Source: a virus. From it: a DNA stretch of 27,728 nucleotides. The position numbers and the translations under genes are program-made. Location: positions 1-27,728 of IMG/VR virus record IMGVR_UViG_3300047300_000425. One strand, given 5' to 3'. This document shows positions 1-27,728 of this stretch, one piece after another. Below the pieces are notes generated by a model. The model made no database searches, had not been told where the DNA came from, and saw only the letters and a program-made list of their open reading frames with translations. Position 1 is the stretch's first letter; every line of letters starts with the position of its first letter.

Positions 1-38
1 GCGTAACAACTGAAAGCCTGTTAAAGTTTTTTGACTGA
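1..38 (+). CDS. possible C-terminal end of an upstream small gene (partial)
   Basis: The frame is open from the window edge to a TGA at 36-38 (codons for VTTESLLKFFD). This TGA sits at the start of the first hairpin leader. In the second leader copy the equivalent TGA (189-191) is the stop of a real small ORF, so by analogy a gene may end here. Eleven codons are too few to prove coding. Confidence 0.2.
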   Translation, partial: VTTESLLKFFD

Positions 39-92
39 CAACCCTCGGGCCGGCGCAACCCGCCGGCCCACCAAACCGGAGCAAATCACATG
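36..92 (+). repeat. hairpin leader, copy 1
   Basis: The unit begins at a TGACAACC sequence and holds a perfect 9-bp inverted repeat (GGGCCGGCG at 47-55, CGCCGGCCC at 61-69) with a 5-nt loop. It then reads CCAAACCGGAGCAAAT into the ATG at 90. The same arrangement recurs at 189-246. The hairpin lies about 8 nt before the Shine-Dalgarno GGAG and has no T tract, so it looks more like an mRNA leader or stabilising structure than an intrinsic terminator. Confidence 0.7.
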
Positions 93-191
93 ACCGCTCA
101 AGACAAGATCGTCCATGCAATTCAACTAGCGCTAGCAATCCCTGTTGCAGTGTTTGTCGCGGCGTGCATCGCCTTGGCGCTTGGCTACTGA
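90..191 (+). CDS. 33-aa single-membrane-segment microprotein
   Basis: The ORF starts MTAQDKIVHA and then has a hydrophobic stretch (about residues 12-32, rich in Ala, Leu and Val) ending in LALGY. It is preceded by CCGGAGCAAATCACATG, with GGAG well placed. The product would be a single-pass membrane peptide. No family was recognised. It is the first complete gene of the small plus-strand array and is bracketed by two copies of the hairpin leader, which supports it as a real unit. Calls this short remain uncertain. Confidence 0.5.
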   Translation: MTAQDKIVHAIQLALAIPVAVFVAACIALALGY

Positions 192-246
192 CAACCTACC
201 GGGCCGGCGCAAACCGCCGGCCCGCCAAACCGGAGCGAACGACATG
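189..246 (+). repeat. hairpin leader, copy 2
   Basis: This is the second copy of the leader: stop codon TGA (189-191), GGGCCGGCG (201-209), 5-nt loop, CGCCGGCCC (215-223), then CCAAACCGGAGCGAACGAC and the ATG at 244. Both stem arms are identical to copy 1. The loop (caaac against caacc) and the flanks differ slightly, as expected for a duplicated element under selection for structure. Confidence 0.75.
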
Positions 247-513
247 ACTTACCACTGCGAACTGACCGGCTCGCCACACAAGATGATCGACATTGCGGCG
301 GCTAATGCTGACGGCGTTAACGGCGCTATTCAATACGCCCTCGGCGCGATGCTGGACATTCACGAGCGCGACGATTTGCACCGCGACGAAGCCCGCCGCG
401 CATTTGAGTTCTGGACCCCGGATGAGATCAAGGGCGACTTGGACACCTGCGGCCAGTGCGACATTGTTCTGTGCGGCGGCTACTACTGCATCACGCTCAA
501 GCGGGAGGGCTGA
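244..513 (+). CDS. hypothetical early protein, 89 aa
   Basis: The product begins MTYHCELTGSPHKMID. Residues 40-65 are charged and helical (HERDDLHRDEARRAFEF), and the C-terminal part has three cysteines (CGQCDIVLCGGYYC). The CxxC pattern could bind metal, but there is no recognised fold. The start is chosen because it follows the hairpin leader and CGGAGCGAA; a longer in-frame opening upstream runs through the leader and is unlikely to be translated. The next gene starts 3 bp after the stop. Confidence 0.6.
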   Translation: MTYHCELTGSPHKMIDIAAANADGVNGAIQYALGAMLDIHERDDLHRDEARRAFEFWTPDEIKGDLDTCGQCDIVLCGGYYCITLKREG

Positions 514-516
514 CCC

Positions 517-621
517 ATGCTGATCGACCTTGAACCTTATCTGCCCTTCAATGCGTTCGTTGTGCTGGCCCTAGCCGCAATTGGCTATCTAGTCTGCTGG
601 CACGAGACGCGCAGCAAATAA
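517..621 (+). CDS. 34-aa single-membrane-segment microprotein
   Basis: The ORF reads MLIDLEPYLPFNAF, then a hydrophobic segment (about residues 12-28), then a short polar tail HETRSK. GGGAGGG lies 8-9 nt before the ATG. It follows the previous stop by 3 bp, so the two are probably translated together. It resembles the small membrane peptides that phages make early or during lysis, but no function can be assigned. Confidence 0.5.
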   Translation: MLIDLEPYLPFNAFVVLALAAIGYLVCWHETRSK

Positions 622-656
622 CAATCACACCACACGACAACACGGAGCAACACGAC

Positions 657-866
657 ATGACCGACCGCGAAACCATCATCGCTTTTGATCCGACCGCACG
701 TTTTTACGTATCGGCGGTTGATAATGAAACTCTCTGCGTTGAATTCAAGCCGGCGACCGCTTGGCTGAAAAGCACGGCGACCGCCGCCGAATATGCCGCG
801 CGCATCCGCCGGCACCAAGCATTCATCGCAGCGCAAGACGCGCGGCTCGCCGCCAAGGGCCGCTGA
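657..866 (+). CDS. hypothetical early protein, 69 aa
   Basis: The N-terminal half (MTDRETIIAFDPTARFYVSA) looks beta-rich and the C-terminal half is an Ala/Arg-rich helix. The start is preceded by CGGAGCAACACGAC, matching the leader type shared by other genes in this array. No domain is recognised. The next ORF starts 1 bp after this stop, which implies coupled translation. Confidence 0.6.
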   Translation: MTDRETIIAFDPTARFYVSAVDNETLCVEFKPATAWLKSTATAAEYAARIRRHQAFIAAQDARLAAKGR

Positions 867-867
867 C

Positions 868-1038
868 ATGGCCGACACTTACCTAAAACCAAACTACAGC
901 CCGACCGAAGGGGAGCGGCTGCACCACAAGGCCATGCAGCTAGGCAGCGCCTCGCTGCTGGCCCGGCTGAAGGCCGCGCACCCTGCAATCATCGACCGAC
1001 TGATCCGCAAGCAAGAGGAACAACACGACAATGTTTAA
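868..1038 (+). CDS. hypothetical early protein, 56 aa
   Basis: The product starts MADTYLKPNYSPTEGERLHHKA and is mostly helical and basic with a polar C-terminus (RKQEEQHDNV). There is no separate Shine-Dalgarno; the ATG follows the upstream TGA by 1 bp (CGCTGACATGG), so translation is probably coupled. Its 3' end overlaps the next gene by 8 bp. No family recognised. Confidence 0.5.
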   Translation: MADTYLKPNYSPTEGERLHHKAMQLGSASLLARLKAAHPAIIDRLIRKQEEQHDNV

Positions 1039-1279
1039 CCCATCATTTGACCGCACCTACTGGCGCCAAGCCGACGATAGGCGCCTGATCGAAGCCGCGC
1101 GGGAGAGCAACCACGAATTGGCAATCGCGCTAGGGGAGCGGCTGGAAGACCGCGCCGACTGTCCGGACATCATCGCCGACCTGATCGCCGAACGCGATGA
1201 ACTCGACAAGCGGTGCGATATGCTGCGCAAGGAACTCAACGAACTGCACGAGGCGCTCAAAGGCGCCGGCGTTGAATAA
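1031..1279 (+). CDS. hypothetical early protein with C-terminal coiled coil, 82 aa
   Basis: The N-terminus is MFNPSFDRTYWRQADDR. The second half is strongly charged with heptad spacing of Leu and Ile (about residues 48-78, including LIAERDELDKRCDMLRKELN), which predicts a coiled coil and so dimerisation or docking on a partner. AAGAGGAA lies just upstream of the ATG. It overlaps the preceding gene by 8 bp. Function unknown. Confidence 0.6.
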   Translation: MFNPSFDRTYWRQADDRRLIEAARESNHELAIALGERLEDRADCPDIIADLIAERDELDKRCDMLRKELNELHEALKGAGVE

Positions 1280-1338
1280 TGGCAGCGGCTGCATTCGCCC
1301 TACTGCTAGGGCTGCTCTGCCTACTACTGGAGGACTGA
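1279..1338 (+). CDS. possible 19-aa hydrophobic peptide
   Basis: ATG overlaps the previous stop as TAATG and reads MAAAAFALLLGLLCLLLED before TGA. The composition is almost purely hydrophobic, as in the smallest phage membrane peptides. It could equally be a chance reading: its last codons include the GGAGG that serves the next gene. Length alone cannot settle this. Confidence 0.25.
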   Translation: MAAAAFALLLGLLCLLLED

Positions 1339-1340
1339 CA

Positions 1341-1523
1341 ATGGACACGAACGAACTGATCGTCGCTGGCGCTGCTATCGCGCTGCAACTCATTACGCTG
1401 TCGGCATGGCTGAACGCCCGCTACGAGGCCCGGCTTTACCGCCGCCTCTATGACCGACTGGCCGGCTCATGTGTCCGCCGCGACCCGCGCACTGGCCGCT
1501 ACCTCAAGACCCGGAGCAATTGA
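1341..1523 (+). CDS. 60-aa membrane protein with basic tail
   Basis: The product is MDTNELIV followed by a hydrophobic segment (about residues 6-24), then a strongly basic, Arg- and Tyr-rich tail (RYEARLYRRLYDRL...). This is a single-pass membrane protein with the positive tail expected to lie in the cytoplasm. GGAGG sits 7 nt before the ATG, one of the best ribosome-binding sites in the array. No family recognised. Confidence 0.6.
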   Translation: MDTNELIVAGAAIALQLITLSAWLNARYEARLYRRLYDRLAGSCVRRDPRTGRYLKTRSN

Positions 1524-1524
1524 C

Positions 1525-1752
1525 ATGGCCGTTACACTGACCAAGCAACCCGCCGCCGTCCTGACCGACCTCGACATCCTCACAGAGGCCGCAGAGGCTC
1601 TAGCAGAAGCCGAAAGGCTGCGGCTGGCCCTACGGGACAGCGACAATCGTCTGCGCGCTCTGTGCCGCCAGTATGAGGCCGCATCGGGCTATCGGATGCT
1701 CACGCCCACCCATCTGGCCCATATGTGCCGCGCACGAGGGTTGATGCCATGA
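1525..1752 (+). CDS. hypothetical early protein, 75 aa
   Basis: The start follows CCGGAGCAATTGAC, the shared leader sequence, and lies 1 bp after the previous stop. The middle (about residues 20-52) is an Ala/Glu/Leu/Arg-rich helix that may be a coiled coil. The C-terminus has two Cys and two His (CRQYEAA..., HLAHMCRARG) but without a clear zinc-finger spacing. It ends in an ATGA overlap with the next gene. Confidence 0.55.
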   Translation: MAVTLTKQPAAVLTDLDILTEAAEALAEAERLRLALRDSDNRLRALCRQYEAASGYRMLTPTHLAHMCRARGLMP

Positions 1753-1952
1753 AGCTGCTAGAGGGACTGCCCTACCGGGACTTCAACTGCCGGCTGGTCT
1801 ACTACACGCCCGCCGGCCATCGCCGGCACTTCTACGGCAAGACCCGCGCCGTCATGGCCGACATTGCGCTGGACATTGCCGAACGACAACTGAAAGCCGA
1901 CAAGCGCCGCCTAGTGGCGCGCGTCACCTACGGAGAGGCTATCGAACAGTGA
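1749..1952 (+). CDS. hypothetical basic early protein, 67 aa
   Basis: The start is taken at the ATGA overlap (MKLLEGLPYRDFNC); an upstream in-frame Met lies inside the previous gene. The sequence is basic with an aromatic, probably beta-stranded N-terminal half (RLVYYTPAGHRRHFYGK) and a helix. The size and charge would suit a nucleic-acid or host-protein binder, but that is inference. It is followed by a GTGA overlap. Confidence 0.55.
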   Translation: MKLLEGLPYRDFNCRLVYYTPAGHRRHFYGKTRAVMADIALDIAERQLKADKRRLVARVTYGEAIEQ

Positions 1953-2125
1953 CTGACCGCATCGCAGAGGAAGACCTAGCCGAATACATAGGCAAGCGGG
2001 TGCTGGACGATGCGGAGAAACTCCGTCTGTTCATGCCGGAATGCTATGCGCGCTTTCCGATTGAACGAGACGGCCACCGCTACGAAATCCACACCCACTA
2101 CAAAGGCCCAGCCGATGCCGCCTGA
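1949..2125 (+). CDS. hypothetical early protein, 58 aa, GTG start
   Basis: GTG overlaps the upstream TGA (CAGTGACTG) and opens a 58-codon frame starting MTDRIAEEDLAEYIG and ending in GPADAA. The N-terminus is acidic and helical; the C-terminus has HRYEIHTHYKG. CGGAGAGG lies about 12 nt upstream. It needs the alternative start codon. No family recognised. Confidence 0.45.
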   Translation: MTDRIAEEDLAEYIGKRVLDDAEKLRLFMPECYARFPIERDGHRYEIHTHYKGPADAA

Positions 2126-2198
2126 ACTGCGGCACTGGCTGTGGCTGAACTTTGGTTACGACATATACGATTGGGAACCTGATGACATCCGTTTCTAA
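2115..2198 (+). CDS. possible 27-aa peptide
   Basis: A short ORF (MPPELRHWLWLNFGYDIYDW then EPDDIRF) overlaps the end of the preceding gene by 11 bp and the start of the next by 17 bp. It is aromatic-rich. The nested arrangement is in keeping with the rest of the array, but nothing except its context supports it. Confidence 0.3.
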   Translation: MPPELRHWLWLNFGYDIYDWEPDDIRF

Positions 2199-2388
2199 GA
2201 CCTTTGGAAGACCTCCGACCTATCCGCTAGGCCCTATGGCTGTCGGCGATCAAGTCACCCTGCCAGCGCCCACCAGCGCCGACATCAAGCGCATCTGCCG
2301 CGCGGTGAGCAGCTACGGCCAGCGCCACGACCGCAGCTATATGTGCCGCACACGCGATGGTGTGATGACCATCACCCGGCGCAGATAA
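2182..2388 (+). CDS. hypothetical early protein, 68 aa
   Basis: The start is taken as MTSVSKTFGRPPTY; an internal Met (MAVGDQVTLP, ATG at 2236) is an alternative and begins a cleaner domain-like sequence. The product is basic, with ADIKRICRAVSSYGQ and a C-terminus TITRRR. It is the last small gene before the control region at 2389-2551. No family recognised. Confidence 0.5.
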   Translation: MTSVSKTFGRPPTYPLGPMAVGDQVTLPAPTSADIKRICRAVSSYGQRHDRSYMCRTRDGVMTITRRR

Positions 2389-2391
2389 GTG

Positions 2392-2457
2392 ATTGAAAAC
2401 AAAACAAAAGTAGAACAAACTTTCTTCTAAACCATTGAAAACAAACAGAAGAAAGTT
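2392..2457. promoter_or_regulatory. operator-like direct repeats and dyad
   Basis: Two identical copies of ATTGAAAACAAA (2392-2403 and 2434-2445) lie 42 bp apart start to start, about four helical turns. Between and after them is a perfect 11-bp inverted repeat, AACTTTCTTCT (2418-2428) and AGAAGAAAGTT (2447-2457), that ends one base before the -35 hexamer. The AT-rich sequence contrasts with the GC-rich genes around it. This looks like a regulator-binding region. The regulator is unknown. Confidence 0.5.
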
Positions 2458-2458
2458 C

Positions 2459-2486
2459 TTGCCTTACCCACAAAGTCTGCTATACT
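2459..2486 (+). promoter_or_regulatory. sigma70-like promoter
   Basis: TTGCCT (2459-2464) and TATACT (2481-2486) are separated by 16 bp. The -10 box matches the consensus at five of six positions and the -35 at four. Transcription would start near 2493 and read the 96-aa gene at 2552. Confidence 0.6.
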
Positions 2487-2489
2487 AGG

Positions 2490-2519
2490 GCCGTCAAGCA
2501 GGGAAACCTGTTTGGCGGC
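2490..2519 (+). promoter_or_regulatory. 5' leader hairpin with GAAA tetraloop
   Basis: Positions 2490-2502 pair with 2507-2519 over 13 bp, with two G-U wobbles and no mismatch, closed by a GAAA (GNRA-type) loop. The hairpin would form at or within a few bases of the predicted transcript start. A T-poor tail (TCTTTGACAT) makes an intrinsic terminator unlikely. It could protect the 5' end or bind a protein or RNA receptor. Confidence 0.55.
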
Positions 2520-2551
2520 TCTTTGACATAGACTGAAAGGAAACTGGAGCA

Positions 2552-2842
2552 ATGACCAAGGATATTCTCGCAGTGTGCATGATCGGCGCTGGCTCAAGCT
2601 GGGGCCGAAGCAAAACAGTCGAGCAAGCGGTCGCCGAATGCGAACGCGAACTGCTCGGCTGCTGGGGAACTGTCTACAAACTCGACGGAGTTGAGGTTAC
2701 CATCTCAATTTACGACGTGACGGGCAACGATGAAATCCACATGGATTATCATGGGTTGAGCGGCGATAATGAAGAGGCCCACCCTATTAGCCTGATCGAG
2801 CATCGCAACGTCGTCTTGAAAGCCAAGCGCCGCAGAGCCTAG
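2552..2842 (+). CDS. hypothetical early protein, 96 aa
   Basis: The product begins MTKDILAVCMIGAGSSWGRS and appears to be an alpha/beta protein: a strand, a Gly/Ser loop, a helix (TVEQAVAECERELL), then strands (KLDGVEVTISIYDV) and a basic end (LKAKRRRA). No family recognised. It has its own promoter and 65-base leader, and its ATG follows CTGGAGCA, the shared type of ribosome-binding site. It is the last plus-strand gene before the convergent terminator, which suggests a separately controlled early transcript. Confidence 0.7.
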   Translation: MTKDILAVCMIGAGSSWGRSKTVEQAVAECERELLGCWGTVYKLDGVEVTISIYDVTGNDEIHMDYHGLSGDNEEAHPISLIEHRNVVLKAKRRRA

Positions 2843-2855
2843 TCTTACAAATTAA

Positions 2856-2887
2856 AGCCCCCGGCGGAGTGAGGACCGCCGGGGGCT
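2856..2887 (-). terminator. intrinsic terminator between convergent units
   Basis: A perfect 12-bp stem (AGCCCCCGGCGG at 2856-2867, CCGCCGGGGGCT at 2876-2887) has an 8-nt loop. Read on the minus strand it is followed by TTTAATTTG, so it is best suited to end the replication operon. On the plus strand it lies just after the 96-aa gene but is followed by AACGACTG, so it would act there only as a weaker, perhaps bidirectional, stop. Confidence 0.75.
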
Positions 2888-2898
2888 AACGACTGACA

Positions 2899-2908
2899 CC
2901 GGAGCAAA
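2899..2908 (+). other. orphan copy of the early-gene ribosome-binding leader
   Basis: ACTGACACCGGAGCAAA matches the leaders at 78-86 and 1511-1519, yet no ATG follows in the expected position. The sequence runs straight into the reverse-strand stop codon of the primase-helicase gene at 2913. It is probably the remnant of a deleted or rearranged early gene. Confidence 0.4.
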
Positions 2909-2912
2909 CGGG

Positions 2913-5264
2913 TCAGTAGAGGTTTATCACCTTTCCGTCAGGGCTGACAACCCCCTCAACCATCCGCCGCAAGTCAGACTTGGTGCGCTTCTTGGCGATC
3001 TCAGGCGCGGCGAAGATGTGCTTCTTGGTCGCATACTCGCCTGACGCAATGCGCCCGCAGTCAACCCAGCCAGCTTCCTTGAACGCGTGCAGCAGCGCCG
3101 CCTGTGGCACCTTCGTGCCAGCAGGGACGTGACCAGCCGCAATCGTGTCGCACAGCTTGTGGAAGGGGCCAGCGACCACACCATGCACGAACGGACCGAC
3201 CCGCTGGCGCATCAGGTCCACAAGGAAGCTTTCAGCAACCGACAGGCCATGCTCGACCATGTTCAGCTTCCATTCGGTGACCGGGGGTGCAGCCGCAGGG
3301 TTGAACGCCGAAACGTCACGCTGCCACAGCCAAGCCGCGATCTTTTCAAAGCCGCCGTTCTTATACCAGCCCCACAGCCGGTCGGCATCGCGTGGGTCCA
3401 TGCGTTCAGCGTGCGACCACACGCAGAACCAGCGGCGGTCCTGCGTCGGGATGGTGATCGGCAGCGGGTCGTTGGTGAACGCGATCACTTGCAGGCGGTT
3501 CAGCATCTCATATGGATGCAGGCCCTTGCGGTTGATCGTCAGCGTCTCAGGCGGCGCGGCGATGATCGGCTTGAGCCTGTTCGCCAGCGCGCGGCGCTCA
3601 CGGGCTTCCGGTTCCTTGAGTTCGTTCAGGATGACGACCTCGGCTTGCAGGCCGTAGCCCCACTGGCTGTCGAGGCCCTTATTCTCGATGATCGACCGGT
3701 TGTGCTGATGCTCACCGCCGATGGCCCAGAGGAATGGCGCCCACATGCTGTCCTTGCCCGACCCTTCGTCGCCGCCGTGCAGCACCGCGTGGTTGATCTT
3801 CACGTTCGGGTGCTGGACCTTGTAGGCCATCACGTTGAAGATGTGTTCGAGTTCTTCCTGCTCTGGCACCAGCGCGCGGCAGTGGTCCAGCCACAGCGTA
3901 ATGTCCCGATCAGGGATGGTGTCGCTGCCCGACACGTCCGGGCGGTGGTTGACCCATGTGTTGCCGTAGACCAGCCCGTCACGCGCAACCAGAACGTCCT
4001 CGCCCGGCGCGTAGGTCACCCCGACCAGCGCCTTCGCGCCATACTCTTGCCGCCGCTCGTCAAAGTAGACGCTGGCAAGGATACGCCGCTTGCGGTCGTG
4101 GATCGACTTGCAGTCGGCATGACGATAGAGCGCGTTGAAGACGTTGCGGGCCGTCTCGCGGCGCGTCACCATGTCGAAATAGCTGTCGTCCGATTGGATG
4201 TAGGCGAAGCGTTCAAACCATTCCGCCTTTTCCAGCCGCCCTGCTTCCTTGCGCTCGACTTCCTTGACGATAGCTGCGGCTGCGTCCGGGTAGTCCTCGG
4301 TCGGCTGGATTTTCTCCGCCATCATCTTCATGCGCTCGGCGATCAGTTCATCGCGCAGCCCCGGCATGACCTTCGGGCCGCCGTTCTCGGCAACCCAATC
4401 AAGAAAGGAGCGGCTGTCGATGTGCTGGCAATGCCCGTGGTAGCAGCAGAACGACCGGTCGAGCGGCTTGTAGCGCCCTTCGATGTTGCCGTCGCTGTGC
4501 TGCTCATGGTTAGGGCAGACGATCCCGCACCAGCCGTCGTTGTTGACGCGCGACAGCACAAGGTTGTTGTCGGACAGCCATTGCAGGACGTTGTCGCCGC
4601 CCGTGTCGCGGATGTTGATGCGCCGATACTCGGCGGTGTCCGCTTCGGCAGGCGTAACGTCCAGCGCCTTGCAAATCTCTTCGAGCGTGTATTCGCGCTG
4701 CGGATGGAACTCGACCAGCCGCGCCTCGAACAGCCCGCGCCCTTGCTTGAGGTTGACGCTGCCCGGAATGCGGCAGTTGCGCACAGCCCCGTCCGCGCCC
4801 GGATCGGTATAGCCCGCGTCGGCAATCGCCTTGATGGCTGCGGTAAAGTCAGCCTTGGTCGGCTGTTCGCTGAAGGCGTAGCCCCACTGGAACGACCCTT
4901 CGCTCGTCTCCATGATCCATGTCGGGTCAATCGGCGGCACAGTGGACTTGGTGCCGACGTCGTCCAGCATCATGAACAGGACGTATTCGCAGTTCTCGCC
5001 CCTCGCGCGCGGCTTGCCGTTCTCGAACCGGTCAACGATGAACGAGCCGGTGTTGACATACCACGCCTCGCCGTCCTTCATCTTGGCGACGCCCTTGTGC
5101 GGCAGATAGGCCGGGAACGTCGCCTTCGGCACGCCGTCCTGATGATAGATCAGGTCGCCCGCCGCATCGCGCTGCGGCTTCTGCCACAGCAGCAGGGCTG
5201 TCTCGCCCTCGGCGTCAGCCAGCTTGGTGATAAACTCAATAAACTTGGTGCGATCCTCACTCAT
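2913..5264 (-). CDS. replicative primase-helicase (prim-pol plus SF3-type ATPase)
   Basis: A 783-aa protein expected to prime and unwind DNA at the phage fork. The N-terminal third looks like a RepB/archaeo-eukaryotic primase domain: acidic MMLDDVG near residue 100 and the RIPGSVNLKQG signature near 165-176. A Cys/His cluster (CPNHEQH near 250, then FCCYHGHCQH near 272-281) looks like a zinc-binding insert. The C-terminal half is a P-loop helicase of the DUF5906/D5 type: Walker A GGDEGSGKDS (about 497-506), Walker B VVILNE (about 543-548), then AFTND and DRRWFCVW. The start at 5264 is preferred over the Met at 5285, because GAGGAG lies 6 nt before it and the upstream Met lies inside the polymerase gene's end. 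It is the last gene of the replication operon and ends before the terminator. Confidence 0.9.
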   Translation of the reverse strand: MSEDRTKFIEFITKLADAEGETALLLWQKPQRDAAGDLIYHQDGVPKATFPAYLPHKGVAKMKDGEAWYVNTGSFIVDRFENGKPRARGENCEYVLFMMLDDVGTKSTVPPIDPTWIMETSEGSFQWGYAFSEQPTKADFTAAIKAIADAGYTDPGADGAVRNCRIPGSVNLKQGRGLFEARLVEFHPQREYTLEEICKALDVTPAEADTAEYRRINIRDTGGDNVLQWLSDNNLVLSRVNNDGWCGIVCPNHEQHSDGNIEGRYKPLDRSFCCYHGHCQHIDSRSFLDWVAENGGPKVMPGLRDELIAERMKMMAEKIQPTEDYPDAAAAIVKEVERKEAGRLEKAEWFERFAYIQSDDSYFDMVTRRETARNVFNALYRHADCKSIHDRKRRILASVYFDERRQEYGAKALVGVTYAPGEDVLVARDGLVYGNTWVNHRPDVSGSDTIPDRDITLWLDHCRALVPEQEELEHIFNVMAYKVQHPNVKINHAVLHGGDEGSGKDSMWAPFLWAIGGEHQHNRSIIENKGLDSQWGYGLQAEVVILNELKEPEARERRALANRLKPIIAAPPETLTINRKGLHPYEMLNRLQVIAFTNDPLPITIPTQDRRWFCVWSHAERMDPRDADRLWGWYKNGGFEKIAAWLWQRDVSAFNPAAAPPVTEWKLNMVEHGLSVAESFLVDLMRQRVGPFVHGVVAGPFHKLCDTIAAGHVPAGTKVPQAALLHAFKEAGWVDCGRIASGEYATKKHIFAAPEIAKKRTKSDLRRMVEGVVSPDGKVINLY

Positions 5265-5274
5265 CGCTTGCTCC

Positions 5275-7236
5275 TCACTTGCCATAGCGTGTCATCGTGG
5301 CGACTTCCGCGTTCAGCGGCAACCCGTAGGCCCATGCTGGCGGCGTCGTCATTACCTTGAGCAGCTTCGCAGCCGCTGCTTCGGGGTCGGCAGTCTCCAG
5401 CACAATCTCGTCATGCACATGAAGAACCACGTCCAACCCCTCTTCCTCTAGCTGCCACAGCGAATGCCGCAGCAGGTCGTTTGCTACTGCCTGCGTGATG
5501 TTCTCACAGGCTAGGCCCCGCCACAGGCGACCACGCGGCCATTCGCTTGCGTCAGCCGCCGGCTTCCATGAAGCCTTGGCGTAGGTGATGTTCCCCTCTT
5601 CATCGAAGCGGGCGAAAGGATAGCATAACACACGCCCCGAAGGCAGGACATACCAGAGATGCTGCTTGTCGAATAAATAGGCCACACGCCCAGCGGAAAA
5701 CTCCGTGCCGGGGTTGCGCATGGCAGCGGTATAGGCGCGCTCCAGTGCGTCCCAGTAGACCGGCGCCCACGGGTTCGCGCGGCGCCAGCCATCGACCATC
5801 TTGCGGCTGTCGCTCTCCGGCAGGATGACGTTGTAGATGCGGCCCATCGCGGCGAAGGCGCCGATCCCGCCCGCAAAGCCGCAAGCCAGTTCCTGCACCT
5901 TACCGATCTGGCGCTGGTCCTTATCGACTTCGTCGTAGGCGACGCGGAAGGTCGCAGCAGCGTTGTGCTTGTAGACGTCCTCGCCGCGCTCGAAGATGCC
6001 CAGCTTGGCTGCACCGCTGTTGGTGTTCGACGCCCACGGCGTGACGCGCGCCTCAATCGCGGCCCAGTCGGCCACGACCAGATGCTTGTCCTTGTCGGCC
6101 ATCAGCGCCGGGCGCAGCATCCCCTTGAGGACGTCGGTCACGCGCTTGCCGTGCTTGGGGACGATCTGATGCCCGCGCACCATCGCGGTGCGGACTAGTG
6201 CCGGGTCTGCGGCACACTTTCGGGGGAAGTTATGAACCTGAAGCCCATATGATGAAGCACGGCCAGTAGCGCTTCCTCCTGCAAATACGAACGCGCCTCT
6301 AACGCGGCTATCCTCCTCGTCAGCAAGCGCTGCGGCACGACTAAACTTCGCAACGGACGAGGCCCAGAGATCATCCGCGCACTGGATAACTTCCGCCACT
6401 TCAGCCGGGACTTCATCGGCATTCCCCTCCGCCAGCGCCAGCAGATTGGCGCGCACGTTCTTGTCGATGGATAGCTTGGCCTCGCCGTCCTTGTAAACGG
6501 TCGCCAGCTTCAACGCTTCCGGGCCGACCCGCTCCAAGACCCACTCGCGCATTTTCGGGCTGCGGACCGACGTGACCACGCCTTCAGTAACCTCTCGGAC
6601 GATCTCTTGTATCTCGACAGCTTCCGCCTCTGCGTAACGCACAGCCGCCAAAGCCAGAGGTTTATCAAGCAGGACACCACGGTCGTTGATACGCTCATTA
6701 ACGTGATAGTCGCGCAGTTCATCGGCCGACAACTCCCGCTGCGCCTGACTGATCGCCCGCATAGCACGGACGTCCTGTTCGCAGTAGCGGATCATTTCGT
6801 CCATCAGGTCGGCATCCGCGCGGAACGTGCCGTCCGCCTGCGGGATCGACAGCAGCCGGATAAGCTGCGCGCCGCGATGGTCTTTCTTCATCGACGCACC
6901 AGAGAACCGCCCGACATCCTCAAGGCTGCCCGGCGCGCAGTTGGCGCGGGCTTGTGCTGCGGTGCAATAGAACTGCTCAAGGTCGAAATTGACTTGCAGG
7001 ACATACCAAAAGATCAGGCGCTCGAACGCCGCGTTGTGCGCCCGCACCTGACCTTTGTGATTAGCGACGGCTTGCGGGAAAGGCTGACCGGGCAGCCACG
7101 TCCGCACCTCTTCGTCGTCGAAGGCGTAGGACATGCACAGCACCTCGGTGCTTAGGTCCATCGCGTAGTTGTAGACGCCGCGTTCGGGCAGATTGCACCG
7201 GCTGCGCGTCTCGAAGTCACACCAAAGAATTGCCAC
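5275..7236 (-). CDS. family A DNA polymerase with 3'-5' exonuclease domain
   Basis: The 653-aa protein is the phage replicative polymerase. Exonuclease motifs are visible: DFET (D7, E9), HNAAFE (67-72) and YCEQD (Y151, D155). The polymerase motifs follow: motif A VVADWAAIEAR (D390, E395), motif B RQIGKVQELACGFAGG (442-457, with R442 and K446) and motif C LHVHDEIVLE (H608, D609, E610). There is no 5'-3' exonuclease domain, as in other phage polymerases. Motif A has DWAAIE where DYSQIE is usual, but the catalytic acids are kept. The gene lies between the ssDNA-binding candidate and the primase-helicase; its stop lies 10 bp before the primase start, so the pair is probably cotranslated. Confidence 0.95.
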   Translation of the reverse strand: MAILWCDFETRSRCNLPERGVYNYAMDLSTEVLCMSYAFDDEEVRTWLPGQPFPQAVANHKGQVRAHNAAFERLIFWYVLQVNFDLEQFYCTAAQARANCAPGSLEDVGRFSGASMKKDHRGAQLIRLLSIPQADGTFRADADLMDEMIRYCEQDVRAMRAISQAQRELSADELRDYHVNERINDRGVLLDKPLALAAVRYAEAEAVEIQEIVREVTEGVVTSVRSPKMREWVLERVGPEALKLATVYKDGEAKLSIDKNVRANLLALAEGNADEVPAEVAEVIQCADDLWASSVAKFSRAAALADEEDSRVRGAFVFAGGSATGRASSYGLQVHNFPRKCAADPALVRTAMVRGHQIVPKHGKRVTDVLKGMLRPALMADKDKHLVVADWAAIEARVTPWASNTNSGAAKLGIFERGEDVYKHNAAATFRVAYDEVDKDQRQIGKVQELACGFAGGIGAFAAMGRIYNVILPESDSRKMVDGWRRANPWAPVYWDALERAYTAAMRNPGTEFSAGRVAYLFDKQHLWYVLPSGRVLCYPFARFDEEGNITYAKASWKPAADASEWPRGRLWRGLACENITQAVANDLLRHSLWQLEEEGLDVVLHVHDEIVLETADPEAAAAKLLKVMTTPPAWAYGLPLNAEVATMTRYGK

Positions 7237-7263
7237 AAGGTTGCCTCACTTCAACCGCTACTC

Positions 7264-7294
7264 GCCGGGACGGCTAGGGGGTAACCGCCCCGGC
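7264..7294 (-). other. intercistronic hairpin between ssDNA-binding and polymerase genes
   Basis: On the minus strand, positions 7294-7285 pair with 7273-7264 over 10 bp (GCCGGGGCGG with CCGTCCCGGC, one G-U wobble) around an 11-nt loop. No T tract follows, so full termination is unlikely. The hairpin could cap the 3' end of the abundant upstream message or reduce read-through into the polymerase gene. Confidence 0.5.
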
Positions 7295-7307
7295 TTTCGC
7301 CTACCGA

Positions 7308-7976
7308 TTAGGCGCGACGACGACGACGGGGGGCGTCGCCGGCCGCAGCTTCCTCGGTCTGCTCGTCATCATCGTGCGGAGCGTCGGCTTCGTCAGCAGC
7401 GCTGTTAGCGTCGAGCGAAGCCCAACCGGTGATGTCGAACACAGGCGTGTAGATACGTCCATACGACTTGTGCTGGTAGTGTTCCTTCTTCAGACGCACC
7501 AGCGGCACAGGCTTGTCAGGGTTGGTATCGACCTGTTCGGCGATGGCGATAGCCAGCGCCTGCACGGCCTTCTTACCGCCAACCGAAGTCACGGTGTAGC
7601 GGGCCTGCATTCCTTCGTCTTCGCCGTTGGTGCAAGCCAGCGTCATGCCGACCTGCATCTCCCAGCCGCGCTTCGAGCCGTCCGGAGCCGGACCGGTTTC
7701 AGGCAGCGGGTCAGACACCGGCGCCATCTTCTCGGCGAGGACAACGCCCTCACCCCAAGCGATGTAGCCATGCACGAAGCTGAACGGATTGACCGCCCAG
7801 ATGCTGTCGTCTTCGACTTCAGTCTGGTCGGCACCGAAAACCCAATGGCCGGTCTTGTCCATCTTGAGGATGACCATCCCGCCGGGGGCGACGTCGGCTT
7901 CCATCGAACGCAGGGCCGACGAGAGCGACTTGACTGACGGCAGATTGGCGCCGGCAAACTTAACGAGTTCTGTCAT
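7308..7976 (-). CDS. probable ssDNA-binding / replication accessory protein
   Basis: A 222-aa protein in the slot that usually holds the ssDNA-binding protein in phage operons with a family A polymerase and a DUF2800 nuclease. The central part has alternating strands and aromatic residues (GHWVFGAD, NPFSFVHGYIAWGEG, KKEHYQHKSYGRIYTPVF), which fits an OB-like fold. The C-terminus is very acidic (about residues 194-210) and then ends in RRRRRA. An acidic tail is typical of phage ssDNA-binding proteins; the basic cap is not. It lacks a clear match to the DUF2815 pattern, so the role rests on context and the tail. AAGGAA precedes the ATG. Confidence 0.6.
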   Translation of the reverse strand: MTELVKFAGANLPSVKSLSSALRSMEADVAPGGMVILKMDKTGHWVFGADQTEVEDDSIWAVNPFSFVHGYIAWGEGVVLAEKMAPVSDPLPETGPAPDGSKRGWEMQVGMTLACTNGEDEGMQARYTVTSVGGKKAVQALAIAIAEQVDTNPDKPVPLVRLKKEHYQHKSYGRIYTPVFDITGWASLDANSAADEADAPHDDDEQTEEAAAGDAPRRRRRA

Positions 7977-8000
7977 TGTAGTGTTCCTTGTTACTGGACG

Positions 8001-9122
8001 TTACTGGACTTTGGACAGCGCCTTACGCAGCGTCTGTCCGATTGACACCACGCTGGGCCGGGGATCGCTCTCCGGAGCCAGAGTAGAGCCGCTTGACACG
8101 GCGACCACAAGATCGTCGGGCAAGTTCTGCTTCGCCTTTTTCAGCAGCTTCTCGGCCGCTGCGGGCGTAATAAGTTTCTCTTCGTAAGGCTCGACGCCCG
8201 TCTGCATCAGGAACGCCGCAGCCTTGTCGGGGTCCGCCCACTGGCGCGTCGCGCGCTTGTTGACCAGCTTCCAACCCGGAACGCCGGCACCCTCTTCAAT
8301 CAGGCCATGCGCCAACTGCTGCAAGTCCTTGATGAAGCTTTCCACCATCGGGATTTGGTCGAGATAGTGCGCGATCTGTTCGACCGGCAGCGCCTCAATC
8401 TTGGCCTTGGTGATCCGGTCGATAGCCCCCGTCATCAGCGGGCAAACCGGCTTGGCGGCGCACCAGCGGCAATGCTCACCAGCCACCAACGGCGCGTCTG
8501 GCTTGAGCGCCACCTTGACGGCGCGGGCCAGTTCGTCCTCGAACGCCTTGATCCGACCCACGGTGGTCATCCAGCGCTTCACGCTGGGCGGCTGGACGAT
8601 GACCAGTTCGACGTCGGTTACGCCTTCAAAGACCCATGACGTCGCCGGCGTGCGCATAGCAGCCGCAGCGTAGAAGAGTAGCTGGGCGTTCTCTTCGACT
8701 TCGACCGCGACGCCGTCACCAAACTTCCAATCCAGCACGACAGCCCGACCATCAAGGCGACCGATAAGGTCCACGCTGCCGAACACGTCAGGCAGAAAAT
8801 CGCCAAAGCCGACCACGCTTTCGACCGCATATTCCATCTCCTTGTCGGGATCGACCGCGTCGAGCGCCGTCAGCGCGGGCAGCAGCTTGCTGTCGATCAG
8901 GTCGAAGGTCAGTTCGATGTCTTCATGCTTGCGCCCGACGTAGTCGAGCGGCTTGCCCTTACCATCCAGAATGTCTGCGATGGTGTCGTGCAGTAGCGTT
9001 CCCGTGTCGGCGTAGCTGCTGCTGGGCTTAGGCGGCATCTTGTCCACCAGCGCCACGCTGCCGGGGCAGGCGATGACGCGCTTGGCGGTAGAACCGCCGA
9101 CGATACGGCTATGTTGTGCCAT
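8001..9122 (-). CDS. DUF2800 family, Cas4/RecB-like nuclease
   Basis: The 373-aa protein has the pattern of phage DUF2800 proteins, Cas4/RecB-like PD-(D/E)XK nucleases. Visible features are GTLLHD (H45), GSVDLIG (D118), LDWKFGDG (D131, K133) and ENAQLLFYA (Q147). A C-terminal cysteine cluster HCRWCAAKPVC (C218, C221, C227), with an early Cys (C19), fits a four-Cys iron-sulphur site as in Cas4 and AddB. It probably processes DNA ends in recombination or replication. It is the first gene of the minus-strand replication operon, with GAGG 8 nt before the ATG and a promoter-like sequence upstream. Confidence 0.85.
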   Translation of the reverse strand: MAQHSRIVGGSTAKRVIACPGSVALVDKMPPKPSSSYADTGTLLHDTIADILDGKGKPLDYVGRKHEDIELTFDLIDSKLLPALTALDAVDPDKEMEYAVESVVGFGDFLPDVFGSVDLIGRLDGRAVVLDWKFGDGVAVEVEENAQLLFYAAAAMRTPATSWVFEGVTDVELVIVQPPSVKRWMTTVGRIKAFEDELARAVKVALKPDAPLVAGEHCRWCAAKPVCPLMTGAIDRITKAKIEALPVEQIAHYLDQIPMVESFIKDLQQLAHGLIEEGAGVPGWKLVNKRATRQWADPDKAAAFLMQTGVEPYEEKLITPAAAEKLLKKAKQNLPDDLVVAVSSGSTLAPESDPRPSVVSIGQTLRKALSKVQ

Positions 9123-9153
9123 TACTGTACCTCACTTTACTGTTTGGAAGGCC

Positions 9154-9204
9154 AGCATACACGACAAAAAATGTGTTGCAAGACAAAAAATGTTTCACTA
9201 TCCA
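9154..9204. promoter_or_regulatory. divergent promoter region with repeated GACAAAAAATGT
   Basis: The 88 bp between the DUF2800 and VRR-NUC starts hold a self-complementary TTGCAA (9176-9181) that can serve as -35 on both strands. On the minus strand it pairs with TATGCT (9159-9154) at 16 bp spacing. On the plus strand it pairs, less well, with TATCCA (9199-9204) at 17 bp. Each spacer contains one copy of GACAAAAAATGT (9163-9174 and 9182-9193). The repeats look like binding sites for a shared regulator. Confidence 0.5.
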
Positions 9205-9210
9205 CAGGCC

Positions 9211-9486
9211 ATGACCGAGAAAGAGATAGAGGCGCATTTCGTGCGGCGCGTCAAAGCGCTGGGCGGCTACGCGTACAAGTTCCGCAGCATCGACCATCGC
9301 GGCGTCGCCGACCGCATCGCCTGTATGCCGAATGGCGAGGCGTGGTTTGTGGAACTGAAGAAGCCGGGCGGACGCCTGTCGCCGCTGCAAGAGATATTCG
9401 CCGAAGAGATGGAACACACCAAGCAGCACTACGCCTGCCTCTGGTCGAAGGACGACGTGGACGAATGGTGCAAACGCTTCGCCTAA
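9211..9486 (+). CDS. VRR-NUC domain nuclease
   Basis: The product (91 aa from this start) is a stand-alone VRR-NUC nuclease: MTEKEIEAHFVRRVKALGG, then YKFRSIDHRGVADRIACMP, WFVELKKPGG and LSPLQ. The D of VADR and the E-x-K of ELKK are the expected catalytic residues of this PD-(D/E)XK branch, and the length is normal. Such proteins are thought to cut branched or flap DNA. An ATG at 9190 would add seven residues; neither start has a good Shine-Dalgarno. From 9211 the message might be leaderless if the plus promoter is real. The helicase gene overlaps its 3' end by 22 bp. Confidence 0.85.
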   Translation: MTEKEIEAHFVRRVKALGGYAYKFRSIDHRGVADRIACMPNGEAWFVELKKPGGRLSPLQEIFAEEMEHTKQHYACLWSKDDVDEWCKRFA

Positions 9487-10787
9487 GAGCCTATCAGGAC
9501 GACGCGGCCGACTTCCTGTTCGAGCGTGACCGGGCGATGATCCTTGCGCCGGTCGGCGCGGGCAAGACCGCGATCACGCTGACAGCGATGGCCGACATGG
9601 TCGATCAGGGCCACGTCAGCCGCTGGCTGGTGGTGGCGCCTAAGCGCGTCTGCACGGACGTCTGGCCGGTCGAGGCGCCGAAGTGGGCGCCGACGCTGCG
9701 GCTGGCGCTGGCGGTCGGCACCCCGGCGCAGCGCAGCGCGGCACTGGCGGACCCGGACGTCGATGCTGTCGTGATCAACTACGACAACCTCGACAAGCTG
9801 GAGACGCTGAACGGCTTCGACGGCATCGTGTTTGACGAACTGACGCGGCTCAAGAACCCCAGCGGCAAGCGCTTCAAGGCGCTGGAAAAGCTGCTGGCGC
9901 CGGTCAAAGTGCGCTGGGGCCTGACGGGATCGTTCACGTCGAACGGCCTTGAGGACGTGTTCGGCCAGTGCAAGATCATCGACCAAGGGCTGCTGGGCCG
10001 CGCCAAGGGCGCCTTCTTGCAGCAGTACTTCATCTGCATCAACCGCGACTTCGGCCAGTGGACGCCGGCGGCTGGGGCGCTCGAACAGGTCATGCAGCGC
10101 ATCAAGCCGGCCACTTACGTGCTGGAGCCGGGCGAGTACAAGGACAAGCTGCCGCCGTGTCATGTCGTCGAGATACGCACGACGCTGGACGACCGCGACC
10201 CCTACGAGAAGATGAAGCGCGATTACGTCGCCCGGTTCGGCGACGAGCGCGTCATCGCGCAGAACGCCGCGTCGGTCACGACCAAGCTACAGCAGATGGC
10301 GTCGGGCTTCGTCTACAACCGCGACGGGGGCTGTCCGTCGATCTGGTACAGCAACCACAAGTTCGAGCGGCTGGCCGAACTGCTGGACGAAAACCAGCGC
10401 GCCAACACCATCGTGGTCTACAGCTATCAGGAAGAACTGGCCGAACTGAAGCGGCGCTTCCCGCACGCCCAGACGATTGACGACGAGAACGTCATCGAAC
10501 GCTGGAACCGTGGCGAGGTCGAACTGCTGCTGGTCCATCCGAAGTCGGCTGGGCACGGCCTTAACCTTCAGTACGGCGGCTGCCACATGGTGTTCCTATC
10601 GCTGCCGTGGTCCTTGGAACTTTACGAACAGACGGTCGGGCGGCTGCACCGCAGCGGGCAGAAGCACGACGTGTGGGTTTACGTCATGCTGGCGGACAAA
10701 ACTATCGACGAACGCATCTGGGCGGCGCTGCACAACAAGCGCGCCGTGTCAGAGACAGCGCTAGAGGAACTGAAGAATGCTGACTAA
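9465..10787 (+). CDS. SNF2-type DEAD/DEAH-box helicase
   Basis: The 440-aa protein is a superfamily 2 ATPase of the SNF2-like phage group, probably remodelling or unwinding DNA in recombination and replication. The sequence shows an N-terminal LRAYQDDAADFL (Q-motif-like), Walker A APVGAGKTA (K34), WLVVAPK (Ia), DELTRLKNP (motif II, D124, E125), WGLTGS (III), SAGHGLNLQ (V, near 361) and QTVGRLHRSGQ (VI, about 389-399). The start is the ATG inside the VRR-NUC end (MVQTLRLRAY); the GTG at 9468 is an alternative. A longer upstream opening in this frame overlaps the VRR-NUC gene and is not coding. Confidence 0.92.
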   Translation: MVQTLRLRAYQDDAADFLFERDRAMILAPVGAGKTAITLTAMADMVDQGHVSRWLVVAPKRVCTDVWPVEAPKWAPTLRLALAVGTPAQRSAALADPDVDAVVINYDNLDKLETLNGFDGIVFDELTRLKNPSGKRFKALEKLLAPVKVRWGLTGSFTSNGLEDVFGQCKIIDQGLLGRAKGAFLQQYFICINRDFGQWTPAAGALEQVMQRIKPATYVLEPGEYKDKLPPCHVVEIRTTLDDRDPYEKMKRDYVARFGDERVIAQNAASVTTKLQQMASGFVYNRDGGCPSIWYSNHKFERLAELLDENQRANTIVVYSYQEELAELKRRFPHAQTIDDENVIERWNRGEVELLLVHPKSAGHGLNLQYGGCHMVFLSLPWSLELYEQTVGRLHRSGQKHDVWVYVMLADKTIDERIWAALHNKRAVSETALEELKNAD

Positions 10788-10980
10788 ATCGTTTTCGTAT
10801 CAAGTGCGGCACGTCCGCAAAGGCGAGGCGCGGCTGGTCGCCTATTACGACGCCGCCGCCGATCTGCGTCCAGCCGCTATTGTTCTTCCGGCTGTGCTGG
10901 AAGAAGGCGCGGTAATCGACGTGCAGTTTATCACTAACCCGGCCGACCACGCCGAGATAATGGATGACGATAATGACTAA
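10777..10980 (+). CDS. hypothetical protein, 67 aa
   Basis: ATG overlaps the helicase stop by 11 bp, with GAGG about 9 nt upstream. The sequence looks like a small beta protein (SYQVRHVRKGEARLVAYYD, IVLPAVLEEGAVIDVQFI) ending in an acidic tail (MDDDND). No family recognised. Its tight coupling to the helicase suggests a role in the same process. Confidence 0.6.
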   Translation: MLTKSFSYQVRHVRKGEARLVAYYDAAADLRPAAIVLPAVLEEGAVIDVQFITNPADHAEIMDDDND

Positions 10981-11164
10981 GGTATCGTGGCAGGTGTTGG
11001 CGGTGAAGCTGCCGTCCTACACCGAAGAGGAAGTCGCGCAGATGCTCGACGACGAGATCGCCGTCCACAAGCGCACGGCCATCGCTCGGCGGCTGCATCA
11101 GCGCCTGTGCAAGCTGCGCACCATGCGCGAACGACGTGAACTAGCAGCGAGGCTAAAGAAGTGA
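10973..11164 (+). CDS. small conserved-looking phage protein, 63 aa
   Basis: The start is taken at MTKVSWQVLAV, overlapping the previous stop by 8 bp; an in-frame ATG at 10964 would add three residues. The protein is mainly helical: YTEEEVAQMLDDEIAVHKRTAIARRLHQRLCKLRTMRER. This pattern of an acidic helix, then HKR and a basic RLHQR helix, resembles small uncharacterised proteins seen in other phages, but that is from memory and not tested. A regulatory or DNA-binding role is possible. Confidence 0.6.
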   Translation: MTKVSWQVLAVKLPSYTEEEVAQMLDDEIAVHKRTAIARRLHQRLCKLRTMRERRELAARLKK

Positions 11165-11292
11165 CTGACCATGCAGCAGCGGCCGTCGAGGCCCTAGAAC
11201 AGATAACCGCCCTGCTGCGCGCAGGACGGTCACCTGAAGACGTTGGCCCGCTCGTTATCTTGATCGGGCGGATGATGGCTAGACGGACTTAA
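11161..11292 (+). CDS. possible 43-aa protein, GTG start
   Basis: GTG overlaps the preceding TGA (AAGTGACTG), and the frame reads TDHAAAAVEALEQITALL to ...GRMMARRT before TAA. It is helical and amphipathic, with a basic end. Its stop shares a TTAA with the stop of the minus-strand gene at 11289, so the two convergent genes overlap by 4 bp. The overlapping start is like others in this phage, which gives moderate support. Confidence 0.4.
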   Translation: MTDHAAAAVEALEQITALLRAGRSPEDVGPLVILIGRMMARRT

Positions 11293-11468
11293 CCGCCGAG
11301 GAACTGCGCGGCTGCCGTGGCGACGGCGGCAATCGCACCGAGGGCGGCGACCGCCTTAGTCTTCTTGCCCAGCTTGGGTTCGGCGCCTTCCATTGGTAGG
11401 ATTTTGTTTGCGGCGCCGCCAAGCAGTTGGTCCTTGGCAACGCTTCCGAGTAGTTTCTTCAGGTTCAT
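11289..11468 (-). CDS. 59-aa small protein with C-terminal membrane segment
   Basis: The ORF starts MNLKKLLGSVAKDQLLGG, has a basic centre (PKLGKKTKAV) and ends in an Ala-rich hydrophobic stretch (about residues 39-57) before FLGG. AAGGAGG lies 6 nt before the ATG, one of the strongest ribosome-binding sites in the window. It is the last gene of the late operon, 10 bp after the endolysin, so a role in lysis (holin or antiholin helper) is plausible but not shown by homology. Confidence 0.6.
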   Translation of the reverse strand: MNLKKLLGSVAKDQLLGGAANKILPMEGAEPKLGKKTKAVAALGAIAAVATAAAQFLGG

Positions 11469-11478
11469 GTAAACCTCC

Positions 11479-12090
11479 TTATAACCAAGCAGCGTACTTC
11501 TTGGTCTTCATCTTGCGGTCGTCGAGGCCATGCGTGCCCCCGTTGATCCGCTTGGTCAGCGCGAGGATCGCACTGTCTGTGATGCCCTGATCGCAGATGC
11601 CCCAGAGCTTGTTACGGTCGAAAAACCAGAGCGCGCTTTCAAAGCACAGTTCGCCGGCAACGAGGTCCGGGTTGTGCATGACATCGGGGCGGTTCACGTA
11701 GTCGGCAAAGGCTTGGTAGTTCGACTTGCCGGTGAGTTGGAGCGCGCCACGACCACGAAACTTCCAGCCGTCGCCTGAAGCTTCGTCACCGTTCCCCATG
11801 CGGTTGGCATAGACCCGGTTGGCAATCTTCTCTGGCTTGCGCTCGTAGGCAGCGGCCAGCGCGTCGGTCGGGAAGTACTTGCCGAAGATGCCGCGCAGGC
11901 CCTTCGCGCCATAGTTGAGGTTCTCCGAGAACGCCTTGAAGTTGCCGCTCTCATGCGCCGTCTGGGCGAAGAAGTGCGCGGCGCGGTTCTTGTTGAGGTG
12001 GTAGAACTCGGCAGCCTTCTTGAGCGTGCCGGGGCCGAAAGCCCCGTCAGCCGTGACGCCGATCTTCTGCTGAAGGTTTACGAGGCTCAC
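11479..12090 (-). CDS. endolysin, GH19 chitinase-like with short peptidoglycan-binding motif
   Basis: The 203-aa protein is a GH19-type lytic enzyme that should cut the glycan strands of host peptidoglycan. The N-terminus (VNLQQKIGVTADGAFGPGTL) has the core of a PG_binding_1 repeat. The catalytic domain shows AHESGNF (E47, probable acid), SENLNY (E56, probable second acid) and GRGALQLTGKSNY (113-125), all typical of phage GH19 endolysins. There is no signal peptide, so it needs a holin. The start is GTG at 12090, with GGAGG 8 nt upstream and a GTGA overlap with the holin candidate; a TTG at 12105 would lie before that site. Confidence 0.92.
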   Translation of the reverse strand: MSLVNLQQKIGVTADGAFGPGTLKKAAEFYHLNKNRAAHFFAQTAHESGNFKAFSENLNYGAKGLRGIFGKYFPTDALAAAYERKPEKIANRVYANRMGNGDEASGDGWKFRGRGALQLTGKSNYQAFADYVNRPDVMHNPDLVAGELCFESALWFFDRNKLWGICDQGITDSAILALTKRINGGTHGLDDRKMKTKKYAAWL

Positions 12091-12569
12091 AGGTTTTTCC
12101 TCCAATCAGGGAAATCGTTCTCATCGACAACGCCGTCGCCGTTGATGTCGTAGCGCAGGTCGTTGCGGTACTTCTCCCACGGGGCGAGGTCATCATCGTC
12201 ATCGTCGTCTGCCAGAACCGGCTCGTCCTGAGTGACAAGCGGCGTTGTCTGCACCGGCTGAGCGACAACGGTCTCTTCGGCAATCGACACCGGCTCCGGA
12301 TCAGGATCGCGGCGGTCTTCCGGCGGGGGTGGAACGAGTTCGCCCTTCATACCCATCAGGGTGGCGTAGGAACCAGCGACAGCGCCGACGACCGAGGTCA
12401 TGACGTAGCTGAGCAGCCCGAATACGTCCTTGTTGTCGATAATGTCGTTCGACACGAAGAGGCCCACGATCATGGCGCAGGTGATGGCGACAATAACAAA
12501 GGCCATTACGCAGGCTGCAAGCCAGAGCGCCTTGATGCGAGCAACGAGGAGTTTGTCTTCCATATCCAT
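12087..12569 (-). CDS. holin candidate: two membrane segments plus EF-hand/dockerin-type calcium loop
   Basis: A 160-aa protein with two hydrophobic segments (about 14-38 and 52-74), a Pro-rich acidic linker (80-120), seven Asp in a row (121-127) and a C-terminal loop DINGDGVVDEND (141-152). That loop has Asp/Asn at positions 1, 3, 5 and 12, Gly at 6 and a hydrophobic residue at 8, as in an EF-hand or dockerin calcium loop. Two segments directly before the endolysin suggest a holin. The long tail is unusual for a holin. The first codon shares an A with the upstream stop (TGATG). An Ala-to-Met internal start at residue 3 is also possible. Confidence 0.65.
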   Translation of the reverse strand: MDMEDKLLVARIKALWLAACVMAFVIVAITCAMIVGLFVSNDIIDNKDVFGLLSYVMTSVVGAVAGSYATLMGMKGELVPPPPEDRRDPDPEPVSIAEETVVAQPVQTTPLVTQDEPVLADDDDDDDLAPWEKYRNDLRYDINGDGVVDENDFPDWRKNL

Positions 12570-13099
12570 CAGTCTTTCCCATTCAGCGGGTTGTCGAGGA
12601 CGCGCTTGATCTTGTCGTCCATCTGGGTTTCCAAGTCCTTGATCCGGCGTTGCTGGTCTACGTCCTGCTGCCTTAGCTGGTCAAGCATAGCACGTTGGGC
12701 CTGCATAGTCATAGCGTCGCTTGCGCGCACGCTGCCCGACACTGCGTCAACCGTCTGCCGCGTGCTGGTCACGCTGCTGCTGATCGAACCAGTGAGGTAG
12801 TTCAGCGCCTCGCTGTTGCCCTTGGTGAGCCGCTCTACGCTGGTGACGCGCTCGTCCAGCACGCTGATGCGCTCGTTGATGCCCGACAGGTCTGGCGGCA
12901 CGTAGGCAGCCGTCACCTCCTGCATGGTCAGGAACTGCTGGTAGACCTGAAAGCCAGCCCAGAGCGCGCCGACGACCGTCGAGACAGCAGCGAAAACAAT
13001 CGCGATCTTGCCGCTCGACAGGTTGCCGATCTTGAAGCTGAAGCCGCTCTCGTCAAAGGCGACCTGCGGGTCTTCCTTCTCACTGTCGGTATTGGGCAT
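12569..13099 (-). CDS. single-membrane-segment coiled-coil protein, possible spanin or lysis accessory
   Basis: The 176-aa product has a polar N-terminus (1-30), one membrane segment (about 31-53, IAIVFAAVSTVVGALWAGF) and a long helical, heptad-rich remainder with many Gln, Asp and Arg (about 75-170). This is the shape of an inner-membrane spanin or of a virion-associated membrane protein. No separate outer-membrane lipoprotein partner with a lipobox was found. AGGAG lies 7-8 nt before the ATG at 13099; a TTG three bases upstream is less likely. It lies between the exported proteins and the holin candidate. Confidence 0.6.
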   Translation of the reverse strand: MPNTDSEKEDPQVAFDESGFSFKIGNLSSGKIAIVFAAVSTVVGALWAGFQVYQQFLTMQEVTAAYVPPDLSGINERISVLDERVTSVERLTKGNSEALNYLTGSISSSVTSTRQTVDAVSGSVRASDAMTMQAQRAMLDQLRQQDVDQQRRIKDLETQMDDKIKRVLDNPLNGKD

Positions 13100-14435
13100 C
13101 AATCATCTCCTGCAACTTGTCGCTGTTGGACCGCGTCAGCCGGTACATCTCGAAGTTAGCGTCGCGTATCCGGCGGTTGCGGTATATATCACGTGGGGCG
13201 TAAAAGTCAGGTCGGTCTTGAAGGCCCACCTGTGTGTAGGCGGCGAACCCCGGAACGGCGGCGATAGCGGCCATAGTCTCCGCCTGCCCTTCGGCCATCG
13301 TGTTGCCGGTCTGCGTCTGCTCAGTCTGCATCGCCATCTGCGGGGCGGGTGAAGAGAGCGTGTTCAGCACTTCCAGCGTGTTCGCGGCAGAGGATGCGCT
13401 GCTCGACGGCGAGGGCGCAGTCTCAAACGCGCCGATGAACGCGACCGACGTGCTGCTGTTGGTCTGGACGGAACCGAACTGCACCGCGCTTGCCGGATTG
13501 ATGCCGGGCAATTCGTTGGTCGGCATAGGGGCAGATGCAGCCAGCGCGGCTACCTGATCGGGGCTGAGCCGCTCGGCGGCGACTGCTTCTGCCACTTGCT
13601 CAGTAATGCTGACCGTCTCGGTTTGCGTTTCAGCCTGCGGCTCCGCGACAGTGATCTCTTGCTCTGGCTCCGGCATACTGGCGACAATCGCTTCGGCTGT
13701 GTCAGCAGCGGCGTCAGCAGCGGCGGCGTCGATGACCGTGTTGATCGGCGTGGACGAAACGAAGTCAATCGGCGCGACTGCTTCGGGTGGGCAGCTTGGG
13801 TCCATCGGCGTCACGTTGCAGTCAACGACCACAGGCTCAGGCCACTTCAGAATGCCCGACTGATTTTGCATGGGCGACGGATCGCGGCCGTAGAACAGAA
13901 GGATGTTGTCGCTGGCGTTGGGTCCAGTGACCCCGGCAGTCGCCAAGTGATATGTGAACGGCGCGAGGTTGGCATAGTTGAACTGGATTTTGCCGTCGTC
14001 GAACAGGCCGATCTCAAAAGTGTACTGGTTGTTCGTGCCGTACTCGTTGGTGTTGTACCAGCCAAAGAGGATCGAACCTTGGCTGCGCCGGTAGTAGGGG
14101 TTGCTTCCGCTAATGAGATCGGTCCACATCCCGTAGATCGTGTTGCGCGGGGCCTGCTCTAGCGACTGACCATTGCAGCAGAGGTTGGCTGACGTACCGA
14201 AAGACACAAAGCCGTTGGACGACACCCACGCGCTGGTGAAGACCTGCCCCCAGTAGGTAAACTCAAAGCCAAGATCGACACGCGCTGTGTTGTCGTCACC
14301 GAGGTACAGCGGCGTGGCTGTGGCGGGGCTTGCCACGATCTGCGGCGGAATGACGCCCGGCTCGTAGGTCTGCGCGGCTGCCGACGCCGCCAGCAGACTA
14401 GCGGCGACGCTTAGCGTCAGGCCGCGCATCAGCAT
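13080..14435 (-). CDS. exported nidogen-like (NIDO) domain protein
   Basis: The 451-aa protein has a signal peptide (MLMRGLTLSVAASLL, cut near ASAAAQ, residues 18-22). Residues about 40-185 look like a NIDO domain: FEFTYWGQVFTSAWVSSNGFVSFG, a CC pair (86-87), NTIYGMWTDL and IQFNYANLAPF. A long Ala/Glu/Gln/Ser/Thr-rich middle follows, then a short C-terminal module (GFAAYTQVGL, FYAPRDIY, EMIDAQY). Similar nidogen-like proteins occur in other phages, function unknown. Export suggests action on the cell surface or outside. The start at 14435 (or 14429) gives the signal peptide directly; an upstream in-frame Met adds a basic stretch and is less likely. It overlaps both neighbours. Confidence 0.7.
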   Translation of the reverse strand: MLMRGLTLSVAASLLAASAAAQTYEPGVIPPQIVASPATATPLYLGDDNTARVDLGFEFTYWGQVFTSAWVSSNGFVSFGTSANLCCNGQSLEQAPRNTIYGMWTDLISGSNPYYRRSQGSILFGWYNTNEYGTNNQYTFEIGLFDDGKIQFNYANLAPFTYHLATAGVTGPNASDNILLFYGRDPSPMQNQSGILKWPEPVVVDCNVTPMDPSCPPEAVAPIDFVSSTPINTVIDAAAADAAADTAEAIVASMPEPEQEITVAEPQAETQTETVSITEQVAEAVAAERLSPDQVAALAASAPMPTNELPGINPASAVQFGSVQTNSSTSVAFIGAFETAPSPSSSASSAANTLEVLNTLSSPAPQMAMQTEQTQTGNTMAEGQAETMAAIAAVPGFAAYTQVGLQDRPDFYAPRDIYRNRRIRDANFEMYRLTRSNSDKLQEMIDAQYRQ

Positions 14436-15150
14436 TTTCTTCCCACGCGGCGGTGGCCTGCGCACCGATCAGGCCCATGTAGGGGCAGGGCGTACCGGCC
14501 ATCTCCATAGAGCGGAAGACGCGGTCATCCTGACAGAGCAGGCTCACAGCGGCCACACGCATCCCCATGTCGTAGAGGGTCTTGGACAGCTTGATGCGTT
14601 CGCAGTTGGTGTCGCGCACCGCCTTGCCGCCAGAGATGCCGACGATCTGGGTCTGCACCGCCCCAGACACGCCCGTCGTGCAAAGGTCTTGGCTGTAACT
14701 CATGATCGTCGGCGCGATGGCCGAGGGCGGCGGCGACTTCAGGTTCTGGTCAATCACCTGCCGAGAGACGTTCTCGCTGTAGCTGGTGGACTTGCTGTCG
14801 CTCAGGTTGACGTTGTTGTTCTGGTTGACGTTGTTGGTCGTCGCCACAGAGGTCGAGGTCGAGGTGCTGTTTACCGTCGAAGTGGACACGTCGGTGTTGA
14901 AGTTCCGGTTCGTGTTGTCCGAGGTGCTGGCGCTGGTACTCGTCGAGGTATTCTGATTGACGTTGGTCATCGTGCCAGAATTGATGTTCTGGTTGACGTT
15001 GGTGTTCGTCGAGGTGCTGGTCGAAGTGTTATTATTGTTGTTGGTCGCCGTGGCAGTGCTGCTCGTGACCGTGTTGTAGTTGTAGTTCGTCGCCTGCGCC
15101 AACGCCAGCGACGGAACCAACAGCAACGATAGCGCGACCCGACGAAGCAT
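14398..15150 (-). CDS. exported Asn/Thr/Ser-rich protein with four-Cys C-terminal domain
   Basis: The 250-aa protein has a clear signal peptide (MLRRVALSLLLVPSLALA, cut before Q19). Residues 20-125 are almost only Asn, Thr, Ser, Val and Gln in alternating patterns (TSTSTSTN, NVNQNINS), as in beta-solenoid or amyloid-like surface proteins. The C-terminal half is ordinary in composition, with Cys at 157, 183, 206 and 222 and the stretches NCERIKLSKTLYDMGMRVAAV and TPCPYMG. Four cysteines fit disulphides formed after export. I recall a similar C-terminal block in other phage proteins of unknown function; this is unverified. It is cotranscribed with the nidogen-like gene, which overlaps it by 38 bp. 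Confidence 0.65.
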   Translation of the reverse strand: MLRRVALSLLLVPSLALAQATNYNYNTVTSSTATATNNNNNTSTSTSTNTNVNQNINSGTMTNVNQNTSTSTSASTSDNTNRNFNTDVSTSTVNSTSTSTSVATTNNVNQNNNVNLSDSKSTSYSENVSRQVIDQNLKSPPPSAIAPTIMSYSQDLCTTGVSGAVQTQIVGISGGKAVRDTNCERIKLSKTLYDMGMRVAAVSLLCQDDRVFRSMEMAGTPCPYMGLIGAQATAAWEENADARPDAKRRR

Positions 15151-15151
15151 C

Positions 15152-15328
15152 TTACTTCAACCCCAGCAAAGCCAACAGAATGCCGATCAGAAGCATGATG
15201 ATTGTGCCGGCCACAGTCATACCCATGCTTTCCAGCCGCTTCAGCCGGGCGCAAATGCTTTCATACCGCAGAATGCAGACCTCTTCATGCGTGTTAAGCC
15301 GCGCTTCGGTCTGGTCGATAGTAGTCAT
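15152..15328 (-). CDS. 58-aa membrane-anchored helical protein (XhlA-like layout)
   Basis: The N-terminal helix MTTIDQTEARLNTHEEVC is charged, and a C-terminal membrane segment (about 37-57, MTVAGTIIMLLIGILLALLGL) closes the protein. This cytosolic helix plus tail anchor is the layout of phage XhlA-type hemolysin/holin helper proteins, although the sequence match is only general. A longer in-frame opening upstream overlaps the ejection gene and is not used. No good ribosome-binding site is visible. Confidence 0.55.
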   Translation of the reverse strand: MTTIDQTEARLNTHEEVCILRYESICARLKRLESMGMTVAGTIIMLLIGILLALLGLK

Positions 15329-15350
15329 GGGCCGGAGTACTCTTGACGGA

Positions 15351-16973
15351 TTACTGAGGTGGTACAGCCCACGCCGGCAGCGCGTATTGCTGGCGCAGCT
15401 TGTTTGCCTCTTCGCCGCGCGAAGGCGCGCGGGCGGCAGCGTTGGTCGAGGGGAGCATGACGTAGTTGCGTCGCGGCGGCGGCGCCTTCCCTGTGGCAAA
15501 CGCATTCCGGGCTGCCTGCGCATTGCGCACCGTCATGGCGTTAGCCCGGCCTTTAGCGGCAAGACCCATTAGCGAAGTACCAAGAGCAACGGCAGCCGCT
15601 TGAGGGCCAGCAAATGCCAACATAGATGAAGCGATCCCGGCTTCAGCCGCCAATCCGCGAAGAGAGTTTGGTGTCAGCCACGACGCGACAAAACGCAGCG
15701 CTTTATTTGACGGCTTGCCCCCAGCGATTTCGCGGATGTAGCCCTGCTCTTCGGCGCTGAACCCGCGCATACGCTTCGGATTGTTGACAATCTTTCCGAA
15801 TTCGTTGCGCAGCGCCTCACCCATAGTCGGCGGCTTTTCACCAGTCTGCGTGCGGTTAAACGCGGCTTGAACAGCGTCATCAAACGCTTCGGTGCGCGCT
15901 TTACGCGACCAAAGTTCGCGCGCGTTCTTCAATGCAAACGCACCTTCAGGTGCGTTCCCAGCCGACACGTTTTGCGGGTTCATTACAAAATCATCAATGC
16001 GTTCGATAATCCGTCGCGCCAAACGACGTTCGTCAGGGCTGCTGCTAGCAGCCGCGTTTTTCGCTACGCGTCGCAGCACATCTACTTCGTCAAGACCAAG
16101 GTCCGCACCTGCTTTTACAGACGCCGCAAAATCGCGCAGCGTTGCCGCGACTTTAGGGTGCATAGTGCGGTTAAAACCCTGACGCTTCAGGTCAGCAGTA
16201 ATATCATTGGTTAGCGTAGAGATGTTCTGGTTGGGGAACACCATTCCGGCTTCCCTAGCGCGCGTATAGGCGGCGTTAGCCTCGCTTGTCAGTTGTTCAA
16301 GCGTAGGGCCTTTGGGCGTCTTAACGCCCGACTTACCACCAAGAAAACCGCCTGCGAACCCAAGCGACGTAAGCGCAAGCGGGTCTTCAATGCCACCATA
16401 GTTCGCTGCGGCTGACGGCGCAGCAGCGCCGAACGCGCCGGCCATCGTTTGCGCTTTAGGCTGTTCAGCAAGAACATTAAACACGCGTTGTGTGGTGCCG
16501 CTAAACTTAGGGGCCAATGTTCCAAATGCGTTGGCGGGCGCAGCCGCGCCAGCAGAACCTTCGACAATGTCGCTGTACACTTGCTGGGCTTTGGTAGTCG
16601 GGCGTTGACCAATACCCGCCTTTTCATAGACGTTCTGGATAGTTTGCGACGGCAGCGGCACGCGGTCACCGCCGAACAAGCTTGCGGCAGCATTATAGCC
16701 GAGCGTGCCAAGATCGCTAAGGCCAAGCGCCAAAACGCCGCCGGCTGCGCCGGGGATAGCGCCTACACCAGCGGCCGGCGCACCGGCCAAAGCGCCGGCG
16801 CCAGCCGCTGTGGCATAGGGGGCCAGCGCGCGAGTGGTGACGCCAAGCCAGCGGCCTAGCGAACTGTCAGGTTCGGGCTGCTCCCATTCGATTTTATTTG
16901 GGTCAATCGACGGCGTTTTCGCAGGCGCGACCGGTTTGGCGTCCCACTTAACTTCGGCCGGATTAATCGGCAT
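15351..16973 (-). CDS. internal virion / DNA ejection protein (P22 gp16 position)
   Basis: The 540-aa protein is third of three large Ala-rich genes after the tail genes, the place of gene 16 in P22-type phages. Its N-terminus carries a repeated short motif (EVKWDAKP, KIEWEQPE). Residues about 45-100 are Gly/Ala-rich and hydrophobic, suited to membrane insertion during ejection, and another hydrophobic stretch lies near 440-475. Gene order and composition support the call; a direct sequence match to gp16 was not seen. It overlaps the preceding gene by 11 bp. By analogy it would leave the capsid with the DNA. Confidence 0.65.
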   Translation of the reverse strand: MPINPAEVKWDAKPVAPAKTPSIDPNKIEWEQPEPDSSLGRWLGVTTRALAPYATAAGAGALAGAPAAGVGAIPGAAGGVLALGLSDLGTLGYNAAASLFGGDRVPLPSQTIQNVYEKAGIGQRPTTKAQQVYSDIVEGSAGAAAPANAFGTLAPKFSGTTQRVFNVLAEQPKAQTMAGAFGAAAPSAAANYGGIEDPLALTSLGFAGGFLGGKSGVKTPKGPTLEQLTSEANAAYTRAREAGMVFPNQNISTLTNDITADLKRQGFNRTMHPKVAATLRDFAASVKAGADLGLDEVDVLRRVAKNAAASSSPDERRLARRIIERIDDFVMNPQNVSAGNAPEGAFALKNARELWSRKARTEAFDDAVQAAFNRTQTGEKPPTMGEALRNEFGKIVNNPKRMRGFSAEEQGYIREIAGGKPSNKALRFVASWLTPNSLRGLAAEAGIASSMLAFAGPQAAAVALGTSLMGLAAKGRANAMTVRNAQAARNAFATGKAPPPRRNYVMLPSTNAAARAPSRGEEANKLRQQYALPAWAVPPQ

Positions 16974-18699
16974 AGTCTACGCTCCCGTCCGCGTACTGAA
17001 CCACACGGCGTCCGTTGTGAGTGCCGGTGCGAACAATTCGTTTTTGGACCGGCGTAGACGGCGCGCCAAGATAAGACGCCTGAATTTGCTTAACGCGACG
17101 CCACGCAGCTAGCCGCTTATCAGCAGCAATGTACGGGTTAGCAATATCACCGACAAGACGCTCAATCATTTTGCGGTCTTCGTTCGAGATGCCGGTGCCC
17201 AGTTTGCCGCCCAACAAGTCGTTAGTCAGTTTTGCCGCAATGGTCTGAAGTTCACCAATGGCTTGCGCGCCTTCGGTCGCGCCGCCGCCAATGCTTTCAG
17301 GAATAGCGCCCACTAGTTCCGCGCCAACGGCTTCTATAGCGCCGCTGGTAGAGCGTTTAATGAGGTTTGCTACCGGATCGTTTTTATCGCCCGGCTTCAT
17401 CCCGACAACGCGGAAGAAGTTTTCAGCCGCGCGCTTTTGTTCTGCGCGCGACCTGACACGGTCAGCGGCAGTTTGTCCTGCTACCTTTCCTTCTTCGGAC
17501 GCCTGCGCTTCTTCGCGCACGCGCTTAAGCGGAACCTTTGCCGCCCCCGGAATAGATGCCTCCGGCGCCTGCATCGGCGACTTACCCTTGAACTGACGCC
17601 CGGTGTCTTCGTACTGCACCATGCCCTGCGTGCGCTGCAAGGTCGGCATACCCTCGTCAGGACGATAGACAGCGTCACGCATACCGCCGGCTTGCCCTTC
17701 GTCCGGCATGATCTTGATGTTGCTGCTGCGCAGAATTTGCGCAAGCTGCTGCTCCTTGTCGGGGCCAGCCGCCGCGCGCAGCGCCTGAAGGTTCGACTGC
17801 GACACAACGCCGGTCTGCATCATCTGCTGCACGATGCCGCCAAGGTCCGGCTGTGCCGCGCCGCCGTCAAACGACGCCGGCTTCATCGACGCGCCGCCGC
17901 CACGAATTTCATCGGCACGCGTCTGCATCTGGCGGAACTCGTCGTCGGTCAGCCCGTCAAAGATCGGGTCTGTAGCGCGCGCGCCGCGCGCCGCCGCGCG
18001 GGCAGCGGCTTCAAGCCGGTCCGGCGTGGCTGGCCCCGCAGGCGCCATCTGCGCACGAAGATCAGCCGGGGTAGTGTTGGCTCCACGGGTCGGCCGCAGC
18101 CCGCCAGCAGGAGCGCTTCCGCCGGCAGCCGGAGGCGGCGTGCCGGTCTTAGGCTGAAGCACGTTAAGCGGCACAACACCCTGCTGCCCGCGTTCGGCCG
18201 AAAAGCCGCCACTAGTGGCGACGCCGTAGTTGCCGTCAGCGTCTTGAATGACCTGCGTTTCCAGCGGGCCGTAGGTCGCTTTGAAGTTGTCGGCGATGCT
18301 GCCGACCATCTGGAGCAGCATGTTGCGGTCGAACTGTTCGGGCGGCAGATTGGCACGGAACGCTTTCGCGATGTCCGGTGCATCCTTGTCCAACCGCGTC
18401 AGCAGCATGTTGTAGCCGTTGGCATTCATGACCTGCCCGGCCAGCTTAGTGTAAAAGTCGATCTGCTTACCCGCCAACTCAATCTCAGCAGCGCTGGCGT
18501 CGCGTTTCGCTTTACTGGCAGCCCGCGCTTCTTCAGCGTCGGCGATCTGAGCATTCTTAGCCGCCGTCGCGGCCTGACGTTCAGCGACGTCTTGCTGACG
18601 CATCATGTTGATCATCTGCGCGTTCTTCTGAACGGCGTTCGACATAAAGTTCGTCTGCGGAGCGCGCGCCTGAAGGGCGATACTGTTGTTATTAGGCAT
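16963..18699 (-). CDS. internal virion / DNA ejection protein (P22 gp20 position)
   Basis: The 578-aa protein starts MPNNNSIALQARAPQTNFMS and has a long Ala/Lys/Glu helical segment (about 25-75), a Pro/Gly-rich low-complexity centre (about 170-270) and a more ordered C-terminal third (ENFFRVVGMKPGDK, LVGDIANPYIA, QIQASYLG). This layout and the place between the gp7-like and gp16-like genes indicate a gp20-type ejection protein. AAAGGGA lies about 9 nt before the ATG. The C-terminal domain (VPLKRVREE to VQKRIV) is also found in other podovirus internal proteins as far as I recall. Confidence 0.65.
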   Translation of the reverse strand: MPNNNSIALQARAPQTNFMSNAVQKNAQMINMMRQQDVAERQAATAAKNAQIADAEEARAASKAKRDASAAEIELAGKQIDFYTKLAGQVMNANGYNMLLTRLDKDAPDIAKAFRANLPPEQFDRNMLLQMVGSIADNFKATYGPLETQVIQDADGNYGVATSGGFSAERGQQGVVPLNVLQPKTGTPPPAAGGSAPAGGLRPTRGANTTPADLRAQMAPAGPATPDRLEAAARAAARGARATDPIFDGLTDDEFRQMQTRADEIRGGGASMKPASFDGGAAQPDLGGIVQQMMQTGVVSQSNLQALRAAAGPDKEQQLAQILRSSNIKIMPDEGQAGGMRDAVYRPDEGMPTLQRTQGMVQYEDTGRQFKGKSPMQAPEASIPGAAKVPLKRVREEAQASEEGKVAGQTAADRVRSRAEQKRAAENFFRVVGMKPGDKNDPVANLIKRSTSGAIEAVGAELVGAIPESIGGGATEGAQAIGELQTIAAKLTNDLLGGKLGTGISNEDRKMIERLVGDIANPYIAADKRLAAWRRVKQIQASYLGAPSTPVQKRIVRTGTHNGRRVVQYADGSVDYAD

Positions 18700-18712
18700 C
18701 TAGTTAGTCCCT

Positions 18713-20023
18713 TTAGCCGACCGCAGGCTTTCTGTTGAGATAGTTGATTTGCGCCTTGTACAGCGGGAAATCCATTATTGCGTTGCCAACACCGCTCAAA
18801 GCATTAGCCATCGCGTTAGCTGAACCGACGTAACCCGATGCGCGCGCCTGCGCGGCGTTGGTCAGCCCACCGGCCTGCGCGTTGCCGATGTTGTACGCAG
18901 CGTTAGACGTGGCGTTTGCCAAATTCGCTGCTGCCTGCTGACGAGCCTGCGCGATGTTGTATTGGTTTTGCGCAGTGTTCGCACCCTGCTGAAGCGCAAG
19001 ATTAGACTGCGTCCCGTAGTAGTTCTGAAGATTGCCGACGTTGGCCTGACCTTGCGCGTATTGGTTCTGAGCGGTAGCCTGACCAAGCCCCAGCGCGTTC
19101 TGCGCTTGGGTCTGGCTCAGGCCCAGCGCGTTCTGCGCCTGTGCGGAACCAAGACCCAGCGCGTTCTGCGCGAGGTTCTGGCCGTACTGGCTGGCTGCCC
19201 CCGTCATCACGTTAGCGGCCGACTGACCGGCGCCCATCAGCGGCTGAAGCTGGCCCAACTGCGCGGCGCGTTCGGTCTGATAGCGATTAAACGCGTTCTG
19301 ATATTCTTGGCTGGCGAGGCCCTGACTGAAGCGCTGCACGCCCTTCAGCATGTTGCCTGACAACAGACCGCCGCGCGCAGCCGCGCTGCGTTCGAGCGCC
19401 CGCTGGCCTTCTTCCTGCCGGAAGGCGTAGCCGGGGTCTTGCTCGAAGTTAGCCATGTTAAAGTTGCCGCCGAAGCGGCCGTAATTGGCAGCGGTCGTGT
19501 CGCCGCCAAGTCCGAGAAGCTGCATCATCTGCTGCTGAGCAGTCAGGCCCGCTTCACGATAGGGGTTCTGAAGGCCAAGCTGCTGAAGATAAGCTTCGGT
19601 CTGCGCCTGATTGGCACCGCCAAAACCCTGCTCCAAAGCGCGATTAGCCTCGCCGTAGCCTTGCGCCGCCGCCCGGTTAGCTTGATCGAATGCAGTCTGG
19701 TACGCACTTTGCGCGCCGGTAAATGTCTGGTCGAGCGCGCCGCGCTGCTCTTCGAACGACGCCCGCGCAAAGTCCTGCGCCGCCTGATTGGCTTTGTCCT
19801 GCGCCGCCTGCGCTGCAGCCGCCGCTTCGCGTGCTGCTGCTACGGCTTCTTCCGTTCCGGTTTTCTGCGCGTCAATAGCTAGCTTAGCTGCGCGCTCCTG
19901 CGCGGCGGCGGCTTCCTGAGCAGCCTGCGCTTGTGTGTTAGCAGCTTTCTTTGCTGCGCTGGACGCGATAAGTCCGCCGCCGACCGAGGCGATGCCGCCG
20001 ATAATTGCGCCTGCAAGTGGCAT
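18713..20023 (-). CDS. internal virion / DNA transfer protein (P22 gp7-like)
   Basis: The 436-aa protein begins with a Gly/Ala-rich hydrophobic stretch (GAIIGGIASVGGGLIA, 5-20), then a long Ala/Gln helix. A motif common in podovirus ejection proteins follows: DPGYAFRQEEGQRAL then ERSAAARGGLLSG (196-223), and GLASQEYQNAFNRY (235-248). Residues 284-327 are four 11-residue repeats. It is first of the three ejection genes, as gene 7 is in P22. The start shares its A with the upstream stop (TGATG). By analogy it would help form the conduit through the envelope. Confidence 0.8.
   Translation of the reverse strand: MPLAGAIIGGIASVGGGLIASSAAKKAANTQAQAAQEAAAAQERAAKLAIDAQKTGTEEAVAAAREAAAAAQAAQDKANQAAQDFARASFEEQRGALDQTFTGAQSAYQTAFDQANRAAAQGYGEANRALEQGFGGANQAQTEAYLQQLGLQNPYREAGLTAQQQMMQLLGLGGDTTAANYGRFGGNFNMANFEQDPGYAFRQEEGQRALERSAAARGGLLSGNMLKGVQRFSQGLASQEYQNAFNRYQTERAAQLGQLQPLMGAGQSAANVMTGAASQYGQNLAQNALGLGSAQAQNALGLSQTQAQNALGLGQATAQNQYAQGQANVGNLQNYYGTQSNLALQQGANTAQNQYNIAQARQQAAANLANATSNAAYNIGNAQAGGLTNAAQARASGYVGSANAMANALSGVGNAIMDFPLYKAQINYLNRKPAVG
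19043..19174 (-). repeat. 11-codon tandem repeat in the gp7-like gene
   Basis: Four 33-bp units encode LAQNALGLGSA, QAQNALGLSQT, QAQNALGLGQA and the degenerate TAQNQYAQGQA. On the plus strand CAGCGCGTTCTGCGC recurs at 19091, 19124 and 19157. An 11-residue period fits a hendecad coiled coil, and the DNA could expand or contract by slippage. Confidence 0.8.
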
Positions 20024-20445
20024 CAGTTCAACTCCATCATCATAACGCGGTGCGGAACACCGTAGGTTTCTATCACTTCGCCCGTGTGTTGCATACCCCC
20101 TTGTCTGGCAAAGCGTTCGACATGGGGCGTCTGCGGCGGTATCTTAGTCCAAAGCATTTTCGCGCCGTGTTTGCGGGCGTAATCTATCATTTCAGCGCGG
20201 GCGGCGTTGGCCCACGCCCCGCGCCCACTCTTCAATATAAACGTATGCACTTCATGCACTTTTGGGGCGGACCACATAAGTGCAAAACCGCCGTGTTCGC
20301 CGACAAGAAACCAATGTTCGCGCCGGTCAACAACGCCAGTTAAATCTAAATCGCCGGCGTCTGGGACGCCGATGTGGGGCCGCACTTCAGGATGGTTAAC
20401 TAGCGCGTTTACTAGTTGAATATCGTGAGTACGGCTAAGACGCAT
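20023..20445 (-). CDS. GNAT-like protein, P22 gene 14 position
   Basis: A 140-aa alpha/beta protein: RTHDIQLVNALVNHPEVRP, strands EHWFLVGEHGGFALMW and VHEVHTFIL, then GRGAWANAARAEMIDYARKHG (about 75-95), which has the shape of the GNAT acetyl-CoA loop and following helix, and a last strand block. It lies between the fibre genes and the ejection genes, where P22 has gene 14, a morphogenesis gene. Acetyl transfer is not proven; such phage proteins may be structural relics of the fold. One-base overlaps (TGATG) link it to both neighbours. Confidence 0.65.
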   Translation of the reverse strand: MRLSRTHDIQLVNALVNHPEVRPHIGVPDAGDLDLTGVVDRREHWFLVGEHGGFALMWSAPKVHEVHTFILKSGRGAWANAARAEMIDYARKHGAKMLWTKIPPQTPHVERFARQGGMQHTGEVIETYGVPHRVMMMELN

Positions 20446-20780
20446 CAGCTAATCTCGCGCCCAGACGCGCGCAGATTGACGGCGGCGGCGGCTGAAGCCA
20501 GCGTCGAGATGAACCCGCCAGAGTTGAGGATATGCCCAACGATCTCCGGAAAGGTGTACGTCTCGCCCGGCTGAAGCGTGCGCGTCTTGACGATCAGGTT
20601 GCTGTTGCCTGTGCTTTCGCCAGCAACAGCCAGATTGACGCTGACGTTGACCATACCGCTGCTGAAGTTTGTTGCGGTGAACTTGTCGATGATCGTCGTG
20701 ACGTTCGTCGCCACGTATTGCGTGGTCTGAGCGTTCTCTAGGTTCTTAGCCGGGATGATGTTTTTGGCGATAATAGGCAT
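20445..20780 (-). CDS. small beta-rich structural protein, 111 aa
   Basis: The product (MPIIAKNIIPAKNLENAQTT, then KFTATNFSSGMVNVSVNLAV and KTRTLQPGETYTFPEIVGH) reads as a small beta sandwich with Thr/Asn/Val-rich strands and no charged core. Proteins of this kind occur among tail and capsid accessory genes of other phages. AGGAA lies about 7 nt before the ATG. Its place between the fibre and GNAT-like genes supports a virion role; the exact role is unknown. Confidence 0.55.
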   Translation of the reverse strand: MPIIAKNIIPAKNLENAQTTQYVATNVTTIIDKFTATNFSSGMVNVSVNLAVAGESTGNSNLIVKTRTLQPGETYTFPEIVGHILNSGGFISTLASAAAAVNLRASGREIS

Positions 20781-20792
20781 GGGCCGTTCCTA

Positions 20793-21581
20793 TCAGGTAA
20801 CGTTGCCGCTGACGTAGAACGTCTCGCTGCCAATGCACTGCACCATAGCGACACCATAGACGGCAATCGTGCGGCTGCCTGTGGTTGAAGACCCGGCCAA
20901 CCGCAGCGTGGTGCCAGCGCCCTGCGTCAGCGTGATCGTGCTGCCGCTGTTGTTGATGACGGTAAACCAATCGCCAGCCGTAAAGACGCCCGAAGGGATC
21001 GTGGTCGTCGCGGTGACGAGCAGATGCTTGCCAACGTCCGACGCGGCTGCCGTGGTGTTGGTGCTTTGCGGTCGGGTGCGGAAGCCAATTGTATAGGCGC
21101 TTCCGTTGCTGTCCTTGACCGTAGAGGTAGTGTCTATAGCGGTAAGGGTTTTGTTGGTCAGGGTCTGGGTCGCGGTCAGATAGACGCCGTTAGTGACGGT
21201 GCCCGCATTACCCGACACGTCGCCGGTCAGGTTAAACGTAGCGGTCACGCCGGTGATCGTACCGCCGGTGATGCTGACGTTATTGAAGTTCTGCGAAGCC
21301 AGCGTGCCGTAAGTGGCGATGTTATCGACCGTCCATTGAAGCACGTCGTCGGCGTCCTTGAGGACGACCTTGTAGCTGGCCGCCGTCGTGAACCACAGAT
21401 TGCATTCGCCGCGACTGTCGAGAATGACCGGGTTCGTATTCGGCGTGTTGGCCGACGCGTCAGTAAACGTCGCCAGCGGCGTGGTCGTGCCAGCGGCGTA
21501 GGTGTAGACCTTACCACCAACCAGAGGCGTGCCGTCAGCAGCGAAGAACTGCGCTTTCGGTTCAGGTGCAAGAACGGCCAT
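20793..21581 (-). CDS. tail fibre / tailspike-type protein with virion-binding N-terminus
   Basis: The 262-aa protein starts with the phage fibre/tailspike N-terminal pattern: QFFAADGTPLVGGKVYTYAAGTTTPLATF, NTNPVILDSRGECNLWF and YKVVLKDADDVLQW (about 10-85). The remainder is beta-rich, with NVSITGGTITGVT and a C-terminal module (about 185-255, WFTVINNSGSTITLTQGAG). No lyase or hydrolase domain is visible, and it is short for a tailspike. It probably attaches to the tail and helps bind the host, or is an adaptor for another fibre. GAGG lies 8 nt before the ATG. Confidence 0.75.
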   Translation of the reverse strand: MAVLAPEPKAQFFAADGTPLVGGKVYTYAAGTTTPLATFTDASANTPNTNPVILDSRGECNLWFTTAASYKVVLKDADDVLQWTVDNIATYGTLASQNFNNVSITGGTITGVTATFNLTGDVSGNAGTVTNGVYLTATQTLTNKTLTAIDTTSTVKDSNGSAYTIGFRTRPQSTNTTAAASDVGKHLLVTATTTIPSGVFTAGDWFTVINNSGSTITLTQGAGTTLRLAGSSTTGSRTIAVYGVAMVQCIGSETFYVSGNVT

Positions 21582-21590
21582 ATGCTAACC

Positions 21591-22238
21591 TCAGTTGATG
21601 TTGTTCGTTACCGTCAAGATGACGGATGGAATTGCCGGCACTGGGCTTGACGACGCGATGCTGACAATCTGACAGCCAGTGTCGTCCGTAGACCAAACCA
21701 GTTCAAAATAATCGCCTGCGTTCATAGGTACCACAAAATTCCATGCGGCGACAGCCGCCGCGTTGCTGCCTTGCAAAGTGACTTGCGTAGCGGAATTGGC
21801 GGCGTCCACGCCGTTGACGCGGTACCAAATGTAGACCTGTTTAGCTGTCGCGCTGGACTTTTGAAGCTGAAGCGAGAACTGAAAGTTGTACGTGCCGATG
21901 CGGTCCACGTAGACCCGCGACGTCGGGCTGCCAATATATGCGCCGCTAGTCAGCGCTGTAGAATTGAGCGTGATCGGATATGCCGTGTTAATTGCGGCGG
22001 CGCTCTGCGTGGTGGTATCGTAGAACGAGCCGTAACGGTGGTCGCTCATCTGCGGCGTATAGGTCGGCGCCAAATCCTGCCCGTAAGACGAACTAGCCGA
22101 AGAGTTGGCCTGACCAGCACCGGCGATGTTGAACAGATTGAAAAAGAACCGATACCATTCGCGGCTGATGAACCCGTCTTTTCCAATTGCAATCGGAACG
22201 CGTGACGCTGGAATGTTGGTTAGCTGATTATCAGGCAT
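21591..22238 (-). CDS. C1q/TNF-like appendage protein, tail-needle (gp26) position
   Basis: A 215-aa protein with a short N-terminal block (RVPIAIGKDGFISREWYRFFFNLFN, about 14-38) often found at the start of phage appendage proteins, then a beta jelly-roll candidate (about 70-215: YIGSPTSRVYVDRIGTYNFQFSLQLQ, VYIWYRVNGVDAANSATQVTL, DYFELVW). This pattern fits the C1q/TNF fold. It directly follows the gp10-like gene, the position of needle gene 26 in P22. It lacks the long coiled-coil shaft of gp26, so it may be a fibre or plug instead. It overlaps the gp10-like gene by 8 bp. Confidence 0.6.
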   Translation of the reverse strand: MPDNQLTNIPASRVPIAIGKDGFISREWYRFFFNLFNIAGAGQANSSASSSYGQDLAPTYTPQMSDHRYGSFYDTTTQSAAAINTAYPITLNSTALTSGAYIGSPTSRVYVDRIGTYNFQFSLQLQKSSATAKQVYIWYRVNGVDAANSATQVTLQGSNAAAVAAWNFVVPMNAGDYFELVWSTDDTGCQIVSIASSSPVPAIPSVILTVTNNIN

Positions 22239-23766
22239 TGGTGCCGCTCAACATCAGTTCCGCACCCGTCAGGTAGACCCGCACCGGATCGCTGCCCGAC
22301 ACTTCGTAGACGCGGTCACGCAGCTTGAGCGACATGCCGAGGCGGCGCCAGATGACGCGGGTGCCGGTCGCGCCGATGCGGCCCATAGAGGCCCAATGTT
22401 CGTTCGACCATGTATGACCGCCATCGTCCGACCAGCGCAGCATGACCTGTGGGTCATCGCCAAGGCCCGTGCTGATGCCGGTGCCCGTCTCGCATTCAAG
22501 CTGAAGCGAATGGTGCGCTGTACGCTTGAGATTATTCTGGCCGGTCGGCAGCGCGCGCCACGACCGCAGCCACCGCTGGGGAATGCCGTTGTCTTCAAAC
22601 ACGTCAAGATTGAATATGTAGATGTTGCCGTTGGCGTAATCGCCGACGATGATGTTGCCCTGATAGTTGCATTGGCAATTGCTGCGGTGGCGCGAAAAAG
22701 CACCCGACACGCCGGTTGGATTGACGAACGTAAAACTATCAAAGAACGCAGTAGGTTCAAACGCGGTTCGCTCGAATGCCCCTTCAGGCGCGACCTGCGC
22801 CGAATACGACGAACGCTGATGCCATGCGCCGGTCGCTACGTCGAAGACCCAAGTCTCGTCGGCGGACGGGAACGAGATGACGTAGAAGGCGTGGCCGTCC
22901 TGCTGGTAGGTGTAGGCGACCGCGTCCGACATATCCAGATAGTTCTGAATGCGCCATTCGATTGCGTGCGTCGAGATGCGCTGCGCGGTGTAGCCGATGG
23001 CGCGGTAGATGATGCCCTGACCGCGTGCGTCGGCGCCCAGCCAGAACACGGTGTTGTCCAGCTTGGCGATGGAGTGCGGCGCGACGCAGCCGATTTCGTT
23101 AAACGCACCTTGGATCGGCGCCAACGGAAAGTCCTGACCGCCGGCGTTGTACCAGACTTCGGTGCTTTCCGTGCCGAATACCCAGCATTCACGGTGGTCA
23201 ACGATCAAGCCGACAACGCCGTCTGGGCTGCCTTCGGCGCTGGCGAAGTCCAGCGGATCAATCTGAAAGCCGTCAAGAAGCTGCGTCACCCAGATGCGCT
23301 GGCTGTTCGGCTCGTTGAATACAAAGTAGCCGTCGAGGTATCCGACCGTCACGGCGCCGGGGAAGTCAGGGTCGGTGATCTGACCAAACGTATTGGTCGG
23401 CTCATCGTAAATGAACGCGTCCGGATTGCAGGCAAAAAAGATTTGCGAACCGTTATCAGCGATTGATACGGGCCCGGTGCCGGTGACATCGCCTAGCTTG
23501 ATCGGCGTACCGTTCAAGCTTTCGACCTTATAGACTTCGAACCCCGACACGACGTAATAGTCGCTGCCATTGGTCTGATGCGCCCACAGCCCACGGATCG
23601 GCCCAGAACCGATTGTTTGAAGAAACTGCAAGCCCGGCGCTCGGTTAAGAAACGCGGGCATCATACCACCTTCCGGAACAATTTCCGGAAAAAGGTTGAT
23701 CATCCGGTTAGCGGCGGCGTTGACGCTTCGGGCGACATACGCCGACCCAAGGATCGGCGACTGCAT
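22231..23766 (-). CDS. P22 gp10-like packaged DNA stabilisation / tail hub protein
   Basis: The 511-aa protein is a beta-propeller-like tail factor of the gp10 family: MQSPILGSAYVARSVNAAANR then MINLFPEIVPEGG, PAFLNRAPGL, repeated strand pairs (GLWAHQTNGSDYYVVSGFEVY, FFACNPDAFIYDE, GYFVFNEPNSQRIWVTQLLDG) and SPDGVVGLIVDHRECWVFG. In P22, gp10 joins gp4 to close the portal after packaging. The length is near the P22 protein (about 470). The start codon shares its A with the gp4-like stop (TAATG). Confidence 0.85.
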   Translation of the reverse strand: MQSPILGSAYVARSVNAAANRMINLFPEIVPEGGMMPAFLNRAPGLQFLQTIGSGPIRGLWAHQTNGSDYYVVSGFEVYKVESLNGTPIKLGDVTGTGPVSIADNGSQIFFACNPDAFIYDEPTNTFGQITDPDFPGAVTVGYLDGYFVFNEPNSQRIWVTQLLDGFQIDPLDFASAEGSPDGVVGLIVDHRECWVFGTESTEVWYNAGGQDFPLAPIQGAFNEIGCVAPHSIAKLDNTVFWLGADARGQGIIYRAIGYTAQRISTHAIEWRIQNYLDMSDAVAYTYQQDGHAFYVISFPSADETWVFDVATGAWHQRSSYSAQVAPEGAFERTAFEPTAFFDSFTFVNPTGVSGAFSRHRSNCQCNYQGNIIVGDYANGNIYIFNLDVFEDNGIPQRWLRSWRALPTGQNNLKRTAHHSLQLECETGTGISTGLGDDPQVMLRWSDDGGHTWSNEHWASMGRIGATGTRVIWRRLGMSLKLRDRVYEVSGSDPVRVYLTGAELMLSGTNA

Positions 23767-24476
23767 TAATAGTTCCCAGCGTAGATGTTGAACCGCTGAC
23801 GAGTGGCGACAAGGCTATACGGCATTGCCATGATGTTGTTCGGGTTATTGATGCGCTTCAGGTTGCGTTTTGAGGTCATGGCGATGCGCGACACTTGCGG
23901 GGTCGGCTCAACGCCAAACTCCGGTGCGAGTTCGCAGGCCAGATTATAGCGGAACGCCCGCAAATAACCCGGCGGGAAATGCAGTTCAGTGGACAGCGTG
24001 GCGGGCTGCGTCAGTTCCTCAACGGAAATGAGGTGCCATTCCAAAGCGCGGGTCGGCTTCGGATAGACGTACATCTCAACGTCGGGGTACGTGTTGTTGA
24101 CGAAGATCACCTGCGGGTAGGTCGAAGTCACGGTCTTGACCGCGATCCCGTCGTACTGCTGCTGGTTGATGAACTTGATGCCGTAGCTGACACCCGTGCC
24201 GGGGTCTTTGTAGTACGTGCTGTAGTCCAGCAGGACCGGCCGGTTGCCGACAAAGTCGCCCGTAGGCCCAAGCGTGCGCTTCAGTTCGCCAGCCGGCCAA
24301 GTGAACACCTGATCTTGCGTTGCGAAAACTGACAGCCGTTCTGTGTTCCAGCTATCAATCATCTGGTTCATCGCAGTCAAGCTGTCCTGCGAGATTTCGG
24401 CTGATGGCGTTTCGCCTTCGGCCAGTACGCCCAGAAGACGCAGTGAACCGTTAATGATGTCACCAGCCGTAGTCAT
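23766..24476 (-). CDS. P22 gp4-like head completion / tail accessory factor
   Basis: The 236-aa protein begins TTAGDIINGSLRLLGVLAEGE and continues SLTAMNQMIDSWNTERLSVF, the helical pattern at the start of gp4-type head completion proteins, which bind the portal's lower face. It then has FTWPAGELKRTLGP and a C-terminal helical part (PPGYLRAFRYNLACELAPEFG). It is longer than P22 gp4 (about 166 aa), with an insertion around residues 60-150. AGGAAG lies about 9 nt before the ATG. It is directly upstream of the gp10-like gene, as in P22. Confidence 0.85.
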   Translation of the reverse strand: MTTAGDIINGSLRLLGVLAEGETPSAEISQDSLTAMNQMIDSWNTERLSVFATQDQVFTWPAGELKRTLGPTGDFVGNRPVLLDYSTYYKDPGTGVSYGIKFINQQQYDGIAVKTVTSTYPQVIFVNNTYPDVEMYVYPKPTRALEWHLISVEELTQPATLSTELHFPPGYLRAFRYNLACELAPEFGVEPTPQVSRIAMTSKRNLKRINNPNNIMAMPYSLVATRQRFNIYAGNY

Positions 24477-24479
24477 TTA

Positions 24480-24665
24480 TCAGTCTTCCTGCGGTGCCTG
24501 ACGCGGTCGGCCACGGGGGCGAGGCGCCATTTCGTTGACCGGCTCTTCTTCAGCCGCGTCTGGATCATATCGCATCCAGCCATAGTTTTCATCACAAATC
24601 GCTTCGTCTTCCGAAATTGCGACCTTGGCGCCGTGCTTGGGATGAACGAGATAAATTACAGCCAT
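24480..24665 (-). CDS. small acidic protein next to head genes, 61 aa
   Basis: The product MAVIYLVHPKHGAKVAISEDEA then NYGWMRYDPDAAEEEPVNE ends in a Pro/Arg tail (RPRGRPRQAPQED). Short proteins beginning with a VYLxHPxHG-like stretch and ending in a YDP segment are common between coat and tail genes of other phages, to my knowledge without a defined role. AGGTGAT precedes the ATG. It ends 4 bp before the gp4-like gene. Confidence 0.65.
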   Translation of the reverse strand: MAVIYLVHPKHGAKVAISEDEAICDENYGWMRYDPDAAEEEPVNEMAPRPRGRPRQAPQED

Positions 24666-24684
24666 ATATCACCTGTAAGTAGAC

Positions 24685-24708
24685 GGCCCCGGCCGTGAAG
24701 CCGGGGCC
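24685..24708 (-). other. intercistronic hairpin after the decoration candidate
   Basis: A perfect 9-bp inverted repeat (GGCCCCGGC at 24685-24693, GCCGGGGCC at 24700-24708) with a 6-nt loop. Read on the minus strand, no T run follows, so it is a weak terminator at best. It may act as a 3' stabiliser for the preceding message. Confidence 0.6.
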
Positions 24709-24714
24709 AATCCA

Positions 24715-25128
24715 TTATGCGATGCGGTACAGGGTCCACGTCGTTGCGCCGGTCTTGCGCGCGCGGAAAAGCTGCGCAGTACCAGCGGTGGCAACGACAG
24801 TAGCCAGACCAACGATGGTCCAGCCGGTGCCAGCCACCAGAGTGATCACGCCCGACGACGAACCGTCAACGTTGATCACCGACAGGTCGAACGTGCTGCC
24901 AATCTTGGCGCTCGACAGAGCGCTGGCTTCAAGGTCAGCAACAGCCGGCAGGGTGTACGAAGCAGCCGAGGTGCCGGGCGAACCCAGCAGGATGCCCGAA
25001 GTGACCTGCGTCGGGGTCAGAGTAGCGGTGACCGTAGCAGTCGCCGGAGCGGGAGCGTAGCCCATCAACGGTTCGTTGATGTTGCCGTCGCCGTACTGGT
25101 AGCCACCAGCGCCATTGGGAAGAGGCAT
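24715..25128 (-). CDS. putative head decoration / structural beta protein, 137 aa
   Basis: The N-terminus MPLPNGAGGYQYGDGNINEP is Gly/Asn-rich and flexible. The rest (residues 30-137) is Ala/Thr/Val-rich beta: SAASYTLPAVADLEASALSS, STFDLSVINVDGSSSGVITL, GTGWTIVGLATVV and TTWTLYRIA. It lies directly after the coat gene, with hairpins on both sides and a strong AGGAGAT site, the expected place for an abundant decoration protein. Its C-terminal module resembles the end of the tail fibre at 20793-21581. Decoration is inferred from position and composition, not from homology. Confidence 0.6.
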   Translation of the reverse strand: MPLPNGAGGYQYGDGNINEPLMGYAPAPATATVTATLTPTQVTSGILLGSPGTSAASYTLPAVADLEASALSSAKIGSTFDLSVINVDGSSSGVITLVAGTGWTIVGLATVVATAGTAQLFRARKTGATTWTLYRIA

Positions 25129-25150
25129 AGTAAATCTCCTAACTAGAAGT

Positions 25151-25172
25151 GCCCCCGACCGAAGCCGGGGGC
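25151..25172 (-). other. hairpin with UUCG tetraloop after the coat gene
   Basis: On the minus strand, GCCCCCGGC (25172-25164) pairs with GTCGGGGGC (25159-25151), including one G-U, around the loop TTCG. This C(UUCG)G loop is unusually stable in RNA. The downstream sequence (ACTTCTAGTT) is not a T run. On the plus strand the wobble becomes an A-C mismatch, which suggests the structure is maintained for the minus-strand RNA. Confidence 0.65.
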
Positions 25173-25181
25173 GGTATCAGA

Positions 25182-26390
25182 TTAACCCCAGAGGCGGGTA
25201 GCCATCTGCGGACGGATCGTGCTGTAGCCGTACAGAACGTCGATACGGCAAGGCATACGGTCGTTGTTGATGTCGTACTGACGGACAACGCGGAGCGAGA
25301 TGCCGTTGTGGACCTGACGCGAGGCCATATCCACGCCGTTCGGCATGAGAAGGTCGGCCGTTGCGAAGGTAATCGCGTCCTTGTGGTAGACGAGGTTCTG
25401 CGGGTACTGCGTCGAAGCAGCGCCGACGAACACGACAGCCTTGCTGTTGCCCGGCAGGCTATCGACGGTAGCAAGCGCATGGCTGGCCGAGTAGATCGGG
25501 GCCACGGTGATGCTGCCAGCGCCCGAACCGTTCAGCGTTACGTCAGCCAGAGCGACGAACTGGAACAGCGAACCGGTGCTTTCGCGGGTCTGCGGGTTGA
25601 CCATGTAGCAGTCAGCCACGGTGAACACGTCGCCAGCCTTGATGGTGCCGCTTGCACCAGCACCGGTGATGGTGATGGTGGTGGCGCCTTCCGAGGTGAC
25701 AGCGGCCGAGGTGGTGCCGCCGGTTGCGGTACGCGAACCGGTGGTGAACTGCTTGATCGACTGCGACATGTTGATTTCTTCGAAACCAAGCACGCCGGTG
25801 CCCATCAAGCCGTTCTTAAACTGACGGCTGATGGTGTCGGTCGGGTTGAACAGCCCCTTCAGACCTTCGACGAGGCCAGCGTTGGCAGCCGGGTTAACGG
25901 TTGCGTAGCGCGGCGACATCACGGCGGCGTTTTCGTTCAGCTTTTGCTGGGCAGCAAGCAGAACGGCCGAGGTGCCCGGCGTGGTGCCCGGAGTACCGAC
26001 CGAGTTGCCGATGGTCTTGAACGCGTTGGCGACGTCAGCGTCGATGCTGGCGGCAAGCTGCGAGATACGCGGCTTGAGGACGCGCTCGGCGAAGTCGTCA
26101 AGCTGCATGCTCAGTTCGGCGGTGGTGAAGTTCACACCGATATGCTTCTGCGACGAAACCGACAGCGTGGTGTACTGTTCGTTGTCGTCCTGCACCTGAA
26201 GGGCAGCACCATCGGTCACCAGAGCGCGGTCCGGCAGGCGGATGCGCAGGGTCGAGCCGATCTTGGCGCCTTCAACGGCGAAGCTGTCGTCGTACTGACG
26301 GTTGACGTTGCGGGTCAGAACAAGATTATTCTCAAGGATTTCGAGGGCCTTGCGAGTAATCATGTCGATAGTAAGAATGCTATTGGACAT
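25182..26390 (-). CDS. major capsid protein, P22 coat family
   Basis: The 402-aa protein resembles the P22 gp5 coat family: MSNSILTIDMITRKALEILENN then LVLTRNVNRQYDDSFA, KIGSTLRIRLPDRALVTDG (about 43-61), HIGVNFTTAELSMQLDDFAERVLKPRISQLA and the later GLVEGLKGLFNPTDTISRQ and SRQVHNGISLRVVRQYDINND. The central part (about 185-330) would carry the inserted domain. It would form the capsid shell with the scaffold encoded just upstream. The length is close to P22 coat (430). GGGA lies about 10 nt before the ATG, a modest site for so abundant a product. Confidence 0.92.
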   Translation of the reverse strand: MSNSILTIDMITRKALEILENNLVLTRNVNRQYDDSFAVEGAKIGSTLRIRLPDRALVTDGAALQVQDDNEQYTTLSVSSQKHIGVNFTTAELSMQLDDFAERVLKPRISQLAASIDADVANAFKTIGNSVGTPGTTPGTSAVLLAAQQKLNENAAVMSPRYATVNPAANAGLVEGLKGLFNPTDTISRQFKNGLMGTGVLGFEEINMSQSIKQFTTGSRTATGGTTSAAVTSEGATTITITGAGASGTIKAGDVFTVADCYMVNPQTRESTGSLFQFVALADVTLNGSGAGSITVAPIYSASHALATVDSLPGNSKAVVFVGAASTQYPQNLVYHKDAITFATADLLMPNGVDMASRQVHNGISLRVVRQYDINNDRMPCRIDVLYGYSTIRPQMATRLWG

Positions 26391-26405
26391 GGGTTAAATC
26401 CCTAT

Positions 26406-27197
26406 TCAGCGGTTGCGTAGTGCCTCGTACTTCTTGATCTGCCGCTGCCGTTCCGCTTCGATCCATTCCGACGTAGACATGTTTTTCACGCTGCGCGGGT
26501 CTGTAGTATCAAATGCGGGCGTTCCAGAGGAACGGGCAGTAACAGGTGCAATCGGTGCCGGGGCGGTCGAAGTTCTTTTAACCGGCGGATTTGAGGACAT
26601 TGCTGCCTCAATCTTTCCGATTTCTTTTGCCTGCAAGATCGGGCTTAAACGCGCGATGCGGTCCGCTTCCTTCGGATTTGAACCCAGATAGTACAATACG
26701 TCTGGGCCTATGTCCGAGGCTTGGATGCTTTGCGCCATCACTTCCGTAACGGGAAGGTTCGGGTTGTAGGCGACTTGGTCGAAGTCGTCGTACTTATCCC
26801 GCGCCTGCTCTTCACGGTCGTGATAGGAATTGAGCAATTCGGCTTGCTGTCGGGCGGCATCGCGCCGTGCCAGCAGTTCTTCCGCCTTACGTTCGGCCAA
26901 AGCCTCTGCGTAATCTTCGTAAGAACTAAACTGCTCCGGATACAGGTCAGGGGCGGCATCTGCTGCCTGACGGGCCTGTGCTTCCGCAGCCTTTTGAGCC
27001 TGCTCACGTTCCCATTTACGCTGTTCTCTTGCGAGGCGCTTGCCGACAATGGCGTCAAGTTCTTCTTGTGTGAAGGTCTTGGACGCTTCAGGTTCAGCAG
27101 GCGTTTCCGGCGTCGTGTTTTCTTCAGGCTGGATTGCTGCCGTGGCTTCCAGTTCTGGCGCGGAGGCATCCGCTTCAATAGGGACTTCAGCGTCCAT
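26406..27197 (-). CDS. scaffolding protein
   Basis: The 263-aa protein is acidic at the N-terminus (DAEVPIEADASAPELEATAA) and highly helical in the centre (GKRLAREQRKWEREQAQKAAEAQ, EDYAEALAERKAEELL). It has a Pro/Thr linker near 205-230 and ends in a basic helix (EWIEAERQRQIKKYEALRNR), as expected for a scaffold whose C-terminal helix binds coat. It directly precedes the coat gene, as gene 8 does in P22. GAGGAG lies 7 nt before the ATG. It would leave or be degraded before DNA packaging. It is the first gene after the operator-bearing promoter. Confidence 0.85.
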   Translation of the reverse strand: MDAEVPIEADASAPELEATAAIQPEENTTPETPAEPEASKTFTQEELDAIVGKRLAREQRKWEREQAQKAAEAQARQAADAAPDLYPEQFSSYEDYAEALAERKAEELLARRDAARQQAELLNSYHDREEQARDKYDDFDQVAYNPNLPVTEVMAQSIQASDIGPDVLYYLGSNPKEADRIARLSPILQAKEIGKIEAAMSSNPPVKRTSTAPAPIAPVTARSSGTPAFDTTDPRSVKNMSTSEWIEAERQRQIKKYEALRNR

Positions 27198-27244
27198 GTC
27201 TAACTCCTCAGAGTTCCCGGTGAACCTCGCCGGTACGGTTGTAG

Positions 27245-27276
27245 GTCAAATTACAACAGATGTTGTAGTTTGACAA
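27245..27276 (-). promoter_or_regulatory. late promoter overlapped by a 30-bp operator-like dyad
   Basis: On the minus strand TTGTCA (27276-27271) and TAATTT (27253-27248) are 17 bp apart. Positions 27245-27258 (GTCAAATTACAACA) and 27261-27274 (TGTTGTAGTTTGAC) are inverted repeats of 14 bp with one mismatch around a 2-bp centre, spanning the promoter from -35 to -10. There is no T run after it, so it is not an intrinsic terminator. A bound regulator would block polymerase. It lies 48 bp before the scaffold ATG. Confidence 0.6.
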
Positions 27277-27285
27277 TATCTAGCC

Positions 27286-27633
27286 CTAAGCCTTGACAAG
27301 CGCCCATGCGCAAGCGGCTTCGTCCCAATCGTATGATTTGCCATCAGCAGGGCGCGGAACTGGCGCGCTCCAAAGGCAAGTATCTTCGTCCAGTGTCCAT
27401 GACGGAAACGGCTGGGGCGGAATAAAGGCATCACGGTCCACGTCGTAGGTGTAGCCGATGCCAGCAAAATTCTTGCGCAACGGGCGTCCTTCAGGATGCT
27501 GACCGCCAAACGTGTTGTAAGATGTCTGGACGAACAGCGCAGGATCGCCGAAAAGGCCGGTGTCGATGACATCCTGTTCAATGACCAGCACTTCAGTGAC
27601 GATGCCGTCTTCGACTTTAGCAAAGTGGCTCAT
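27286..27633 (-). CDS. small phage structural protein, 115 aa
   Basis: The product has MSHFAKVEDGIVTEVLVIEQD at the N-terminus, then FVQTSYNTFGGQHPEGRPLR, GIGYTYDVDRDAFIPPQPFPSW and a C-terminus DGKSYDWDEAACAWALVKA. Proteins with the FIPPxPxxSW and YxWDEAxxxW pattern are recurrent among tail-fibre genes of marine and other phages; function unproven. The start overlaps the stop of the upstream fibre-like gene as ATGA. It lies between the presumed portal side and the scaffold promoter. Confidence 0.75.
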   Translation of the reverse strand: MSHFAKVEDGIVTEVLVIEQDVIDTGLFGDPALFVQTSYNTFGGQHPEGRPLRKNFAGIGYTYDVDRDAFIPPQPFPSWTLDEDTCLWSAPVPRPADGKSYDWDEAACAWALVKA

Positions 27634-27728
27634 GCCGTGTAGCTTCCCGAAGAGGTAAACGTAAGGATCGTGTTTGCGCCGCTGGTCGTCACCGTCGGCG
27701 AACCGGTGGTCACGCCGCTATATGAGGC
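27630..27728 (-). CDS. C-terminal end of a fibre-like structural protein (partial)
   Basis: The frame enters from the right edge of the window and reads ASYSGVTTGSPTVTTS then GANTILTFTSSGSYTA before TGA. The TILTFTxSGxYTA ending is a typical close of phage tail-fibre or glycine-rich structural proteins. Only 32 residues are present, so the whole protein cannot be described. Its stop overlaps the next gene's start (ATGA). Confidence 0.65.
   Translation of the reverse strand, partial: ASYSGVTTGSPTVTTSGANTILTFTSSGSYTA

Follow-up and report, generated by a model that had tools for sequence, protein, structure and literature searches.

Promoters of the sigma-70 type overlapped by palindromic operators form a textbook class. 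The scaffolding protein of phage P22 is autoregulated, through post-transcriptional feedback on scaffold synthesis. In phages T4, T2 and RB69, gene 32 has an autoregulatory mRNA pseudoknot 67 nt upstream and an unstructured, A+U-rich ribosome site (PMC3014915). The locus described here shares with the operator-controlled promoters an inverted repeat lying over the –35 to –10 region, and with P22 its setting, the scaffold gene of a phage with a P22-type coat. The window, that is, the whole stretch of DNA analysed, is an entire IMG/VR virus record of 27,728 bases. Complete-looking relatives measure ~37–39 kb, and the window seems to be part of a longer podovirus genome that encodes a P22-type coat. 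Its nearest annotated phages are DSL-LC05 and isolate ctNMl277.

The dyad and the putative scaffold/coat promoter

The features at and around the dyad are as follows.

27245–27274, no strand assigned: inverted repeat (dyad) with 14-bp arms, one mismatch and a 2-nt centre (dyad search, covariation in relatives, shuffle estimate)
27271–27276, minus strand: –35-like hexamer TTGTCA of the putative scaffold/coat promoter (sequence; place conserved in relatives)
27248–27253, minus strand: –10-like hexamer TAATTT, 17 nt past the –35 (sequence; TAnnnT at the same place in relatives)
27239–27243, minus strand: predicted transcript start, ~7 nt past the –10 (from promoter geometry)
26406–27197, minus strand: gene of the head scaffolding protein, 263 aa (profile match to phrog_8865, head scaffolding protein, E 8.8e-30; blastn match to a gene annotated as scaffolding)
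25182–26390, minus strand: P22-like major coat protein gene (homology searches)
27286–27633, minus strand: gene upstream of the dyad, phrog_7759, no assigned function (profile match; the sequence before the slot differs among relatives)

A sequence-only reading of this DNA had described a dyad with 14-bp arms and one mismatch filling the –35 to –10 region of a scaffold/coat promoter. The dyad search confirmed the repeat, with arms at 27245–27258 and 27261–27274 that are 14 nt each, 93% complementary and 2 nt apart. On the minus strand it spans the third base of the –35 TTGTCA, the 17-nt spacer, all of the –10 TAATTT and 3 nt more; it does overlie the promoter, but its arms overlap the hexamers and are not confined between them. 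This was the sole dyad in the window with 14-nt arms, at most one mismatch and a centre of 0–8 nt. As a dyad of equal grade occurred somewhere in 10 of 200 dinucleotide-shuffled windows, its mere existence is only mildly unusual, and its significance comes from its place and its conservation. The predicted fold energy was –12 kcal/mol on the coding strand versus –17.2 kcal/mol on the other strand, which the mismatch favours. No further operator copies at ≤3 mismatches were found in the window, itself a fragment, and no second site at ≤7 mismatches of 30 in any of the 11 dyad-bearing records searched.

Relatives were collected by scaffold/coat searches and pattern scans, which gave at least several hundred loci, 74 distinct scaffold starts among them being read by eye. 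The window hexamers match the consensus at 5/6 positions (–35) and 3/6 positions (–10, TATAAT), 8 of 12 letters together (p 0.02 in the cluster scan), and a consensus scan demanding ≥4/6 per hexamer did not list the window promoter. Support for a promoter at this site comes from the relatives and not from the window copy alone. For the cluster test we took the 45 nt upstream of the leader in one representative per 70%-identity cluster, giving 72 clusters in which some chance matches inside genes were counted, and the –10 was allowed to end only 3–15 nt before CGTAC. Loci unique to a pattern scan fixing TTGNCA and TANNNT were excluded from the 72 clusters and included in the dyad covariation. 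Among the listed loci, a promoter score reached by ≤5% of 100 shuffles was found in 30 of 72 clusters (3.6 expected), a hairpin at p ≤ 0.05 in 31 (3.6 expected), and both together in 15. These 30 clusters have sigma-70-type hexamers 16–18 nt apart at a conserved place, the window copy being a weak one. The –10 ended 3–13 nt before CGTAC in all 30, so the mRNA should begin within a few nt of P1, the 5′ strand of pseudoknot helix 1 in the leader RNA described below.

Reading by eye agreed with the scan: a TTGNNN-17-TANNNT pair often stood directly before the leader among the 74 distinct scaffold starts listed. Thalassomonas phage BA3 (GTGACA-17-TATTAT) and Shewanella phage X14 (GTGACT-17-TATCAT) have a like promoter geometry (by eye), and L077 has a very good promoter, TTGACA-17-TATATT, without any dyad. 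The recurrence at the same place in relatives supports the proposal that the scaffold/coat genes have a promoter here; one resembling the sigma-70 type very probably lies at the dyad site and serves the scaffold/coat operon on the minus strand.

The sequence preceding the slot changes even among close relatives, and the block of dyad, promoter and leader stays with the scaffold gene. Between the stop codon of the upstream gene and the dyad, window positions 27275–27285 read GGCTAGATATT, which resembles how another upstream gene ends in relatives (GGGCCTAGATATTG in L047); this stretch is possibly the scar of a gene swap. At the other end of the two head genes, a GC-rich hairpin with a UUCG loop lies directly past the coat gene (25151–25172, minus strand). 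A hairpin of ≤ –8 kcal/mol followed the coat gene in 65 of 71 distinct sequences (among the matches listed, counted without a shuffle control), and the P22 record has a stem-loop annotated at the same place past its coat gene, at 6102–6119. In L420 (MW202557), the place of the scaffold homologue (2075–2998) is annotated as an opposite-strand hypothetical ORF.

The dyad lay over the promoter, upstream of the scaffold gene, in one part of the tree only among the relatives listed. Many relatives with the same scaffold gene had a promoter without a dyad (the TTGCACACAG group) or no intergenic region. In some, the upstream reading frame reached to within a few nt of the leader, and neither promoter nor dyad was visible; other lineages had unrelated hairpins in the same slot, some of which are GC-rich and lack the promoter. 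Where the dyad was present, its pairing was kept. In the 69 distinct 30-mers from the listed loci, 72.6% of cells were paired compared to 61.8% after shuffling and 27.6–40.9% after sliding by 1–3 columns. Cells with changes on both sides of a pair numbered 114 versus 48.8 shuffled, and the covariation score was 0.314 versus 0.173 shuffled; neither value was reached in 500 shuffles. The number of pairs with changes on both sides was 10 of 14 versus 8.6 shuffled, and 81 of 500 shuffles reached 10. The fixed letters of the promoter limit several dyad pairs, and the free pairs 2-29, 5-26, 6-25, 7-24 and 12-19 showed the clearest exchange.

The letters change while the pairing is kept, and the dyad is absent or replaced in many relatives in which the scaffold gene is conserved; this indicates that it is a selected inverted repeat and not a fixed operator. 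It is a real, selected part of the control region of the head operon. A search for the same dyad elsewhere, suggested in the sequence-only reading, thus found a single copy in the window and in each of the 11 records, and recurrence with changed letters in one clade of relatives. Conservation, taken there as decisive, held for the pairing within that clade and failed in many other relatives that keep the scaffold gene.

Selection for pairing in the mRNA would be expected to leave more G-U than A-C cells on the coding strand. On the free pairs there were 34 G-U versus 18 A-C cells, 14 of the 34 coming from one pair, and after clustering, with promoter-fixed pairs included, ~14 versus 8, an excess that is weak only. 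These data do not separate a DNA operator from an mRNA stem-loop. Pairing as such is favored by the different arms found beside near-identical candidate proteins (described below), by the unrelated hairpins that other lineages have in the slot, and by the hairpin that also follows the coat gene, and by a small margin we tentatively favor the stem-loop.

The leader RNA of the scaffold gene

Just downstream of the dyad, a 46-nt leader begins at the predicted transcript start and comprises an H-type pseudoknot followed by a Shine-Dalgarno (SD) hairpin.

27195–27240, minus strand: predicted scaffold-gene leader RNA with pseudoknot, SD hairpin and start codon (match to model R1, 56.2 bits, E 2.3e-9; the window copy is among the 97 rows from which R1 was built)
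27236–27238, minus strand: P1 (CCG), 5′ strand of pseudoknot helix 1 (alignment, knot tests)
27225–27227, minus strand: P1′ (AGG), 3′ strand of pseudoknot helix 1, with two of the three pairs formed here (alignment, knot tests)
27217–27233, minus strand: S2 hairpin, CCGGCG / CACCGG, around P1′ and a 2-nt loop, its fifth pair being C-A (leader alignment)
27202–27215, minus strand: H2 hairpin, AACTC-TGAG-GAGTT, with the Shine-Dalgarno sequence (leader folds)

Among the 74 distinct starts listed, a leader beginning AACCGTAC or close variants nearly always preceded the scaffold gene when read by eye. In the 97-leader alignment the order is P1 (3 nt), UA, S2, P1′, ~2 nt and S2′, with S2 of 6 bp. 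The fold is that of an H-type pseudoknot whose first loop, of 2 nt, spans a second helix of 6 bp. This alignment (A1) holds 97 of 101 references; L231, L228, L209 and one of the two L286 places were dropped by hand. The patterns that collected the leaders prescribe TAC together with some letters of S2, which in part accounts for the unvarying UA loop; ctNMl277, ctkAd229 and ctTUS972 apparently have other L1 letters.

For S2 and the pseudoknot in the 97 leaders listed, pairing was 93.0% compared to 86.7% shuffled and 26–43% slid, double-change cells numbered 60 versus 14.5 shuffled, and covariation was 0.243 versus 0.117 shuffled. The number of pair types, 10 versus 9.3 shuffled, was not higher, being reached by 213 of 500 shuffles. 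The full knot was present in 33 of 47 distinct cores from the listed loci, which include the leaders of six named phages, against a shuffled mean of 19.3 and a maximum of 26 in 2000 shuffles. In two further scans both P1 and P1′ were left free and only TA and S2 were fixed, which gave at least 234 places. All three knot pairs formed in 123 of the 131 places that precede a scaffold gene (profile E ≤ 1e-3) and in 27 of 31 distinct P1–loop combinations, with at least 13 different complementary letter sets, one of which has a G-U pair, all among the matches listed. At the other places all three pairs formed in 17 of 103 (again among the matches listed), and 15 of these 17 read like leaders whose gene is unrecognised or cut. 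One of the two patterns was designed not to admit G as the second loop base, so that the common CGG and AGG types are missing from its matches.

The named phages illustrate the exchange. P1/P1′ is CCG/CGG in Thalassomonas phage BA3, AGC/GCT in Vibrio phage VvAW1, CTG/CAG in DSL-LC05, and GGC/GCC in Shewanella phage X14, Vibrio phage 1.183.O and FGH. The window leader is weaker, with two of three knot pairs (CCG/AGG) and one C-A in S2, like many of its nearest leaders. The leader thus contains two helices that interleave, each showing compensatory changes, and the alignments indicate that the pseudoknot is almost certainly real as a structure.

Past the knot, a second hairpin with many different sequences holds the ribosome-binding site. 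In the minimum-energy fold of the leader 3′ half, the Shine-Dalgarno sequence was at least half paired in only 60 of the 97 leaders listed, and in 50 of 97 this half gave a more stable fold than ≥95 of its 100 mononucleotide shuffles. The predicted SD hairpin is less secure than the pseudoknot. An in-frame stop precedes the start codon in 80 of the 97 leaders listed, which argues that most leaders are not coding, and their lengths fall in all three phases.

The leader is a more general and better supported element than the dyad. Model R1, built from the 97 leaders and hence from many of the same loci later scanned, matched 16 of 16 records picked for holding the leader and 43 of 45 further records, including 17 of the 19 that had entered by scaffold or coat homology. 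The model matched once per record; only G001 and G049 had a second match, the two lying near opposite ends of the contig. Carriers of the leader include Thalassomonas phage BA3, Shewanella phage X14 and Vibrio phages, and it also occurred with scaffold/coat homologues in two bacterial assemblies, an Oxalobacteraceae isolate AM_0228 contig (L474) and [Pseudomonas] hibiscicola ATCC 19867 (L471), the latter looking like a prophage. By eye, L474 has a perfect dyad with 9-bp arms of other sequence over the –10, and in L471 the leader is preceded by a terminator-like hairpin with a U tail. These two were the only ones with scaffold and coat homologues among 52 stretches from the genome-collection pattern scan; the remaining stretches, many in Streptomyces and without these homologues, look like chance and were rejected.

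P22, examined directly, was rejected as a carrier: it has 13 nt between the portal and scaffold genes and no such leader. The gap ahead of the scaffold gene is 0–14 nt in P22, Rhodoferax phage P26218 and EBPR podovirus 1, too short for one. In Vibrio phages 1.211.A, 1.184.A and D478 (L425, L426 and L427) the annotated scaffold start lies inside the pseudoknot (ATGGCTACC; locus 1889, 1889 and 1886, respectively). This start looks misannotated, since the related 1.183.O and X14 genes start after the leader. Rfam 15 scans of the window and of six further loci did not match the leader, although short elements may slip the filters; they gave four weak matches elsewhere in the six loci. A motif named Proteo-phage-1 was compared with the leader through Rfam only. 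Among the titles listed by searches of the open-access literature, none suggested an earlier description of the leader.

A candidate partner and rival readings of the dyad

The sequence-only reading had suggested a small plus-strand protein as one possible binder of the dyad, and one such protein followed the dyad in its distribution.

2182–2388, plus strand: small basic protein, candidate dyad partner by co-occurrence only (presence comparison; weakly phrog_28399-like)

The comparison covered 61 long records of 25.7–53.6 kb, the window included, with the dyad state judged by eye from a TTG-anchored slot, which was not located in 3 of the 35 dyad-less records. This slot replaced an automatic score that takes the best of seven offsets and for that reason scored G017, G019, G026 and G027 as having the dyad. 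The protein was present in 20 of 26 records with the dyad (two copies, in G009 and G036, being cut by the contig end) compared to 2 of 35 without it (G017 and G037), and in 13 of 13 dyad records of ≥34 kb. It was absent from ten named phages. On a scaffold tree of 56 records, support values not considered, the protein and a good dyad were jointly missing in G006/7/8/53 and in G014/G052, the last two being ~33-kb records with poorer dyads that may be incomplete. Descent explains much of this co-occurrence, which is therefore confounded, and a membrane-like protein family was similarly distributed (10 of 10 dyad versus 0 of 4 other records in a comparison of 15 records with many spurious frames). 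The proposal of a small plus-strand binder thus gained a co-occurring candidate whose pattern is shared by another family. G003, G049 and G050 have near-identical small proteins yet different dyads, and each has a second, diverged copy close by; if the small protein is the regulator, operator sequence would not be conserved under the same regulator, subject to the presence of these second copies. The predicted fold is beta-alpha-beta-beta (mean pLDDT 81). A fold search found no PDB match at E ≤ 0.001 and three viral matches at E ≤ 0.001, one named for the DnaA C-terminal domain and two without stated function.

If the dyad is a DNA operator, a dimeric phage or host protein binds it and blocks or aids RNA polymerase, timing the head genes, and the 2182–2388 protein is the best candidate. 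The two-fold symmetry, running nearly to the centre, and the overlap with both the –35 and the –10 are those of a symmetric site. Dyads of different sequence overlap the promoter in other lineages (L260, and L474 by eye), and the co-occurrence of the small protein, its joint loss with good dyads on the scaffold tree and the DnaA-named fold match point in the same direction. Against this, each of the 11 records holds one site, the arm sequence is not conserved, near-identical proteins go with different dyads (with the reserve of the second copies), the beta-alpha-beta-beta fold lacks a PDB counterpart at E ≤ 0.001, another gene family has a similar presence pattern, and the G014/G052 losses may reflect incomplete records. 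We regard an operator as possible but rather doubtful. The earlier idea of a fixed operator for one regulator is not supported as stated: the arms change in step, the site is single, and in many relatives the promoter occurs with no dyad over it.

A second rival is a cruciform that extrudes in supercoiled DNA and modulates promoter opening. It would fit the pairing that is kept across the promoter core while the letters change, and the lack of a clear strand bias; AT-rich arms of 14 bp are short for extrusion in vivo, and we consider this quite improbable. About as unlikely, if slightly less so, is a functionless palindrome kept by descent in one clade as a by-product of the promoter. Such a by-product would fit the relatives that have the same promoter and no dyad (the TTGCACACAG group) and the equally good dyads in shuffled windows, but the cells changed on both sides far exceed the shuffled and slid controls, and decay by descent would break pairs, not restore them. 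The position 11 nt past the upstream stop codon and the stability of the hairpin could suggest an intrinsic terminator of the upstream gene. We rejected this as highly improbable: the GC-rich hairpin with a U run typical of such terminators was not found, with no U run past the stem on either strand, and a terminator scan did not list it. The mRNA stem-loop thus remains the reading that we tentatively favor.

A proposed control region and its closest counterparts

The explanation that we consider best overall, with about even confidence, is a compact control region made of promoter and leader RNA, with the dyad as a boundary stem-loop. The dyad site would be the upstream edge of this region of the scaffold/coat operon. 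The sigma-70-type promoter would start transcription within a few nt of the leader RNA, which would fold into the H-type pseudoknot and then the hairpin holding the Shine-Dalgarno sequence, so that scaffold synthesis, and hence head synthesis, would most likely be tuned at translation. In the dyad the base pairing itself appears to be selected. Transcripts that run on from the exchangeable gene upstream may fold it into a stem-loop, which would delimit the head-gene mRNA, and the promoter would share its 30 bp. The sequence-only reading had placed the whole head operon under one switch. As a dyad operator that switch is not supported as stated there; it would more credibly be the leader RNA just downstream, which that reading did not mention.

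By analogy with T4 gene 32 and the feedback in P22, the leader probably regulates scaffold synthesis at translation. Such a short pseudoknot leader, found before the scaffold genes of numerous phages, cultured ones among them, would count as a second and seemingly more common candidate, and how scaffold synthesis is matched to head assembly becomes directly testable in laboratory phages such as BA3 or X14. A bolder proposal, which we hold to be conceivable but on the unlikely side, is that of a new phage cis-regulatory RNA family. Here free scaffolding protein would bind the pseudoknot and SD hairpin at or near the mRNA 5′ end and stop its own translation, and in the dyad clade a small early protein acting on the overlapping promoter hairpin would form a second switch. 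The family would be shared by a large set of phages that have P22-type coats and are seen with betaproteobacterial and gammaproteobacterial hosts. If this is true, scaffold output would track procapsid assembly.

Compared with the promoters that have palindromic operators, the locus differs in that its arms vary yet stay complementary, each record searched has one site, and the regulator is only a candidate. P22 lacks the leader and has the 13-nt portal–scaffold gap instead, and feedback in the phages studied here is a proposal only. The slot dyad resembles the P22 stem-loop past the coat gene (6102–6119) as a boundary hairpin in a head operon; unlike that stem-loop, it is rich in A and T, precedes the scaffold gene and overlies the promoter. 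Compared by description with gene 32 of T4, T2 and RB69 (PMC3014915), the leader likewise places an H-type pseudoknot ahead of the start codon of a phage mRNA, and translational control is proposed here by analogy only. It differs from the gene 32 element in that the knot is directly followed by an SD hairpin and its helix 1 has 3 bp, and in that the gene is a head scaffold gene and not that of a DNA-binding protein.
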